Assembly: GCF_000425145.1 (NCBI RefSeq)
Contig: NZ_AULF01000017.1
Coordinates: 1-64,000, forward strand
Source: Pedobacter glucosidilyticus DSM 23534
Lineage (GTDB): Bacteria; Bacteroidota; Bacteroidia; Sphingobacteriales; Sphingobacteriaceae
Direction: 5' to 3'
Length of the DNA stretch: 64,000 nucleotides
The notes below the pieces were generated by a model. The model was not told where the DNA came from. It saw nothing but the letters and a program-made list of their open reading frames with translations, and searched no databases. The position numbers and the translations under genes were made by a program. Below are positions 1 to 64,000 of this stretch, one piece after another (within the stretch, counting starts at the first letter, position 1; each line of letters opens with the position of its first letter).

Positions 1-2
1 AA

Positions 3-146
3 GAGTACGATACATTTAAAGAATTTATTAGAAATACTTTTGCCCGAGGAAAACGAGAAGCAGAAAGTAAGGAAAATGCTGAAGATAGAAGAAAAACGTT
101 AAGCAAACCTATTATCGTTACCCCAAAAGAAGAAGAGGAAAATTAA
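3..146 (+). CDS. C-terminal end of an unidentified protein (cut by window start)
   Basis: An open frame enters from the left edge in frame 3 and ends at TAA 144-146, leaving 47 residues (starts EYDTFKEFIR, ends TPKEEEEN). The tail is highly charged, with a basic middle and an acidic end, as in disordered C-termini. It converges on ribBA with only 28 bases between the stops. I do not recognise the family from this fragment. The other two forward frames hit stops earlier in the segment, so this is the most likely coding frame but not a certain one. Confidence 0.5.
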   Translation, partial: EYDTFKEFIRNTFARGKREAESKENAEDRRKTLSKPIIVTPKEEEEN

Positions 147-174
147 TTTCTTAACCTTCCTCTTTCTATTAAAA

Positions 175-1380
175 TTATCTTTCTTTCATGATGGTATGAC
201 CCATTTTATCTCTTTTAGCTTTTAAGTAGAGTTCGTTATGCTTGTTAGATTCAATTTCTATTGGTACATTATCAACTACTTCTAAGCCGTAACCTATTAA
301 ACCCGCTCTTTTTGTAGGATTATTAGACATTAATTTCATCTTTCTAACACCTAAGCTCCTGATAATCTGAGCCCCTACCCCATAATCTCTTTCATCCATA
401 CCAAAACCTAAAGCTATATTAGCTTCAAAAGTATCCATTCCGTTTTCTTGTAGATTATAGCTTTTTAGTTTATTTACCAAGCCTATGCCTCTACCCTCTT
501 GGTTCATGTAAACAATTAAACCCTTCCCTTCTTTCTCTATCATCTCCATGGCTTTATGTAATTGCGGACCACAATCGCATCTGCAAGAGCCAAAAATATC
601 TCCAGTGATACAAGAACTATGTACCCTAACCAGGATAGGTTCATCGTCTTCCCAACTTCCTTTCACAAGTGCTAAATGGTTTTCTCCGGTATTAACCTGA
701 GTAAAAGCAACCATTTCAAAATCACCCCATTCTGTTGGCAATTTAACAGATACTTCTTTTTTGATAAGGGACTCGGTTCTTAAACGATAGCTAATTAAAT
801 CCTGAATAGAAACAATCTTCATATCCAGTTCCTTTGCCATTTCTAGTAGTTCTGGTAAGCGAGCCATTTCACCTTCTTCATTCATGATTTCACAAATCAC
901 TCCGGCAGGTTCAAAACCGGCTAGTTCTGCTAGATCAACCGCAGCTTCTGTATGTCCGGCTCTTCTAATAACACCACCATTTTTAGAAATTAAAGGAAAA
1001 ATATGTCCTGGTCTACCTAAATCTTCCGCTTTTATTTTAGGGTCTATAAGCGCCATAATAGTTTTAGAACGGTCTGATGCAGATATACCGGTGGTGCAAC
1101 CGTGACCAATCAGATCAATCGAAACCGTAAAATTGGTTTCAAAAGTGGCTGTGTTTTTACCTACCATAAGTTCAAGGTTTAGCTCACGACATCTATCTGT
1201 TGTGATAGGAGCACAAATTAAACCTCTTCCATGCTTAGCCATAAAGTTAATCACTTCTGGTGTGGCGTTACGAGCAGCTGTTAAAAAATCCCCCTCATTT
1301 TCGCGGTCTTCATCATCTACAACTATGATGATTTTACCTGCTTTAATATCCTCAATTGCTTCTTCTATTGTATTAAGCAT
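175..1380 (-). CDS. ribBA: Bifunctional DHBP synthase / GTP cyclohydrolase II (RibBA)
   Basis: This protein catalyses the two entry steps of riboflavin synthesis: ribulose 5-phosphate to 3,4-dihydroxy-2-butanone 4-phosphate, and GTP ring opening. The N-terminal RibB half carries [11 protein letters not shown] (22-32), [16 protein letters not shown] (92-107) and [11 protein letters not shown] (140-150). The C-terminal RibA half carries [16 protein letters not shown] (255-270), with the three zinc cysteines, and [16 protein letters not shown] (293-308). The length of 401 aa is normal for the fusion. The start is the ATG giving [16 protein letters not shown], which matches the family N-terminus. 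It is a cytosolic housekeeping enzyme transcribed apart from its neighbours. Confidence 0.97.
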
Positions 1381-1515
1381 GTTTTATAATTTATGTATCT
1401 AAAACGTAAACAAATATTGGCTACAAAGTTTAGTTTTTTTGATACAGACAAATTTAATGATTTTAAATACCAATTTTATGTTTGGATGGTTTATAGCGTC
1501 AAGCCTTTGCAATAA

Positions 1516-2958
1516 TTACTGAATATTTTTTTCTTTCCTTTTCAGTAATTTCTTAAAGAAATTTTTATAGGAATCTGTATCAAAAAGTGCAGAATCTACC
1601 GTTGCCTTGTAAGTTAAAAATAATCCTAGAGGGGTAAGTACAAATATAGCTATCCACATTCCCATTACTGGTGATAGCGAACCTTCTTTAACAGATTTCT
1701 CGCCAACGGTACTGATGACATGATAGACCAAAAAGAAAATAACAGAAACTACTACAGGTAAACCTAAACCACCTTTTCTTATAATTGCACCCAAAGGAGC
1801 TCCTATGAAGAAAAGAACTAAACAAGAAACAGATAGGGTAAATTTACGGTTATACTCTACTAAATACCTTCTAATGGTTTTCATAAACTCTTCTGCTTGA
1901 AAAGTATGAGTTTCTAAACCATCTTTAGCATATCTAACATTATCAAGTGCAGCAGTTACAGCAGCGGCATGCTGGGCGCTATCTAAACCTGCTAAAACAC
2001 CATCTTTTTTAAAATTCAAACCCGTTTTCCCTACTGCAGAACCATACTTAGCTGTGCCATAGTATATTTTGTAGTAAGACTCTAAAGATTTTGCTCCTAA
2101 AGTTCTAATGCTATCATACCTCACCCTAGTATCTTTCTCGGCAGAATCCAACTCTTTCAAATTCATCATCTGAAAGTTGTTTTTAAATAAATTTTCATCC
2201 TCCCTTTTGAAATTAAATGATGATAAATCAAAACGTTGTTCGGTTTCCTTGAAATTAAAGCGTGTTAAACGTTCTCTAGGATCATATCCTTTCCCATTAC
2301 TTTCTTCGTACCGTACACCATCTTTAAGTTTAAGAATAAGGAATTTTTTATCCTCAGTCTTGTACATTTCACCTTCATTAGCCATCAACACATTTGTATT
2401 TCCTGTTCCTTTAGATTGGTCGTAAATGACGATATCTTTTAAGACATCACCACTATCTGTTTGTAGCTTTTGCTTAACTCTGATAGAGTAACCCGGGATA
2501 CTATTATTAAAAACGCCTTCTTCTATTAAAAAAGCTGCCTTTTGATTTCTAACATCATAAAGTAAAGAACCCATTTTTAGATTAGCAACGGGCAGCATAA
2601 AATCTGAAAAAAGGAAGGCTGCAATACTTAAACCTACCACCATAGCTACTAAAGGAGCCATTGCCTTTTGTAAAGAAATACCAGCAGATTTTATGGCAAC
2701 CAATTCGTAATTCTCGCCAAGGTTACCAAAAGTCATGATAGAAGATAACAATACAGCTAAAGGCAATGCCATGGCTACGTTGGTAGCAGCGGCGTACATT
2801 AATAACTGTAGAATTACGTACCACTCGAAACCTTTTCCTATTAAATCATCAATATATTTAAACAGAAAAAGCATCAATAAAACAAACATCACAATAAAAA
2901 ATGTGACGATGAAAGGCCTAATGAAAGCTTTAATTATGAGTAGGTGTACCTTTTTCAC
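1516..2958 (-). CDS. LptF/LptG family permease (YjgP/YjgQ)
   Basis: Inner-membrane component of the LPS transport ABC exporter (LptB2FG), which extracts LPS for delivery to the outer membrane. The 480-aa protein has the family layout: N-terminal TM helices (about 10-35, 55-75, 100-120), a long periplasmic beta-jellyroll region (about 130-360) and three C-terminal TM helices (about 370-465). The segment LSVSCLVLFFIGAPLGAIIRKGGLG is the typical post-jellyroll TM signature. LptF and LptG cannot be told apart here. The start codon is GTG at 2958-2956. A -7 promoter element lies only four bases upstream, so the message may be leaderless or the true start slightly downstream. Confidence 0.92.
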   Translation of the reverse strand: MKKVHLLIIKAFIRPFIVTFFIVMFVLLMLFLFKYIDDLIGKGFEWYVILQLLMYAAATNVAMALPLAVLLSSIMTFGNLGENYELVAIKSAGISLQKAMAPLVAMVVGLSIAAFLFSDFMLPVANLKMGSLLYDVRNQKAAFLIEEGVFNNSIPGYSIRVKQKLQTDSGDVLKDIVIYDQSKGTGNTNVLMANEGEMYKTEDKKFLILKLKDGVRYEESNGKGYDPRERLTRFNFKETEQRFDLSSFNFKREDENLFKNNFQMMNLKELDSAEKDTRVRYDSIRTLGAKSLESYYKIYYGTAKYGSAVGKTGLNFKKDGVLAGLDSAQHAAAVTAALDNVRYAKDGLETHTFQAEEFMKTIRRYLVEYNRKFTLSVSCLVLFFIGAPLGAIIRKGGLGLPVVVSVIFFLVYHVISTVGEKSVKEGSLSPVMGMWIAIFVLTPLGLFLTYKATVDSALFDTDSYKNFFKKLLKRKEKNIQ

Positions 2959-2962
2959 TTTG

Positions 2963-2970
2963 CAAAAGTA
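2963..2970 (-). promoter_or_regulatory. Bacteroidota -7 element before the LptF/LptG gene
   Basis: On the minus strand the sequence is TACTTTTG, a perfect match to the Bacteroidota consensus TAnnTTTG. It ends four bases before the GTG codon at 2958, so transcription would begin at or near that codon. No clear -33 TTG was confirmed. Confidence 0.45.
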
Positions 2971-2977
2971 GCAAAAA

Positions 2978-3361
2978 TCAGGCTCCTATAACACTTAAAA
3001 GGTTTTCTATTTGGATATTCCAAATTAATTGGCGGTCTTTTAGATTTTCTGGAAGTGCAAAATCTGTAATAACCAATGCTACATCATTGGTTAACTCATC
3101 CTTGATAATCTCTAACTCAAAAAACGTATAAGGTTCATCATCTAACCAAGCAAATTTAACAGATTTAGACTCCTTTGAAGATAACATTTTGGCTTTTTGT
3201 TCTTCTCCATCATCCCATACAAAAGTATAAACATGATCTTTAAAATAAACGTCATCAGCAAACCATTGGGACAATCCATTAGGTTCACTTATAAAACCAT
3301 ATAAAATTTTTGGTGAGCATTTAATCTCGTATTCTAATGTAAACTTAACTTTATCAGCCAT
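2978..3361 (-). CDS. START-like (AHSA1-type) domain protein
   Basis: A 127-aa single-domain protein of the START/Bet v1 fold, widespread in Bacteroidota and annotated there as START-like domain protein. The N-terminal strand FTLEYEIKCSPKILYGFISEPNGLSQWFAD is typical of AHSA1/polyketide-cyclase-like helix-grip folds. There is no signal peptide, so it is cytosolic. It lies 19 bases upstream of the LptF/LptG gene on the same strand, but that gene has its own promoter-like element in the gap. Ligand and role are unknown; binding of a small hydrophobic molecule is only a fold-based guess. Confidence 0.85.
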   Translation of the reverse strand: MADKVKFTLEYEIKCSPKILYGFISEPNGLSQWFADDVYFKDHVYTFVWDDGEEQKAKMLSSKESKSVKFAWLDDEPYTFFELEIIKDELTNDVALVITDFALPENLKDRQLIWNIQIENLLSVIGA

Positions 3362-3440
3362 GTATAAGATGTATAAATTGCCAGAGTAAAAAATATCAAA
3401 GTTTTTTTCACAAACTTTTCTAAAGAAAGGTATTTTACTT

Positions 3441-3448
3441 TATATTTG
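3441..3448 (+). promoter_or_regulatory. Bacteroidota -7 element upstream of the tRNA gene
   Basis: TATATTTG matches TAnnTTTG exactly and lies about 108 bases before the mature tRNA 5' end. This would give a precursor with a leader of roughly 100 nt. The leader contains a small possible hairpin (GTCTTT ... AAAAGAC). A -33 element is not obvious. Confidence 0.4.
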
Positions 3449-3556
3449 CAAACCTTTTCAAAAAGACCATATAGGAATAGGATAATTTAAGTGTCTTTGA
3501 TTTTTATATAAAAGACCACCAGAATTAAACTCTGGTTAAAATACAAGTAAGCCCTT

Positions 3557-3630
3557 GGCGGGGTAGCTCAGATGGTTAGAGCGCAGGATTCATAACCCTG
3601 AGGTCGGCAGTTCGATCCTGCTCCCCGCTA
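3557..3630 (+). tRNA. tRNA with CAU anticodon (elongator Met, or Ile2)
   Basis: A 74-nt cloverleaf. The acceptor stem GGCGGGG pairs with CCCCGCT (one G-U), the D-arm is GCTC..GAGC, the anticodon loop TTCATAA holds CAT, the T-arm is GGCAG-TTCGATC-CTGCT, and the discriminator base is A. CCA is not encoded. The initiator hallmarks (three G-C pairs at the base of the anticodon stem and an unpaired 1-72) are absent. It is therefore elongator tRNA-Met or the lysidine-modified tRNA-Ile(CAU), and sequence reading alone does not settle which. There is an A-C mismatch at 31-39. Confidence 0.95.
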
Positions 3631-3640
3631 CTACAACCAA

Positions 3641-3665
3641 AAGCCACTTAAAGTGGCTTTTTTTG
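3641..3665 (+). terminator. Intrinsic terminator after the tRNA
   Basis: The stem AAGCCAC / GTGGCTT has a short TTAAA loop and is followed directly by a run of seven T, ten bases past the tRNA 3' end. This is a textbook Rho-independent terminator. The 248 bases from there to the next gene show no further feature I can support. Confidence 0.85.
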
Positions 3666-3913
3666 TTTATGTTTTAAAATTCAAGTAGTTTATTTTCTAA
3701 TGATTAATTGTTATCGTCTTTATAAATGAGCAAAATTTAGACGTGTATTTTTTTCCCCTAATCGGGAAATCAACATTACACAACCTGTCCGAATCAGAAA
3801 TAATAGTTTATTTTAACAAACAACCACAACAATAAAACAGTTAATATTTCTTTAAAATTAAAAAATAAACTGGTATCTGCTTTGTTACCCCAATAAAAAA
3901 CAATTATTTGTAA

Positions 3914-6900
3914 ATGATAAATTTTGTACTTAAGTATTCGAGAAAGTCTTTACTCTTTCTGTTTTTATTAAGTTGCTTTTCTACCCTAGCCCAACCTAAT
4001 AAAGATGGTAATTTAACTATAACCACAGCAAAAACTGTTGTGAATAGATATACAAGAGTTGTAGCAGACATCAATGCAGGAACTAATAAAATTATTGTTA
4101 GTGATATTAATGATTTAAACAGGGATAATATCACCTATTTACCTGCCGGTTATACGACCAATAATAGTGTTTTTGCAAATAATGTTTTAGCTAATGGCGA
4201 TTTAATTTTGATTTATCAGGCACAGGGTGCCAGAATAAACACTTCAAACACCGTTAATTATGGTGATATTTTAGATTTTAACGGTGCTGGACGATACGAG
4301 TTTGCTTATGTAGAAAGCACAAACGGAAATGAAATAACGTTAATTTGCGGTACTAAGTTATCTTATTTCTCTAGATTTTATGTACAGGTAATAAGGGTTC
4401 CACAATACAATAGCCTCACTATAAATACAGGCGCTAGCGTAACGTCTATTCCTTGGGGTTCACCATCTTTTGGTACAGACCCTGATAGGAATGGTGACAT
4501 CAACGGAATAACATTAGCCCCATCCTCTTTAACCAGAAGAAGAGGTGGTTTTACTGCCATACATGCTACAAATATTGTAAACAATGGCTCCATCAACAGT
4601 AATTTTGCTGGGTTTAGAGGTGGTACTATAGACCCTTACACTAATGTGGCAGGATCGGAAATTGTTAAAGAATATCGATCTAAAGATCCTAATAGAGGTG
4701 CGGAAAAAGGAGAAAGTATTGCTGGTTATCGCGAAGACTATGAAGACCGACCTTATCCTAATACGATAGAAATTGGTAGATGGGGCCGTGGTGCACCTGC
4801 CAATGGTGGTGGTGGCGGTAACGCTCACAACGCAGGCGGCGGCGGTGGCTCTAATGGAGGAAACCCTAACAACTGGTTTAGAGGTGCTGGAGTCATGAAT
4901 GATTTTGGGGGCTCTTGTGCTTCAGATGCCTGGAAGCTAGATCCTGATTATATTGCGAATAACAATCAACTAACAAATTCTTCTGGTGGTGGTAGAGGTG
5001 GCTATACTTTTGCGGGACTAATAAATTTCGCCTTGGTTGATGGAGATGCTTGTACTGTAGGGCCTTCTTATGCTGCAAATGAAATTGCTCCAAATATCCC
5101 TCCTACTGATATTTTAAACATCAGTTGGGGTGGAGATTATAGAGTAGCAGCCGGAGGTTTAGGTGGCAGACCTTTAATATCTCCAAACTTAAGAAATCAA
5201 TTGTTTTTTGGTGGCGGTGGTGGTGCTGGAGATGGTAATGATTCTTCTAATAGCGACGGCGGCGATGGCGGAGGTATACTTTTCTTAATCGTATCTAATG
5301 GATTAACCGGAAACGGCTCTATAGAAGCCAATGGAGAAGACGCTACTAATACTATAAATACTAACAATGATGCTCCAGGCGGTGGTGGTGGCGGTGGTAC
5401 AGTACTTATCCAGTCTAATACTATTGCCAGTACGTTAACTATCAATGCTAATGGTGGTAAAGGTGGCTCGCAACTGATCACCAATTTCGAATCTGAAGGT
5501 CCGGGCGGTGGTGGCGGTGGTGGTGTAATTTCTATTAACGCTACTAGCGATGCATCAATAAAAAATGTTAAAGGTGGGATAAACGGCAGAACAACCTCTT
5601 TAGCTATGACAGAATTTCTGGCCAATGGCTCTACCAGTGGTAGCGAAGGCTCAATCATCAATATACCTATTAGGTTAGATGTTGGTGCTTGTGACGTTGA
5701 TTTAGAGATTAGAAAAACTATCAATAACAACACACCTAATGTTAATAGTAATGTAACCTTCACTTTAGAGGCTATTAACAATGGCCCTGGTGATATAACA
5801 GGTGTTGTAGTTGAAGATTTATTACCAAATGGATATACGCTTGTAAGCACTAGCGCAACCAAAGGAAGTTACACAACACCTAACTGGAATATAGGCAGTT
5901 TAACAGCTAGCGAAAGAGCTACTTTAACTGTTGTAGCAACTGTATTATTAAATGGTAGCTATACCAATACTGCGGTTATAAGAGGCGATAAATCTGACTC
6001 AAATGTAGCTAATAATACTTCTACGGTTACACCAAGTCCAAGAGGAATTGCTGATTTAGAAGTAACTAAAACACTACCAAGTAATTATCAAGTGGCGGGT
6101 ACTACAACTTCTTTTACCATAACTGTAAAAAACAACGGACCAAGCGTTGCCAGAAACATTATTGTTAATGATGTACTACCAACAGGTTATACTTTAGTAA
6201 GTGCAACTTCTTCTGCAGGTATTTGGAATGCTCCAAACTGGGTTTTAGATATCCTTAACAGCGGACAAAGCCAAACTCTAGTAATTTCTGCTACTGTTAA
6301 TGCTACAGGCAATTATACCAATACAGCAACGGTTAGTTCAAGCTCTCAAACAGACCCCAATCCGTTAAATAATATTTCAACCATTACGCCAAAAGTAATT
6401 GGCGCAGGTAATGATGCCGGTAATGTTAATGGAAAAACTGGTGGTGTAGCCATTGTAAATATTTTAGTTAACGATAATTTAAATGGCTTACCAGCATCTG
6501 TTAATAATGTTGATATTATCCAAATTAGCACTACCAATAGCACCATCAACATCAGTACAAATAATGGGCAGGTTGTGGTACCACCAGGTACTGTCCCAGG
6601 CATATATACCATCAATTACAGGATTACCGATAAAACAGACCCTTTAAATACGACTACAGCTACTGTAATTGTAACGGTTAATAGTTCACCTGTATTAGGT
6701 TTGGCAAAATCTGCAAGTGCGGTTGCGGTAGATGCAAACGGAATTAATACAGTAACTTATACCATCACAGCAGAAAACTTAGGTAATATTGAACTTAATA
6801 ATCTTAATATTACAGATAATTTAAGAGTTACTTTTCCTGATCCATTAGAATTTAATTTAATAGGAGGATTAACCACTACAGGCAACTTAATTGCTAATAA

Positions 6901-7429
6901 TAGTTTTAATGGTATTTCTGTTATCAATCTTTTAAATGGTGGCAGTTTAATACCTGGCGAAAGACAAAGCGTAAGTTTTACACTTCAAATCAATACCAAG
7001 AAAAAAAATGGTACTTACCTAAATACAGCTAATGCAACTGCTGAGAGTATAGACGGAACGGTTAATGATACTTCTACTAATGGTATAAACAGCGACCCTG
7101 ATAATAGTGGTGTACCTGATGAACAAATACCTACACCTGTTATCTTAAGAGGAACTTCTATTTATATTCCAGAAGGTTTTTCTCCTAACGGCGATAGTAC
7201 TCATGATAATTTTGTTATAGAAAATCCTAATAATGATTTATTACTATTAGAAATTTATAATAGATGGGGTAATCTTGTATTTAAAGATCCAAACTATCAA
7301 AATACATGGAACGGTATTTCAAATCTAGGTATAAGAATAGGTGAAGACCTCCCAGACGGAACATACTTTTATATCCTCATTGTAAATCAACAAGAAAGAT
7401 ATACTGGCTATATCACGCTAAAGAGATAA
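3914..7429 (+). CDS. Large T9SS type-B-CTD adhesin with DUF11 repeats
   Basis: A 1171-aa secreted protein. A signal peptide (1-26, ending STLAQ) is followed by a region with many Gly-rich runs (about 296-540). Two clear DUF11 conserved-repeat domains start at DLEIRKTI (about 596) and DLEVTKTL (about 714), with further beta-sandwich material after them. The C-terminal gliding-motility/CHU_C type-B sorting domain (about 1082-1171) contains IPEGFSPNGDSTHDNF, NRWGNLVF and LPDGTYFYIL. Type-B CTDs direct export by the type IX secretion system. The gene is followed after 4 bases by a PorP/SprF-like barrel and then an OmpA protein, its probable dedicated export and anchoring partners. An adhesive or surface role is inferred from domains. 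Confidence 0.9.
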   Translation: MINFVLKYSRKSLLFLFLLSCFSTLAQPNKDGNLTITTAKTVVNRYTRVVADINAGTNKIIVSDINDLNRDNITYLPAGYTTNNSVFANNVLANGDLILIYQAQGARINTSNTVNYGDILDFNGAGRYEFAYVESTNGNEITLICGTKLSYFSRFYVQVIRVPQYNSLTINTGASVTSIPWGSPSFGTDPDRNGDINGITLAPSSLTRRRGGFTAIHATNIVNNGSINSNFAGFRGGTIDPYTNVAGSEIVKEYRSKDPNRGAEKGESIAGYREDYEDRPYPNTIEIGRWGRGAPANGGGGGNAHNAGGGGGSNGGNPNNWFRGAGVMNDFGGSCASDAWKLDPDYIANNNQLTNSSGGGRGGYTFAGLINFALVDGDACTVGPSYAANEIAPNIPPTDILNISWGGDYRVAAGGLGGRPLISPNLRNQLFFGGGGGAGDGNDSSNSDGGDGGGILFLIVSNGLTGNGSIEANGEDATNTINTNNDAPGGGGGGGTVLIQSNTIASTLTINANGGKGGSQLITNFESEGPGGGGGGGVISINATSDASIKNVKGGINGRTTSLAMTEFLANGSTSGSEGSIINIPIRLDVGACDVDLEIRKTINNNTPNVNSNVTFTLEAINNGPGDITGVVVEDLLPNGYTLVSTSATKGSYTTPNWNIGSLTASERATLTVVATVLLNGSYTNTAVIRGDKSDSNVANNTSTVTPSPRGIADLEVTKTLPSNYQVAGTTTSFTITVKNNGPSVARNIIVNDVLPTGYTLVSATSSAGIWNAPNWVLDILNSGQSQTLVISATVNATGNYTNTATVSSSSQTDPNPLNNISTITPKVIGAGNDAGNVNGKTGGVAIVNILVNDNLNGLPASVNNVDIIQISTTNSTINISTNNGQVVVPPGTVPGIYTINYRITDKTDPLNTTTATVIVTVNSSPVLGLAKSASAVAVDANGINTVTYTITAENLGNIELNNLNITDNLRVTFPDPLEFNLIGGLTTTGNLIANNSFNGISVINLLNGGSLIPGERQSVSFTLQINTKKKNGTYLNTANATAESIDGTVNDTSTNGINSDPDNSGVPDEQIPTPVILRGTSIYIPEGFSPNGDSTHDNFVIENPNNDLLLLEIYNRWGNLVFKDPNYQNTWNGISNLGIRIGEDLPDGTYFYILIVNQQERYTGYITLKR

Positions 7430-7433
7430 TAAT

Positions 7434-8372
7434 ATGTACACAACATCAAAATATATCATCGGCTTTTTGCTTGCTTTCTTTTGTATAAACGTCGTTTATG
7501 CACAACAAGAAGCCATGTACTCGCAATACATGTTTAATACACTTGCTATTAATCCTGCTTATGCCGGAAGTAGAAATGTTGTAAGCGCAACTGCCTTATA
7601 CAGAAACCAGTGGGTAGGTATTGAAGGAGCGCCAAGTACACAAACTATTTCTTTTGATGGCGCAACATCAAATAAAAAAGTTGGTTTAGGCTTTCAGGTA
7701 TTTAATGACGAAATAGGAATTAGTAAAACTACCGGAGCATTTGCCAGCTATGCGTATCGTATCAGAATGGATAAAGGAACTCTAGCATTTGGTTTACAGG
7801 CGGGTGCAGCATTATATTCTGCTAATTTTAGTCGTGTTGCATTAAATCCAACTGGTGCGCCAGATGTAAGTTTTGCACAAGATGTTAGAACCGTACAACC
7901 CAATTTTGGTGCTGGCGTTTATTATAATTCTGATAAGTTTTATTTGGGTATTTCTGTACCACAAATGCTGGGTAATACCTTAAATAACAATACCAATATA
8001 TCAAGCAGTAGACTTATTGCAAGACAGTATACCCATTTATTTATTGCAGCAGGCTATGTTTTTGATATCAATAAGGATATAAAAATTAAACCATCTGTAT
8101 TGTTTAAAGGTGTACAAGGTGCTCCATTGCAATTAGACATTAATAGCAATGTTTGGTTTTTTGATATCTTTTCTATCGGTTTACAATACCGTACAGAAGC
8201 TGATATAGCAGCTATGACAGAGATTCAGTTAAATTCGCAAATAAGATTTGGTTATGCTTATGATAGAAGCACCACCAGACTTGCAGACTTCAACTCTGGC
8301 AGTCATGAGTTTATGTTACGCTATGAATTTGGTTCTGCAAAATCTAAATTATTATCTCCACGATATTTTTAA
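7434..8372 (+). CDS. PorP/SprF family outer-membrane protein
   Basis: A 312-aa outer-membrane beta-barrel with a signal peptide (ending VVYAQ) and the family opening QEAMYSQYMFNTLAINPAYAGSRN. The alternating hydrophobic strands run to the C-terminus (HEFMLRYEF). PorP/SprF proteins are T9SS accessory barrels; SprF is needed for surface delivery of the type-B-CTD adhesin SprB in Flavobacterium. Its position directly behind a type-B-CTD gene supports a dedicated partner role. It is one of many family paralogues expected per genome, so it is not necessarily the core PorP. Confidence 0.92.
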   Translation: MYTTSKYIIGFLLAFFCINVVYAQQEAMYSQYMFNTLAINPAYAGSRNVVSATALYRNQWVGIEGAPSTQTISFDGATSNKKVGLGFQVFNDEIGISKTTGAFASYAYRIRMDKGTLAFGLQAGAALYSANFSRVALNPTGAPDVSFAQDVRTVQPNFGAGVYYNSDKFYLGISVPQMLGNTLNNNTNISSSRLIARQYTHLFIAAGYVFDINKDIKIKPSVLFKGVQGAPLQLDINSNVWFFDIFSIGLQYRTEADIAAMTEIQLNSQIRFGYAYDRSTTRLADFNSGSHEFMLRYEFGSAKSKLLSPRYF

Positions 8373-8377
8373 GAAAG

Positions 8378-10480
8378 ATGTTTATGAAATTTAGCACTAT
8401 ACTATATACCATTTGTTTGTTACTTTTTAGTTTACGAGCAAAATCTCAACTTTTTGAATCGCATCTTAAAGCTGGCGAAAAAGAATATCAAGCGTTAAGG
8501 TATAAAATGGCTGTCCCGCATTTCTTAAATGCTTATAAAAAAGATACCACAAATAGCTTAGTTATAGAGCGGTTAGCTAATAGCTATCGTTTAGTGAAAG
8601 ATTATGATAATGCCGAGATATGGTATACTAAACTTAGTAAAACCAAAAAGAGCCTAAATACCAATGATTTAAGATACCATGCAGAAGCTTTAGCAAACAA
8701 CGGCAAGTATGAGGAATCTCAGATGATTTCTAATAAAATAACCAATGCTAAGTATAGAAAAGATTATATTAATAATACTTCCGATAGTAGCAGATGGAAA
8801 ATAAAGTTAACTAATTTTAACACACAGTTTTCAGAATTTAGCCCGGTATATTATAAAGATGGACTTGTGTTTACAAGTAACCGAACCTTAGATAAACTGG
8901 TAAAACACATTTATGGTTGGGATTTATCGCCTTATAACAACCTATACTTTATAAGTAATGATAAAATTATCACCACCGACTCTAGTAATGCCAGCTCTAT
9001 CACAAAAAGTAAATATCCTTACATTTTTAATGATGATGATACTAAAGCAACTAGTAATGATAGTAAATTATTAAACACTTACAGCCTCAGTACAAAAACC
9101 AATACTAGTATTTATACTGATAATTTTGTAGAAGCCAAGAAATTTAGTACCAATTTAAAATCAAAATTTCATGATGGAACAGCTACTTTTTCTGAAGATG
9201 AAAATGAAGTTTTCTTCACCAGAAATCATGAGAAAAAAGATCAGAATGGAACTTATAAATTAAAAATCATGACTTCTACCTTTCGAGATGGAGCATGGAC
9301 CAAACCTACAGCGTTTGCATACAATAGTCAAGAATATTCTACAGGACACCCTTCTTTATCTAAAGATGGTAAAATTTTATTCTTTTCATCAGACAAACCT
9401 GGCGGCTTGGGAGGGTCTGATATTTATTACTGCACAAGAAGAGGAAATAATACATGGAGTAACCCAACCAATTTGGGAAACATGATTAATACCGCAGGTG
9501 AAGAACAATTTCCATTTGTTGATGATGATGGTAATTTATATTATGCTTCAAGCGGCAAAGGAGGTTACGGCGGACTCGACATATTTTTCGTCCCGCTTAA
9601 AGATTTAAAACCGAATGGACCAGTAAGAAATCTAGGCGCACCTTTAAACTCTAATAAAGACGATTTTGGCTTTATCATCAACAAACAAAAAACAGAAGGA
9701 TTTTTTACTTCGAACAGAAATTATAACGATGATATCTTTAGCTTTGTGCAATTACCCTCAAATCGTTTAGATTTAATTGTGGATGTTGTTGATGAGAATG
9801 ACACCCCAATCGAAGGAGCACTTGTTAAGTTAACATCATCAAGCAGTTATACTTTTGAACAACTTAATGATGTAAATGGGAAAGCATTTTATGAGTTAGA
9901 GCCCAATTTAAACTATATCATAGAAGGCTCTAAAAAAGGCTTTACAGCTCAGCAAGTTAGCATTAATACTGTAGATAAGTTACCTAACCAAACCTTATAT
10001 GCTAAAATAGTATTGAGCAAACCACCTAGGGGTATAAAAACAGTTAATGTTGACATTAAACTTAGCGCCAAATGCGATTCTCTAAAGAAACATTACTATT
10101 TACCAGAAATTTATTATGATTTAGACCAGTCATACATCAGGGCTGATGCCGTACCAACCATGCAACGCTTACTTGGCTTATTATTGGCAGAACCAGAACT
10201 TAAAGTATTGATAGGCTCTCATTGCGATTCTAGAGCCGGAGTCTTGTATAATTTAGATTTATCTAAAAGAAGGGCACAAGCTGCAAAAGAATATTTAATG
10301 CAAAGAGGCGTGGCAGAATCAAGAATTATAGCTACTTTCTTTGGTAAATCTAATCTTACTAATGGTTGCGCAGATGGTGTACCTTGTCCAGAAAATTTAC
10401 AACAACAAAATAGAAGATCAGAATTCCAGATTATAAGAAATGGTAGAAATTTAAATATAGAATGCGGCTTTGGCTTCTAG
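8378..10480 (+). CDS. PorE-like OmpA family protein (TPR, PD40, CarboxypepD_reg, OmpA)
   Basis: A 700-aa periplasmic protein. Signal peptide (1-24) is followed by TPR-like helices (about 30-130), PD40/WD40-like beta-propeller strands (about 155-455, e.g. FSSDKPGGLGGSDIYY), a carboxypeptidase-regulatory-like domain (about 465-550) and a C-terminal OmpA peptidoglycan-binding domain (about 580-695; GSHCDSRAGVLYNLDLSKRR, QQQNRRSEF). This architecture matches PorE of the T9SS, which ties outer-membrane parts to peptidoglycan. The signal peptide lacks an obvious lipobox Cys, unlike many PorE lipoproteins. The start ATG lies 5 bases past the preceding stop; Met3 is an alternative. Confidence 0.9.
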   Translation: MFMKFSTILYTICLLLFSLRAKSQLFESHLKAGEKEYQALRYKMAVPHFLNAYKKDTTNSLVIERLANSYRLVKDYDNAEIWYTKLSKTKKSLNTNDLRYHAEALANNGKYEESQMISNKITNAKYRKDYINNTSDSSRWKIKLTNFNTQFSEFSPVYYKDGLVFTSNRTLDKLVKHIYGWDLSPYNNLYFISNDKIITTDSSNASSITKSKYPYIFNDDDTKATSNDSKLLNTYSLSTKTNTSIYTDNFVEAKKFSTNLKSKFHDGTATFSEDENEVFFTRNHEKKDQNGTYKLKIMTSTFRDGAWTKPTAFAYNSQEYSTGHPSLSKDGKILFFSSDKPGGLGGSDIYYCTRRGNNTWSNPTNLGNMINTAGEEQFPFVDDDGNLYYASSGKGGYGGLDIFFVPLKDLKPNGPVRNLGAPLNSNKDDFGFIINKQKTEGFFTSNRNYNDDIFSFVQLPSNRLDLIVDVVDENDTPIEGALVKLTSSSSYTFEQLNDVNGKAFYELEPNLNYIIEGSKKGFTAQQVSINTVDKLPNQTLYAKIVLSKPPRGIKTVNVDIKLSAKCDSLKKHYYLPEIYYDLDQSYIRADAVPTMQRLLGLLLAEPELKVLIGSHCDSRAGVLYNLDLSKRRAQAAKEYLMQRGVAESRIIATFFGKSNLTNGCADGVPCPENLQQQNRRSEFQIIRNGRNLNIECGFGF

Positions 10481-10510
10481 TCAAATAGCTCACGATAGTT
10501 ATTTCTATAT

Positions 10511-10588
10511 AAATAGGCTGTTTTAAAAACCATTTAATTAAGTTGAGCGCTTTGCTGAACATGAGATGGTAATTTAAACAGCCTATTT
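10511..10588. terminator. Long inverted repeat between convergent genes
   Basis: Arms 10511-10527 (AAATAGGCTGTTTTAAA) and 10573-10588 (TTTAAACAGCCTATTT) are complementary apart from one extra T and enclose about 45 bases. They sit between the OmpA gene (+) and the YeeE/YedE genes (-), so a bidirectional terminator is likely. No strong T-run follows on the plus strand. Confidence 0.55.
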
Positions 10589-10639
10589 ACATTTAAAAAA
10601 ATTTTACTTTTATAAGATGTTTCAAAAGCGTTTTGGATG

Positions 10640-11053
10640 TTAATGCGGCAACTTATCTTTGATGACACCATAAAGATACGTTCCGCCTAAGGCACCTGCT
10701 ATTACAATAAGCATAGCAAAATATCCGTAGCCAACATTTACGAACATTGGCCCAGGGCAAGCACCTGTTAAAGCCCAGCCTAAGCCAAAAATTGTACCGC
10801 CAAGGATATATTTTTTCCAGCTTTTATCTTTATCCTGAAAAACAATAGGATTACCTGCTGTATCTCTTAAGCCAAATTTTTTAATCAAAAAAACGGCTAA
10901 TACACCCAAAGTTACCGCAGTACCAATAATGCCGTACATGTGGAAAGATTGAAAGCGAAACATCTCTTGGATACGATACCAAGATATAGCTTCTGATTTA
11001 GCCATGATGATTCCAAAAACTAATCCTGCTAGTATAAATTTTAATCCTTTCAT
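10640..11053 (-). CDS. YeeE/YedE-type half-transporter (DUF6691-like)
   Basis: A 137-aa membrane protein with four predicted TM segments (about 5-20, 38-57, 85-105, 112-132) and the signature GWALTGACPGPMFVNVG, which aligns with the cysteine motif of YeeE/YedE sulfur transporters. It lies three bases downstream of a second half-size YeeE/YedE protein. The two probably form one functional transporter, as full-length YeeE contains two such units. Thiosulfate is the substrate of characterised YeeE; the substrate here is not known, though the cluster deals with sulfur. Confidence 0.85.
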   Translation of the reverse strand: MKGLKFILAGLVFGIIMAKSEAISWYRIQEMFRFQSFHMYGIIGTAVTLGVLAVFLIKKFGLRDTAGNPIVFQDKDKSWKKYILGGTIFGLGWALTGACPGPMFVNVGYGYFAMLIVIAGALGGTYLYGVIKDKLPH

Positions 11054-11056
11054 GTC

Positions 11057-11617
11057 TTAGAATATTAATGGTAAAATAAAATATGTCATGGCTAAGCCTC
11101 CTATAAAAAAGCCTATTACTGCTACTAAAGAAGGTATTTGTAAATTTGATAAACCACTTATAGCATGGCCAGAGGTACAACCACCAGCGTATCTTGATCC
11201 AAAACCTACTAATAAACCACCTATCAATAATACCAATATGCCTTTAAAAGAAGTGGCAAATTCTAACCCAAAAATATGGGAAGGGTTTAGTTGCCCGTCA
11301 AATGCAATTCCCAGTTGTTTTAAATCTTGTATGGTTGATACTGAAAGCGATAAAGGCTCATCATTTTTTAAAATGGTTGATGCTATAATACCTCCAATTA
11401 CAGAGCCCACTAAAAATAGTAGATTCCATTGCTGTGATTTCCAATCAAAATCAAAAAACTTTATTTTCTTACCGGCGCCTGCCATGCTACACATGGTTCT
11501 CAGGTTTGATGAAAAACCAAATGATTTCCCAAAAAACAGCAATAAAATCATTATAAAAGCTATAGCCACACCAGATACATACCATGGCCATGGCTGTTTT
11601 AAAATTTCTAACATCAT
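11057..11617 (-). CDS. YeeE/YedE family sulfur transport protein
   Basis: A 186-aa membrane protein with TM helices around 12-30, 60-80, 120-140 and 160-185. The motif GSRYAGGCTSGHAISGLS (about 139-156) contains the conserved Cys of the family, thought to relay thiosulfate or persulfide sulfur. The start ATG overlaps the TGA stop of the upstream universal stress gene (ATGA, 11617-11614), so translation is coupled. It is the partner of the following half-transporter. Confidence 0.9.
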   Translation of the reverse strand: MMLEILKQPWPWYVSGVAIAFIMILLLFFGKSFGFSSNLRTMCSMAGAGKKIKFFDFDWKSQQWNLLFLVGSVIGGIIASTILKNDEPLSLSVSTIQDLKQLGIAFDGQLNPSHIFGLEFATSFKGILVLLIGGLLVGFGSRYAGGCTSGHAISGLSNLQIPSLVAVIGFFIGGLAMTYFILPLIF

Positions 11618-12429
11618 AAACTATTTAAATGATAAGTAAGAACTGGTTTAGCGCAATGGTTGATTAAACGCTCTGCCACGCTACCAAATAATAAATGACC
11701 AAACCCTTTACGTCCATGCGTTCCTATGCAAACCAAATCCATTTCATGGTCTTTATTAAAATTGTATACACCTTCATCAACCTGATCATCAGAATGAAGA
11801 AAAACGTTATAATTTTCCAAGTTATTGATAACCGCAAACTCTCGCATATTATACTCTATATCTGCTATCATACCTATTTCATTAGGTTTTAAAATATGTA
11901 ACAAGTTGATACAAGCATCTTGATCAGCAATTTTATGAATAAAATCTAATTGAGGGTGTGTGCTTGGCTTTTCAAAATCTAACAATAATAAAATCTGCTG
12001 AAGTTTAGTTGGAGTACTATATTGGTTTACCGTAATGATGGGCACAGCAGCGCCTCTTGCTACGTGTTGTGCTTCTGAACCTACTAAATGCTCCATTAAA
12101 CCAGAAGAACCTTTTGTTCCCATGATGATGACATCTACACCTAACTCTATAGCCATTTCATTAATGGTTGAGGTAATAGCTCCTTTTTTTAAAAGATAAT
12201 CAAACTTCCAGTTTAATTGTAAAGCTTTAAACTTTTGTTTTGCCTCATCTATTAGGGTAAGTACTTTATTTTCTGCGGCTTCTTCATCTAAAATATTTCC
12301 GTTTACAGGTATAACATGCAACAGGGTAACCTGAGTATTTACCTTTTTTTGAAGTAAGCTAACCACAGCATCTGCTGCGTTAAAAGTGCTAGAAAAATCT
12401 GTTGGCACTAAAATTTTTAATGTTTCCAT
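11614..12429 (-). CDS. Universal stress protein, tandem UspA domains
   Basis: A 271-aa protein with two UspA domains. The first ends in GTKGSSGLMEHLVGSEAQHV and the second in GTHGRKGFGHLLFGSVAERL; both carry the G-x2-G-x9-G(S) ATP-binding loop. It is cytosolic and probably ATP-binding. Its place between the MBL-rhodanese gene (4-base gap) and the YeeE pair (ATGA overlap) makes it part of the sulfur operon. Its role there is unknown. Confidence 0.9.
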   Translation of the reverse strand: METLKILVPTDFSSTFNAADAVVSLLQKKVNTQVTLLHVIPVNGNILDEEAAENKVLTLIDEAKQKFKALQLNWKFDYLLKKGAITSTINEMAIELGVDVIIMGTKGSSGLMEHLVGSEAQHVARGAAVPIITVNQYSTPTKLQQILLLLDFEKPSTHPQLDFIHKIADQDACINLLHILKPNEIGMIADIEYNMREFAVINNLENYNVFLHSDDQVDEGVYNFNKDHEMDLVCIGTHGRKGFGHLLFGSVAERLINHCAKPVLTYHLNSL

Positions 12430-12433
12430 TTGA

Positions 12434-13855
12434 TTAAGATTTCATGGTGCTTGGACAAACATAAGCGCTGATGTTAAATTTCTCTGTTTCTTTGATGGCT
12501 TTAAAACCACCTTTTACATCAATCAAATTCTCGAAACCGCGGGCTCTTAAAATAGAGTTAAAAATCATGGAGCGATAACCACCTGCACAGTGTACATAAT
12601 AAGTCTTATTCTTATCTAAAGTACTCATTTGGTTATTGATATAATCTAAAGCCACGTTTTCTGCCTCCACAACATGCTCGGCAAAATACTCTGTATCTTT
12701 TCTTACGTCAACCATATTTACGGTTTCACCTGAAGCCATTTTTTGAGCTAATTCCTCAGCAGAAATAGATGCTATTTTATCAACTTCTTTACCTGCTGCT
12801 TCCCATGCTTTCATACCTCCGGCTAAATAACCAATAGCAGCATCGTAACCTACTCTTGCTAAACGGGTTACCACTTCTTCTTCTCTACCTTCATCAGTTA
12901 TTAATAATATTTCTTGTTTGATATCTGGAATTAAAGAACCCACCCAAGGTGCAAAATTTCCATCAATACCGATATTAATAGCGTTAGGGATAAAACCTGC
13001 TGCAAAAGTTTGTGCATCTCTGGTATCTAACAAAATGGCACCTGTTTCATTAGCGGCCGCTTCAAAAGCATCCGGAGATAAAGCCTGCGTACCTTTTTCT
13101 AAAACTTTCTCAAAACTTTCATAACCTTCTTTATTCATTTTTACGTTTTCAGGGAAGTAGGCTGGCGGCGGAGTTAAACCATCTGTAACTTCTTTTACAA
13201 ACTCCTCTTGTGTCATGTTTGCTCTTAAGGCATAGTTGTATTTTTTCTGATTGCCTAAAGTATCAGTAGTTTCTTTACTCATATTTTTACCACAAGCAGA
13301 ACCTGCACCATGTGCTGGATATACAATAACCTCATCTGGCAAAGTCATCACTTTATTTCTTAACGAGTTAAACAAAGTAGCTGCTAGTTCTTCTTGGGTC
13401 ATGTGTGCTGCTTTTTGAGCTAAATCTGGCCGACCAACATCACCAATAAACAAGGTATCGCCAGAGAAAAGAGCCGTTTCTTTACCATTTTTATCTAATA
13501 GTAAATAACAGCTAGACTCCATGGTATGGCCTGGAGTATGTAATACTTTAAAGCTGATATCGCCAAGTTTGAAAATTTCTCCATCTTTAGCTATATGCGC
13601 ATCAAAACTTGGATTTGCTTGTGGTCCGTAAATGATTTTTGCACCTGTTTGCTTACTTAAATCAACGTGACCGGATACAAAATCTGCATGAAAATGGGTC
13701 TCAAAAATGTATTTGATGGTAGCGCCATTGGCTTTAGCTTTTTCTATGTAAGGACCAACTTCTCTTAAAGGATCTATAATGGCGGCTTCATTACCTGATT
13801 GAATGTAGTATGCACCTTGTGCTAAACATCCGGTATAAATTTGCTCAATTGTCAT
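12434..13855 (-). CDS. Persulfide-dioxygenase-like MBL hydrolase fused to two rhodanese domains
   Basis: A 473-aa cytosolic fusion. The ETHE1-like metallo-beta-lactamase domain (1-240) has HFHADFVSGH (54-63), HTPGHTMES (106-114) and GDTLFIGDVGRPDL (132-145); ETHE1-type enzymes oxidise glutathione persulfide to sulfite. The first rhodanese domain (about 258-355) has Thr-Asp where the catalytic Cys would sit (LLITDEGRE), so it is probably inactive. The second (about 365-460) has an active-site Cys423 in HCAGGYRS. It heads the operon with the Usp and YeeE genes. A GTGA-N6-TCAC palindrome lies 58 bases upstream of the start. Sulfite produced could leave through the adjacent TauE exporter. Confidence 0.92.
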   Translation of the reverse strand: MTIEQIYTGCLAQGAYYIQSGNEAAIIDPLREVGPYIEKAKANGATIKYIFETHFHADFVSGHVDLSKQTGAKIIYGPQANPSFDAHIAKDGEIFKLGDISFKVLHTPGHTMESSCYLLLDKNGKETALFSGDTLFIGDVGRPDLAQKAAHMTQEELAATLFNSLRNKVMTLPDEVIVYPAHGAGSACGKNMSKETTDTLGNQKKYNYALRANMTQEEFVKEVTDGLTPPPAYFPENVKMNKEGYESFEKVLEKGTQALSPDAFEAAANETGAILLDTRDAQTFAAGFIPNAINIGIDGNFAPWVGSLIPDIKQEILLITDEGREEEVVTRLARVGYDAAIGYLAGGMKAWEAAGKEVDKIASISAEELAQKMASGETVNMVDVRKDTEYFAEHVVEAENVALDYINNQMSTLDKNKTYYVHCAGGYRSMIFNSILRARGFENLIDVKGGFKAIKETEKFNISAYVCPSTMKS

Positions 13856-13912
13856 CTATATAATTTTTCTATTTTATGTATTCAAATTTCGACTTCGTTT
13901 GTGATTTATTTG

Positions 13913-13926
13913 GTGACTTTTATCAC
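13913..13926. promoter_or_regulatory. Predicted Crp/Fnr operator before the MBL-rhodanese operon
   Basis: GTGACTTTTATCAC has perfect GTGA-N6-TCAC half-sites, the classic Crp-type operator. It starts one base past the stop of the TauE gene and 58 bases upstream of the MBL start. A second site with an almost identical core is at 14769-14782, and a Crp/Fnr gene with the matching recognition helix follows it. Confidence 0.75.
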
Positions 13927-13927
13927 T

Positions 13928-14722
13928 TTACAGATATATTTCTTTAATCAGTATATATATCCCCATCAACAATACAAACCAACCAAAACCTTTTTTAAGT
14001 TTATCTCCAGTTATCTTCTTTCCTAAAATTCCTCCTATAAAAATCCCTGCTATCGCTATCGTACTTATGGTTAACAAGAAAATCCAATCGATTTTAAAAT
14101 GACCTAAGTCTCCGGCAAAGCCTATTAAAGAGTTTAAAGCAATGATGAGTAAAGATGTGCCGATAGCTTTCTTCATGGGTAGTTTAACCAAGAACACTAG
14201 TGCGGGGATTAATAAAAAGCCACCTCCGGCACCTAAAAGACCGGTTATAATACCAATAGCTATACCATACCCTAACAGCTTTAAAAATTTAATACAATCA
14301 GTACATTCTTTATCAGGAGCTGCTAAATTCCCGTTTTTTATCATACTTACAGATGCTGCCAGCATTAAAATGGCAAACAAAACCATGGTAAAAACAGATG
14401 AAGAAAACTCAAAACCTGCTACCGTAAATAAATGATGAGGAATACTAGGCACCAAAAATTTTCTTGTTAAAAAAACAGTGATGATAGATGCTGCACCAAA
14501 ATAGATAGCGGTTTTAACGCTTACCAAATTATTTTTAAAATTATTGTAAGAGCCAATTAAGCTAGTTAAACCTACTATAAACAAAGAATAAGAAGTGGCT
14601 AATAAAGGATGTATCCCAAATAAATAAACTAGTACGGGCACTGTTAAAATAGAACCCCCGCCACCAATTAATCCTAATGATATTCCAATAAGAGCCGAAG
14701 CTAAGTAACCTGCTATTTCCAT
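13928..14722 (-). CDS. TauE/SafE family sulfite (sulfonate) exporter
   Basis: A 264-aa protein with about eight TM helices and the family signature GISLGLIGGGGSILTVPVLV near the N-terminus. It is repeated as GIITGLLGAGGGFLLIPALV in the second half, showing the internal duplication typical of TauE/SafE. These inner-membrane permeases export sulfite or organosulfur anions. Its location between the persulfide dioxygenase operon and the Crp/Fnr gene, with an operator on each side, points to removal of sulfite made by the MBL enzyme. It has its own predicted promoter/operator. Confidence 0.92.
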   Translation of the reverse strand: MEIAGYLASALIGISLGLIGGGGSILTVPVLVYLFGIHPLLATSYSLFIVGLTSLIGSYNNFKNNLVSVKTAIYFGAASIITVFLTRKFLVPSIPHHLFTVAGFEFSSSVFTMVLFAILMLAASVSMIKNGNLAAPDKECTDCIKFLKLLGYGIAIGIITGLLGAGGGFLLIPALVFLVKLPMKKAIGTSLLIIALNSLIGFAGDLGHFKIDWIFLLTISTIAIAGIFIGGILGKKITGDKLKKGFGWFVLLMGIYILIKEIYL

Positions 14723-14768
14723 TTATTGTAATTTACAACAAAGATGCTGCAATGGCTACTGCTTATTG

Positions 14769-14782
14769 GTGACTTTTGTCAC
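14769..14782. promoter_or_regulatory. Predicted Crp/Fnr operator before the TauE gene
   Basis: GTGACTTTTGTCAC is a perfect palindrome in its outer five bases on each side (GTGAC/GTCAC). It differs from the site at 13913 by one base. It is 46 bases upstream of the TauE start and 24 bases past the stop of the regulator gene. Confidence 0.78.
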
Positions 14783-14806
14783 ATCGTTAAAAAAACATCA
14801 AAAAAA

Positions 14807-15448
14807 TTATTTTAACCACTCTACATAGTTACGATGCAAAATAACATCGCCTCTTTGCTCTATTTTTTTAAGTAGCCTTGAGATTACTTCTCTGGATGAG
14901 TTTAAATCGGCCGCAATTTCTTGATGTGTTAAGGGTAATTGCTTGGTATTGAGTTTTTCTGCTTGTTTTTTGAGGTAGAACATCAAGCGTTCATCTAAAC
15001 CTTTAAATGCTACACTATCTATCACTTGTAAAAGTTCTTCAAAACGATTTCTATAGGTTTCGAGTGTAAAATAATACCAGGTTTTGTAATTACGAACCAA
15101 ATCGTCCATAATTTCTATCGGGATAGATAAAACCGTGGTCTTTTCTACGGCTTTAGCCATTACCTCGCTGGTTTCTTGCTTAGTGGCACAAATTAAAGAC
15201 AAAGCACAGGCATTACCTGGTTCTAGATAGTACATAAAAAATTCGCCACCATCTTCGCCTTGTCTATAAAGTTTTACCTTACCGGCTACCACCAACATGG
15301 TAGAACGAAAATACTGTCCAGGTTGCATCATCAACTCGCCAGTTTCAAATGTTTTGATACTGGTGTGCTGAGCTAGCTTCTCTTTTAAGGCCAGTTCAAA
15401 CTGAGGGAAATATTTATTTAGATAATCGTTTGCAGAAAGGCTTGCCAT
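14807..15448 (-). CDS. Crp/Fnr family transcription regulator of the sulfur cluster
   Basis: A 213-aa regulator: cyclic-nucleotide-binding-like sensor domain (about 20-130), dimer helix (about 130-150) and winged HTH (about 165-213). The recognition helix SSREVISR (184-191) keeps the Arg-Glu-x3-Arg set that reads GTGA half-sites in CRP, which fits the two adjacent palindromes. The sensor domain lacks the cAMP signature RxSxx and instead has two close cysteines, Cys81 and Cys87 (NACALSLICATK). They are candidates for thiol or persulfide sensing, which is an inference. No matching palindrome is seen before its own gene, so autoregulation is not obvious. Confidence 0.9.
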   Translation of the reverse strand: MASLSANDYLNKYFPQFELALKEKLAQHTSIKTFETGELMMQPGQYFRSTMLVVAGKVKLYRQGEDGGEFFMYYLEPGNACALSLICATKQETSEVMAKAVEKTTVLSIPIEIMDDLVRNYKTWYYFTLETYRNRFEELLQVIDSVAFKGLDERLMFYLKKQAEKLNTKQLPLTHQEIAADLNSSREVISRLLKKIEQRGDVILHRNYVEWLK

Positions 15449-15545
15449 TATTTATAAAATGATTTTTTTCTAAGATAAAGCTTTTACCTTTTTGATATTG
15501 AGTTTTTAAACATTTATGATGATGATTTAACAAACCAACATCGGC

Positions 15546-16700
15546 TTAAAGCCAAATAATGGGATATTTTATAACTAAATTTCTAATAACTTCTTCTACT
15601 TGAGGTTGATGATTTAAAGCCGCCCAAGTTTTAAACCACTGTGTTTGTTTAAAAGCATTTGCCCCAAAAACTAGTGCTGGTTGCGCCACAGGCCACTCGT
15701 TCCAGTACATCACATCAGGTTTTAATGGCCATTTACTTTTATCAGTTAGGTAAGGATATAAAAAAGTAATACCTTTTTGGATAGATTTTCCATCTTCTGT
15801 TTTATAAGCCCATAAATTATCTTGAGGGGTTGATAATATTTGGCAAAGTGTGGCCATAGCATCTAAATTAAATAGCGAATAACCATAAGGTTTGGTACGA
15901 GCCATTTCTAAAGGAAAACTTCCATCTAACGCCATTTGATTAGGTAATAAAACAGTTTTATACCTGTTTCTACAAAATTCTAGAAGCTTTTCATCGCCAG
16001 TTAGTTTAGCAAAAGAAGCTACCTGCATGGTAAAGCAAGTACCATGATTATTTTTAGCTTCCATTTCTGCCTTACCGTAAGGGTGTGTCATTAGCCAGTT
16101 CAAATATTGGGTAAACCAATTTTTTATGGCTTTTAAATCTTCTGGTAAAATTCCTTTTTCCATAACGATTACACCTTGTGCAACATCCATGAGGTGAATG
16201 GTATCAATAATACCTATACCTCTGCCTGTAAAACGACCTTTTATGGCCTGTGCATATAAAAGATGAGGATTCATCTTCGTATCAGCATTTATAAACCAAG
16301 CTTTCAAATGTTTTACAGCGTGGTTAATATATTTTTTATCTCCGGTTAGCTTGTAAGCTGATGCTAAAGAGCCAATAATTTTACCTAACCTAATCACCGC
16401 AAAACGATGGGCAACAAAATTATCTGGATTGGTTAAACCATCCTTTTGTATATAAGGCCCATCTGGGTTTTGAGGATCTGGCCACCAATAATCGCCTTCA
16501 GAGTAGAAATCATTTTTGCCACCAGCACTTCTTGGTGATGAGCTTGCTGTTAAGGTAACAGGTTGCTCTTTTAAAGCCCAAGTAGCTTCTTGAAGTATTT
16601 GCTTTTTTAATACTTGGGTAATTTGTTTTTCTAAATGAGGAGCAGCATTAGCGCTTAAGCCTAAGAAGAAAAGGCAAATAAAGATTAAAATACGGTTCAT
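15546..16700 (-). CDS. Alginate lyase family protein (PF05426; PL5/PL38-like)
   Basis: A 384-aa secreted protein with a signal peptide (1-19, ending ANAA) and an alpha/alpha-toroid lyase domain. Catalytic-type motifs are KNNHGTCFTMQVASFAKLTG (about 214-233; Asn-His pair) and TKPYGYSLFNLDAM (about 269-282; Tyr). The exact PL family is uncertain: PL5 alginate lyases have a similar NNHSYW motif, and PL38 enzymes were earlier annotated through the same Pfam model. It is the last gene of the alginate operon, 83 bases after the PL6 gene. It probably depolymerises polyM alginate or a related glucuronan. Confidence 0.85.
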   Translation of the reverse strand: MNRILIFICLFFLGLSANAAPHLEKQITQVLKKQILQEATWALKEQPVTLTASSSPRSAGGKNDFYSEGDYWWPDPQNPDGPYIQKDGLTNPDNFVAHRFAVIRLGKIIGSLASAYKLTGDKKYINHAVKHLKAWFINADTKMNPHLLYAQAIKGRFTGRGIGIIDTIHLMDVAQGVIVMEKGILPEDLKAIKNWFTQYLNWLMTHPYGKAEMEAKNNHGTCFTMQVASFAKLTGDEKLLEFCRNRYKTVLLPNQMALDGSFPLEMARTKPYGYSLFNLDAMATLCQILSTPQDNLWAYKTEDGKSIQKGITFLYPYLTDKSKWPLKPDVMYWNEWPVAQPALVFGANAFKQTQWFKTWAALNHQPQVEEVIRNLVIKYPIIWL

Positions 16701-16783
16701 TTTGGTTTAATATTTAAGCTAAAATATCATTTAAAAAAGGGATTAAATAACGATGACCCATTTATTTAGTACTTGTAGGTGCT

Positions 16784-18139
16784 TTAAAAATTATTTCTTG
16801 CAACTTTCCAAGCTGGCCCTACCTTTTCTGTTAACCAAAATGGCTTTTTTAAGTTGTTTTTCAATTGCCAAACTCCATCAGATTTTATCAATTCTTGTTT
16901 AGCTTTCACAAAACCTTGGGTCAAATTAGCTCCCAACAGCTGATTATTTTCCAATTGTAAGTTCTTAGGTTGATCTTCTAAAGTCATTAGCTTTTGAGGG
17001 TTAGCGATATAATTCTCTGTTATTTTAACGCCATCTGGCACCAAAACACGGGTAGCATTTTTACCCGAACCCAAATTAAAAGCCTCTGTACAATCTGCTA
17101 TAATATTTTTGCTAATCACAGCATTTTTCACTTGCCAATACTCATTAAGTTTTGGTTTCTCAACAGCATTCATCACAGAAATGGCAGCTCTTAAACCTGT
17201 TCCGCTTAAGCCTTGTAAATAATTACCTTCTACTCTTTGGTTTTCACCGATGATTCTGATACCGCCTGTATTTTTCTTTTTGTTACCGAGGAAATAATTA
17301 TCCAATACTTCAGAAAAATTACCATGTCTAAAAGTTAAGGTTCCATCACACTCGTAAAACAAATTGCTTTTTATGGTATTATGACCAGATTTTATGGAAA
17401 TAATCTCTGTTTCTCCATCGCATTTATCAAAAATATTATGAGATACCTGTGTGTAAGAATCATGCATAGACCAATCGCTAGTACCAATTCTAATGGTTTC
17501 GCCTCCGTTGGCCTCTAAAGGCGGACGAGGACCAAAATAATTATGGTCTATCTGATGATAATTATGTTTATCAGCCAACCAAACTACTAATGTTGTGCCC
17601 ATGTGGGTTTTACCTGTAAATTCACAATGGTCTACCCTATTGTAGCTTCCGTATAAAGAAATCCATTTATAATCGGTTTCTCGTGAAGGCGGATTATAAT
17701 TGATGATACTACTATTGGTTAACCTACAGTTTGATGATGTTGTTGAAAAATAAATAACATGCCCCTTATCTAGGTAACCATCGGCGAAAGCCAAACCATC
17801 TACAACCAGCCATTCTCCATCAATTTTCAAATTAGAACTTCCTGTCAATTTTATTGTACCCGGGTTTGCTGTGGTTAAAGTAATTGGCTGCTCTTTGGTC
17901 CCTTTTCCTTTAAAATTCAGTTGTTGGTTAGACCAATCAGAGGCTTGCATCACCACCTTATCTCCGGGTTTTAATACTAAAGCATTTAACTCGGCAGCAG
18001 ATTTAATTTTATAAATCTTTCCTTCTAAAAGTGCTTGACTTGCTATAGCTGAAACCAATTTAGGTTTGGCAGCATGCGCCATAAAAGCCTGACTTATAAT
18101 TATCATGAACAGGCTGGTTAGCATATTTTTAATTTTCAT
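16784..18139 (-). CDS. Single-domain PL6 alginate lyase
   Basis: A 451-aa secreted parallel beta-helix lyase (chondroitinase-B-like, PL6). The signal peptide ends near residue 23. The calcium-site motif [12 protein letters not shown] includes Glu214. The catalytic base is Lys250 in IISIKSGHN and the acid Arg271 in LTFRHGN; both are present. PL6 enzymes act on alginate, preferring MG- or G-rich stretches depending on subfamily. It lies 15 bases downstream of a larger two-domain PL6 paralogue, and the pair may differ in endo/exo action. Confidence 0.93.
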
Positions 18140-18154
18140 ATGTGTTAAGGTTTA

Positions 18155-20479
18155 TTATAAATTGGCACCTAAAGTTTTCCCTGTTGTTGATTTATCTGAC
18201 AAAGCAGACCCCGGCTTAAGATTGAAATTAAAAGAAGAGCTATCTATAAAATCGGGTTTAATTTGATAGATATTTTTACCTGCCACGGTGCCGTAAAAAG
18301 AGTCTATCCTACCAGCATTATAAAAGTTACAATAATCTACCTTGATATCATCCCATCTAAACTCTCTAAATTCTATAGAGCGACCGCCTTGCCCGCTATT
18401 CATAAAAATACTATTGGTAACCACAGCCTGTTGCGCACCAGATAAACGAACAACAGTACCTTGCTCTCTATTTTCTACTTCATTAAAAGTGCAATAATCT
18501 ATAGTTACAAATGGCCCTAAAGTACTTTCATCATTTCCGCCACGGTATACATTTATGGCAGAGCCTAAAATATTGGTAAACACACAGTTTTTGATGATGG
18601 TATTTTCTACACCATATATCCCTTTGTCTTCCTTCTCCTCGGCCAAATTAATACCCATTCCAGAAATGTTTCTAAACAAAGAGTTGGTTATTAATAAGGT
18701 ATCAGCAAAGGTACTTTTACTTGCTTTAAAGCCAGAAAAAGTGCTCTCGTTATAATCATAAAACTCACAACCATCTATTTTTACGTTGTAATGCTTATTC
18801 ATGGCTTGGTCTGTAGAGCGTATACCACATTGTACATCGCCATAGCTTTCAAAATTTCCTTTAAAAGCTAAACCTTTTACTGCTAAAGAGCCGCCGTTAG
18901 CAATGGTAATAAAAGCGGGAAGGGTTTTAAAGCTGCTGTTTACTAAAATTGGTTTGCCTTTTAAGCTTTTATCAGCTATTAAATGCAGCATTTTATCTAA
19001 AACTATTTCTTTATCTAGCTTATAAAAAGTAGCATCTGTAAAGCAAATGGTATCACCAGAAATGGCATTTGCTATAATTTTATGAATTTGTTGGCTTTGA
19101 GCCGATGCTAAACTAAAAGTCTTATTGGCTCTTGAAGGTTTAACTTCTTCTTTTACATACCAACCAGCTCCTGTTTGTGATTTTTGCACAAATGGTAGCT
19201 TTTTAATATCGGCACCATAATTTTTATGATAAGGAATGGATAAGGCATCCTTTTTATGTTGATTTACTTTGATAAGAGTAAAACCATCTGTTAATGGGGC
19301 TTTGGACAGGTTTACAACAGCGTTATTTTTAAGACTGATACCCCCATCTTTATTAGTATCATCTATTAAATTCCCTGTAGGATTTACCATTAAATTACTA
19401 GAAAATGTAACGCTTTGAGGCGATAAAGTCCGCTCGGCATCTTTACCAGCGCCAAATAAAACCGGACCACAATTGATAAAAGTATTACGCTCTATCTGGG
19501 CATCTTTAACCTGATAATATCTGTTGATTAAGGAATTTGGTACACCATTCATCACCGCCAAAGCCGAGCGAAAAGCTGTCCCTTTTAAATCTTTAAACAC
19601 ATTATTGAAAACTTTATGACCAGGATTAATGACCCTAACCCCACCTGTAAATGGTTTATGATTGCCTAAAAACAGATTACCCTCCACAGTATTGTTTGAG
19701 CCATGTCTTAATACTAATGAGCCTTCACACTCGTAAAAAGTATTGAAACTGATGTTATTTTCACCAGATTTAATAGAAACAATTTCTACCTCGCCATTAC
19801 ATCTTTCAAAATAATTGTTGATGATTTGAGTACGAGATGCAGTTAAAGAATAACGCGAAACACCTATCCTAATAGTTTCGCCACCGTTAGAACCAAAACG
19901 TTGTCTGCCTTTAAAATAATTAGCATCTATACTATGGTAATTTTCCTGACTACGTTCATCATTTAACTCGGCAATGATAACAGGGCCAGCACTTAATTTA
20001 TCAATAAAAGTACAATGGTCTACCCTATTACGTTTACCCCAAAAAACCACCCACACATCATTTTTAAAACGTTCTGGCTGACTAAAATCTTCTATCACAG
20101 ATTCTGTTAGTCGGCAATGATTAGCCAATAAATCATTATTAATTCTAAAAGTTATTACCTCTCTTTGCGGGCTGTAACCATTTTTAAAATGCAAGCCTTT
20201 AATGATTAAATGTTCGCCCGCAATACGTAAAAAAGACTGTCCGCTAATGATTACCTTTTTTGTAGCCTTCGGCATAATCACAATAGGTTTTATGGCAGTT
20301 CCTTTCCCATAAATGGTTAAAGCAACATTTTTCCATTCTTGATTTGCTAAAAAAACCGTATCGCCTGGCTTAGCTTGTTTAACAGCGTCTTCTAAGGCAT
20401 TTGCATCTTTAACTATTTTATTTTGTGCCCAAATGAAAGGGCTGTACAATAGTATTAACAAGTATAAAATAATCTTCAT
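18155..20479 (-). CDS. Two-domain PL6 alginate lyase
   Basis: A 774-aa secreted protein. Signal peptide 1-18, an N-terminal PL6 beta-helix catalytic domain (about 25-400) with [11 protein letters not shown], Lys237 (VSIKSGE) and Arg258 (LVLRHGS), and a second beta-helix domain (about 450-760) without those residues. The layout resembles exo-acting two-domain PL6 enzymes such as AlyGC, where the C-terminal helix supports dimerisation. Likely periplasmic or surface exolytic alginate lyase. The upstream gap of 95 bases to the SDR gene shows no terminator, so it is probably in the same transcript. Confidence 0.92.
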   Translation of the reverse strand: MKIILYLLILLYSPFIWAQNKIVKDANALEDAVKQAKPGDTVFLANQEWKNVALTIYGKGTAIKPIVIMPKATKKVIISGQSFLRIAGEHLIIKGLHFKNGYSPQREVITFRINNDLLANHCRLTESVIEDFSQPERFKNDVWVVFWGKRNRVDHCTFIDKLSAGPVIIAELNDERSQENYHSIDANYFKGRQRFGSNGGETIRIGVSRYSLTASRTQIINNYFERCNGEVEIVSIKSGENNISFNTFYECEGSLVLRHGSNNTVEGNLFLGNHKPFTGGVRVINPGHKVFNNVFKDLKGTAFRSALAVMNGVPNSLINRYYQVKDAQIERNTFINCGPVLFGAGKDAERTLSPQSVTFSSNLMVNPTGNLIDDTNKDGGISLKNNAVVNLSKAPLTDGFTLIKVNQHKKDALSIPYHKNYGADIKKLPFVQKSQTGAGWYVKEEVKPSRANKTFSLASAQSQQIHKIIANAISGDTICFTDATFYKLDKEIVLDKMLHLIADKSLKGKPILVNSSFKTLPAFITIANGGSLAVKGLAFKGNFESYGDVQCGIRSTDQAMNKHYNVKIDGCEFYDYNESTFSGFKASKSTFADTLLITNSLFRNISGMGINLAEEKEDKGIYGVENTIIKNCVFTNILGSAINVYRGGNDESTLGPFVTIDYCTFNEVENREQGTVVRLSGAQQAVVTNSIFMNSGQGGRSIEFREFRWDDIKVDYCNFYNAGRIDSFYGTVAGKNIYQIKPDFIDSSSFNFNLKPGSALSDKSTTGKTLGANL

Positions 20480-20574
20480 GATGGAAAGGTTTAGGAAATG
20501 GTAAGGATAATTGGCTTCAAGCGTATATCCTAGAATGCTTTGAGGGCTTGTTTTTCCCTCAAAGCGATAAATAT

Positions 20575-21327
20575 TTAAGAGAAACTTATACCTCCGTTAA
20601 TATCTATGTTGTTACCTGTAATGTAAGAAGACTCATCTGAAGCTAGATAAGCTACCAAATCTGCCACTTCTTCTGCCCTACCTTCTCTTTTAACAGCTGT
20701 TGCAGCAGCAACATTAACCCTAACTTCTGGCTTGGTGAAACTGTCATGAAAAGCAGTAGCTATCATGCCCGGTGCTACAGCATTTACACGAATGCCTTTA
20801 GGACCTAACTCTTTTGCTAAAGCTCTGGTATAAGTCATGATAGCACCTTTTGAAGTTGCATAAGCACTTGCGCCAGGGCCACCACCGTCTCTTCCTGCTA
20901 AAGAAGAAAAGTTAATAATAGCAGAACCCGCAGGCATGAAAGGAATCACATTTTTAACAGCTAAAAACACCGATTTTAGATTTAAACTCATCACATAATC
21001 CCAAAAATCTTCGTCCATTTCTAGGGTAGCTTTTCTGGCTACTAAACCACCAGCAACATTAACTAAAACATGAATTTCATTGCCAAAAGCAGCTTTTGTT
21101 TCTGCTACTAATTGCTCTACTTCGGCAGCTTTTGTCATATCTGCTTTTACAATGATACCTTCACCACCTACTTCTTTAACTAATTTTAAAGTTTCGTTGG
21201 CATTATCCTCATTACCTAAATAATTGATGACAACTTTTGCTCCTTCTTTTGCTAATTGAACAGAAACTGCTCTTCCAATATCTCTTGAACCGCCTGTGAT
21301 AATGGCTACTTTATTTTTTAAACGCAT
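20575..21327 (-). CDS. SDR family reductase, probable DEH reductase
   Basis: A 250-aa short-chain dehydrogenase. The nucleotide-binding motif TGGSRDIG is near the N-terminus, then the NVAGG segment, Ser in INFSSLAGRDGG, and the catalytic Tyr-x3-Lys in YATSK. I start it at MRLKNKVAIITGG (21327), 17 bases after the MFS stop. A longer open frame back to 21390 would overlap that gene and adds an AT-rich, non-family N-terminus. In alginate loci this SDR type reduces 4-deoxy-L-erythro-5-hexoseulose uronate (DEH) to 2-keto-3-deoxygluconate. The role is assigned from context; cofactor choice is not readable. Confidence 0.88.
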   Translation of the reverse strand: MRLKNKVAIITGGSRDIGRAVSVQLAKEGAKVVINYLGNEDNANETLKLVKEVGGEGIIVKADMTKAAEVEQLVAETKAAFGNEIHVLVNVAGGLVARKATLEMDEDFWDYVMSLNLKSVFLAVKNVIPFMPAGSAIINFSSLAGRDGGGPGASAYATSKGAIMTYTRALAKELGPKGIRVNAVAPGMIATAFHDSFTKPEVRVNVAAATAVKREGRAEEVADLVAYLASDESSYITGNNIDINGGISFS

Positions 21328-21344
21328 GATATAATTTATTTTAT

Positions 21345-22634
21345 TTAAGATTTTAATTTTTTTGTTGTGATATATTTTATGCTTATCCACGAAAGTGGAA
21401 CTAAAACTGCTGCTAATACAAAGAATGAAACATAGCTAGTTTGTGTAATAACTGGTACTGCCCATGTAGTTAGTAAAGTACCTGCCACGGCTGCTGTACC
21501 CGCCATGCCTGCCACTACGCCAACATTTTTTCCGTTAAAATAATCGCTAGGTAAGGTTTGCAAATTGCCAATTAGAAACTGAAAGCCAAACAAGGTGGTA
21601 CCTATTAATAGCATGGCCAATGTTGGCATCTCTTTTAAACTTCCTAAGAAATAGACAATGGCTGTTAAAGAAATAATCATCACAAAACAACCAATAGCAA
21701 TAGCATATTTACGAGCTTTTTCAGCAAACATTCCATTTTTTATAAGCCTTGATGAATAATAACCACCTGCCAAACTACCAATGGCAGCAAACAAATACGG
21801 TAACCAAGTAAAAGCGCCTATTTGCTTAATATCAAACATGAATTGTTCTTTTAAAAAGGTTGGCAACCAGGTAACAAAAAGCCACCAAACAGGATCTATA
21901 AAGAACCTAGCCATGATAATACCCCAAGTATTTCTAAATTTCAACAGCTCTTTCCATCCTAAAATAGGCGCTTCAACAGCTGCTTCTGTAAGATGCGTTG
22001 TTGTGGGCTTTGCTAAAATATGCACTCTTTCTTCTTCTGTTAACCAAGGGTGTTTATCTGGCGTGGCTTTGTTAACTATTAACCAAGGCACTACCCAAAT
22101 AATACCTAAACCTGCTATTAATACAAAGGTTAATTTCCAACCAAAAGCAATATAAAGAAGCGCAATAATAGGTGCCGATACCACCGAGCCTAAAGCTGCT
22201 CCTGCGTTAAATATACCTTGTGCTATAGCTCTTTCTTTGGCCGGAAACCATTCTGCATTACTTTTTGTTGCCCCTGGCCAGTTTCCTGCTTCGCTAAAAC
22301 CTAGCATAAATCTAAAAATATTGAAAGACATCAATGATTTTGCAAAAGCATGTAAGGCTATAGAAATACTCCACCCGATGATAGAAATCGTCATCCCTAA
22401 ACGCGTTCCAATAGCATCCATAAGTTTACCTGTAAAGGTTTGTCCTAAGGCATATGCTATCATAAAAAAGGTGGTAATGAGTGCTAAAGCACTTTTATTA
22501 TCCGCATCAGCGATACCAAATTCTTTATAAATGTATGGCCATAAGATGTTTATAGCGCTTCTATCAACGTAATTGATAATGGTTGCAATGCCTATTAAAG
22601 CTATGATATACCACCGTAATCCTTTTACTTTCAT
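21345..22634 (-). CDS. MFS transporter, hexuronate-type (ACS family)
   Basis: A 429-aa twelve-TM major facilitator of the anion:cation symporter group. It has the family N-terminus RWYIIALIGIATIINYVDRSAINI and the cytoplasmic loop motif GKLMDAIGTRLG. ExuT-like members import hexuronates and related acids with protons. Placed between the DEH reductase and KdgF/lyase genes, it most likely brings unsaturated uronate or DEH monomers across the inner membrane. The gap to the following SDR is 17 bases. Confidence 0.92.
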   Translation of the reverse strand: MKVKGLRWYIIALIGIATIINYVDRSAINILWPYIYKEFGIADADNKSALALITTFFMIAYALGQTFTGKLMDAIGTRLGMTISIIGWSISIALHAFAKSLMSFNIFRFMLGFSEAGNWPGATKSNAEWFPAKERAIAQGIFNAGAALGSVVSAPIIALLYIAFGWKLTFVLIAGLGIIWVVPWLIVNKATPDKHPWLTEEERVHILAKPTTTHLTEAAVEAPILGWKELLKFRNTWGIIMARFFIDPVWWLFVTWLPTFLKEQFMFDIKQIGAFTWLPYLFAAIGSLAGGYYSSRLIKNGMFAEKARKYAIAIGCFVMIISLTAIVYFLGSLKEMPTLAMLLIGTTLFGFQFLIGNLQTLPSDYFNGKNVGVVAGMAGTAAVAGTLLTTWAVPVITQTSYVSFFVLAAVLVPLSWISIKYITTKKLKS

Positions 22635-22644
22635 ATATTTTATT

Positions 22645-23514
22645 TTACTGATGGATACCTAAGTCTTTAAGGAAATTCATAATAGCAGCATTAACTTCAG
22701 CATTTTTTTCTTTCGTGAATTTTCCATGCTCGCCACCTTCTACCGTGATAAAAGTGTTTTTCACTCCCATTTCATCCAGTTTCTTCTTCAGATTTACAGA
22801 TTGCTGATAGCTAACTACAGGGTCTGCATCGCCGTGTACAATAAATACTGGCGGGCTATTCTTTTTAACATGATAGATGGGTGAAACAGATTGTACAAAT
22901 GCCGGATTTTTTATCTGGTCTCCTAGCCACATGTTTAACGATTTACTTGGCCAATCTCCTAATTCTGCTATACCATACTTATTAATAATAGCAGCAACTT
23001 TAACATCTTTTACACCTTTGCAATTGGTATCAAAACGGGTATCATTACCTAATAAACCACCCATTAAAGCCAAATGGCCCCCGGCAGAACCACCCATAAT
23101 TACAATTTTATTGACATCAATATTTAATGCTTTTGCGTTCTTAATCAAATAAATTAATGCGCATCTGGTATCTTCAACAGCAGCGGGTGCTGGTGCAACT
23201 TGCGATAAACGATAGGCGATATTAGCTACAGCATAACCTTTCTTAAAAAAGGTATTAAAGCCTGTTTGGGATTCTTTTGAACCTTTATTCCAACCGCCAC
23301 CATGAATATTAATGATAACAGGACTAAGACCTTTATCTTTGGGTGGCAGATATAAATCCATTTTACCTTCCCAGTCATTTGCCTTGGTATAAACTACATT
23401 AAGTTGCTCTGTATATCTTGATGGATATTCTACTTTTTTGAATTCTGGTGTCTCTTGTGCTTTTGAGGCAAACCCCAAGAATATCAAGAAGTATAAGGCT
23501 ATTATTTTTTTCAT
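22645..23514 (-). CDS. Secreted alpha/beta hydrolase (BD-FAE/acetylesterase-like)
   Basis: A 289-aa carboxylesterase-fold protein with a signal peptide (ending SKAQ, about residue 20), oxyanion-hole motif NIHGGGWNKGS (69-79), nucleophile elbow GGSAGG with Ser143, and likely acid and base Asp231 and His263. It is packed into the alginate operon with gaps of 10 and 14 bases. Many bacterial alginates are O-acetylated, so removal of acetyl groups before lyase attack is an attractive role. That is inference: no alginate esterase family is established from the sequence alone. Confidence 0.87.
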   Translation of the reverse strand: MKKIIALYFLIFLGFASKAQETPEFKKVEYPSRYTEQLNVVYTKANDWEGKMDLYLPPKDKGLSPVIINIHGGGWNKGSKESQTGFNTFFKKGYAVANIAYRLSQVAPAPAAVEDTRCALIYLIKNAKALNIDVNKIVIMGGSAGGHLALMGGLLGNDTRFDTNCKGVKDVKVAAIINKYGIAELGDWPSKSLNMWLGDQIKNPAFVQSVSPIYHVKKNSPPVFIVHGDADPVVSYQQSVNLKKKLDEMGVKNTFITVEGGEHGKFTKEKNAEVNAAIMNFLKDLGIHQ

Positions 23515-23528
23515 TTGTACGGTTTTTT

Positions 23529-23864
23529 TTAACCTAGAAAATCTTCTCGGTGCGGACTAAATACATCTATCAATACACCAGGTTCTATGCAAACACAGCC
23601 ATGTATGGTATGCGGCTTTACGTAATAACCATCGCCCGTTCTAATGATTTTTTTCTCGTCTCCTATAGTCATTTCAAAAGCACCACTTTCTACATAAGTT
23701 ACCTGCGAGTGGTAATGCTCATGTAAAGTGCCTACAGCACCTACCTCAAACTTTACTTTTACCATCATGACCTGATTATCATAACCATACATTTTTCTTT
23801 GTATGCCGTTTCCTAAATCTTCCCAAGGGGTTTCCTTTTCAAATTGAAATGAATTGCTTTGCAT
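23529..23864 (-). CDS. kdgF: KdgF-type cupin, unsaturated uronate ketonising enzyme
   Basis: A 111-aa single cupin domain. KdgF speeds conversion of 4,5-unsaturated monouronates from lyases into the linear ketonised form (DEH/DKI). The metal-binding set is visible: His48, His50 and Gln54 in LHEHYHSQVTYVESG, and His88 in KPHTIHG. The C-terminal DVFSPHREDF, with the functional Asp100, is the KdgF signature. There is no signal peptide, so it is cytosolic. It sits between the PL17 lyase and the esterase, linking oligo-lyase products to the SDR reductase. Confidence 0.93.
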   Translation of the reverse strand: MQSNSFQFEKETPWEDLGNGIQRKMYGYDNQVMMVKVKFEVGAVGTLHEHYHSQVTYVESGAFEMTIGDEKKIIRTGDGYYVKPHTIHGCVCIEPGVLIDVFSPHREDFLG

Positions 23865-23885
23865 TGTTTTTTATAATTAATTGGT

Positions 23886-26021
23886 TTATTTAAATGTGAT
23901 ATAATTATTTTTATCCTGATAGTTGATGGTATAGTTATAGGTTTTTCCTTTTAGCTGAAAGCTGATGTGGGTTTGCTTATCATCGCTATTGAGCAAGGTT
24001 AAATTGCTAATGCCACTACCAGCTGCTGTAATAGTTTCATTGATAGGATCTACCCCACCATGAGCCTCTGTAATGCTTACAAAAGTTTGCTGATTTGCAG
24101 TTGGCTGAGATAACATGAAGCCTTTGCCCGGGAAAAGACTCATATCTGGGTCATTAGCGCCAATAGCTATCTGTTTTACTACAAGTGGTTGCCCACTAGT
24201 AAAATGTGTAGTATAAAACCTTTTCTGGTTTAAGATGGTAATGAAACCACCCTTCGCATCGATGTTATTTTCGGCAACCTTCCAAATATGCTGATAACCG
24301 TAATCCTTACCTAAAGCTGTTAAATGATTGGTAAAGGCATTTATTTTAAAAGAAGCATTTACAACATGACCATTATACCAAAAAGGTAAATCGTACTGGT
24401 GGCTGCTAGCAGATTTCGCTTGATATACATCAATCAAAAGAGCTTTATGAAACTCTGGAATTTTCACCAAAGCTGTTGTCCTGTACAAATCAACATCAGC
24501 GTAAGCATGTGTTTCTTTAGCACTTAGTACTTGTAACAGGGGTTGATTACTAAAGTATAACAGCTCTGGATGTTGTTTTTCTCCCAATTCTTCCTTGCCT
24601 TGATAGTGTGATTTTTCATCTACTACCAAAGTATTGTGTGCTACAGTTTGCTTGGCCCAACTGGTATTTTCTGGTAAATAATGGCCACCTCTTTTAGATT
24701 CTATATTGATGAACCTAGCGGCGCCATAATCCACAAAAACTTCCGTATTATTATCGTAATACAAAATATTTAGCCTATCAAAATGGCCATGTCCCATGCC
24801 CTGAGAAGCTGCTTTAAAAACCAAAGCTTGTTGGTCTTTATTATCTCCGGCTCTTAAAACACCTACGCCACCTTCATCACCATTACCGCCATCTCTTATC
24901 CACTGAGATTGATATTTGAAAGGCTCGGTTTTACCTGCTGCTATAGCTTTAGCAACTTTTAAACCTGCATCAGAAACAATTACTTTTCCTTGTTTTTGAG
25001 CAATTTCTAAGAGGTGATTTTCTTCTTTTATATCCGCGTAAGCGAGATTTAAGCCATAAACCAACTCTATTGATTCATAAGTTTTATCTTTAATAGCATC
25101 GTTAAAAGGGAATAAAACGCCGTTGGTATAAGTAAGCTGTAAAGATGTATTGATAGCTTTTGCTAGCAATTTATCTCGGTACTCAAAAATATTTAGCTGA
25201 GGCTGATAATTATTAATCGCTTTTGCAAAAAGGATAAACGGTAACAAAGCATAGCGCTGATAATAAGGCCCTTCCATATAATAACCATCTGGAGAGAACA
25301 ATTGATTGATTTGTGCTAAATAGCCGGTTTTACCATCTTTTTTAGAACCTTTTATTGCCATTTCTACATAATCAGGCTGATTTAAGACATAACCGGTCAT
25401 CCCTACCGCAGCAACATTCCAAGTGCCATGGTTATGAATTTTATTGAAAGTTTCATAGCTATCTACCGTTAAAAATTTAAGGATAGGCATGAAAAGATTT
25501 TGCTCTATTTGCTGGCGTTCTTTTGTTGTTAGGGCATTGTAAACCAAATCATAGCCTTGTATCACATACACCTGCCAAACACAATCATTTAAACCTTGCC
25601 AAAATATTTTTCCTGCTGGATGATTTGGCTTCCTCTTTGGATGTAAAGGCCATTTCTGATATTGAGAAGCATAATTGAGCAAAATATCTTTTACATAATC
25701 GGCATATTTTTTATCCTGAGAGATTTGATAGGCAACACCACAATTTAAAATATTGATATAATTTCTTTTATGTTGCTCATGCGTAACGCCACCACCACCA
25801 TCAGTAGGGATAGGCACATTTAACGGTGATTTTAAAGCTAAATCTGCCTCTGCTTTAAGAGATTCATAAGACGTTTGAAGTAATGGATATTGCTGAACGC
25901 CAGTTCTAATATGGGGTAATTGTATTTCTGTAAGCATTAAAGAAGGATGCTTTTGCGCAAATGCATTTGTGCAAGAAATGAGGCAAAAAAGTACAAATAC
26001 CACTGTTTTTAAGTAGTTCAT
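23886..26021 (-). CDS. PL17 exo-oligoalginate lyase (alginate lyase + heparinase II/III domains)
   Basis: A 711-aa secreted enzyme with a signal peptide (1-22, ending AFAQ). The N-terminal alpha/alpha toroid (about 60-370) holds IHNHGTWNVAAVGMTGY (catalytic-type His) and YYMEGPYYQRYALLPF (catalytic-type Tyr). The C-terminal heparinase II/III-like beta-sandwich (about 380-700) holds GMGHGHFDRLNILYYDN and AHNTLVVDEKSHYQG. This layout is PL17: exolytic release of unsaturated monouronate from alginate oligomers. It is the first enzyme gene behind the FadR-type regulator (50-base gap) and feeds KdgF. Confidence 0.95.
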   Translation of the reverse strand: MNYLKTVVFVLFCLISCTNAFAQKHPSLMLTEIQLPHIRTGVQQYPLLQTSYESLKAEADLALKSPLNVPIPTDGGGGVTHEQHKRNYINILNCGVAYQISQDKKYADYVKDILLNYASQYQKWPLHPKRKPNHPAGKIFWQGLNDCVWQVYVIQGYDLVYNALTTKERQQIEQNLFMPILKFLTVDSYETFNKIHNHGTWNVAAVGMTGYVLNQPDYVEMAIKGSKKDGKTGYLAQINQLFSPDGYYMEGPYYQRYALLPFILFAKAINNYQPQLNIFEYRDKLLAKAINTSLQLTYTNGVLFPFNDAIKDKTYESIELVYGLNLAYADIKEENHLLEIAQKQGKVIVSDAGLKVAKAIAAGKTEPFKYQSQWIRDGGNGDEGGVGVLRAGDNKDQQALVFKAASQGMGHGHFDRLNILYYDNNTEVFVDYGAARFINIESKRGGHYLPENTSWAKQTVAHNTLVVDEKSHYQGKEELGEKQHPELLYFSNQPLLQVLSAKETHAYADVDLYRTTALVKIPEFHKALLIDVYQAKSASSHQYDLPFWYNGHVVNASFKINAFTNHLTALGKDYGYQHIWKVAENNIDAKGGFITILNQKRFYTTHFTSGQPLVVKQIAIGANDPDMSLFPGKGFMLSQPTANQQTFVSITEAHGGVDPINETITAAGSGISNLTLLNSDDKQTHISFQLKGKTYNYTINYQDKNNYITFK

Positions 26022-26071
26022 AAAAGAAAATAACTGTTTAATTATTTATTGATTTATCCTTCTCTTAGAAT

Positions 26072-26818
26072 TTATAATTCTGCTTGTTTAATGATATGCT
26101 GTGTAGCAAAACCTGCTTTGCTAATCTGCCATATCTCATCTAAATGAGCTGCCATAGCCTGTTCTGCTAAACTAACATCCTGCTTTTCTATAGCTTCTAA
26201 CACTTTACGATGTTCTGCTACAGCTCTTTTCCCTCTGTTCTCGCCACAAATTTTACTTTCTACGATATTCTTAATCAAATCAGGAATAAGAATTAATATC
26301 ATAGATTCTACGACAGAATTTTTAGACGCTTTAGCAATCTTGATATGAAAAATCATATCTTCTTCCACAGCACCGTCTGCTCCATTAAGCAGTTTATTTT
26401 CGTAATCTTCTGAAGCCGATTTAATCTCTGCTAAATCTTCTTCAGTTCTCCTTTCTGCCGCTAATTTTACCGCAGTTATTTCTAAATGATATCTTGCTTC
26501 TATTAAAGCGTTAAAATCATCCTTATTAAACTTAATAATATCAGAAATGATATTATCAATCACGTTGATGCTAAGCCCAGAAACATAAGTACCACTTTGT
26601 GGATTGGTTCTTAAAAGCCCATAAAATTCTAGCTTTAAAATAGCCTCTCTTACATAACTTCTGCCTACACCAAACTTCTCTGATAAAACTCTTTCTGCTG
26701 GTAACCTATCACCTGGCTTTAACTGACCTGATGTGATTAAATGTTTTAACTGCCCAATGATTTTATCAGCGGGTGATTCTGGTTTTATGCTTTTTTTGGT
26801 TTCTGTAAGCTGAATCAT
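26072..26818 (-). CDS. FadR/GntR family regulator of the alginate operon
   Basis: A 248-aa regulator. The N-terminal winged HTH (about 14-85) carries LKPGDRLPAERVLSEKFGVGRSYVREAILKLEFYGLL, and the C-terminal FCD sensor domain spans about 95-240. FCD members bind organic acids through a metal site; in uronate systems the ligand is often a sugar acid such as KDG. It is the first gene of the colinear alginate cluster. Two perfect TTGGTTAACCAA palindromes stand 12 and 39 bases upstream of its start, so it probably represses itself and the downstream genes until an alginate breakdown product appears. Confidence 0.92.
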   Translation of the reverse strand: MIQLTETKKSIKPESPADKIIGQLKHLITSGQLKPGDRLPAERVLSEKFGVGRSYVREAILKLEFYGLLRTNPQSGTYVSGLSINVIDNIISDIIKFNKDDFNALIEARYHLEITAVKLAAERRTEEDLAEIKSASEDYENKLLNGADGAVEEDMIFHIKIAKASKNSVVESMILILIPDLIKNIVESKICGENRGKRAVAEHRKVLEAIEKQDVSLAEQAMAAHLDEIWQISKAGFATQHIIKQAEL

Positions 26819-26829
26819 TCACATAAAAA

Positions 26830-26868
26830 TTGGTTAACCAAATATAGTTTTTAAAATTGGTTAACCAA
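26830..26868. promoter_or_regulatory. Twin GntR operators upstream of the alginate operon
   Basis: Two identical 12-bp perfect palindromes, TTGGTTAACCAA, lie at 26830-26841 and 26857-26868. Their centres are 27 bases apart and both are embedded in AT-rich flanks. FadR-subfamily operators are short palindromes of this kind. I found no further copy elsewhere in the window, so control of the whole alginate cluster from this one point is likely. Confidence 0.8.
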
Positions 26869-26887
26869 ATTTTATTTAAATTTATAT

Positions 26888-26918
26888 AAAAGGCCTTTAT
26901 ATTTCTACAAAGGCCTTA
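26888..26918. terminator. Hairpin upstream of the alginate operon
   Basis: AAAGGCCTTT (26888-26897) and AAAGGCCTTA (26909-26918) can pair across an 11-base loop. On the minus strand it would sit behind the metal-efflux operon, with T-rich sequence after it, and could be a back-up terminator. The rest of 26919-27120 shows no feature I can support. Confidence 0.35.
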
Positions 26919-27120
26919 TGCACACTAACTATAATGGATTTCTTTCTTAGTCTCATTTTTTCAATAAAACACTTGCTAATATCAGTTATAAGAGCAAAAG
27001 AAAAGTAAGGCTGATTAGCAAAGGATTAGCTCATCTTAACCTATTTATGATCAAGAACTTACTAATTAAAGAATCATAAATACAAATTCTATTTAAGAAG
27101 ATAGGATAAAAGAGATAAAT

Positions 27121-27152
27121 GTAAAAGCAAAAGAGTTAGCCTAGGCTAACTC
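27121..27152 (-). terminator. Terminator of the RND metal-efflux operon
   Basis: A perfect 20-bp palindrome (27133-27152; stems GAGTTAGC/GCTAACTC, loop CTAG) is followed on the minus strand by TTTTGCTTTTAC. It overlaps the last codons of the adaptor gene and has the form of an intrinsic terminator. Confidence 0.75.
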
Positions 27153-28318
27153 CCTTGTTTAAATTCTAATTCGCTGTTTAACAAATAGGCACCTTTGGTA
27201 ACCACCAAATCGCCTATTTTTATGCCTTCTTTAATTTCTATTTGGTTGCTGTTTTCTAAACCTATCATAACTTCCTTTTTGGTATAGGTATTTTTACCCG
27301 TTTTTAGCCAAACCACATTGGTTTTGCCGTTTCTAAGTACTGCATTTATGGGTAGTGATATGCCTTCAGAGGTTTTACCTTTGAGTTTTACATAGGCCAG
27401 CATTCCAGGTTTTAATTGTAAATCGGTATTTTTCACATTAATCCTGACCAAATTTACCCTGCTATTTAGATTAATTTCTGGGTTTTGAAAATCAACACGA
27501 CCTATCATTTCTTTTTCAGGAAAATCAGGAATATTCACTTTTACTGCTTGTTGTAAATTAACTTTTGCTAATTGTGAAGTGTATAATTGAGCTTCTGCCC
27601 ATAAATTAGATAAATTTACCAGTTTCAAAATTAAGGAACCTTCCATCACATAATCTCCCTCTGTTACCATAAGCTCTGTAATGTAGCCTGATTTTTTACT
27701 ATAAAAAGAAGTAAACTTATCTATCTTCTTTTGTTGGGCCAAGGTTTTAATCTGTTGTTCTGTCATCCCCCATAGTGCTAATTTTTGCTTTGCGCTTTGC
27801 AATAAACGACCATAATCTATCAAGCCATTTTTAAACTCTTGTTGCTTCTCTAAAGCTGCCAGATATTCTTGTTTAGCACTATTTAACTCTTCACTATAAA
27901 TATCCATCAGCTTAGCTCCTGCAGGAACAAAATCGCCTATATTTTTAATGTATAAACGCTCTACCCTACCCGCTACTTTTGCACTGATAGCTTCTTGTAA
28001 ATTTTCGTCGGTACTTAAAGTTGCTGTAACGGTAATTTCTGTGTTTACGCCACCTGCTTTTACTGTATCTGTTTGGATATTCCCTAACTGAATTTGCTGG
28101 TCGCTTAACATCAACTCGTTTACTTGTTTACTAGCATTTTTTTGCACCGCAATTAAGTCCATTTTACAAATGGCACAAGTACCCGGCTCTGGCTCCATAA
28201 TCTGCGGATGCATAGAGCAGGTATAATAAGTATTGCTGTCTGCTGTAGTTTTTTTATCGCCGTTACAGGCATTTACCAAAAACAAAACAGCTAGCGAAAT
28301 CAATTTTAATATTTTCAT
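27146..28318 (-). CDS. RND efflux periplasmic adaptor (CusB-like) with HMBD, copy 2
   Basis: About 390 aa from my chosen start MKILKLISLAVLFLVNAC, which gives a proper lipoprotein signal with the lipobox Cys. An upstream in-frame Met (28348) would overlap the previous gene and bury that signal. An N-terminal heavy-metal-binding domain has YTCSMHPQI and CAICKMDL, followed by the barrel-sandwich and alpha-hairpin adaptor domains. It bridges the RND permease and the TolC channel. The start is one base past the stop of the other adaptor gene. Two adaptors per operon may form a hetero-assembly or serve distinct steps. Confidence 0.9.
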   Translation of the reverse strand: MKILKLISLAVLFLVNACNGDKKTTADSNTYYTCSMHPQIMEPEPGTCAICKMDLIAVQKNASKQVNELMLSDQQIQLGNIQTDTVKAGGVNTEITVTATLSTDENLQEAISAKVAGRVERLYIKNIGDFVPAGAKLMDIYSEELNSAKQEYLAALEKQQEFKNGLIDYGRLLQSAKQKLALWGMTEQQIKTLAQQKKIDKFTSFYSKKSGYITELMVTEGDYVMEGSLILKLVNLSNLWAEAQLYTSQLAKVNLQQAVKVNIPDFPEKEMIGRVDFQNPEINLNSRVNLVRINVKNTDLQLKPGMLAYVKLKGKTSEGISLPINAVLRNGKTNVVWLKTGKNTYTKKEVMIGLENSNQIEIKEGIKIGDLVVTKGAYLLNSELEFKQGS

Positions 28319-28319
28319 C

Positions 28320-29549
28320 TTATGGTTTAATTGCGATAAAACTTTCACTATCTATTAAATATTGAGCATTTACAGCCACTTCATCTTTTGCCGTAAGACC
28401 TTTTAATATCTGCACCTTAGCATTCACTTTATAACCTGTTTTTACCTGATGCACTTTAAAACCAGCAGCTGTTTTCAACATTACAACCTCATGTAGCCCT
28501 AAACTAATCACAGCACTTTCTGGCAACCAATTACCAGATAAAGTTTCGGCTTTGATTGTTGCCTTTACCTGCGCTCCTACAGGTAAATGTTGATTAGGGT
28601 TATCGATATTGATTCTCGCTTTGATAGTTTTAGCTCCTTCTCTAAAAAAAGGCTCGATAAAATTTATTCTAGCTTGGATTGGCTTATCAGGATGCGTTTC
28701 TACGGTAAGACTTACTGGCGAACCTACTTTCACCATCTTTTGCTGATGCGTATAAACATCAACCAACACCCATAAATGCTCTGGATTATAAACCTTAAAA
28801 AGTATATCTCCTTTATTAACATACATGCCCTCTCTAAGCTGTAGCTGGGTGGTATTCATATTAAGCTGCATAGCTTGCTCTTCCTCATTAACATCATGGA
28901 TATGCCCTGTATAAGAACTATAAACCGGCAAAGTAAAATTACTTTCCTTAGTTTTAATGATTTGATTAATTTGCTGGGCAGATACTCCCAACAATTGTAG
29001 TTTTTGCTTTGCAGCTTGAATTAATACGATGTTTTCAGCATCATTTTTAACCAAAAACAATAGTTCTTCTTGTGCGGTAAGCATCTCCGGACTGTAAAGT
29101 TCTAATACTTTTTGCCCTTTGCTTACATCCTGAAAATTATATTTCAGATACATTTTTTCTATTCTCCCGCCAAATCTTGCCGATACCGTACCTGTATAAT
29201 TATCATTATAAGCTGTAAAGCCTAAAGCATCAATAGCTATTTCTTCTTCGCTTTCGCTGATTTTAGTTAAGCCTATTTTAGAAACTACCAAACTATTGGT
29301 AGGCTGTAGTAAACTTTCTAAACTTACATCTTTCACCTGCTCTGCTTCGGTTATTTTAGGTACCAAATCCATTTTGCAAATTGGGCAGCTGCCAAATTCA
29401 TCCCTTATAATTTCTGGATGCATGGGGCAAGTATATTGCGTGGTATGTTCATGTGCTTTTTTATCTGTAAAAAGTTCGCAAGAAGAAATTACAGCTATAA
29501 GCGAGAGCATTAGTACAAAAACGCTTTTTTTATATCTTAAATTCACCAT
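28320..29549 (-). CDS. RND efflux periplasmic adaptor (CusB-like) with HMBD, copy 1
   Basis: A 409-aa lipoprotein (LMLSLIAVISSCELF, lipobox Cys about residue 24). The N-terminal HMBD has YTCPMHPEI and CPICKMDLVP, then HlyD/CusB-type lipoyl and beta-barrel domains. It is the first of two adaptor genes in the Cus-type operon, 25 bases after the TolC-like gene. The CPICKMD and MHP motifs point to Cu(I)/Ag(I) or similar soft metals, which is a family-level inference. Confidence 0.9.
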   Translation of the reverse strand: MVNLRYKKSVFVLMLSLIAVISSCELFTDKKAHEHTTQYTCPMHPEIIRDEFGSCPICKMDLVPKITEAEQVKDVSLESLLQPTNSLVVSKIGLTKISESEEEIAIDALGFTAYNDNYTGTVSARFGGRIEKMYLKYNFQDVSKGQKVLELYSPEMLTAQEELLFLVKNDAENIVLIQAAKQKLQLLGVSAQQINQIIKTKESNFTLPVYSSYTGHIHDVNEEEQAMQLNMNTTQLQLREGMYVNKGDILFKVYNPEHLWVLVDVYTHQQKMVKVGSPVSLTVETHPDKPIQARINFIEPFFREGAKTIKARINIDNPNQHLPVGAQVKATIKAETLSGNWLPESAVISLGLHEVVMLKTAAGFKVHQVKTGYKVNAKVQILKGLTAKDEVAVNAQYLIDSESFIAIKP

Positions 29550-29574
29550 TTTAAATCTTTTATATGTTAATGGT

Positions 29575-30825
29575 TTATCTTAACTCTAGAATCCTATCTA
29601 ACTCTATTTGCATCTTGAGGTACTCCTTTTGCAAATCGATATAATTAAGTTGGATCATGTTTAAGCTTTCCCAAGCATCAAACAACATAAATAGTTCTGC
29701 TGTATTTTGCTCGTAGGCCAATTGTAAACTTTGGTAATTTTTTCTAAAAGCAGGGATAATCTGCTGTTCAAAAAGTTTAAGTTGCTTTTCTTTGGTTTGT
29801 AACTCACTAACCTTACCAAAAGCCCTTCCTCTTATCTCGCTTAAAAGCATATCTTTTTCTTGCCTTAAAGCTTCTGAGCGCCATTTCAAACCTTCAATAT
29901 TTGCCCTTTCAGATTTGGTAGACCAAGCCACAGGTATTTTAATCATCCCCATTAAAGAATATTGCATAGGCATGCCGCCAAAACCAAACATGTGCTCGTA
30001 CTTCACGCCAAATTCTGGTTTCAACATACTTTTCTCTACAGCTTGCTCTAAACCATTCAATACAATACTTTGCACTATAGCTTTGATATCACTTCTATGG
30101 TTAGCTAATGTTGTGCTATCATAAAGGGATGATTGATATTGCTTTTGAGGATAAACCGTATCGATATCAAAATTAGATAGCTTATTGCGGTTCATTAAAG
30201 TGTTCAGCATAATTCTATTCTGCTTGATATCGTTCTGCAACATCAACTGCATATTTTCTATATTGGCCAAAGCGGCTTTTGCTTTATAATAAGTATTTAA
30301 CTTTTCTAAACCATTTTTATATCTGATTTCGGTACTCCTAATCATAAAGCTTAGCAATTGCTGATTTTGCTCCAGAACCTTAGCTTTTTCTTTTGCTAAT
30401 TTCCACTCCACAAAGTTTTGCTTTGCCAAGCTAAACAAATTAAAAGCAACACCTTTTTTGTTTTCTAGCTCTACAGAAGATGCTGTTTCCATCAGTTTTG
30501 CATTGGCATTAAGGTTACTTTTATTAGGAAACATTTGCTCTAAACTGATAGCGTATTGGCCCATTCCTGTGCTTCCATCCATTCCTCTTCTCCACATAGA
30601 AGTATTGTAAGGCACCATCCATAAGCCGGTTCCTAACTGCGGACTTTCCCAATCTTTAGCGCCTTTTGCCATCTCATCCATAGATTTGATTTCGGCATCG
30701 TACATCTTCAACTGTGGGTTTTGCTGCTCTATCTGCTTCAAAATAGTTGCTAAGTCTAACTTTTCTTGTGCTTTTACAACCACAACTTGCAAAAGCAGCA
30801 CTAGCATCATTAATCTTGTTTTCAT
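29575..30825 (-). CDS. TolC family outer-membrane channel (CusC-like)
   Basis: A 416-aa outer-membrane efflux protein with a signal peptide (1-19, ending VVKAQ) and two long helical repeats typical of TolC (about 25-210 and 220-416), rich in Gln, Lys and Leu heptads. The Met-rich segment VPYNTSMWRRGMDGSTGMGQ (about 70-89) may help metal binding, but this is speculative. It lies 11 bases past the permease stop and completes the tripartite pump. Confidence 0.9.
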   Translation of the reverse strand: MKTRLMMLVLLLQVVVVKAQEKLDLATILKQIEQQNPQLKMYDAEIKSMDEMAKGAKDWESPQLGTGLWMVPYNTSMWRRGMDGSTGMGQYAISLEQMFPNKSNLNANAKLMETASSVELENKKGVAFNLFSLAKQNFVEWKLAKEKAKVLEQNQQLLSFMIRSTEIRYKNGLEKLNTYYKAKAALANIENMQLMLQNDIKQNRIMLNTLMNRNKLSNFDIDTVYPQKQYQSSLYDSTTLANHRSDIKAIVQSIVLNGLEQAVEKSMLKPEFGVKYEHMFGFGGMPMQYSLMGMIKIPVAWSTKSERANIEGLKWRSEALRQEKDMLLSEIRGRAFGKVSELQTKEKQLKLFEQQIIPAFRKNYQSLQLAYEQNTAELFMLFDAWESLNMIQLNYIDLQKEYLKMQIELDRILELR

Positions 30826-30836
30826 CTTATTAAAAT

Positions 30837-32789
30837 CTAGTGTTTAGCATCTAAAACTTCTATTTTACCATACTTCTTCAACTCGTACTCTTTAGTCATT
30901 AGAAATATTAATGGTGTAACTAATAATATATGTGTTGATGATGTTAACACCCCACCAACCATAGGTAGCACAATAGGAATCATCACGTCGCTACCTACAC
31001 CAGTGCTCCATAGGATAGGGATTAAACCAAACAGAGAAACGCAAACGGTCATGAGCTTTGGTCTTAAGCGTTTTGCTGCGCCAGCTATCACGTAAGTTCT
31101 TAAGTCTTCTTGGGTAATGGTTTCTCTAGAGTTTCCTTTTAGTGCAACCAATTGCTGCATGGCATCATTCAGATAAATTACCATCACAATACCTGTTTCT
31201 ACTGCTAAACCAAAAAGTGCAATAAAACCTACGGCTACCGCCACAGAAAGATTAACACCCCAGAAATAAACCATAAAAGCACCACCAATAAGGGCAAACG
31301 GAATAGATATCAAGCTAAAAAACGCTTCTCTTACCGAGTGGAAAGCGAAATACATACATAAAAAGATGATGATTAACACGATAGGGATAATCAATTTCAT
31401 GGTACGCTCGCTACGGATAAGGTTTTCATATTGCCCGCTCCATTCTATAAAATAACCTTTAGGTAATTGCCCTATCATGGCATCTAGCTTCTCGCGAGCT
31501 TCTTCTACCGTACCTGCTAAATCTCTATCTCTTACATTAAATAAAACAGTCCCGCGTAGTAAAGCATTTTCTGAATTAATCATGGGTGGACCTTCAGAAA
31601 TCCCAATATCAGCTACAGCTTCTAAAGGAATTGGACCAAAATCCATGGTTTGTACTTGCAAACGTTTTAAATCTTGCAGGTTATCTCTAAAATCTTGGCC
31701 ATAACGGGCATTTACAGAAAATCTTTGTCGGCCTTCAATCGTAGTTGTCAATTGCATACCACCTAAAGCACTTTCAACTACGGTATTTACATCATCCACA
31801 CTTAAATTGTATCTGCTTATTTCATCTCTTTTAATGGCTATATCAATATATTTACCACCAGTAATAGGCTCCACATATAAATCCTTAACCCCTTCTATAC
31901 CTTGCAAATAGCTGCGTATTTTTTGAGAGAAAGCATCAATGGTATCTAAATTTTGACCGTAAACTTTTACACCTACATCTGTTCTGATACCTGTAGAAAG
32001 CATATTGATACGGTTGATGATGGGCTGCGTCCAACCGTTAGTAACCCCAGGTATTTGCAACTTAGCATTCAATTCGTTGATGATATCGTCTTTCGTAAGA
32101 CCAGAACGCCATTCGTGTTTAGGTTTAAGTAGGATAATCGTTTCTATCATACTGATAGGCGAATTATCTGTTGCTGTTTCGGCTCTTCCGGCTTTTCCTA
32201 AAACATAGCTAACCTCTGGCACAGATTTGATAATCTTATCCTGAACTTGTAGGATACGTTTGGCTTCGCCATTAGAAACATCGGGTAGCGTTACAGGCAT
32301 GAATAAAATAGAGCCTTCATCTAACGGAGGCATAAACTCTCTACCTAAGCTCCATAACATCGGCACACTAATTAATAAAGCCAGAATATTAATACCTAGT
32401 GTAGTTTTTCGCCAGTGTATACATTTGGTAATCAAGGGTTCGTACCAAGCTTCTAGCTTTCTGTTAACCGGGTTTTCATTTTCGCTTTTAAACCTACCTT
32501 TCATAAAATAAGAGATGAGTACCGGTGCTAAAGTGAGCACCAAAATAGCATCTATCACTAAAATGAAGGTTTTGGTATAGGCTAAAGGGCCAAATAGTTT
32601 TCCCTCTTGCCCGGTTAATAAAAACACAGGTAAGAAAGAAGTAATGATGATAACGGTAGAAAAGAACACCCCTCTTGATACTTGCTTACAAGCATCGGCA
32701 ATAATTTGCAAGCGGGTAGCTTCAGGAATAGGTGTATAACCTAAATCTTCCTTTTTCTTGTTGAATATATTTTTGATGAATCCTATCAT
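30837..32789 (-). CDS. C-terminal half of a split CusA-type RND permease
   Basis: About 650 aa from the ATG at 32789, whose ATGA overlaps the stop of the N-terminal half. It covers TM5 onward: RGVFFSTVIIITSFLPVFLLTGQEGKLF (start of TM5-6), the second periplasmic porter region including ALGGMQLTTTIEGRQRF and GPPMINSENALLRG (the Met aligns with a metal-binding Met of E. coli CusA), then the C-terminal TM block. An in-frame ATG at 32819 inside the upstream gene is an alternative start. The full-length family is one chain of about 1040-1100 aa, so this is either a true split subunit or a frameshifted gene. Confidence 0.88.
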   Translation of the reverse strand: MIGFIKNIFNKKKEDLGYTPIPEATRLQIIADACKQVSRGVFFSTVIIITSFLPVFLLTGQEGKLFGPLAYTKTFILVIDAILVLTLAPVLISYFMKGRFKSENENPVNRKLEAWYEPLITKCIHWRKTTLGINILALLISVPMLWSLGREFMPPLDEGSILFMPVTLPDVSNGEAKRILQVQDKIIKSVPEVSYVLGKAGRAETATDNSPISMIETIILLKPKHEWRSGLTKDDIINELNAKLQIPGVTNGWTQPIINRINMLSTGIRTDVGVKVYGQNLDTIDAFSQKIRSYLQGIEGVKDLYVEPITGGKYIDIAIKRDEISRYNLSVDDVNTVVESALGGMQLTTTIEGRQRFSVNARYGQDFRDNLQDLKRLQVQTMDFGPIPLEAVADIGISEGPPMINSENALLRGTVLFNVRDRDLAGTVEEAREKLDAMIGQLPKGYFIEWSGQYENLIRSERTMKLIIPIVLIIIFLCMYFAFHSVREAFFSLISIPFALIGGAFMVYFWGVNLSVAVAVGFIALFGLAVETGIVMVIYLNDAMQQLVALKGNSRETITQEDLRTYVIAGAAKRLRPKLMTVCVSLFGLIPILWSTGVGSDVMIPIVLPMVGGVLTSSTHILLVTPLIFLMTKEYELKKYGKIEVLDAKH

Positions 32790-34069
32790 GATTTTTGATG
32801 TTTTGGATTGTTTTGCCATTCAGACAATCGGCGATAAGCGTTTTCAGACATGATGATTCCATTATCTACAATAACACCAATAGCCAAAGCAATACCTGTT
32901 AAAGACATGATGTTAGATGAAATACCAAAAGCATTAAGTAATAAAAAGCTAAGAGCGATAGTTACCGGTATTTGTAGAATAATACTTAAAGCACTTCTCC
33001 AATGCATCAAGAAAATAATAACGATAATACACACCACTATAATTTCTTCTAACAATTTTACTTTGATGGTATAAATAGCCGCTTCTATTAAAGAACTTCT
33101 ATCATAGGCAATATTAAACTTCACACCCTTTGGCAAACCCCTTTCTACTTCTTCCATTTTGGTTTTAACAGCAGCAATAACTTTATCGGCATTTTCTCCA
33201 TAACGCATCACCACAATACCTCCAACAGCTTCGCCCTCGCCATTTTCATCAAAAATACCGAGTCTTAAATCGCCTCCCATTTGCACTGTACCAATGTCTT
33301 TTACCCTTACAGGGATCCCTTTGTTATTGGCTATAGCGATGTTCTCTAAATCCTGCTTATTCTTAACATAGCCCAAACCTCTGATGATGTAGGCCATATC
33401 GCTCATCTCAAACTTTCTTCCGCCAACATCATTATTGTTTGCCTTCACCTTATTCATCACATCCATTAAGGAAAGGTTATAGAATTGCAATTTTAAAGGA
33501 TCTATCACCAATTGGTATTGCTTTTCGAAGCCACCAAAAGAGGCTACTTCTGCAACGCCAGGTACGGTTTGTAAAGCCAGTTTGATGTACCAGTCTTGTA
33601 GTGCCCGTTGCTCGCCAAGGTCCATTTTACCGGCATCCAAAGTATACCAAAATATATGACCAACACCCGTTCCATCAGGGCCTAGTGTTGGGGTAATACC
33701 TTCTGGTAATAATCGCTGTGCGTAGTTTAATCGCTCTAATACACGGGTACGAGCCCAATAAATATCCGTTTGATCATCAAAAATGATGTATACAAAGCTC
33801 ATCCCAAACATAGAACTCGCTCTGATATCTTTTACCTGTGGGATACCCTGTAAATTACTTACCAATGGATAGGTAATTTGGTCTTCTATGACTTGCGGAC
33901 TTCTACCCATCCATTCGGTAAATACAATCACTTGATTTTCTGATAAATCAGGGATGGCATCTATCGGATTTTCTTGTACAGCATATATCCCCCAGCCAAA
34001 CAAGCCCATCGTTATCAGTAAAACGAAGAGCCTGTTTTTTAAAGAAAAATCTATAATTGCTGGTATCAT
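32786..34069 (-). CDS. N-terminal half of a split CusA-type RND permease
   Basis: A 427-aa protein covering TM1, the first periplasmic porter/docking region and TM2-4 of a heavy-metal efflux RND permease. The TM4 proton-relay motif GVIVDNGIIMSENAYRRL is near the end. The chain stops (HQKS-TGA) in the cytoplasmic loop between TM4 and TM5, exactly where the second half restarts through an ATGA overlap. The break falls in a loop rather than a domain, so the two chains could assemble into a working protomer. A -1 shift in the short A-run at about 32790-32796 would also join the frames. Confidence 0.88.
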   Translation of the reverse strand: MIPAIIDFSLKNRLFVLLITMGLFGWGIYAVQENPIDAIPDLSENQVIVFTEWMGRSPQVIEDQITYPLVSNLQGIPQVKDIRASSMFGMSFVYIIFDDQTDIYWARTRVLERLNYAQRLLPEGITPTLGPDGTGVGHIFWYTLDAGKMDLGEQRALQDWYIKLALQTVPGVAEVASFGGFEKQYQLVIDPLKLQFYNLSLMDVMNKVKANNNDVGGRKFEMSDMAYIIRGLGYVKNKQDLENIAIANNKGIPVRVKDIGTVQMGGDLRLGIFDENGEGEAVGGIVVMRYGENADKVIAAVKTKMEEVERGLPKGVKFNIAYDRSSLIEAAIYTIKVKLLEEIIVVCIIVIIFLMHWRSALSIILQIPVTIALSFLLLNAFGISSNIMSLTGIALAIGVIVDNGIIMSENAYRRLSEWQNNPKHQKS

Positions 34070-34074
34070 CTTTT

Positions 34075-34329
34075 TTAGTGATTATGGTTATGATGAGTAG
34101 TATCGCTATGTATATGTGTGGTATCACTCGCTACATCAGCCTGGGCTACTAAATCCATTTTACATTTAGGGCAAGTACCAGGCTCGTAGGCAATTACTTC
34201 TGGATCCATTGGGCAGGTATAGGTTATGTTTTTATCTGTTGCAGTGGCATCATTAGTTTGGGTATTGTTGCTACATGCGGTTACAACTAAGGTTGTTAAA
34301 ATCACTAAACTTAAAGCTATTCTTTTCAT
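34075..34329 (-). CDS. Small HMBD lipoprotein with His-rich tail
   Basis: An 84-aa lipoprotein: signal TTLVVTAC (lipobox Cys about 19), a heavy-metal-binding domain YTCPMDPEV ... CPKCKMDLVAQ, and a C-terminal tail rich in His (HIHSDTTHHNHNH). It is the first gene of the efflux operon, five bases before the permease. It probably captures Cu/Ag or a similar ion in the periplasm for the pump. The leader has a small hairpin (AACCCT-TTGC-AGGGTT, 34348-34363). Confidence 0.88.
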   Translation of the reverse strand: MKRIALSLVILTTLVVTACSNNTQTNDATATDKNITYTCPMDPEVIAYEPGTCPKCKMDLVAQADVASDTTHIHSDTTHHNHNH

Positions 34330-34413
34330 TATAAAAAATTTAAAATCAACCCTTTGCAGGGTTATTATCTGTACATAAAAAAATTAAATACTAAGGTTGG
34401 AGATATGCTTTTA

Positions 34414-34426
34414 GGGTAGGATACCC
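34414..34426. promoter_or_regulatory. Palindrome upstream of the metal-efflux operon
   Basis: GGGTAGGATACCC has 5-bp GGGTA/TACCC arms and lies 85 bases upstream of the HMBD lipoprotein start. The flanking ATACCCAAAA also occurs 13 bases upstream of the copper-storage gene (36903 on). A metal-responsive operator is possible but weakly supported. Confidence 0.3.
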
Positions 34427-34525
34427 AAAAACTTGAAATAGGGAACTGTAATAAAGTGCTGTCCTTCGACTTTTCTATCATCTACGTTATTTATTAATAT
34501 TTCAAATTAAAGCATTCACACACCA

Positions 34526-34695
34526 GCTCTCCGGCCTCTTGACCGGCCATGTCAAGTTACTTTTTTCCGCAAAAAGTAACCAAAAACTCTCCGCTGCGCC
34601 GCTTGCTTCTAAAGGTTCTGCTAAGGCTAATTCTGTAGATACCGCAACCGCCAAGGCGGAATTTAGTGTAAACGGTTGTTTCTACTTAGGCTCCA
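34526..34695. repeat. Intergenic repeat family 1, short form, copy A
   Basis: Shared with 39030-39247: GGCCTCTTGACCGGCCATGT, then a TTACTTTT...AAAAAGTAAC hairpin, CTCTCCGCTGCGCCGCTTGC, TCTAAAGGTTCT, CGCAACCGCCA..GGCGGAATT and a closing TTAGGCTC. The remainder of the gap 34330-34852 outside this repeat shows only the palindrome and leader hairpin listed separately. No gene is supported inside it. Confidence 0.75.
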
Positions 34696-34852
34696 TTATC
34701 GAACTACTTTAAAACATCATCACATATTGATTGAAATACTTGCCTGCGGTAAACAGGCATTAAACGTTCAGGACGACATTAACTTGTTTTGCTGTCTCAC
34801 AAGAAATGGCATTTTGATACAGCTCCGTATTTACGAAGTATCAGGAAGAAAA

Positions 34853-35236
34853 TCAGATTCTGAAATTGCAGTTTTGTAGATAGATGGGAGATTTAGCTCC
34901 TAATGGTGGTGCATGACTTTGGTAAGCCAATACCACTTCTTTTGTATTTACAACTTTAAAATCAAATACGGGGATTGGTGATAAAAGCGTTGCAAAAAGT
35001 TTAGCCTCTAAAAATTTAGCTGAGCTTGACAGGTGACTGTCTTTAACTTTAAATGTTTGTACCTCATTTTGGCAACATCCAGCATCTTTACTTTCTTTAC
35101 TAGCCTTTAGATATTTTTCTGAGGTTGTGAAAGTAACCGATTCTAACTCGCCACAGCAATAAAATTTATTTACCGCTACTCCGAAAACGGAAAGCGAGTA
35201 AAGAAATACCAGCGTAAGCGTAAATAGTTTTTTCAC
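34853..35236 (-). CDS. HYC_CC_PP family exported protein
   Basis: A 127-aa exported protein with signal peptide (1-19), then NKFYCCGE (the HYC position, here FYC), KDAGCCQNE (the CC pair, about 53-54) and HAPPLGAK (the PP pair). The spaced HYC/CC/PP motifs define a Bacteroidota family often found near metal-efflux genes. The cysteines and the retained His residues suggest periplasmic metal binding, which is inference. It is read in the same direction as the Cus-type operon but separated by about 520 bases with a repeat. Confidence 0.8.
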   Translation of the reverse strand: MKKLFTLTLVFLYSLSVFGVAVNKFYCCGELESVTFTTSEKYLKASKESKDAGCCQNEVQTFKVKDSHLSSSAKFLEAKLFATLLSPIPVFDFKVVNTKEVVLAYQSHAPPLGAKSPIYLQNCNFRI

Positions 35237-35426
35237 GCTGTAAAGTTACGTTAATATTTATTAAAAAAACAAAATGGTTTAACTACAAACTTATGGTAGC
35301 TATTTGGTACTAGTTTACTGTGAGTAATACCAATTTATAACAAACTATTATTAGCTATATTTCTTGAATAATTGTTAAGTTCCGATATAATTATGAGATT
35401 TTGTCTTATATGAAGTATAATATCAT

Positions 35427-35468
35427 TTATCGGACATTTATCGGATATTTAGTGGTTTTATCGGACAT
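35427..35468. repeat. Three short direct repeats at the 3' end of the AlbA_2 pseudogene
   Basis: TTATCGGACAT (35427), TTATCGGATAT (35438) and TTATCGGACAT (35458). The third overlaps the stop codon and last codons of the gene. They look like small tandem duplications of the gene's own 3' end. Confidence 0.5.
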
Positions 35469-36783
35469 AGTATATGTACTTTGTACCTTTTCCCTTACCA
35501 ATGCGATATAGCAAGTTCTTTTCAACTAGCTCTACTAAATCTCTTCTGGCTGTTTTATCAGAAACAGAAAAGCGACTAACATACTCAGCATTAACAATTT
35601 CTGCCTTTAATTTAAAAAACAACAGAGCATCTTTTTGTCTTTCATTAAGTGCCATTTCACGCAAATATTCTTCATTATAAATATCTTTTCTGAACTCTAC
35701 CCAAAAACCTGAACTTTTAAAAATGAATAAGGGTGCAGGAAGTCCAGAATTTAGACATTGCTCTGTCATTTTAGAAATACCCCGACCCCAAGATTCAATG
35801 TATCCGCTACGAAAAAGTGCGTTTGCGATATCAGGATTGAATGGCTTAGACGAGTGCTTGTCTAAAAGTGTTTCGATAGTCCAGTTTTCTGGAAGTTGTC
35901 CTTCGTTCCAAATCATTAATTTATCTTTATACACACTAATTTGAATTGGAACACCACCTGCATAGTCTTTATGGGCAACTGCATTTAATAGCGCTTCTCT
36001 AATTGCTTCTATCGGATATTCATAAGTTTCCACGCGGTTCAATCCTTCATAGCTTATCAAGGCCTTAATATATTTTGTGAATAGTATTTCTGTTGTCTTT
36101 TCAATTTGTTCAAAAAGATTTCCGTGAATTTCGTCTTGAAATCTTAAGTCACTATTACTTTCAAAAAAACCAATCTTTATGTAAGCTCCTACTACATGCT
36201 TTTCAGGCTTGGGATGGAAAAGTAAAATAGATGCTCGTTTAAGAAATTTACCCTCTTTAAGTTGTAAATTTTCGATAAGATGTTCATTACTGTCAGCTAA
36301 ACTTTCTTCATCAATTCTTTAGCTTCTAAAAGCCCGTTTTCGAAAAAAATCAAATATTTCTTGAGTAAAATCATTTATAGAAACATTCGGAATAGGAACA
36401 CCGTCCCATCTTTTGCCTTTTTTCTCTAGGAGGAACTTATCAAGTGCGGCTCCTTTCAATTCTTGTTTGGTACTTCCGCTTCTGTAATGATATTGCCCTT
36501 TGTAATTGACTGGATAAGGATGTTGCTCAACAATAATTTCGATATATTTACCAAAGTTAGTTTGGTGCAGATTAACATCAACCAAAATCCCTAAAGCATC
36601 TCTAACCTTGTTTGGTATTTCTTCTAAAAGTTTCTTAGAACCCTGCAAATCAACTACATTTCCAGTATCATCTTTTCCGATAAAAATAGTTCCGCCATAG
36701 GCATTTGCAAAACCACAAATCCATTTTATGTACTCATCTCTCCAGATTAATTTAAACTCAATATTTTGCGTTTCTGGCATCAC
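35458..36783 (-). pseudogene. AlbA_2 (Schlafen-type) / HATPase_c_4 DNA-binding protein, broken by an in-frame stop
   Basis: One frame of 442 codons with a premature TAA at 36321-36319 (codon 155). Before it is an AlbA_2 domain (QNIEFKLIWRDEYIKWICGFANAYGGTIFIG). After it the same frame continues without other stops through RIDEESLADSNEHL to a GHKL/HATPase_c_4 domain (AIREALLNAVAHKDYAGGVPIQI) and a winged-HTH tail (FSVSDKTARRDLVELVEKN). Both parts align with the single-chain family of about 430-480 aa. Translation could restart at TTG 36060, but the linker would be lost. These proteins are putative transcription regulators or ATP-dependent helicase-like factors of uncertain role. Confidence 0.85.
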
Positions 36784-36920
36784 TTCATACAGATTAATTT
36801 GAACGTTACAAATTTACTCTTTTTTCTAAAGTTATTTTTGAGGTTTGGATTTTCAAGATTAAGCTTTAAACTTATCACATTTGGCATAATAGCTGATATA
36901 TCATACCCAAAACATTTAAA

Positions 36921-37259
36921 ATGATACCAGAAAAATACAGAAAATGTATAGAGGCTTGTTTGGCTTGTGCGGTTGCTTGTAACCAATGTGCTACTTCATG
37001 CTTAAAAGAAGAAGATGTTACAATGATGGCAAAATGTATACAAACAGATTTAGAATGCGCTGCGATTTGCCGCTCGGCAGCCGAACTGATGAGCTTAAAT
37101 AGCTCGTACAGCACCCTCATTTGTAATATTTGTGCGGATGCTTGTTATAACTGCGCTTTAGTATGCGAGCAACATGCCGAAATGGGTATGCAGCATTGCC
37201 AGATTTGCGCTGAAGCTTGTAGATTATGTGCTGACGAATGTGAGAAAATGGCTGCTTAA
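36921..37259 (+). CDS. Four-helix-bundle copper-storage protein (Csp/DUF326 type)
   Basis: A 112-aa cytosolic protein with about 16 cysteines, mostly as CxxxC or CxxC on helices: CIEACLACAVACNQCATSC, CIQTDLECAAIC, CNICADACYNCALVC, CQICAEACRLCADEC. This matches Csp3-type proteins that pack many Cu(I) ions inside a four-helix bundle. There is no signal peptide. It is convergent with a Fur-family gene; their stop codons overlap in TTAA (37256-37259). It fits the local metal-efflux genes as a cytosolic copper sink. Confidence 0.93.
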   Translation: MIPEKYRKCIEACLACAVACNQCATSCLKEEDVTMMAKCIQTDLECAAICRSAAELMSLNSSYSTLICNICADACYNCALVCEQHAEMGMQHCQICAEACRLCADECEKMAA

Positions 37260-37714
37260 GCTTGCCTGCATTTCGCACATATACCGGTAGCTATCAATTG
37301 TACATTTTCTACCTGATATCCGGCAGGTACGGTAAATTGAGGCAATACGCATTCATCTAAACAATATAAATGATTGCATTGGGTACAGTTAAAATGTAGA
37401 TGGTCATGGTGGTGCTCTTTTGCGTTGCACTGGTGTGAGCACATGGCATAGTTAGCTGTACCTTTATGGTCTATTACTTTATGGATGATACCTTTATCTT
37501 CAAAAGTTTTTAGGGTTCTGTACAACGTTACCCGATCTATCTCTTTACCTAAAATAGCTTCTAAATCTGGCTGTGAGGTAGCCATCTCACGAGATGTTAA
37601 CACTTTTAATACACTTAAGCGAGGTTGGGTTTTCTTTAAATCGTTTTCTTCCAGAAGTTTGGTGAAGCTATTGGCCATATCCCATTTGAATTTTTGATTT
37701 TCAAATATCATCAT
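37256..37714 (-). CDS. Fur family metalloregulator
   Basis: A 152-aa regulator with an N-terminal winged HTH (about 15-90; TQPRLSVLKVLTSREMATSQPDLEAIL, VTLYRTLKTFEDKGIIHKV) and a C-terminal metal/dimer domain with HHHDHLHFNCTQCNHLYCLDEC and a final CAKC zinc site. It could be Fur, Zur or Per-like; the family cannot be fixed from the sequence. The start is uncertain: MMIFENQKFKWD may be an extension, with Met13 (MANSFTKLL) an alternative. Its stop overlaps that of the copper-storage gene, and the antiporter gene lies 18 bases upstream on the same strand. Confidence 0.9.
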   Translation of the reverse strand: MMIFENQKFKWDMANSFTKLLEENDLKKTQPRLSVLKVLTSREMATSQPDLEAILGKEIDRVTLYRTLKTFEDKGIIHKVIDHKGTANYAMCSHQCNAKEHHHDHLHFNCTQCNHLYCLDECVLPQFTVPAGYQVENVQLIATGICAKCRQA

Positions 37715-37732
37715 TTAAAACAGAGGTTTAAA

Positions 37733-38980
37733 TTATTCGGGTACTTTTTCTTTCTTGATATTTTGGCCCAGATAATTGATGATACGAGGGGCAGAAAAGC
37801 CGTGTATAACGATAGATACTAAGATGGTAAAAAATACGGCAGACCATAACTGGTTTTCGAACTTAAAATCTACTTCTTTTATGGCAAAAGATAAATAGAA
37901 TATAGAACCAATGCCTCTGATTCCTAAAAAACTGATAGCCATTTTCTCTTTGAAATGAAATTTTAAAGCGTATAAACTGAGGTAAGCAGCAAGAGGTCTT
38001 ATCACCCATAAAAAAGCTACCACGCAAATTCCTATTTCCCAGTTCAGGTATTTTAAACCTCCCTGCACCAAAGAGCCTCCTAACAACAAGAGTACAATTG
38101 CTATTAAAATACGTTCTGTTTGGTCGATAAAATTGTGTAAGTGGTGGTGGTAATTGTCTCTTTTTTCTGAATGTCTTAGTGTAAAGGCGCTTATGAAAAC
38201 AGCGATAAAGCCATAAGCACCAAAAGCCTCTGTAATGCCATAAACCAATAATGTTAAGGCGAGCGCCAGAAAACCATCTTGTGATTTTAGAAAATCAAAT
38301 CGTTTGGCCAAATTAAAGATTAAATATCCGGTAGCTTTTCCTGCCAGGTAGCCAATGGCAATACCTGCTAAAATTTTATACACCAGCATTAGGGAGAACC
38401 ATTCCAGTAAGTTATTTTTCTCCCCTATTTGGATAAAAGCAATAGTAATGGCTAACCAGGTAAAAGGGAAAGCCAGACCATCATTTAAACCCGCTTCTGC
38501 TGTTAAAGCAAATTTAGTTTCAGATTTATAAGCTTCGTTAGGTGGACCAACTTGTACATCTGATGCCAATACAGGGTCTGTAGGTGCCAGTACAGCCGCC
38601 AATAAAATTGCTGAAGCCAAATCAAAATTTAATATATAATAGGCTAAAAAGGCTACCCCTAGCATGCAAAGCAGCATGGCTATGGTAACCAAGCGCAAGG
38701 GAGAAGCCCAGTTTTTGAGATTGAAAGGCCTATCTATTTTTATACCTGTACCCATTAAAGAAATGATGACCACCATTTCTGAAAGATGCAAGCTTATATC
38801 AGGATGAGCTTTAGGATGAGCAGATGGTAAATGTTGCGGAAATAAACTGTAGATGATAACTCCGAAGACTAAAAAATATAGTGAATAGGAAACTTTAGTT
38901 TTTGCGGTAATGGCAGGCATAAAAGTCATGACAAAAGCCGCAGCTCCTATTACTGTTAGCATTACAAGATATTTATCCAT
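37733..38980 (-). CDS. Cation:proton antiporter (CPA1 type)
   Basis: A 415-aa protein with about twelve TM helices. The conserved APTDPVLASDVQVGPP and EAGLNDGLAFPF carry the CPA1-type Asn-Asp ion-binding pair. Such proteins exchange Na+ or K+ for H+ across the inner membrane. The start is taken at MDKYLVMLTVIGAAAF. It lies immediately upstream of the Fur-family gene (18 bases), so the two may share a transcript. Confidence 0.92.
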   Translation of the reverse strand: MDKYLVMLTVIGAAAFVMTFMPAITAKTKVSYSLYFLVFGVIIYSLFPQHLPSAHPKAHPDISLHLSEMVVIISLMGTGIKIDRPFNLKNWASPLRLVTIAMLLCMLGVAFLAYYILNFDLASAILLAAVLAPTDPVLASDVQVGPPNEAYKSETKFALTAEAGLNDGLAFPFTWLAITIAFIQIGEKNNLLEWFSLMLVYKILAGIAIGYLAGKATGYLIFNLAKRFDFLKSQDGFLALALTLLVYGITEAFGAYGFIAVFISAFTLRHSEKRDNYHHHLHNFIDQTERILIAIVLLLLGGSLVQGGLKYLNWEIGICVVAFLWVIRPLAAYLSLYALKFHFKEKMAISFLGIRGIGSIFYLSFAIKEVDFKFENQLWSAVFFTILVSIVIHGFSAPRIINYLGQNIKKEKVPE

Positions 38981-39029
38981 AACTTCTATTAACGTTTCTT
39001 AAAAACATCTTAAGATTAAGCATTTACGC

Positions 39030-39247
39030 ACCGGCTTTCCGGCCTCTTGACCGGCCATGTCAAGGTACTTTTATTCAAAGTATTTATTTTTACTTTGGCC
39101 TTCATGAATGCTTCGCATTTTCCCGTAAAAAGTACCCAAAAACTCTCCGCTGCGCCGCTTGCTTCTAAAGGTTCTACTGGGGCTAGTCTTGTAGATCCCG
39201 CAACCGCCAGGCGGAATTGGGTGTAAACGATTGTTTATGCTTAGGCT
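39030..39247. repeat. Intergenic repeat family 1, long form, copy B
   Basis: The same blocks as 34526-34695, but with about 50 extra bases inside the TACTTTT...AAAAGTA hairpin. The extra segment runs from ATTCAAAG through GCCTTCATGAATGCTTCGC and contains its own small hairpins (CAAAGTA/TACTTTG, AATGC-TTC-GCATT). The rest of the 38981-39355 gap holds no other feature I can support. Confidence 0.75.
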
Positions 39248-39355
39248 CGACTAACGAAATACTGGAACACATCATTTAATATTGACTTATATGAAATACC
39301 TAGCTGCAGCATGCAGATATTAGATTTCATCATGTCAAAATTAATACCAGCCTAA

Positions 39356-40009
39356 TTAGGAAGTCTTGGCTTCAGATTTTTTAGCGTAAATAGCGCCAAT
39401 AATTGGCGGCAAGGTGGTAAATAAACTGATGATTAAAATTACCCAGCTAAAATTATTTTTTACAAAATCTAAATTACCAAACAGATAACCCAGAAACAGG
39501 AAACTCACAATCCAAATGAAACCGCCGGTAATATTGTAATAAGAGAATTTGCTTATAGGCATTTTAATAACGCCTGCTACAAAAGGTACAAATGTTCTTA
39601 ATACGGGAAAGAATCTGCTAAACACTACAGATTTGCCACCATGTTTAAGAAAAAACGTCTGCGTTTTCTCGTAATAGCTATATTTTAAAATTCTATTTTC
39701 TGGTTTAAATACTTTAGGACCAAAATAATTTCCTAATAAATAATTGACCTGATTTCCGGCAATAGCAGCAATAAAGAGTAATAATGCCAACAGGTAAATA
39801 TTTAAGCCTGTTCCACCACCAGCTATTAAGGCTCCGGCAGCAAACAATAAGGGGTCGCCCGGTAAAAAAGGCGTTACTACAAAACCTGTTTCGGCAAAAA
39901 TGATGATGAATAAAATGAGGTAAGTCCAGAACTGATAATTAACAATAATTTCATTTAAATGCTTGTCTATATGAATGATAAAGTCAAATACGTATAAGAT
40001 AAATTCCAC
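39356..40009 (-). CDS. DedA family membrane protein
   Basis: A 217-aa protein of the DedA/SNARE-associated (VTT) family. The motif VFSRFFPVLRTFVPFVAGVIKMP shows the conserved [FY]xRFxPxxRxxxPxxAG pattern. The reentrant region GFVVTPFLPGDPLLFAAGALIAGGG carries the membrane-embedded acidic/Gly motif. About five TM segments. DedA proteins include lipid-carrier (undecaprenyl phosphate) flippases, but the function of this member is unknown. Confidence 0.92.
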   Translation of the reverse strand: MEFILYVFDFIIHIDKHLNEIIVNYQFWTYLILFIIIFAETGFVVTPFLPGDPLLFAAGALIAGGGTGLNIYLLALLLFIAAIAGNQVNYLLGNYFGPKVFKPENRILKYSYYEKTQTFFLKHGGKSVVFSRFFPVLRTFVPFVAGVIKMPISKFSYYNITGGFIWIVSFLFLGYLFGNLDFVKNNFSWVILIISLFTTLPPIIGAIYAKKSEAKTS

Positions 40010-40173
40010 AGCTCTCTTTCTAAATTGAGCGGCAAAAATAATTAATAAAAGGCATACACCTAGTGAACTAATGAAATAGTAATGTAATTTTTAAGATTAT
40101 TTGATTTACTGCTGAAATTGAAACAATTTCTCATCGTGAACGTTTCGTATTTAATACACTCATAAACAAAAAG

Positions 40174-40542
40174 ATGCAAATCTTAAGCTTGCTTATTCTT
40201 GCTTTAAGTCTGGCTTATCGCCCTCCTCAATTTAAAGATTATAGAGAGCTTATCCTATTATCGCCTCGTAAAGAAGACGAAACTTTTCTTCGTCAATTAG
40301 CATTATTAAAAGCAGATGAAAAGGGTTTAGCAGAAAGAGACATCAAAGTAAATACTTATTTTTTTGATGAAGGCTTACCCAAGGATAAACTCAAGCTCAT
40401 TACAAAACCCAATACCTTCACCATCATCCTTGTGGGTAAAGATGGCGGAGAGAAATACCGTTCTCACCAAATAACCAGCCTGAATATGCTTTATAAAATC
40501 ATTGATGTGATGCCTATGCGCAGAGCAGAAATGGGTAAATAA
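40174..40542 (+). CDS. DUF4174 domain protein
   Basis: A 122-aa protein with a short hydrophobic N-terminus (signal or anchor, 1-14) and a thioredoxin-like-fold DUF4174 domain: YRELILLSPRKED, LAERDIKVNTYFF, FTIILVGKDGGEKYRS, then IDVMPMRRAEM. Members usually show this dinucleotide-like strand order without catalytic cysteines; none is present here. It is divergent from DedA and 91 bases before purH, which has its own promoter. Function unknown. Confidence 0.85.
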   Translation: MQILSLLILALSLAYRPPQFKDYRELILLSPRKEDETFLRQLALLKADEKGLAERDIKVNTYFFDEGLPKDKLKLITKPNTFTIILVGKDGGEKYRSHQITSLNMLYKIIDVMPMRRAEMGK

Positions 40543-40604
40543 AAAAGCTTTATTTCATCGTTCATCAATATTGAATTTTACTTCTTAAAGCTTATTGATT
40601 TTTC

Positions 40605-40612
40605 TATCTTTG
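40605..40612 (+). promoter_or_regulatory. -7 promoter element of purH
   Basis: TATCTTTG matches the Bacteroidota -7 consensus TAnnTTTG exactly and lies 21 bases before the chosen purH start. This predicts a short 5' leader. No perfect -33 TTG at the usual spacing. No riboswitch-like structure is seen. Confidence 0.6.
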
Positions 40613-40633
40613 CGCCTTCAAAAATTTAAATTC

Positions 40634-42163
40634 ATGAACCACCCAGTAAAAATCAAAAACGCCTTAATTTCAGTTTTTTATAAAGACAATTTAGAACCGG
40701 TAATTTTACAATTGCAAAAATTAGGAGTAAATATTTACTCAACCGGAGGTACCGAAACCTTTATCAAGAACTTAGGTGTGGATGTTATCCCAGTTGAAGA
40801 TCTTACTTCGTATCCTTCTATCTTGGGTGGTAGAGTAAAAACTTTGCATCCAAAAGTATTTGGAGGCATTTTAACTAGAAGAGCGCATAGCGGCGACCAG
40901 GAGCAGATTGCTCAGTACGAAATCCCAGAGATAGATTTGGTAATTGTTGATTTATACCCTTTCGAGGAGACTGTAAAATCTGGTGCTCCGGAACAAGATA
41001 TCATTGAAAAAATAGATATTGGTGGTATTTCTTTAATCAGAGCTGCTGCAAAAAACCATCAGGATGTTGTCATCATCGCATCTAAAGATGATTATACTAC
41101 CTTAAATAATATCTTAGAAACACAAAATGGCGAAACCAGCTTGGAGCAACGTAAGGCTTTTGCAAGAAATGCTTTTCATGTTTCTTCTCATTATGATAGT
41201 GCTATTTTCAACTGGTTTAACCAGGGTGATGATGCGTTAACTGTATTTAAACAAAGTGAGCAAAAGGCAACGGTTTTACGTTATGGCGAAAACCCTCACC
41301 AAAAAGGTTATTTCTATGGCGATTTAGACGCTATGTTTGATAAATTGAATGGTAAAGAACTTTCTTATAATAACCTGGTAGATGTTGATGCTGCGGTGGC
41401 TTTAATTGATGAGTTTACGGAGCCTACTTTTGCCATCTTAAAACATACCAATGCTTGCGGTGTGGCCAGCAGACCAAATTTATTAGATGCATGGCAAGAT
41501 GCTTTAGCCTGCGACCCAGTTTCTGCTTTCGGCGGGGTATTGATTTGCAATGGCGAGGTTGATGAGGCTACCGCTTTAGAAATCAATAAATTATTCTTCG
41601 AGGTTTTAATAGCACCAGCTTATTCTGCTGCAGCAGAACAGGTTTTGACCAGTAAGAAAAACAGGATCATCTTACGTAGAAAGGATGTTGCTTTACCGGG
41701 AAAACTCTTTAAAACCTTATTGAATGGGGTGATAGAGCAAGATAAGGACAATACGGTAGAGGGTCCTGAATTGATGACGGCTGTAACAAGGCAAAAACCT
41801 ACTGAGCAAGAGTTGAAAGATCTTTTCTTTGCTAATAAAGTGGTGAAACATACCAAATCTAATACGATTGTTTTTGCTAAAAACAATACTTTAATTGCCA
41901 GTGGTGTGGGGCAAACTTCTAGGGTAGACTCTTTAAAGCAAGCTGTGATTAAGGCAGAAAGCTTTGGTTTTTCTTTACAAGGTGCTGTTATGGCTTCTGA
42001 TGCTTTTTTCCCCTTCCCGGATTGTGTTGAGCTAGCTGCCGAAGCTGGTATAAGTGCTGTTTTACAACCTGGTGGTTCTATCAAGGACCAAGACTCTATT
42101 GATAAAGCTAACGAAAAAGGTATTGCGATGGTTACTACCGGTGTACGCCATTTCAAACATTAG
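40634..42163 (+). CDS. purH: Bifunctional AICAR transformylase / IMP cyclohydrolase
   Basis: About 509 aa. It performs the last two steps of purine synthesis (AICAR to FAICAR to IMP). The N-terminal MGS-like IMP cyclohydrolase domain has NIYSTGGTETFIKNLG, KTLHPKVFGGIL and DLVIVDLYPFEETV. The transformylase domain has RYGENPHQKGYF, LKHTNACGVA (catalytic Lys-His) and a terminal DSIDKANEKGIAMVTTGVRHFKH. I start at ATG 40634 (MNHPVKIKNALISVF). A TTG 39 bases earlier lies inside the promoter region and is not credible. Confidence 0.96.
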   Translation: MNHPVKIKNALISVFYKDNLEPVILQLQKLGVNIYSTGGTETFIKNLGVDVIPVEDLTSYPSILGGRVKTLHPKVFGGILTRRAHSGDQEQIAQYEIPEIDLVIVDLYPFEETVKSGAPEQDIIEKIDIGGISLIRAAAKNHQDVVIIASKDDYTTLNNILETQNGETSLEQRKAFARNAFHVSSHYDSAIFNWFNQGDDALTVFKQSEQKATVLRYGENPHQKGYFYGDLDAMFDKLNGKELSYNNLVDVDAAVALIDEFTEPTFAILKHTNACGVASRPNLLDAWQDALACDPVSAFGGVLICNGEVDEATALEINKLFFEVLIAPAYSAAAEQVLTSKKNRIILRRKDVALPGKLFKTLLNGVIEQDKDNTVEGPELMTAVTRQKPTEQELKDLFFANKVVKHTKSNTIVFAKNNTLIASGVGQTSRVDSLKQAVIKAESFGFSLQGAVMASDAFFPFPDCVELAAEAGISAVLQPGGSIKDQDSIDKANEKGIAMVTTGVRHFKH

Positions 42164-42294
42164 TATGCTGAGGAGCGTAGAAAGTTGGAGGTAAAAAGTA
42201 CTGAGTAGCAAGTAAAAAGACCTAACTACTGGGTAGTTTATACGACAATTGGGTCTGTGATTTGATTTGTTGTTTTACTTGGAGGTTGTTTTTT

Positions 42295-42404
42295 CTTGCG
42301 CTCGTTTGCAACGAGTGCTTAACATGGTGTGGCGATGGTATCGCTTTTTCTTGTGCTCGTTTGTAACGAGTACTTAACATGGTTTGGCGATGGTATCGCT
42401 TTTT
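42295..42404. repeat. Two tandem 55-bp units, each with two hairpins (REP-like)
   Basis: Units 42295-42349 and 42350-42404 are nearly identical. Each contains CTCGTT-TGC/TGT-AACGAG and GCGAT-GGT-ATCGC hairpins joined by TGCTTAACATGG or a close variant. The form is like REP/BIME elements mobilised by REP-associated transposases, but no transposase is present in the window. Confidence 0.65.
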
Positions 42405-42501
42405 TAACAACAAGGACGCAAAGGAATGAGCTGGGTAGTTATGGTGATTTGTTTTTAATCTCTTCAATTGTATCGGTTTAACCGCAAAGATTTTTTTAAT
42501 G

Positions 42502-42900
42502 TTTTAACCGCTGAGGGCACAGAGAGCACTGAGCTGGGTGGTTACCTGAAAGTTATAGACTTTTTTTTTGTTTAATCGGTTTAGTTTGTCAAGCGAGGTA
42601 CGTGGCTTCTCTTTATAAGCTATATGAAGGGATAGCCTTGTATGAAGGGAGAGCTTCGCTTTGTTCGCTATGAACAAAGTAATCGGGACAGCCTTGCGTG
42701 ATGAGATAGCTTCTTCGTTCCTCATCGCGATGACGAAAAAATGTGTTAGCGATGACAAAAAAGTGTGTTCGCTATAAAACGTTTGTCACTGCGAGGAACG
42801 TGGCTTCTCTCATAATACTTATAGGATAGCCTTTAAGAAGAGATAGCTTCTTCGTTCCTCATCGCTATGGACAAAGCAATCGGGATAGCTTTATAGCTGT
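42502..42900. repeat. Intergenic repeat family 2 block (copies near 42.5-42.9 kb)
   Basis: Starts with the core TTTTAACCGCTGAGGGCACA. Then come AAGCGAGGTACGTGG and a palindromic unit 42785-42872 whose arms are GTCACTGCGAGGAACG and CGTTCCTCATCGCTATGGAC. Open frames on the minus strand across this block are compositional accidents of the repeat. The preceding 42164-42294 has nothing I can support. Confidence 0.7.
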
Positions 42901-42904
42901 CAAT

Positions 42905-43738
42905 TTATTTCTCTACCTGATGAAACCAATTTAGGAAACCGCTTAATCTGTTACGACTTACCTTGCATTTTAAAGGTTCATAGGGCATAAATTTTATTTG
43001 TAAATGGTAGCTATAATCTGACTTACGATAGTAGCCTTTTAAGGCCCATCTCGCATAGATTTCTGAACGGTTTACCTGCATAAAGTCTTGAGCAGGTAAT
43101 TTCTTTACGTGTTGCTCTAAAGATTCTGTGGTGTTATATAGTTTTTTGTTCGTAGTATAGATAGTGCCTACGTTTCCATTTTTAATAATGGCTAGTATTT
43201 CTATGGCTTTGATGTAAAATACACAATCTCCTAAACTTACCCTCACATTTATTTCTTCACTACTTTGTGCCTTCTTTATGTGGTAGGCTAAATAATAATA
43301 CCTGAATACATATATCAAATTTAATAGTAAGACCTGAATGGTGATGATTTGAAACTCCACCTGCATATAGCCACTAGCCTCAAAATCATTATCAAAATAC
43401 CAGAAGTAAAATCTGATAAATAGGTAATCTAGTAACAATACCAGTAACACTCCAAATATCAATTGATAGCTACCTCTTTTCCATAAATTGTCTTCCCAGT
43501 TGATACGACTATCTAAATATCGAGTGGTACTATGTACACATTGCAAAAGTGCAACTGCTATCAAAGTACTAAATAGCATTGCCCAATAGTAATTGGTTTG
43601 CTGCATGATTTGCCAAAAAGATTTCGTTTGAGGTACAACTACTAGATAGTGAGACACTAATAAGGCTACTATTAAGCGTACACCAAAAGAAAAGTATTTT
43701 CCGTCTTTCTTATTCCATAAGGTAATGAATGATTTCAT
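42905..43738 (-). CDS. Membrane-anchored LytTR-type transcription regulator
   Basis: A 277-aa protein with four N-terminal TM helices (about 20-38, 50-68, 88-110, 125-150) and a C-terminal LytTR DNA-binding domain (about 168-265; DCVFYIKAIEILAIIKNGN, QDFMQVNRSEIYARWA). There is no receiver or kinase domain, so it is a one-component membrane regulator. It lies upstream of and divergent from a small protein gene and the SusC/SusD module. Control of that module is a reasonable guess. Confidence 0.87.
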   Translation of the reverse strand: MKSFITLWNKKDGKYFSFGVRLIVALLVSHYLVVVPQTKSFWQIMQQTNYYWAMLFSTLIAVALLQCVHSTTRYLDSRINWEDNLWKRGSYQLIFGVLLVLLLDYLFIRFYFWYFDNDFEASGYMQVEFQIITIQVLLLNLIYVFRYYYLAYHIKKAQSSEEINVRVSLGDCVFYIKAIEILAIIKNGNVGTIYTTNKKLYNTTESLEQHVKKLPAQDFMQVNRSEIYARWALKGYYRKSDYSYHLQIKFMPYEPLKCKVSRNRLSGFLNWFHQVEK

Positions 43739-44168
43739 TTGTTCATGTTTTTCAAGTAAAAAATCAAAAGTATAAAGTCAAAAGATGCTTAAATAGTGGA
43801 TAGTTTACACTTATTTAATATCAGATGTTGATGCCTAACTCCCGATAGCCGGGAGGAGATTGCTTACTCATTTCGGCGAATAGGGTATTTTATGATCGCT
43901 TGTTCCTTCTAAAAGCTGAAAACATAAAATAAATCTTTATAAAACAAATCTCAGAAACAACATCATACTGATTATAACTTCATATTTTTTATGGTTTCCT
44001 CAAATATATTAGCTCTAAATATCAAGAGCCAAAAAAAAATTTGCATTTCATCATCTAATTTCTACCATTCATCACTTTTGTGGGTTTTCTGTTAGATTTT
44101 TTAAGCTTTTAGCCTCTAATTTTGTTAAGCCGGCCGGCCTATCTATTCATCAATTTAAAAAAACAACT
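43739..44168. promoter_or_regulatory. Divergent intergenic region with a -7 element at 44117-44124
   Basis: 430 bases between the LytTR gene (-) and the next gene (+). TAATTTTG at 44117-44124 matches TAnnTTTG and would drive the gene at 44169, with the leader starting near a GC-rich GCCGGCCGGC palindrome (44129-44138), unusual in this AT-rich setting. CTCCCG-ATAGC-CGGGAG (about 43847-43863) is another hairpin. No gene is supported here. Confidence 0.45.
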
Positions 44169-44564
44169 ATGGAAAAAGTTCCTTTTACTCCCGCTGGTTT
44201 ACAGCAATTATTAACTACTCTTTACGCTTTGAGCGACCAAGAATTAAATTTAGTAGCTGATGCCTTACACCAAAATTTCAAACTCTGGGTTGCCGAACAT
44301 TTCGACTTAGATGAAGCTCAACTAGCTTACCTCTATAGTCTTGATGAACGCTTTATTAGTCAGGCTGCTGCTAGAGGAAGCTATTTTATGGCGCATCGCT
44401 TACCCATTACTTTAAACAAAATGGAAGCTCCGGCTTTACGAAGCGATGGCAAAGACCGTGGCAAACTGCTCAACTTAAATGAAAGTAGCAATAGCAATTT
44501 TATGCCAGAGGAGGGTTATAGCAACCTTGAAGTTTTAACTTTTAATATCACCTATTTTAATTAG
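44169..44564 (+). CDS. Conserved-looking small protein of unknown function
   Basis: A 131-aa soluble protein without signal peptide or TM. The first part is helical (FTPAGLQQLLTTLYALSDQELNLVADALHQNFKLWVAEHFDLDEAQLAYLYSLDERF). The second is MAHRLPITLNK followed by a polar stretch and a short beta-like end (LEVLTFNITYFN). I recall similar short proteins beside SusC/SusD-TlpA loci in Sphingobacteriaceae but cannot confirm a family. A perfect -7 promoter element lies 45 bases upstream of the start. Because of that, and the good codon pattern, I take it as real. Confidence 0.7.
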   Translation: MEKVPFTPAGLQQLLTTLYALSDQELNLVADALHQNFKLWVAEHFDLDEAQLAYLYSLDERFISQAAARGSYFMAHRLPITLNKMEAPALRSDGKDRGKLLNLNESSNSNFMPEEGYSNLEVLTFNITYFN

Positions 44565-44570
44565 TTGAAA

Positions 44571-44850
44571 AAGGGAACGCTGAAAACCTTGTAACAGAGT
44601 AGGCATTAATTCATGATTTTGAAGAATGAAAATAATATGATAATTCCTTAAGCTCAGCCTCGCCTGCCCTCATGCCGGGCAATGGCATTTACTTTTCTCC
44701 CGCGAAAAGTAAACAAAAGCTCCCGACTGCGCCCTTTGCTACCAATGGAACTGCTTAGGCTTAAGCAGCACTGCCGCAAAGGCCAAGGTCGAATAAAAGC
44801 TTATGTTCAGGTACTGCTTAAAGGATTTATCATAAAAACTCAATCAAATT
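44571..44850. repeat. Tandem-duplicated block, unit 1 (family 1-like short form, copy C)
   Basis: Contains GTAACAGAGTAGGCAT, GAATGAAAATAATATGATAA, CCTCATGCCGGGCAATGGCA, a TTTACTTTT..GAAAAGTAAA hairpin and CTCCCGACTGCGCCCTTTGC, ending GTTCAGGTACTGCTTAAA. The whole block recurs at 44940-45270. Confidence 0.8.
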
Positions 44851-44884
44851 AAATAAGTGGGATAGCTGCAAGTACATCCCCTTC

Positions 44885-44924
44885 AAAACAACTGATGCTT
44901 ACAGTAATAAGCACCTGTTGTTTT
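44885..44924. terminator. Hairpin between the duplicated blocks
   Basis: AAAACAAC..TGCTTA (44885 on) pairs with TAAGCA..GTTGTTTT (to 44924) around a CAGTAA loop. On the plus strand it ends in GTTTT and may terminate the transcript from the gene at 44169. Confidence 0.45.
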
Positions 44925-44939
44925 AATGCTTCAAGAACA

Positions 44940-45270
44940 AAGGGGGACGCCGAAAACCCTGTAACAGAGTAGGCATAACCAAAATGTTTGATTTTGAAGA
45001 ATGAAAATAATATGATAATTCCTTAGGCACAGTCTCGCCTGCCCTCATGCCGGGCAATGGCATTTACTTTTATTCAAAGGGTTTCATGTTTTTCTTTTGC
45101 CTTCATGAATGCTTTGCATTTTTTCCGCGAAATTAAACAAAAGCTCCCGACTGCGCCCTTTGCTACCAACGGAACTGCTTAGGCTTAAGCAGCACTGCCG
45201 CAAAGGCCAAGGTCGAATAAAAGCTTATGTTCAGGTACTGCTTAAAGAATCTATCATAAAAATCAAATTA
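44940..45270. repeat. Tandem-duplicated block, unit 2 (family 1-like long form, copy D)
   Basis: Nearly identical to 44571-44850, but with about 50 bases inserted in the TTTACTTTT hairpin loop (from ATTCAAAGGG to TGCATTTTT). This is the same position and a very similar sequence as the insert that separates copy B from copy A. The remaining bases up to 45333 have no supported feature. Confidence 0.8.
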
Positions 45271-45333
45271 TTCATTTTCAAACCTTTCATGTAAAACTCT
45301 ATGGCTTCGAGATGTAGCAAAGCCAAATCAAAG

Positions 45334-45657
45334 ATGAAGAAAAAATTCATCATTCCTATGATTGCTGTAGCAGCAATCTCAGGCGCTGTTTTATTCTCTG
45401 CTTTTAAAGCCAATAGTGGTAAAGCAACAGAACAGCTTTGGTTTCAGTATAGTGGTAGTGGCGACCCTACCCAGTCTGAAAATTATGTCCTCTCTGGTAG
45501 TGCTGCTCCTGATTGTGGTGGCGACCAGCAAGTTTGTGCAATCAGGGCACTAGACAATGGTTTTGACCAGCCAGAAATTACCAGCACTCTGGCTGCTGAA
45601 ATCAATGCCGCTGTTAGCAATAATACTCCAAGTGCTAATGTAGGCTTGAGAAATTAA
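45334..45657 (+). CDS. Small exported protein with a Cys pair
   Basis: 107 aa from MKKKFIIPMIAVAAISGAVLFSAFKANSG, a clear signal or anchor sequence. An upstream in-frame ATG at 45301 only adds a basic leader from repeat DNA. The mature part has LWFQYSGSGDPTQSENYV and two cysteines close together (APDCGGDQQVCAIRAL). It resembles small exported Bacteroidota proteins such as DUF6520-like families, but I cannot assign it. It is convergent with the SusD gene across a shared terminator hairpin and may be part of the same functional module. Confidence 0.7.
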   Translation: MKKKFIIPMIAVAAISGAVLFSAFKANSGKATEQLWFQYSGSGDPTQSENYVLSGSAAPDCGGDQQVCAIRALDNGFDQPEITSTLAAEINAAVSNNTPSANVGLRN

Positions 45658-45663
45658 TGCTTG

Positions 45664-45736
45664 AAACGGGGTTATCTCTATAAGTATCATTCGCTTTGCT
45701 AAAAAGACTCGAAATAAACTTGAGATAACCTCGTTT
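45664..45736. terminator. Bidirectional terminator hairpin
   Basis: Arms AAACGGGGTTATCTC (45664-45678) and GAGATAACCTCGTTT (45722-45736) pair with one mismatch. TTGTTT follows on the plus strand. It lies between the small exported gene (+) and the SusD gene (-). Confidence 0.7.
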
Positions 45737-45743
45737 TGTTTAT

Positions 45744-47117
45744 CTATCTAGGATTTTGTTCTAATCCTCCTCTTTCTATAACATCACTAGGTATAGGAAA
45801 TACATAAGCATTGCTATTAGGTAATAAGCTATAGGTTTGCCCGGCTACTGTTCTACTTAAGGTGGTTGATGTTGCTGCTGACAAATTCAAACGCTTCAAG
45901 TCATACCACCTTAATCCTCTAAAAATGAGTTCCTTTCGTCTTTCTCTCAAAATCACTTCTAAGGCTACTGCATGATTACTTACCACCATTGGTGTATAGC
46001 TCCCATTTCTGAATCTCTTTAGCAATAAGGTATTTAAGTCTGCCATAGCAAGTGTCGTTTCATTTTGCCTTGCCAAGGCTTCTGCTCTGTTTAACAATAC
46101 TTCTGCCGTGGTTATACCTGTAAACATGCTACTACCGTTTTGCCCACTGTAGTTTCCTTTAAACTGGAAAGTTCCGTCGGCGTTAGCTCTAAAGAAAAGC
46201 TGCTTGCGTAAATCTTGTGCTTCATACTGCTGGTAAAGTTCTGGTGATATTCTACATCTGCTTGGGGCCAAAATAGTATAAACTCCTGTTGCATAAAATA
46301 GGGTCTCGGCATTTAATCTTACAAAAGGGATATTTGAACTTGTGCTGAGGCTATTGTAATCTATCAAATTATTGTTGATGGCTAAAGCACTATCGGCATA
46401 GGCTTTTACCATCGCATAATCTTGTTTATACAAGGCTACTCTAGATAGTAGTGCATAAGTATTACATCGGTCTGGGCGGGTGGCTACTATTCCCCTTGGT
46501 TCCAAGAGTTTGCTGGCTTCCTGTAAATCTGTAATGATTTTATCATAGCATGCTGCAAGACTATTTCTACCGTTTACCTGATTAAAATCGCTTGACAACC
46601 TAAGCGGTATACCTAAGTCTGTGGCTGCTGTTGCTTCCTGATAGGCGGGTGCAAATATCATCAATAGATTGAAAAAATTATTTGCCCTATGAAATAAAGC
46701 TTGGCCTTTTAACTGTGATGCTACATTTTGGTTATCCGAATAATTATTAGCCTCTAAAGTTTCTAATACCACATTACATGCTAAAATAGTACTGTACATC
46801 CTTTGCCAGTTGCCAGCATCGCCATCATCTGCTGTATTTCGCCAGAGGTAGATATTTCTTTCTCGCTCAAAGGGAAAGGAATTAAAATCTGCATCGGTAA
46901 GAAAGTAGTTGTCTGCTGCTCCTTCTGCTATAGCCGGAACGGTATTGATAAAGGTCTCATCCAATAGGGCTTGCAAATCATTCAGCTTTTGTGGGATTAC
47001 CAATTGTTGATTGGGCTTTACTTCTAAAAAATCCTGACATGCGGTTAATATCCATAGCAACATGACAGTGGCTACAGAAAAGCGCTGTTTAAATATTTTT
47101 ATGTTCATCATTTTCAT
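45744..47117 (-). CDS. SusD/RagB family outer-membrane lipoprotein
   Basis: A 457-aa surface lipoprotein. Lipobox region LLWILTACQDFLEVKPNQQL, then TPR-like helices and the late SusD signature ILRERRKELIFRGLRWYDLKRL (about 386-407), ending in YVFPIPSDVIERGGLEQNPR. SusD proteins form the lid on SusC channels and bind the nutrient. The upstream SusC gene is 19 bases away. No glycoside hydrolase or lyase gene is adjacent, so the ligand need not be a polysaccharide. Confidence 0.94.
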   Translation of the reverse strand: MKMMNIKIFKQRFSVATVMLLWILTACQDFLEVKPNQQLVIPQKLNDLQALLDETFINTVPAIAEGAADNYFLTDADFNSFPFERERNIYLWRNTADDGDAGNWQRMYSTILACNVVLETLEANNYSDNQNVASQLKGQALFHRANNFFNLLMIFAPAYQEATAATDLGIPLRLSSDFNQVNGRNSLAACYDKIITDLQEASKLLEPRGIVATRPDRCNTYALLSRVALYKQDYAMVKAYADSALAINNNLIDYNSLSTSSNIPFVRLNAETLFYATGVYTILAPSRCRISPELYQQYEAQDLRKQLFFRANADGTFQFKGNYSGQNGSSMFTGITTAEVLLNRAEALARQNETTLAMADLNTLLLKRFRNGSYTPMVVSNHAVALEVILRERRKELIFRGLRWYDLKRLNLSAATSTTLSRTVAGQTYSLLPNSNAYVFPIPSDVIERGGLEQNPR

Positions 47118-47136
47118 TATTATGTATTATTTCTAC

Positions 47137-50100
47137 TTAGTAACTAGCTCTTAAACCTATAGCAAATGTGGCCCGGGCGGGAATATTTCTACCATAGTCT
47201 GGGTCTATACCTGTTTTTGATGCCTGCCATAATATCCCTAAATTACTAGCATAGGCAAATAGCTCTGTTTGCTGTGGCATCCATTTACGTCCTTTATCTT
47301 TGGGCTGATAGCTGAGGCGTAAATCTTGCAGGCGGATATGGTCTGCCTTTTCTATCAATGTTTCGGTATTTCCATAAAAGGCGTCCCGCTGACTGTTTAA
47401 AGGATACAGGAATGCGGGTACACTTGTTCTTTGTTCATCCCCGGGCTGCTGCCAACGTAAATCATAATCGGGATGGCTGTTACCTATAACCAAGCCGCTA
47501 TAATCTATGGTTGGTCTTCTAAAGAAGTAGTGCAGTTTAAAACTTAAGCTTACAGACAAACTCATTGGACCATAGGTTAGGGTATTTCTGAATATGCCAT
47601 TATATAAGGGGATTGCCGAACCATGAAATACCAATTCTTCTACTGCAGTAGATGCGGTTATACTGGCATAGTCTGTACTGGGCTGTCCGTTTAAAATACC
47701 TCTAACCGCCCCTGTTTGCGGGTCTAAACCTCCATTTTTATAGCTAAACAGTGGGTATACGGGAAAATTTTCCAGAGGTAATATATTTGCTCCGCTGCTT
47801 ACATAGTTACGGGCTACAAAATCATTTTCATAACGCTCTACCTCTGTTTTTGTGTAGGCCAGCATCAGCATACTACGCCAAGAAAGCTTTCCTTTCAGAT
47901 TGATACTGCTAAGAAGCAGCTCTGCTCCTTTTCCTCTGGTAGAGGCGTTATTGATGGTATTAAAGGCAAAGCCTGTAGTGGGATCTATAGGCTCTAAAGC
48001 CAATAAATTATTTGTTCTTTTTTGGTAGACATCTATACTTCCACTGAATCTGTTATTTAAGCTCGCAAAGTCTAAAGCTAAATTGAGGGTATTTACCCTT
48101 TCCCACTGCAAGGCACTATTAGGTGGATTGATGATACTTGCCATAGGCAAATTGGTAATGCTGTTTACAGAAGGGTCGTAACGTAAAACGGTTAAAGCAG
48201 AAATACTGTTGTTAACATTACCGCCCGAGCCATAAGATAAACGTAGTTTTAATAAAGGAAGCTTTTTCCAGTTATAAAAAGCTTCTTCATGGATATTCCA
48301 AGCGATACCCGCCGACCATAGCGGTGTGCCTTTCTGGTTTGCTGCTACACCAAATAAATTAGAGGCATCTTTTCTGGCGCTTAAAGTAAGTAGGTACCGT
48401 TGTTGATAATCGTATCCTAGCTGCGCATACAGGGAGGTGTTATGGTCTTTTAAACCTGTATTAAACTGATTATTGGGTATATTTCCTGCTAATGCTAAAT
48501 TCCCGAAGGATGGATATACTGTATTATAATTTACTAAAGCACTGGTAAGAATATCTGGGTCATAACCGTATTGCCTAAAGGCCTCGCCTGTGGTTTTTAG
48601 TGCTCTTCGCTCTGCTCCAGCCATCATTTGAAGCTGATGTTTTTCTGCTATGCGTATATCGCCATCTAATTGAAAGCGTAAGGCATGGCTTTGTAATACA
48701 CTTTGGTTTTGGTCTATAATACCTCCTAGTGGTATTTGACGCTGTACAATGGTTCCATTTAATTGTGTGTACTGGTTAATGAGGTTACGACTATAATAGC
48801 TATCCTGACTGTAGTAGTCTAGCTCTTGGCTTTTTTCTTGTTGATATTGATACCTTAAAGAAGCTTTTAAAATGGGTAACACACGCCATTTGGCACTACT
48901 TTCCAGCGTAATGTTATTTCTTTTGAGCTGGTTTTCTGCCTCGGTTAATTCCTGCAAAGGCCTGTAGGCCCAATCTAGTAAAAAGGGGTTGGCATCTATA
49001 ACACTTTGCAGCGTTAGGCTTCTGTAATCTTTGTCTATGGCAAGGGCTTGTCCCTTATCATCTGCCAAACGGGCATAAGGGTAGAGGTTGAAGTTCCCTT
49101 GTCTGATTTGACCATAGCCTACCAAACTACGCGATCCATTCCGCTGGTTGTTTGCCTCTACATAGCTAACTGCTGTTTGTAGTTCTAGCTGTTTAAATAA
49201 TTTTAAGCTTTGGTCTGCTTTAAAAGTATAGCGCTCTCCGCTGTTGGTGTTTAAATGCTGCTGGTTACGGTCGTAACCAGCACTTACTAAAAAATGCTGC
49301 CCTGCACTTCCTCCTGATATATGGACATTGTATTGCTGGTTGGTAGCTGGGCGGTAAACATAGCGGCTAAAATCGTCTCTTACATCGTATTGTGCCAGTA
49401 GGGTCCGCTGCTGGATATAATCCGCTTCGCTTAAAGTTCCATTGGCTCTGGCTACCAATAGCTCTATACCGGGTGTAAGGGCGGGTAACCTCCTGTTGTT
49501 TAATAAAGCATTGTAAAAACCTCTGCTATAAAGAAAAGCTTCTGCCTCCAGATAAGAATTGGTATTGAGTTGCGGTAGGGCAAAAAGATCTGGCTGTTGG
49601 GTGTATTGATAGTTTTGGCTAAAAGATACTTTCGTTTTCTGCTCGTACCTTCCTTTTTTGGTGGTAATTACAATTACACCATTTCCTGCTCTGGCTCCCC
49701 AGATAGCTGCCGCAGCAGCATCTTTTAAAATCGTGACACTCTCGATATCATTAGGGTTGATATTGTTAATATCACCGGGATAAGGAAAGTTGTCTACCAC
49801 TACTAAGGGTTCACTGTCTGCATTGATGCTGGTGATTCCTCTAATGCTAAGCCTATTATTGACCCCTGATAAATTGGGCGAATTGCTTCGTCTATCAAAT
49901 TGTAAAGTAGGTGTTAAGGCTTCCAGACGCTCTACGATATTTGCACCTGTGGCTCTTTGGATCTCTGTTTGTGAAATAGCTTCTGCACTACCTGTCATCC
50001 TACCGGGAGCTAAAGTTTGGTAACCTGTACTGATGGTAACCATGTTTAAGGTTTGACTGCCTAGGCTTAAGCGAATGTTTATACTTGTCGGATAAGGTGC

Positions 50101-50355
50101 TTGTAGTTGAAGCTGTTTTTCCTGATAGCCTACATAATGAACAACCAGACGGAGTGTTGTTTGGCTGGTACTAAAAGTAAAGCTACCGTCTTGCTGGCTT
50201 TGTAATTGTAAATCATCTGTTTTGATGCTTGCCCCAACAAGTGGATTGCCTAAGCTATCTGTGATGATACCTTTTAAGGTATAGCTATTTTGGGCTCTTG
50301 CTGGCATAGTGCTACAGAGCAAGAGTAGTAGAGAAAGCGTTAAAAGTTTTTGCAT
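47137..50355 (-). CDS. SusC/RagA family TonB-linked outer-membrane transporter
   Basis: 1072 aa: signal peptide (1-21), CarboxypepD_reg-like domain (about 27-105; GIITDSLGNPLVGASIKTDD), plug domain (about 115-240; VVVDNFPYPGDINNINPNDIESVTILKDAAAAAIWGARAGNGVIVITTKKG), and a 22-strand barrel to the C-terminal GLRASY. It imports large nutrients through the outer membrane using TonB energy. It pairs with the SusD gene downstream and follows a TlpA-like gene by 34 bases, giving a TlpA-SusC-SusD operon. Confidence 0.95.
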   Translation of the reverse strand: MQKLLTLSLLLLLCSTMPARAQNSYTLKGIITDSLGNPLVGASIKTDDLQLQSQQDGSFTFSTSQTTLRLVVHYVGYQEKQLQLQAPYPTSINIRLSLGSQTLNMVTISTGYQTLAPGRMTGSAEAISQTEIQRATGANIVERLEALTPTLQFDRRSNSPNLSGVNNRLSIRGITSINADSEPLVVVDNFPYPGDINNINPNDIESVTILKDAAAAAIWGARAGNGVIVITTKKGRYEQKTKVSFSQNYQYTQQPDLFALPQLNTNSYLEAEAFLYSRGFYNALLNNRRLPALTPGIELLVARANGTLSEADYIQQRTLLAQYDVRDDFSRYVYRPATNQQYNVHISGGSAGQHFLVSAGYDRNQQHLNTNSGERYTFKADQSLKLFKQLELQTAVSYVEANNQRNGSRSLVGYGQIRQGNFNLYPYARLADDKGQALAIDKDYRSLTLQSVIDANPFLLDWAYRPLQELTEAENQLKRNNITLESSAKWRVLPILKASLRYQYQQEKSQELDYYSQDSYYSRNLINQYTQLNGTIVQRQIPLGGIIDQNQSVLQSHALRFQLDGDIRIAEKHQLQMMAGAERRALKTTGEAFRQYGYDPDILTSALVNYNTVYPSFGNLALAGNIPNNQFNTGLKDHNTSLYAQLGYDYQQRYLLTLSARKDASNLFGVAANQKGTPLWSAGIAWNIHEEAFYNWKKLPLLKLRLSYGSGGNVNNSISALTVLRYDPSVNSITNLPMASIINPPNSALQWERVNTLNLALDFASLNNRFSGSIDVYQKRTNNLLALEPIDPTTGFAFNTINNASTRGKGAELLLSSINLKGKLSWRSMLMLAYTKTEVERYENDFVARNYVSSGANILPLENFPVYPLFSYKNGGLDPQTGAVRGILNGQPSTDYASITASTAVEELVFHGSAIPLYNGIFRNTLTYGPMSLSVSLSFKLHYFFRRPTIDYSGLVIGNSHPDYDLRWQQPGDEQRTSVPAFLYPLNSQRDAFYGNTETLIEKADHIRLQDLRLSYQPKDKGRKWMPQQTELFAYASNLGILWQASKTGIDPDYGRNIPARATFAIGLRASY

Positions 50356-50389
50356 GTTTTTGATGTTTGGTTTAGTTTATGAGAAAATG

Positions 50390-51667
50390 CTAATGGGTTT
50401 CTGTAAAGACGATAAATTCTACCAGCCTTTCTTGTATGCTGAACTGTAATTGGTAGGGCTTTAAAGCTGCATTTACTGCCGCTAGGTCTTCCATATCTTT
50501 TACTTTGAGTTGCAGGTCTATCCTGCCTGTATAGCCGGTTTCATCCAGTACAGGGATATGATCTGGTTTAAAGTTGTAATAGCTGGTGAGCGAAGTAAGG
50601 CTGGCATTGCGTAGCTCTTTGAGTTCTTGCTGTCCATTTAAGCTGTTGAATACTTTTTGGGGTTTGGCAGGGCTGAGTGTTCCTGTTTTTTGCAGTACCC
50701 ATACTTTTACCTTACGGTACTCTTCTCTGGTATGTAAGCCTAGGCTCTGGTTTAAGTCTGCTACGATTTTCTGTAGCCTGATGCTGTCTGGGGTATGCAG
50801 GGCTAATACCGACTCGTAGCAATAGGCATAGCGCTGAGACCATGCTTCTTTATCCATCGTAGATAGCTCGGGCAGGTAAGCTGCTTTATCTTTTACTTCC
50901 CATAACAAGCGGTTAGGAAGTATAAAGAAGGCTTTTTCAAAAGCCATGAGGTAAATACGGTAGAGCGGAAAGTTGATGATATAGGTACGTATAGTTTGCT
51001 TTAGGCTATCTCTTTGTACACCATAGCTGCTTGTTGCCCCTGCCAGATAGGGTTTTACCAGACTATAATAGGCTGCCTGCCCCGGATAGCGTTCTTGCAA
51101 GAGTGGTTCTTTGGGGTTAAAGTTTAGAATATCTGCTTTTAGTGGAAGCTTGATGTTTTGCTGCTGCTTAAATTGCAGCAGGTTCTCTTCTTTTAAGGCA
51201 CTGCTATGGCTGATGGCTGCTACCTTGCCTTGCGGACTGATCCAGACCAGGTGTGGTGCTATACGGTGCGGAAAAAGCTGATGCCAATAGCCATCTTGTA
51301 TTACCCAGCGTAAGCCTTTGCCTGCGCTGTAAGCTTCCCGTGTTTGGCTATTCATTTGTGCCGGGCTTTCTTTGGTTACAGCTAGTATGCTGATGCCTGT
51401 TTGCTGGGCCAAGCTATCTGCAAGCTTCAGTTGCTGCTGAAAGTTTTTACAGGTGGAGTTGATGAATAATAGCAAAAAGGCTTTGCCTTGTAAGCTTGGC
51501 TCTTGCTGGTAGGCTGCTGCTGGTAGCTCTTCTCCTATTTGTAAAGCCTGCTGGGCTTTGGCTTTTTTACTGTATGATACCACAACTAGCAGGAATACAA
51601 GTAGTTTGATAGTATTGTACCTCTTAAAAAAAGGCAGTATGTATCCTATACGATGTTTATCGTTCAT
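50390..51667 (-). CDS. TlpA/thioredoxin-like exported protein lacking the CxxC pair
   Basis: A 425-aa exported protein with a hydrophobic signal (about 16-38, ending KAQ). The thioredoxin-fold domain (about 40-170) has GEELPAAAYQQEP and FLLLFINSTCKNFQQQL, where a single Cys replaces the CxxC redox pair, then APHLVWISPQGKVAAI. The C-terminal 250 residues are helical and of unknown fold. Proteins like this accompany some SusC/SusD pairs in Sphingobacteriaceae. Loss of the second Cys argues against disulfide reductase activity; a binding or scaffold role is possible. Confidence 0.8.
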   Translation of the reverse strand: MNDKHRIGYILPFFKRYNTIKLLVFLLVVVSYSKKAKAQQALQIGEELPAAAYQQEPSLQGKAFLLLFINSTCKNFQQQLKLADSLAQQTGISILAVTKESPAQMNSQTREAYSAGKGLRWVIQDGYWHQLFPHRIAPHLVWISPQGKVAAISHSSALKEENLLQFKQQQNIKLPLKADILNFNPKEPLLQERYPGQAAYYSLVKPYLAGATSSYGVQRDSLKQTIRTYIINFPLYRIYLMAFEKAFFILPNRLLWEVKDKAAYLPELSTMDKEAWSQRYAYCYESVLALHTPDSIRLQKIVADLNQSLGLHTREEYRKVKVWVLQKTGTLSPAKPQKVFNSLNGQQELKELRNASLTSLTSYYNFKPDHIPVLDETGYTGRIDLQLKVKDMEDLAAVNAALKPYQLQFSIQERLVEFIVFTETH

Positions 51668-51693
51668 TTTTTTGTGTTTGGGTTTAAGGGTAT

Positions 51694-51788
51694 GTCACAT
51701 TGAGCGTCTAACCGAAAGTCATCCTGAGCGGAGTCGTTTGTCATCCTAAGTAAAGTCGAACTGTCATCCTGAGCGGAGTCGAAGGATA
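51694..51788. repeat. Four tandem units of the GTCATCCTGAGC-type repeat (family 3)
   Basis: Units of 22-25 bases start at 51694, 51718, 51740 and 51763. The best is GTCATCCTGAGCGGAGTCGA; the first is the most degenerate. This motif is a common dispersed repeat in Bacteroidota genomes as I know them. No gene lies in 51668-52377. Confidence 0.7.
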
Positions 51789-52022
51789 GCACTTCCAATC
51801 TCTAGCTACCTCTATCTCTCAGCCTGACAAAAACTTCCTATAGACGCTACAAAAAAACCGGCCGGGCTATTAACAGCTTTTTAACTTATTTCTTGGGATG
51901 CAATGGGCCAGACCGGTTGATGTCTTAAACACTATTCCGGTGCACAAATGATGAGGGCGTAAATTTGTTTTTGGTGCTCCATGGTAAATATATTGAGGAG
52001 CCTTTTGATAAGTTAGGAAACA

Positions 52023-52201
52023 CTAAAGGCGTGGAACTCAACTTACTGTTCTGGAGGTTCTGCTATACCTTTGGAAACGAATAAGTGAGCCCACGCCTTT
52101 AGCATGAGCATTTTCACTTATCGTCTCGTTTCCCTAGAATTTTAGCAGATTTCCAGAACAAGACTCTAAGTGCGAATGCTTTTAATATTTTAAGTATTCG
52201 C
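52023..52201. ncRNA. Interleaved inverted-repeat block, candidate structured RNA
   Basis: Four arms in the order A-B-A'-B'. A CTAAAGGCGTGG (52023-52034) is fully complementary to A' CCACGCCTTTAG (52091-52102). B (52048-52088; GTTCTGGA, TCTGCTA, GGAAACGA, TAAGTGA in order) is complementary with small gaps to B' (52114-52159). A further hairpin GCGAATGCTT/AAGTATTCGC (52172-52201) follows. A/A' and B/B' cannot form as one simple nested fold, so the block is a pseudoknot or a pair of alternative structures. No coding potential is seen. It may be an RNA gene, a regulatory leader for the HTH gene at 52378, or the remnant of a mobile element; the strand is undecided. Confidence 0.45.
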
Positions 52202-52377
52202 TAAATTAACAAACTTATTAATCTTCTAGACTATTTTTTTGACGTTTTGCCAAGAATAAGCCTTGTATATATAAATTAATATACAATAATATATAATATT
52301 ATATATTTTAACAAATATTATTATACATATACTAGATTTTTTTATCCATTATATTGTAATTCTTTACAATTATAAAA

Positions 52378-52773
52378 TTGAGTAATAAAAAAGTTAATAT
52401 TTCTAGAGGCGAAGTACTTCATAAAGTAGCTAAAACTAGTCGTTTATCCATTAAAGAAATTGCTGAAAAAGCAGGTTACAAATACCCTACATTTTATTTA
52501 CATATTAAAAAGGCTGATTTACCTTATGAGACATTAGCGAGGTATGGTAAAGTGCTGGAGCATGATTTTTCTGATGAATTTCCGGATATGATTGATTTTA
52601 CTTTTAAAGACAAGCATATTGCTTATGGAGCTAAAAAAATGAGTTATGAGGAATTGGAAGTAGAAAAAGACCGATGGTTGAATAAGTATCATCAGTTAAA
52701 TGAGAAGTACCAATTGCTTTCTGAAAAGTACCATTTATTGCTGGAAGAAAAATTGGGGTTAAAAGAGGGGTAG
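52378..52773 (+). CDS. HTH (XRE-like) protein with C-terminal coiled coil
   Basis: A 131-aa protein. The N-terminal helix-turn-helix (about 8-60; VLHKVAKTSRLSIKEIAEKAGYKYPTFYLHIKKADLPYETLARYGKVLEHDF) resembles XRE/phage-repressor HTHs. The C-terminal Tyr/Leu/Glu-rich coiled coil (about 88-131) carries repeats of the pattern YHQLNEKYQLLSEKYHLLLEE. The start is TTG at 52378; there is no ATG before residue 62. It follows an AT-rich stretch (52266-52312) and the structured block. Its last 325 coding bases are duplicated at 54386. Probably a DNA-binding regulator linked to mobile DNA, but unproven. Confidence 0.75.
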   Translation: MSNKKVNISRGEVLHKVAKTSRLSIKEIAEKAGYKYPTFYLHIKKADLPYETLARYGKVLEHDFSDEFPDMIDFTFKDKHIAYGAKKMSYEELEVEKDRWLNKYHQLNEKYQLLSEKYHLLLEEKLGLKEG

Positions 52774-52809
52774 AGTTTAAGATAATTGTGTTGGGGTGAT
52801 AAGGGGGGG
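52448..52809. repeat. Segmental duplication, source copy
   Basis: About 360 bp, covering most of the HTH gene and some 36 bases past its stop, recurs in the same orientation at 54386-54745. By eye there are about five differences (three in the last coding part, then one substitution and a 1-base indel), i.e. near 98-99% identity. Confidence 0.9.
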
Positions 52810-52869
52810 AAGTTCAAATGTTTTTGAAATTATGCTTTTAATTTATGACTTTGATTTTTTAGATAGAGT

Positions 52870-53240
52870 TATAGGTTACTTTGTAAAAAAAGCTATTTAC
52901 TTTGTGCTACCGTCTTTAATAAAGGTGCGTGGCTTCTCTTTATAAGCTATATGAAGGGAGAGCCTTGCATGAAGAGATAGTTTCGCTGCATTCGCCATTT
53001 TTTAACCGCAGAGGGCGCAGAGGACACCAAGCTGGGTGGTGACCTGAAAGTTATAGACTTTTTTTGTTTAATCGGTTTAGTTTGTCTAGCGAGATACGTG
53101 GCTTCTCTTTATAAGCTATATGAAGGGAGAGCCTTGCGTGATGAGATAGCTTCTTCGTTCCTCATCGCGATGACAAAACGATGGTGATAGCTTCGCTGTA
53201 TTCGAGGATGACAAAGTGATGGTGTAACCTTATAAAGTTC
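52870..53240. repeat. Intergenic repeat family 2 block (copies near 53 kb)
   Basis: Contains GTGCGTGGCTTCTCTTTATAAGCTATATGAAGG twice in variant form, the core TTTTAACCGCAGAGGGCGCA at 53000 and the right-arm motif CTTCTTCGTTCCTCATCGCG. It matches the 42.5 kb block over long stretches. No gene is supported between 52774 and 53306. Confidence 0.7.
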
Positions 53241-53306
53241 AGGATGTGCAATACGCTGTTATAACAAAATGAGTTAGTATTGCCACTGAATAAGCAATCA
53301 GAATAA

Positions 53307-53423
53307 TTATATCTGATAACTCAACTTACGATATTCGAGTTTTAAAAAAGTAAATTTTCTTTCCCTAGAGTTGTAGTAGTTTTTTATTTCAGAGTCTTTC
53401 TTTTTAGCTATCTCATCTTGCAT
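53307..53423 (-). pseudogene. 38-codon charged ORF, probable gene remnant
   Basis: ATG 53423 to TAA 53307 encodes a Lys/Glu/Tyr-rich chain (MQDEIAKKKDSEIKNYYNSR...). It reads like the C-terminus of a larger protein. The region on to 53609 also contains coding-like but interrupted frames. I do not recognise it, and it may be noise. Confidence 0.25.
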
Positions 53424-53609
53424 TAAAATCAGTTGGTCAATTGCTGGGATTCTTAAAATAACGTTCAACGGCTTTCAATCTGTTTCTGCTGCGGACACCG
53501 GTCAAAATAAACCTACAAAACTTCTTTGAAAGATAAAGTTGTAGACACCAGATTATTTTCCACGAAGACGAAAACAGCAAGCGCAAGCCCAGCAATAGTT
53601 GAAAACCGC

Positions 53610-53622
53610 AGTTATACAACGG
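53610..53622. repeat. Left inverted repeat flanking the toxin-antitoxin pair
   Basis: AGTTATACAACGG is the inverted partner of CTGTTGTATAACT at 54221-54233 (12 of 13 match). It ends one base before the toxin stop codon. It is also inside a local palindrome AACCG..CGGTT. Confidence 0.6.
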
Positions 53623-53623
53623 T

Positions 53624-53929
53624 TTATTTTAATTTCTTTTTCTTAGGGTTTTGTCTATTTGAAAAGAATGAAAGAATTTCAACATTATTTTCATTAACTC
53701 TATAGTACAAAGTATTTAATTTCAAAATAACAGCTCTTCGAATATCTATTTTAATTTCTGATGCTTGGAAAAGATATGGATTATTAGAAATTAGATTTAA
53801 AGTATTCTCAAGGTTAGTAGCTAAATTTCTTAGCTCTTTTTCGGTCCAATGTTCCTGTAAATATTCAACAGTTTTTTGTAATTCTTTTAGCGCATTGTCA
53901 GTCCAGAGAATTTTATAACCATTTTTCAT
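53624..53929 (-). CDS. RelE/ParE superfamily toxin
   Basis: A 101-aa protein: YKILWTDNALKELQKTVEYLQEHW (N-terminal strand and helices) and a C-terminal strand set IRRAVILKLNTLYYRVNENNVEILSFFSNRQNP, the standard ParE/RelE layout. The start overlaps the antitoxin end by 17 bases, as in type II TA operons with the antitoxin first. Whether it cuts mRNA (RelE) or poisons gyrase (ParE) is not readable; the R-x-N-Q tail is closer to ParE-like members. Confidence 0.87.
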   Translation of the reverse strand: MKNGYKILWTDNALKELQKTVEYLQEHWTEKELRNLATNLENTLNLISNNPYLFQASEIKIDIRRAVILKLNTLYYRVNENNVEILSFFSNRQNPKKKKLK

Positions 53930-54152
53930 ATAATTCTCTAGCTTTTGAATGAGGATTTAGTTTTCCTGATTCTGCATCTTTCAAACCAAGTTCAATAGAT
54001 TCTTTTTCACTTTCGGAAATAGAATTCCACCAATCTTTGCTTTCCTTTTTTTTTAAATCCATTATTTTCTCAATAATTGAAGAATCTTCAATTGTAGATA
54101 ACCATTGAATCAATTCCAACTTCTGATTCAAAATATTTAGATTCACATTCAT
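53913..54152 (-). CDS. Antitoxin partner of the RelE/ParE toxin
   Basis: A 79-aa acidic protein: NLNILNQKLELIQWLSTIEDSSIIEKIMDLKKKES, then DWWNSISESEKESIELGLKDAESGKLNPHSKARELYEKWL. The second half is the common Bacteroidota antitoxin tail (S..E..SI..GL.D...G....H...). It precedes and overlaps the toxin gene. It presumably binds its own promoter with the N-terminal part. Confidence 0.85.
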   Translation of the reverse strand: MNVNLNILNQKLELIQWLSTIEDSSIIEKIMDLKKKESKDWWNSISESEKESIELGLKDAESGKLNPHSKARELYEKWL

Positions 54153-54220
54153 AATGGCAAATTTTAAAAAATAAAGTTAATAATTTATTACGATAGTTCT
54201 ATAAAAACGTGGATTAAAAG

Positions 54221-54233
54221 CTGTTGTATAACT
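54221..54233. repeat. Right inverted repeat flanking the toxin-antitoxin pair
   Basis: CTGTTGTATAACT is the inverted partner of 53610-53622 and lies 69 bases upstream of the antitoxin start. Together the repeats enclose a cassette of about 600 bp that holds only the TA genes. Confidence 0.6.
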
Positions 54234-54295
54234 ATTAAATATCCCTTATCCTATAGCGCATATCCAGCCTAAAAATTCAGATTATTAGTAGTAGC

Positions 54296-54377
54296 AAAAG
54301 GAGAAAAGAGGAAGGAGAAAAAGAGGAAGGAGAAAGGAGGAAGGAAAAAGGAGAAAGGAGAAAGGAGAAAAGGAAAA
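54296..54377 (+). repeat. 82-base uninterrupted purine tract (GGAGAAA-type microsatellite)
   Basis: All bases are A or G, built from irregular GGAGAAA, GGAAGGAG and GAAAGGAG units. It ends eight bases before the left border of the truncated HTH duplicate. Such tracts can form triplex DNA and stall replication. Confidence 0.85.
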
Positions 54378-54385
54378 CTAATTCG

Positions 54386-54711
54386 CCATTAAAGAAATTG
54401 CTGAAAAAGCAGGTTACAAATACCCTACATTTTATTTACATATTAAAAAGGCTGATTTACCTTATGAGACATTAGCGAGGTATGGTAAAGTGCTGGAGCA
54501 TGATTTTTCTGATGAATTTCCGGATATGATTGATTTTACTTTTAAAGACAAGCATATTGCTTATGGAGCTAAAAAAATGAGTTATGAGGAATTGGAAGTA
54601 GAAAAAGACCGATGGTTGAATAAGTATCATCAGTTAAATGAGAAGTACCAATTGCTTTCTGAAAAGTATCATTTATTACTGGAAGAAAAATTGGGGTTAA
54701 AAGATGGGTAG
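54386..54711 (+). pseudogene. 5'-truncated duplicate of the HTH/coiled-coil gene
   Basis: Near-identical to codons 24-131 of the gene at 52378, starting at CCATTAAAGAAATTGC. It has lost the start region and the first 23 codons, with an in-frame TAA four codons before the homology begins. A GTG at 54490 could start a 73-aa fragment with the coiled coil only. The differences from the source are mostly synonymous (TAC/TAT, TTG/TTA) plus Glu to Asp near the end. Confidence 0.85.
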
Positions 54712-54745
54712 AGTTTAGGATAATTGTGTTGGGTGATAAGGGGGC

Positions 54746-55066
54746 TTCAATTTTAAATACTTTAATTATTGATTTGAACCTTAAGAAAGGACGGTGATAT
54801 GAATATTGATTTCAAAATGGAGTTATAAGCTTCTATAATGCTTAGGCCCAATAAATAATAAAATATTAGCAAAAGCTCTTTTTCCAATCATTTAAGATTA
54901 TAAGTTTATTATTTCAAAAAGAGCATCTAATGATGTAATGAAGGGGTAAACCAAGCGAACAAAAGCTTCTTGTGCCTTAATAATACAAATGTAGTGGAAA
55001 GAGATGTAAAGGAAGCACAAGAAACCATTACATAGGCTTAAGGCTACGTTGCGCTATATTGGGGAA
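54746..55066. other. Intergenic region with two inverted repeats
   Basis: GCTCTTTTT (54875-54883) pairs with AAAAAGAGC (54916-54924), and CTTGTGC (54969-54975) with GCACAAG (55015-55021). They may end transcripts from the pseudogene side or of the acyltransferase gene (-). No gene is seen. Confidence 0.4.
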
Positions 55067-56131
55067 TTAGGATTTATACAATGGCAGCTCTGCGGGATTG
55101 CTCTTATTTGTTTGTCCGAGTTTGATGAAATACTTTTCAAAGTATTGATAAACATAGTAGCTGATGATAAGGGTGAGGAAAACTGACAACATTAGTCTTG
55201 CTGGCGCATGGAAGTTGTATTTACTAAAAACTCCGTTAGCGTAGCCTGTTAGTATCCAAACGATTGGGTGCAAGAGATAAACGGAGTAGCTGGTTTCGCC
55301 TAATATGGTAAGTGGTTGGTGTATAAAAGTAGGAAACTTGAACGTTAGTTTGTAAAAACAGAAACAGATTAAAAAACAAAAAAAGGTAAAAACAAGTCGG
55401 TTTGTTCCTGTTACCAGGTTGATGGTGTTTCCCGAGGCAGGATAAAAGGTAAATGCCGTAAATGCTAAGATGGTTAAAGCAAAAATAATGGTGTTCTTAA
55501 TTTTTGTTTGGTGAAAGAAGAAGCCAATTAAGAAGCCACCAAGGAATAGAAAAACCTGATTGAGAGGGTTTAAATAGTTTTTCCATTGTTGGCTGAGTGT
55601 TAGTTGGGGATTAAGTTTGACAAATGCGAAATAGAGATAGCACCCTAAGAGGAAAATTGTTAATGCTAACATGAATGGTTTAAACTTTTTGATGAAAAGT
55701 ATAAAAAAAGGGAAGAAAACATAGAAGACTAATTCGTTACCGATAGACCATACACCTGGCGAAAAATATTTGTCCCATTTGATAAATCCAAATAGCCCGG
55801 TAAGGTTTAGCAAAAGATCGTAAAGGTTTGGCGATTTTTTAAATAAGATGATGGCAACAATGGTTACCAACCAAAGCAATGGGAATATTCTAAAAATCCT
55901 TTTTTTGAAAAATAAGATGACCTCTTGTTTTGAAGGATTCATTCTATTACCATAGACATGGTAAAGTGTAAGTCCGCTGAGCACATAGAAAATAGAGACT
56001 CCGTAAATACCAAATCTGCCCATAAAAGTATCAGCCGAAAATTCATCTACTGTCCAGATTAGATAATGGTAAATCATGATTCCAAAAGCTGCTAAGCCTC
56101 TTAAGTAGTCTAAATTGTATAGTCTATTCAT
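55067..56131 (-). CDS. Acyltransferase family 3 membrane protein (OafA/YrhL type)
   Basis: About 354 aa from MNRLYNLDYLRGLAAFGIMIYHYLIW. An in-frame codon at 56224 gives an unlikely extra 31 residues, so I use 56131. About ten TM helices; the family motifs LDYLRGLAAFGIMIYHY (with the His) and WSIGNELVFYVFFPFFIL (catalytic-type Glu) are present. These inner-membrane enzymes O-acetylate surface sugars. With the nearby GT2 and EPS export genes, polysaccharide decoration is likely. It is isolated by repeat blocks on one side and the pseudogene region on the other. Confidence 0.92.
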   Translation of the reverse strand: MNRLYNLDYLRGLAAFGIMIYHYLIWTVDEFSADTFMGRFGIYGVSIFYVLSGLTLYHVYGNRMNPSKQEVILFFKKRIFRIFPLLWLVTIVAIILFKKSPNLYDLLLNLTGLFGFIKWDKYFSPGVWSIGNELVFYVFFPFFILFIKKFKPFMLALTIFLLGCYLYFAFVKLNPQLTLSQQWKNYLNPLNQVFLFLGGFLIGFFFHQTKIKNTIIFALTILAFTAFTFYPASGNTINLVTGTNRLVFTFFCFLICFCFYKLTFKFPTFIHQPLTILGETSYSVYLLHPIVWILTGYANGVFSKYNFHAPARLMLSVFLTLIISYYVYQYFEKYFIKLGQTNKSNPAELPLYKS

Positions 56132-56224
56132 TATTGTTTTTGGTATGCTTTGCCGTTTGGCATGATTACAGGGTACAAAGAAACAAAATATCGGGTATTT
56201 TATGAGAAAGGTTGCATTATACAT

Positions 56225-57230
56225 ACCTACAAGTCATGCTGACGATAGGAAGCTAGGTGGTTACTTGAAAGCTGTAAGCTTTTATAAGTGAATACGCTGA
56301 CTTTACTTTATTAAGCGAAGAATCATGCTTCTTATCCTAATCTTCATATAGAGATTATTTCGGTGTGTTCGCTATGAAAAGTGAGGGTGTAACCTGTATG
56401 AAGGGATAGCCTGTATGAGCTGAAAGCTCTAAAGGTGGAAAGCTTAAAGCTTAATCAATCAAAAATTCAAAAATCAATCTTCAATCAATATAAACATGAG
56501 ATAGCTTCGTTATGTTTATCTAGTTTGTCACCTTCTAGTTTGTCACTGCGAGGTACGTGGCAGTCTCTGTTATAACTTGTATGAAGGATAGCTTCATTGC
56601 GCTCGCTATAACAAAGCAATCGGGATAGCTTCGCTGTCTTCGCTATGTTTTAACCACTGAGGGCACAGAGAGCACTGAGCTGGGTGGTTACTTATAAGTT
56701 ATAGAGTTTTTTTGTTTAAACGCTCTAGTTTGTCAAGCGAGGTACGTGGCTTCTCTTTATAACCGGTATGAAGGGAATAGCTTTGTATGAAGAGATAGCT
56801 TCACTACGTTCGCTATGAGAAAACGATGGTGATTGTTTCGCTGTGTTCGCTATGAAAAGTGAGGGTGTAACCTGTATGAAGGATAGCTTCACTGCGTTCG
56901 CTATAACAAAGCAATCGGGATAGCTTCGCTTTGCTCGCTATGTTTTAACCACTGAGGGCACAGAGAGCACTAAGCTGTGTGGTTACTTACAAGTTGTAGA
57001 GTTTTTTTGTTTAAACGCTCTAGTTTGTCAAGCGAGGTACGTGGCTTCTCTTTATAATCTGTATGAAGGGAATAGCTTTGTATGAAGAGATAGCTTCACT
57101 GCGTTCGCGATGAAAACGATGGTGATTGTTTCGCTGTGTTCGCTATGATAGAGCAATGGTTAAACCTGTAGGAAGAGATTGCTTCATTTTGCTTGTCATG
57201 AGGATAAAACAACCTTCTTAACCGACATTT
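56225..57230. repeat. Intergenic repeat family 2 array (about 1 kb)
   Basis: Direct units of about 295 bp: core TTTTAACCACTGAGGGCACA at 56648 and 56943, each followed by AAGCGAGGTACGTGGCTTCT and AGATAGCTTCACTRCGTTCGC segments. Upstream (56225-56640) are degenerate copies and one CACTGCGAGGTACGTGG. No gene is supported in 56132-57283. The 3' edge runs into an AT-rich stretch with CTAAC/CTAACC repeats (57235-57272). Confidence 0.8.
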
Positions 57231-57283
57231 TAATCTAACCAACTAACAATCTAACCACCTAACTAACTAACTAAAAAAACCAC

Positions 57284-58033
57284 CTAAAAAAACTGCTTTA
57301 ATTTTCTTAAGGGTTTCCATAAGGAGGCTAGAAGTGGAAATGCAATTCCGTTTGTTTGCATGGCTAGTCGGTCTTCTTTGTTGGCTCTCCATCTATTTTT
57401 TAAATTAACATTACTGGTACCTCCTACCCGCATTTTCACTAATACTTCTGGTATATAGGCTGTCTTAATCTGGTAACGATACAAGAACCTTAATATTAAA
57501 TCATAATCTGCTGCCGATTGATAGTTCAGTTGGTAGTTTCCAAACTTCAGAAAGCAGTCTTTTCTGATGAATAAAGTTGGATGAGGAGGCATCCAACCCC
57601 AATTCAATTTTTCTAAAGTCATTTCTCCAGACACCCAGTTTCTGATGATCTTGCGGGTATTTTCTCTTTTTACATATTGTAAGTCTCCGTAGACAGCCAT
57701 CAAGAAAGGGTCTTTTTCAAATGCTAAGGCCACTTTTTCCAAAACATGTGGATGAGCAAAAATATCGTCGGAATGCAAAATACCAATGATATCTCCTTTT
57801 GCCATTTGGATCCCCTTATTGAGTGCGTCGTAAATTCCTTTATCAGGTTCAGAAATTAACTGAAAGACTTGCCCCTCCATCCTTGCTTTTACCTTTTCAC
57901 AAGTATCATCTGTAGAAGCACCGTCTATGACTAACAATTCTTTTACTGGATAGGATTGCAGCAAGAAAGCGTCTAATGCATCCTGAATATAGGCGGCCGA
58001 ATTGTATGTTGACGTAATGATACTGATGAGCAT
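57284..58033 (-). CDS. Family 2 glycosyltransferase
   Basis: A 249-aa GT-A enzyme. ISIITSTYNSAAYIQDALDAFLLQSYP and VIDGASTDDT form the nucleotide-sugar site; GILHSDDIF is the DxD-type motif; the WWM-like WGWMPPHPTLFIRKD and QSAADYDLILRF segments are typical of WcaE/PglI-like members. It adds a sugar to a cell-surface glycan, acceptor unknown. It stands alone between two repeat blocks, about 4 kb from the EPS export genes. Confidence 0.92.
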   Translation of the reverse strand: MLISIITSTYNSAAYIQDALDAFLLQSYPVKELLVIDGASTDDTCEKVKARMEGQVFQLISEPDKGIYDALNKGIQMAKGDIIGILHSDDIFAHPHVLEKVALAFEKDPFLMAVYGDLQYVKRENTRKIIRNWVSGEMTLEKLNWGWMPPHPTLFIRKDCFLKFGNYQLNYQSAADYDLILRFLYRYQIKTAYIPEVLVKMRVGGTSNVNLKNRWRANKEDRLAMQTNGIAFPLLASLWKPLRKLKQFF

Positions 58034-58139
58034 AGGGTTTTAATAATTAAAGTCCAAAGCAAGGGATTTTAATTTCAATAATCAATATATGATTTAGATT
58101 TTGCTCATTATTTACACGAATGCAACAGCTATAACCTGT

Positions 58140-58690
58140 GTGGTGAGATAGCTTCGCTGTGTTTGCTATGAACAAAGCAATCGGGGATAGCTTCGCTTTG
58201 CTCGCTATGTTTTAACCACTGAGGGCACTGAGAGCACTGAGCTGGGTGGTTACTTATAAGTTGTAGACTTTTTTTTTAACGCTCTAGTTTGTCAAGCGAG
58301 GTACGTGGCTTCTCTTTATAATCTGTATGAAGGGAATAGCATTGCATGGAGAGATAGCTTTGCTTGCCCAGTTTGTCAAGCGAGGTACGTGGCAGTCTCT
58401 GTTATAACATGCATGAAGGGATAGCTTCACTGTGTTCGCTAGGACAAAGCAATCGGGATAGCTTCGCTTTGCTCGCTATGTTTTAACCACTGAGGGCACT
58501 GAGAGCACTGAGCTGGGTGGTTACTTATAAGTTGTAGAGTTTTTTTAACGCTCTAGTTTGTCAAGCGAGGTATGTGGCTTCTCTTATAATACTTATAGGA
58601 TAGCCTGTATGAAGGGATAGCTTCTTCGTTCCTCATCGCTATGACAAAATATGGTGTTCGTTGTGACAAAACACGGTGTTTGCTATGACA
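58140..58690. repeat. Intergenic repeat family 2 array (copies near 58.4 kb)
   Basis: Cores TTTTAACCACTGAGGGCACT at 58210 and 58481 are 271 bases apart, with AAGCGAGGTACGTGG at about 58297 and 58378 and a variant at 58565. The block fills most of 58034-58697; no gene is supported there. Confidence 0.8.
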
Positions 58691-58697
58691 ACTCATC

Positions 58698-58943
58698 TTA
58701 AATGGGTGAGGATTCTTCTTCTTTGGTTTTTCTGTTGCGATATGCTCTTGCTCCTAAAAGAATACCTCCAACAAGTAAGGCTGACACGCCGCCGTCTATA
58801 GGGACATAAATATCAGGGTCACATGCCGGATCATCCGGATTGGGGTTGAAGGGGTCGTTACAGGGATCTTCCTGTGCCAAAGACCATAAAGGCAAAGCAG
58901 ATAAAGATATCCATAAAACAATTTGAAAAGCCTTTTTGATCAT
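58698..58943 (-). CDS. PID-CTERM-like small membrane protein
   Basis: An 81-aa protein: signal peptide (1-23, ending SLAQ), a short Asp/Pro/Cys segment (DPCNDPFNPNPDDPACDPD), then VPIDGGVSALLVGGILLGARAYRNRK, a PIDGG motif followed by one TM helix and basic residues. This tripartite C-terminus is that of PID-CTERM sorting signals in Bacteroidota, thought to be processed by an exosortase-like enzyme. It follows the T9SS-A protein gene after five bases. No exosortase gene is in the window. Confidence 0.8.
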   Translation of the reverse strand: MIKKAFQIVLWISLSALPLWSLAQEDPCNDPFNPNPDDPACDPDIYVPIDGGVSALLVGGILLGARAYRNRKTKEEESSPI

Positions 58944-58948
58944 AAGTA

Positions 58949-61900
58949 TTAGTTCTTTACAAACTTAGCATGAGAAATAATTTCTTTTGTATCTCTGTTT
59001 CTGACTTGAAGCATATAAATAGCTTGATTTAAATCAGATACGTTAATTTTTATTTCCTGGTTTTCTGCAAAAGTATTCATTTTTAAGATTCTTCCACTCA
59101 TATCTACTATAGAAATTTCTACAGCTGGATGTAAACCTAAGTCTATTGTTAATTCCTCTTTCACAGGATTAGGGAAAATTTTTAGGGATGCGTTAGTTGC
59201 AGGCGTAATTCCAATCTCTTTAAACAATACAGAAAATCGATCAGCACCATAACTTGCAGGGTTTGATTTGTCTATCGCAAAAGTATAAGCATCACCACTA
59301 CTTACTTGAATTTTCTTATTTAAAAGTTTATCCCACAATAGTATTTGCTGTTTTGCAAAGGCATCCAGATTCCCGAATTTTAAAGTCATTTGACTATTTT
59401 CATCAGCATTTACCCATAGATTTACGGTATCGAGAGGAGCTGTGGAGTTGATGGCTAAAAGCTCTTGACGAGGAGAAATAGTAGCTAAATTAATATTGTA
59501 TCCTTCTAAGTATTTGGAGTCGTAATCATCTACATACTTGGTAAAAGCATCATCAAAAACCAATAATGCTTCCTCAGAAAATTCTGAATTAAACAAACTC
59601 AATCTCAATTGTTTAGCAGGAGACTGCGCATTTCCGGAGGATTTAACTTTAGCAAAATCTGTGTAAATAACATCATCTGGCTTAGCCAGTAATCTGGCAG
59701 GTGCCTCTACGGTGTTCTTTTGATTTTCTCTAAACCTTAAGGTCCCCCCTCCACTTAATGCCTGTACATAAAAACCTTGACCTGGCTGTATGTATCTTGA
59801 ACCTCCATTTACGGAAACATTACCTACCGCATTATAGGTAGCATTGGGTTTACCACCAGTAATGATGAGGATTGTACTACTCAAATTTGAAGAAGCATTT
59901 CTTAGTTCATGCCAATCAATGGTTGCCGGGTATGGATTACCTGCTATATAATAACCATCTGTGCTATGTCCAAAATTGGTAAACCCAACGGGAACATCGA
60001 TATTTCCTTTATTGACAGGACCGGTAAAGGTTAAAAGCACATCCTCTGCTGGTAGAAAAGGTGCATTTAGTTTACCCGGAGAAGTATACATATTGTTTCT
60101 ATTACCTCTAAAGAAGGTTAAAAAGCCAGTACCCGGACTTAAAGCCGTAGCTAATGCTGGAACGGGGGTAAATGCAGAAACTGTTGGTGCAGCAGGCTCA
60201 TTATAAAAATTGAGGGTAACTGCATTTAAATCTCCTGTACCTCCTAAATCAAAACCATTGGCAGTATTACCCGGACCCGTTATAGGTATATAGTTTTTAA
60301 GTTGAGCGAAAGTTTTAGCTCCAGCAATAAGATTATCATTAATAGGAGAAGACATGGTTTTGGTTCCTCTTATGCGCCCACTAGGAACGCCATATAAATA
60401 AACCTGAACATTTACATTACCTGTTACATCAGCACTTCCGCTTAATGCTACTAGATTTGCATTATTGGTTGCTGTAGCCAATAAAGTTAAATTACCATTG
60501 GCATTAAGCACAGCAGGAGAATTTACGGTTAAGGTATTGCTTACACTAGATGCACCTGAAACTGTTTTAGTTCCTCCGGTACTGGCGGTTAGGTTAAAGT
60601 AATTAAACTCAGGAATTAATTGAGCACCTGCTCCATTGAAAACAATCGTCGTATTATCTGTATTATAATTAGAAGTTATTCCTGGGGTAAAAACGCCGGC
60701 AATATTAAGAATAGAAGGTAAAATTCTAACTCCCCCGCTACTGTTCAAATTATTATAATTACCGCCAACTATTGATTGACTATCGAGAGAATTATATTGA
60801 ACTGTGCCACTCCAAGTTTTATTAGCGGATAAAGGTGTTGCACTAGTATTTTGGGTTAATAAAGTTCCGTTTCCTGTACTACCAAAAGTTCCGTTACTAA
60901 TTAAAGGATTAGTACCCAAATCAAAAAAGCCTGTTTGTAAATTTAAAATATTTGTAACTGTTAAACTACCTGATCTAAGCTCTACACCAGCTGGGTTATT
61001 TATGGTTAAATTGTTAACAATACTAGGTAATCCTGTACCTGTCTGTTGTAAAACGTTTCCGTTGTAAACATAATTAGTACCATCACTAAAGATCCTCACT
61101 CCACTATTCTGAATAGAGCCAATAGCTCCTGATGCTGCAAAACCTTGCGGATTTGAAGTTATAAGAGTTGAACCACTTGCTGCAAAAAAGCTTCCACTAT
61201 AAGTTGGCAATATATTATTAGAAAAATTTAATATTGCACCAGAGTTAACCTCAACTTCTATATTACCCTCTAATAATCCTCCTGAATTTTGATATAATTG
61301 TTCTCCAGGTCCTGTAAAAATTAATTTCCCTCTACCTCCACTCCCACTACCTTTACTAAGTACTCCACCTGTCATAATAAAATTACCGGATACATAAAGC
61401 TGACTTAACTTGACAACTTCATTAGTGGTCATTATGCTCATAATACCACCTGATTGTATGTAATTTTTTGTTCTAGTTATTACATTAGCACTACTTACAA
61501 TCATTCTAAAAACACCTAATCCTGTACTTATTACAGAGAAATTATTTCTTACGTTAATTGAATGAGAAAGCGTGGGTGCTGAATTTATTTGTTGGTTCGG
61601 ACAATTCCATGTAAAATCATAAAAATTATTATTAGAACCTGATAACAAAATATGAGAAGAATTAGTAGTAAAACCTATAATTTGACACTCCGAACCATTA
61701 TTCCAAGTTGCAAATGGGATAGAACCTCCTATTGTGGTGTGCGTATGTTTGTAAACACCTCCACTATTAAAGACCAAACGACCGGTGGGAGAAATTGAAC
61801 CAGAATTTTCAACTATACCAGAAACAGTGAAATCATTAGCTGCTGAACCATTAGCTATAATCACATTGGAATTAACATTTAATTGCCCACCACTTAAAAC

Positions 61901-62167
61901 AAATACATCATCTATTGTCAAATTGACATCAGTTGTAATTGTGTGGTTCTCTCTAATTGTGATTCCTCTTGAAGAAGAAGTTGGTATTAAATCTGCCGTT
62001 TGCCAAATTACATTATCAATTGAGCTTTCCCAACTATTTACATTATTCCATGAACCACTTTGTCTAGTTCTAAAAAAATCAGTATTTGAGGACGCAAAAA
62101 TATAAGAACTTAACAATACGTTAAACAGTATTAAAACAAATGACTTTAGACATTTAAAGTTGCTCAT
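58949..62167 (-). CDS. Large secreted protein with T9SS type-A sorting domain
   Basis: 1072 aa: signal peptide (about 1-25), an N-terminal segment with GSWNNVNSWESS and ITIRENHTITTDVNLTIDDVFVLSGGQLNV, and a long repetitive beta-solenoid-like region rich in Gly, Asn and Ser (about 60-590). Beta-rich modules follow, then a C-terminal type-A CTD (about 985-1072; LKIFPNPVKEELTIDL, ISIVDMSGRILK, IYMLQVRNRDTKEIISHAKFVKN). It is exported by T9SS and probably attached to the cell surface. An AGGAG sequence (62178-62174) lies seven bases before the ATG, a Shine-Dalgarno that is uncommon in this phylum. Function is otherwise unknown; it may be a matrix or adhesin protein. Confidence 0.9.
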   Translation of the reverse strand: MSNFKCLKSFVLILFNVLLSSYIFASSNTDFFRTRQSGSWNNVNSWESSIDNVIWQTADLIPTSSSRGITIRENHTITTDVNLTIDDVFVLSGGQLNVNSNVIIANGSAANDFTVSGIVENSGSISPTGRLVFNSGGVYKHTHTTIGGSIPFATWNNGSECQIIGFTTNSSHILLSGSNNNFYDFTWNCPNQQINSAPTLSHSINVRNNFSVISTGLGVFRMIVSSANVITRTKNYIQSGGIMSIMTTNEVVKLSQLYVSGNFIMTGGVLSKGSGSGGRGKLIFTGPGEQLYQNSGGLLEGNIEVEVNSGAILNFSNNILPTYSGSFFAASGSTLITSNPQGFAASGAIGSIQNSGVRIFSDGTNYVYNGNVLQQTGTGLPSIVNNLTINNPAGVELRSGSLTVTNILNLQTGFFDLGTNPLISNGTFGSTGNGTLLTQNTSATPLSANKTWSGTVQYNSLDSQSIVGGNYNNLNSSGGVRILPSILNIAGVFTPGITSNYNTDNTTIVFNGAGAQLIPEFNYFNLTASTGGTKTVSGASSVSNTLTVNSPAVLNANGNLTLLATATNNANLVALSGSADVTGNVNVQVYLYGVPSGRIRGTKTMSSPINDNLIAGAKTFAQLKNYIPITGPGNTANGFDLGGTGDLNAVTLNFYNEPAAPTVSAFTPVPALATALSPGTGFLTFFRGNRNNMYTSPGKLNAPFLPAEDVLLTFTGPVNKGNIDVPVGFTNFGHSTDGYYIAGNPYPATIDWHELRNASSNLSSTILIITGGKPNATYNAVGNVSVNGGSRYIQPGQGFYVQALSGGGTLRFRENQKNTVEAPARLLAKPDDVIYTDFAKVKSSGNAQSPAKQLRLSLFNSEFSEEALLVFDDAFTKYVDDYDSKYLEGYNINLATISPRQELLAINSTAPLDTVNLWVNADENSQMTLKFGNLDAFAKQQILLWDKLLNKKIQVSSGDAYTFAIDKSNPASYGADRFSVLFKEIGITPATNASLKIFPNPVKEELTIDLGLHPAVEISIVDMSGRILKMNTFAENQEIKINVSDLNQAIYMLQVRNRDTKEIISHAKFVKN

Positions 62168-62300
62168 AATAATCTCCTAATTATCAAGGAAGTTAGGGTA
62201 ATATCGTATTATTAAAACAAAACTAATCAAATTATAGTTCAAAACATACTTTTTAAAAACAAAAGTTTTTACTACTATTGAAGATAAATTCAAAAAATGA

Positions 62301-63077
62301 ATGATTAATTTTAAATATAAATATTTTTACATTATTGTAATCTTTTTATTTTCTTCTTGTAGTTCAAACAAAAATATCTTGTTTAAACTCCCTCATAAAA
62401 TAAATAATTTTAAAACACCAACTTTAGTACTAAATAAAGACTCAATTTCTGAGAAGGTATATTTAATCTCACCTGGTGATAGATTAAACTTAAGAAATAT
62501 TCAAAATGAGACAGCAGTACTAGGGTATTTAGAAAATCAAACAAGGACTACTGGACAAGATTTAGATTACATAGTAGAATCTGACACCTGTGTTACGCTA
62601 CCTTATTTAGGTAAGGTTTCTTTAGCAGGAATGAGTATAATAGAAACAGAAAAATACTTAAATAAAGAGTATTCAAAGAAACTTTTAAAAGAGCCCCTTA
62701 TAAAAGTTAATTTAACCAATTTAAAAGTTACTTTCCTTGGGGAATTTTCTAGACAAGGTAATATATCTCTTAACAATGAAAAGACACATCTTATAGAGGC
62801 AATAGGTGCTAATGGTGGTCTTAATCAAAGAGCTAATTCTAGAAAAATAAAAATTATAAGAGGTAATCTATCTAATCCAACTGTGATTCTCATTAATTTA
62901 GAAGATATTAGAAGTTTATCTGATAATCATATGTATCTTCAAAATAACGATATTATATACGCTGAAAGCAGAAATGGTATTAGAGTAATTGATAATCTTA
63001 CTTCTACTAGAACTTTAATAGGAATAGGAATGAGTTTGTTAAGTGCTTACATTATCGTAGACAGGCTAAATAGGTAG
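62301..63077 (+). CDS. Polysaccharide export (Wza/OPX) lipoprotein
   Basis: A 258-aa lipoprotein: signal IIVIFLFSSCSS (lipobox Cys), a Poly_export domain (about 50-150; YLISPGDRLNLRN, LDYIVESDTCVTLPYLGKVSLAGMSIIETEKYL), an SLBB domain (about 150-200; VTFLGEFSRQGNISL, LIEAIGANGGLNQRAN) and a C-terminal hydrophobic helix (about 234-253). It forms the outer-membrane pore for capsule or exopolysaccharide. It is the first gene of the EPS export locus and is followed one base later by a Wzc/GumC-like gene. Confidence 0.93.
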   Translation: MINFKYKYFYIIVIFLFSSCSSNKNILFKLPHKINNFKTPTLVLNKDSISEKVYLISPGDRLNLRNIQNETAVLGYLENQTRTTGQDLDYIVESDTCVTLPYLGKVSLAGMSIIETEKYLNKEYSKKLLKEPLIKVNLTNLKVTFLGEFSRQGNISLNNEKTHLIEAIGANGGLNQRANSRKIKIIRGNLSNPTVILINLEDIRSLSDNHMYLQNNDIIYAESRNGIRVIDNLTSTRTLIGIGMSLLSAYIIVDRLNR

Positions 63078-63078
63078 T

Positions 63079-64000
63079 ATGCAAAACAAAAAAAAAGATA
63101 GTATAAATCAAGAAATTGATTATAGAAAAATTTTCATTATCATAATCAGTCGATGGTATTGGATTTTATTTACAATTGTAATTTCCTTGTTGTGTGCTTA
63201 TATATATCTTTGGTATACACCTAAAACATATAGTACTTCTACCTTTCTTAAGTTTGAAGAAAAACAAGCCAATTTAAGTAGCTCCGTAACCCTATCCTCA
63301 TCAACTAGAAGTTTTACAAACAAAATACTTTCAGAAACTTGGACTTTGAAGAGCCATCGTACACTACAAAAAGCTGTAAATTATCTTGATTGGGAAGTGA
63401 GCTATTTTATAGATGGACGAATAAGGACTACTGATTTATACCCTCAAAAGCCTTTTTTAGTTTATGTCCTTAAAAAAGATAGTTCTAATTTTCATCAATC
63501 AGTTATCCGTCTTAATCCTAATCCTAAAGGCTTTTTAATAACTTATAAATATCAGGGAAGAGAAAAAGAAATTCAAAAAAACTATAATGATATTATTCAG
63601 CTTCCAGGAATTAGCTTTTATATCAAAAAAAAATTGAACCTTGCTAGTGGCTCACAATACCTTTTTAAATTCAACCAGAAGAGCGATTTTTATGGTCGTA
63701 TGGGAGCTGGCCTAAATATTGGTGAAGCTGCTAGATTCTCTTCCATAGCTGTCTTAAGTAAAAGTGATAGTAACCCCTATTTCGCAGCAGATGCTTTGAA
63801 TGCCATCATTAAAGTGTATATAGAGAATGATTTGAATGATAAGACACAATCTGCTAAACAAATTATAGATTTTATCGATCAGCAATTGGCTAATCTCACT
63901 ACAGCTGTAACCAATTCTGGAGAGCGCTTAAAAGAATTTAAACAAAGTAATAATTTTTTAGAATTAAGTGCAGAAGCCTCCCAAGTTTTGAGTGAGGTTA
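63079..64000 (+). CDS. Wzc/GumC-like polysaccharide co-polymerase (cut by window end)
   Basis: The open frame from ATG 63079 runs beyond the window (307 codons seen). After a charged start (MQNKKKDSINQEIDYRKIF) comes TM1 (IIIISRWYWILFTIVISLLCAYIYLW), then the Wzz-type periplasmic region (PKTYSTSTFLKFEEKQANLSS) and coiled-coil sequence (IIDFIDQQLANLTTAVTNSGERLKEFKQSNNFLELSAEA). Such proteins set chain length and often carry a C-terminal tyrosine kinase domain, which is not visible here. The start overlaps the upstream operon by a one-base gap. Confidence 0.88.
   Translation, partial: MQNKKKDSINQEIDYRKIFIIIISRWYWILFTIVISLLCAYIYLWYTPKTYSTSTFLKFEEKQANLSSSVTLSSSTRSFTNKILSETWTLKSHRTLQKAVNYLDWEVSYFIDGRIRTTDLYPQKPFLVYVLKKDSSNFHQSVIRLNPNPKGFLITYKYQGREKEIQKNYNDIIQLPGISFYIKKKLNLASGSQYLFKFNQKSDFYGRMGAGLNIGEAARFSSIAVLSKSDSNPYFAADALNAIIKVYIENDLNDKTQSAKQIIDFIDQQLANLTTAVTNSGERLKEFKQSNNFLELSAEASQVLSEV

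Follow-up and report, generated by a model that had tools for sequence, protein, structure and literature searches.

The window analysed here comprises the first 64,000 nucleotides of contig NZ_AULF01000017.1 from Pedobacter glucosidilyticus DSM 23534. Close to its end, two genes on the minus strand point away from the start of an exopolysaccharide export locus (Table 1). The smaller one encodes a mini-protein that consists of a signal peptide (recognized by inspection), a middle part of about 25 residues with two cysteines, the motif PIDGG, a transmembrane segment and a basic tail. An earlier note, made from the nucleotide sequence alone, had read its C-terminus as a PID-CTERM sorting signal. 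Profile searches agree: residues 47–71 match the NCBIfam model NF046080 (PID_CTERM) with 32.8 bits, above the curated cut-off of 26 bits that sets membership, and the motif, hydrophobic segment and basic tail lie, as such a signal demands, at the very C-terminus of the protein. Within the 4.02-Mb genome, the profile search retrieved no second PID-CTERM protein, even at E ≤ 10.

Table 1. Features at the divergent junction and the evidence for each (positions refer to the window)
Feature	Position	Strand	Evidence
Family 2 glycosyltransferase, downstream of the mini-protein	57284..58033	(-)	PF00535, 81.2 bits
Mini-protein gene, 81 aa	58698..58943	(-)	NF046080 (PID_CTERM) over cut-off
PID-CTERM signal: PIDGG, hydrophobic segment, basic residues	58731..58805	(-)	HMM match, residues 47-71
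Predicted mature peptide, residues 24-48, QEDPCNDPFNPNPDDPACDPDIYVP	58800..58874	(-)	Script heuristic
N-terminal signal peptide (putative), residues 1-23	58875..58943	(-)	Inspection and script heuristic, cut before Gln24
T9SS-secreted partner, 1072 aa, beta-rich	58949..62167	(-)	TIGR04183, PF18962, BLAST links
T9SS type A C-terminal sorting domain, residues 997-1072	58952..59179	(-)	TIGR04183, Foldseek
Divergent intergenic region, 133 bp	62168..62300	.	One TAnnTTTG-type -7 element facing the T9SS gene (pattern only)
Outer-membrane polysaccharide export lipoprotein, OPX/Wza-like	62301..63077	(+)	PF02563 and SLBB_2 over cut-off
Wzc-like polysaccharide co-polymerase/kinase	63079..64000, complete to contig position 65472	(+)	PF02706; full 797-aa frame

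The larger gene lies upstream of the mini-protein gene, from which it is separated by a gap of 5 bp, and encodes a putative cargo of the type IX secretion system (T9SS). The type A sorting signal that the earlier note had assigned to it is supported by TIGR04183 (42.0 bits, cut-off 23), which meets the definition of type A cargo, and by PF18962 (49.7 bits, cut-off 27). In a Foldseek search, the sorting domain resembles the T9SS C-terminal domain (CTD) of chain 8glk_D (TM-score 0.82 by target length, E 0.048); this search gave nothing at E ≤ 0.001 and a sensible match only for the C-terminal domain, and, as far as the structural model goes, no fold can be assigned to the N-terminal part beyond its being beta-rich. 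We also considered a T9SS type B cargo with a SprF/PorP partner. Neither element of this pairing is seen: the partner's profile matches at E ≤ 1 include no type B CTD family, and the neighbor has 81 aa. The sortase PorU is encoded in the genome (1333.3 bits, cut-off 420).

On the other side of the 133-bp gap, the first two genes had been interpreted as OPX and Wzc-like genes, and both assignments hold (PF02563, 43.1 bits, cut-off 28; Wzz domain PF02706, 36.7 bits, cut-off 25.5). The -7 element listed for this gap follows what we take to be the consensus for such elements, and a scan for sigma-70 promoters found sites no more frequently than in shuffled sequences. The arrangement in which the PID-CTERM and T9SS genes face OPX and Wzc is conserved in five of the six other mapped genomes of the genus; in the sixth, G010, neither the T9SS partner nor the mini-protein was found anywhere in the genome. 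Because the junction is kept in these five genomes, we do not regard it as a product of chance. The glycosyltransferase at its other end likewise has a homolog on the same side in all five other Pedobacter genomes that hold this end.

Beyond position 64,000, glycosyltransferases and an exosortase of the XrtN or XrtF kind had been anticipated. The contig indeed continues into a glycosyltransferase-rich exopolysaccharide locus, at whose far end, 43 kb downstream, an exosortase gene is found, but its type is XrtY-like rather than XrtN- or XrtF-like. The two outcomes that the note had named as contradicting it, a genome without an exosortase and a C-terminus that fails the PID-CTERM model, were not observed. 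The protein meets the model of the exosortase superfamily (TIGR04178, 41.9 bits, cut-off 23) and matches that of exosortase Y over model positions 1–168 of 168 (NF046083, 140.2 bits, E 5.8e-41); as it does not reach the curated cut-off of 160 bits, we call it XrtY-like. In an alignment of 16 exosortase sequences, four of them partial and of the XrtX type, C91, R133 and H151 are invariant, and these are presumably the active-site residues. The Pfam model EpsH (PF09721) gave no match in the search of this genome and only 23.8 bits against the exosortase alone (cut-off 25.7); to conclude from it that there is no exosortase would have been wrong, and the gene was found by reading the contig downstream. 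A sequence search yielded no related solved structure. In the mapped genomes of family f1, the XrtY gene lies among glycosyltransferases, except in G004, where a single glycosyltransferase gene adjoins it, and in G031 and G019 a single frame (486 and 480 aa) fuses XrtY (223.2 and 197.6 bits, cut-off 160) to the end of a family 2 glycosyltransferase.

Signal and enzyme occur together far beyond this genome. An exosortase is present in all 24 PID-CTERM genomes among 60 relatives and in 71 of 73 among 395 genomes of the phylum. Where the mini-proteins of the loci are variant or score weakly, 21 of 24 genomes have one as well. A weak PID match without an exosortase was seen in two genomes of the phylum. 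The corresponding hypergeometric values (1.2e-8 for the relatives, 1.2e-32 for the phylum) ignore phylogeny. Eleven relatives with XrtY and no PID-CTERM match at first seemed to speak against this association. A broader model, A6, recovered mini-proteins in five of these (G006, G019, G026, G031, G050); it found none in G004, G010, G045, G049 and G057, and a weak match in a long frame of G030 was not inspected. Among 11 exosortase-negative relatives, A6 retrieved mini-proteins in one (G015). In 27 Flavobacteriaceae-like genomes, A6 matched at E ≤ 0.1 in 13 of the 22 with an exosortase and in none of the five without. Seven of the 22 hold what by eye are real mini-proteins; four matches, one of which shares its genome with a real mini-protein, are unrelated CAMCRA proteins, and four more, in long frames, were left uninspected. 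We are highly confident that the PID-CTERM signal and the exosortase belong together.

The earlier note had thought it notable that two different sorting signals should occur in one operon, whose co-transcription is unproven. This remark understated the case. At 55 of 85 PID-CTERM loci (80 genomes), in 16 of 25 families, a T9SS-A gene lies directly upstream, as it does at 16 of 20 additional PID-CTERM copies; by comparison, a T9SS-A domain occurs in only seven of the 774 other open reading frames of the fetched regions. In the reverse direction, starting from relatives of the T9SS partner, 44 of 75 are directly followed by a mini-protein, in some cases with a variant signal (PITG, PLD), and in 15 of these 44 pairs the mini-gene starts at -4, overlapping the stop codon. 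BLAST ties the 1072-aa protein to the other T9SS-A neighbors of PID-CTERM genes, and the partners constitute one BLAST-linked family. In five families, one genome each carries the genes for the T9SS protein, the mini-protein and the exosortase side by side. A chance neighborhood of two ordinary surface proteins might be invoked on the grounds that T9SS-A genes are common (of 20 genomes searched, 17 have 11–87 matches each, two have at least 150 and one has none), but as a general account it is practically ruled out by the neighbor counts in both directions.

Of the 85 loci, 29 come from the search of the relatives. The phylum contributes the best places of 29 of the 30 genomes listed first, L103 being left out because a contig end cuts it, and one place from each of 26 others; an additional place of G127 completes the set. 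Sixteen phylum genomes with weak matches (E 9e-5 or worse) were excluded, and strong signals are consequently over-represented. Shared descent makes the loci non-independent, with family f44 supplying 31 of the 80 genomes. L011 and L116 (contig ends) and L106, with a T9SS-A-like gene just beyond the distance limit, were counted as misses. The model of the reverse test was iterated on its own matches (38 candidate frames in the first round, 44 loci finally), and six of the places tested (L173, L174, L175, L179, L181, L198) duplicate those of other loci. By the adjacency rule, 30 of the 85 loci lack a T9SS-A gene on the same strand directly upstream, and in Flavobacteriaceae-like genomes the related mini-protein mostly stands alone, adjoining ribE/pdxA-like genes; the partner is therefore not obligatory. 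Judged by gene order, the T9SS-protein/mini-protein pair is a recurrent and conserved arrangement, and the two proteins very probably work together.

How they do so is less certain. The mini-protein could serve the exopolysaccharide only, for example by priming or capping the polymer or by regulating its length, with the T9SS gene as a fellow traveller. The pair adjoins OPX/Wzc in all six mapped Pedobacter genomes that hold this end, our own included, and the placement of XrtY among, or in frame with, glycosyltransferases points the same way. Against this, the pairing persists away from the exopolysaccharide locus in other genera (twice in G028, in G029 and in the second pair of G013) and is also seen in families with another exosortase type, which makes this reading improbable. 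Alternatively, the mini-protein might remain in the inner membrane as a hairpin of uncut signal peptide, short periplasmic loop and C-terminal helix that retains or guides the T9SS partner in the periplasm and is removed or recycled by the exosortase. The partner's position directly upstream, the overlapping start codons and the single partner family would fit such a helper, and type B cargo has, according to the accessible part of one report, a partner of its own (PMC9143113). We nevertheless consider it unlikely: the general shuttle PorV, as far as the available text of another study goes, already handles type A cargo (PMC12618676), the genome holds 54 TIGR04183 matches and just one PID-CTERM gene, and the middle part of the mini-protein is very short and variable.

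We instead favor a model in which the middle part is the product. Applied to 129 mini-proteins, our script heuristic predicts that the two expected cuts usually leave a peptide of 12–27 residues, which contains either two cysteines or none and often begins with glutamine. Some of these are dodecamers, such as QPGLPSAPSQAP, and near-identical proline-rich dodecapeptides recur in many species and copies; the cysteine-paired ones are 17–27-mers. The cutting rule failed on six of the 129, among them L021 (G018), which has more than two cysteines and is probably a false PID match; three mini-proteins found later (L276, L280, L281) have four cysteines in their middle part.

The mini-protein of P. 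glucosidilyticus would be the sole PID-CTERM substrate of the XrtY-like exosortase, whose gene lies at the opposite end of the exopolysaccharide locus. After presumed export by Sec and removal of the signal peptide, the exosortase may cleave at PIDGG in the inner membrane and move the peptide of about 25 residues, in which a disulfide could join the two cysteines, to an acceptor that the locus produces and that is linked to a lipid or glycan. This acceptor is inferred from exosortase biology and from the glycosyltransferase-XrtY fusions, which shifted our estimate for peptide transfer from evenly balanced to slightly favorable. The product might then travel to the surface with the exopolysaccharide, where the peptide could anchor or organize the large T9SS protein of the same putative operon; such docking is no more than a tentative proposal. 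What genome comparison shows is that signal and enzyme are present and co-occur and that the gene pair is conserved; cleavage, acceptor and docking are inferred without any biochemistry, and we give the account as a whole, in which a dedicated exosortase puts a short peptide on a glycan or lipid in the service of a T9SS protein, somewhat less than an even chance. A peptide of this size could also be released to act as a signal or toxin, once signal peptidase and exosortase have processed it, with the T9SS protein as its carrier or receptor, and its length, cysteine content and initial glutamine would suit this purpose. We doubt it strongly, because exosortases are regarded as transpeptidases, not as simple proteases (PMC1569441), and because the dodecapeptides are nearly identical across species, whereas peptide signals diversify for specificity.

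Extending our preferred model, it is possible, although far from secured, that a three-part system exists throughout the Bacteroidota, in which an exosortase acts on a substrate made of little but signals and a T9SS protein is placed on the peptide-tagged surface polymer; the true product of the mini-gene would then be an oligopeptide, which may be no longer than a dodecamer or may be a cysteine-paired 17–27-mer. If so, two sorting machines converge on one anchor. The pairing connects exosortases with the type IX secretion system and supplies, in many genomes, concrete candidates for the substrates of Bacteroidota exosortases, which are an open question. It also raises the question of what a mature gene product of perhaps a mere dozen residues does on a bacterial surface. 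Our literature search found no published record of the T9SS-A/mini-protein pairing and no use of the term 'PID-CTERM', and, of the three searched papers that name both exosortase and T9SS, two describe no such pair in their accessible parts.

Among known systems, the closest are those of the NCBIfam models for PID-CTERM and exosortases X and Y (NF046080, NF046081, NF046083), with which the system shares a passing signal and an exosortase that spans the XrtY model, albeit below its cut-off. With the PEP-CTERM/EpsH system (Haft 2006, PMC1569441), to the extent that its description was available, it has in common the build of signal peptide, short motif, transmembrane helix and basic tail, the co-occurrence of signal and membrane enzyme, and the tie to exopolysaccharide genes. 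PEP-CTERM proteins, however, form a diverse group there, with several members in a genome (median eight) that are mostly encoded in single-gene operons, whereas here a near-empty mini-protein, single in its genome, stands behind a T9SS-A gene in most sampled loci, and the exosortase misses the Pfam EpsH cut-off. T9SS type B cargo with PorP/SprF-like partners (PMC9143113; PMC12618676, both available in part) offers a parallel in that a T9SS protein has a dedicated partner for its placement on the surface, but here a type A CTD goes together with a linked gene for an exosortase-type mini-protein instead of an outer-membrane barrel. Lastly, XrtF of Flavobacterium johnsoniae is, like the enzyme described here, a Bacteroidota exosortase. 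According to the portion of the 2024 mBio study at hand (PMC10936215), xrtF is required for biofilm formation and surface growth, and its deletion causes the same listed biofilm, sand-colonization and zorb defects as those of porU and porZ; this shared phenotype is not specific, because FJ0334 and FJ0651, which belong to neither system, show it as well. The substrates of XrtF were left unknown there, and although F. johnsoniae is outside our sample, the mini-proteins of the seven Flavobacteriaceae-like genomes are candidates for substrates of the XrtF type.

The window encodes a large type A T9SS cargo protein (the T9SS partner) and, directly downstream of it, a tiny secreted PID-CTERM protein (the mini-protein; see table). 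The sorting signals that the earlier note had claimed for the two proteins are both supported: the mini-protein passes the NCBIfam PID-CTERM model with 32.8 bits (cut-off 26), and the partner passes the type A model with 42.0 bits (cut-off 23). The two genes are separated by 5 bp and face an OPX gene, followed by a Wzc-like gene, on the plus strand, 133 bp from the partner gene. The genome encodes a full PorU sortase and the type A domain is matched 54 times in it, whereas the mini-protein is its only PID-CTERM protein, even at E<=10.

Coordinates of the gene pair and of the glycosyltransferase-exosortase fusions
Feature	Location	Strand	Model support
T9SS partner, 1072 aa	58949-62167	-	TIGR04183 type A model
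PID-CTERM mini-protein, 81 aa	58698-58943	-	NCBIfam PID-CTERM model
Family 2 glycosyltransferase-XrtY fusion, 486 aa, G031	L096:15074-16534	+	XrtY 223.2 bits, PF00535 57.7 bits
Family 2 glycosyltransferase-XrtY fusion, 480 aa, G019	L098:14593-16035	-	XrtY 197.6 bits, PF00535 48.6 bits

Nearby, two small ORFs (53624-53929 and 53913-54152) that by eye resemble a RelE/ParE-type toxin-antitoxin pair lie between the copies of a 300-bp direct repeat (52448-52747 and 54386-54685, 99% identity); the second repeat copy contains a truncated version of the 131-aa protein encoded at 52378-52773.

Downstream of OPX and Wzc, we inspected the contig as far as its end at 104071 and found glycosyltransferases, an ABC-2-type permease and an ATPase, further glycosyltransferases and a Wzy-like protein, whose match scores below the cut-off; these roles were assigned mostly by eye, as few genes were profile-scanned. 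The exosortase predicted to lie beyond position 64000 is indeed encoded near the contig end, 43 kb from the mini-protein gene, as a 201-aa membrane protein (102201-102806). It covers the whole exosortase Y (XrtY) model with 140.2 bits (E 5.8e-41), under the curated 160, exceeds the cut-off of the exosortase/archaeosortase signature (41.9 against 23) and was not recovered by the Pfam model. Cys91, Asn130, Arg133 and His151 do not vary across the 16 relatives aligned, four of which are partial. One glycosyltransferase gene (L004:8832-10454; contig C14, 98831-100453) carries in-frame tandem repeats, with units of 21 and 78 bp near 8928-9235 and of 7-28 bp near 9953-10029; its homologues in the six other mapped genus genomes range from 412 to 665 aa.

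The same-genus genomes compared include Pedobacter puniceum HX-22-1 (G012), P. segetis SD-b (G011) and P. psychrophilus CCM 8644 (G017). Counting our genome, a junction of glycosyltransferase, mini-protein and T9SS partner facing OPX-Wzc is found in six of seven mapped genus genomes, and a block of glycosyltransferase, XrtY and WcaF-like acetyltransferase in all seven; the seventh (G010) has the XrtY end only, without partner or mini-protein. The junction block is separated from the rest by ~27 kb in G013 and by ~41 kb in P. segetis, where it is also inverted. The window's partner is 44-71% identical to those of the five other genomes. AlphaFold2 models it, from 13 sequences, as beta-rich (mean pLDDT 74.7, pTM 0.60); its last domain matches the T9SS C-terminal sorting domain (CTD) structure 8glk_D (TM-score 0.82 by target length, E 0.048), and a structure search gave no confident match to the whole model. 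One of five partners scanned (L156) has a laminin-G-like domain.

As judged from sequence, the pairing of T9SS-A and mini-protein genes is general but not universal. At 85 PID-CTERM places in 80 genomes, the gene directly upstream lies on the same strand in 67 cases, 55 of which match TIGR04183 (E<=0.001). Among 61 downstream neighbours, which served as a control, 11 are exosortases and at most three match TIGR04183, since it is not among the 25 commonest families there. When a CTD model built from other loci was applied, the count was again 55 upstream T9SS-A genes, in 52/80 genomes and 16/25 families, against a background of 7/774 other ORFs (>=150 aa, from larger fetched regions). Single linkage by BLAST matches that span 120 or more residues and extend past the CTD joins 55 same-strand neighbours, including the window's partner. 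Where genomes hold several PID-CTERM genes, 16 of 20 further copies also have T9SS-A directly upstream. Partner, mini-protein and exosortase genes are adjacent in one genome each of families f7, f8, f19, f21 and f24, and pairs outside an exopolysaccharide locus occur in G028 (twice), in G029 and as the second pair of G013. In a reverse search of named genomes with the partner alone, 44 of the best 75 of 209 loci have a mini-protein directly downstream, its start overlapping the T9SS stop codon (at -4) in 15 of the 44; four of the 31 others stop at the locus edge.

By the rule used, 30 of the 85 places lack a same-strand T9SS-A gene immediately upstream. Five of seven Flavobacteriaceae-like genomes with a mini-protein hold it alone, syntenic with ribE- and pdxA-like genes; in the other two (G108, G207) a T9SS-like C-terminus is recognizable upstream by eye. 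The lone proteins (e.g. GFPIDQNV...GGLALGA...), beside riboflavin synthase- and PdxA-like genes in L259, L260, L261, L263 and L269, are candidate substrates of the exosortase XrtF. In the accessible parts of openly licensed PMC papers, we found no description of the pair.

Signal and enzyme co-occur. PID-CTERM proteins (E<=0.01) were found in 24 of 60 relatives, all of them among the 35 with an XrtX/Y-type exosortase (E<=0.001), and in 73 of 395 phylum genomes, 71 of which are among the 152 with an exosortase; the remaining two are weak matches. Neither count is corrected for descent. In G015, which has mini-proteins, the exosortase search gave no match. PorU was not found in G028 (Paradesertivirga mongoliensis) and only below the cut-off in G002 and G029, despite their type A proteins paired to mini-proteins.

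Variant signals are common in the reverse-search loci: Cyclobacteriaceae and related groups have, for example, VPITGIE, and Mucilaginibacter has LPLDTWV; such variants escape NF046080 where both this model and our broader profile were run (G019, G031, G050). An exosortase is present in 21 of the 24 genomes whose mini-proteins are variant or score weakly; the other three are metagenome-assembled. Our simple heuristic for signal-peptidase cleavage worked on 123/129 mini-proteins and leaves a median of 18 residues before the motif (longest 80; <=30 in 108, <=16 in 52), with Gln first in 97. The predicted product has the appearance of a short surface peptide, not of a folded protein. A dodecamer, QPGLPSAPSQAP, recurs with slight variation across one large family. 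The 123 predicted peptides contain no Cys (80) or exactly two (43, or 37 without six duplicates), never one or three, and a disulfide bridge is possible in some lineages; one of the six uncut proteins (L021) has more than two, and three found later have four. The ~120-aa frames L280 (G015) and L281 (G006) each have two copies of the Cys-pair segment (CDP.LDPFC / CDPLLDPYC), a pattern suggestive of peptide duplication.

G031 and G019, which represent two other genera of the same family, each encode a family 2 glycosyltransferase and XrtY as the N- and C-terminal parts of a single uninterrupted frame, both parts exceeding their cut-offs (XrtY 160, PF00535 23.3). Adjoining XrtY, our genome has a homologue of this glycosyltransferase portion (36-37% identity). 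As fused proteins usually share a task, this predicted fusion is a closer link between the exosortase and glycan synthesis than gene order alone.

Exosortases in other phyla are believed to cleave at the motif and attach the newly formed C-terminus to an unidentified compound linked with exopolysaccharide (PMC7468200, PMC1569441). In the F. johnsoniae study (PMC10936215), deletions of xrtF, porU and porZ alike left much less biofilm and no zorbs and lowered sand colonization, with planktonic growth unchanged; XrtF substrates were left open. These shared phenotypes are consistent with a common structure, but do not prove one, since FJ0334 and FJ0651 mutants, outside both systems, show the same phenotypes. 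We favour a mechanism in which the mini-protein's peptide would be transferred to a glycan or lipid, with a docking role for the T9SS partner. A precedent is type B T9SS cargo, which has a dedicated partner of its own (PMC9143113), but that partner is a barrel protein.
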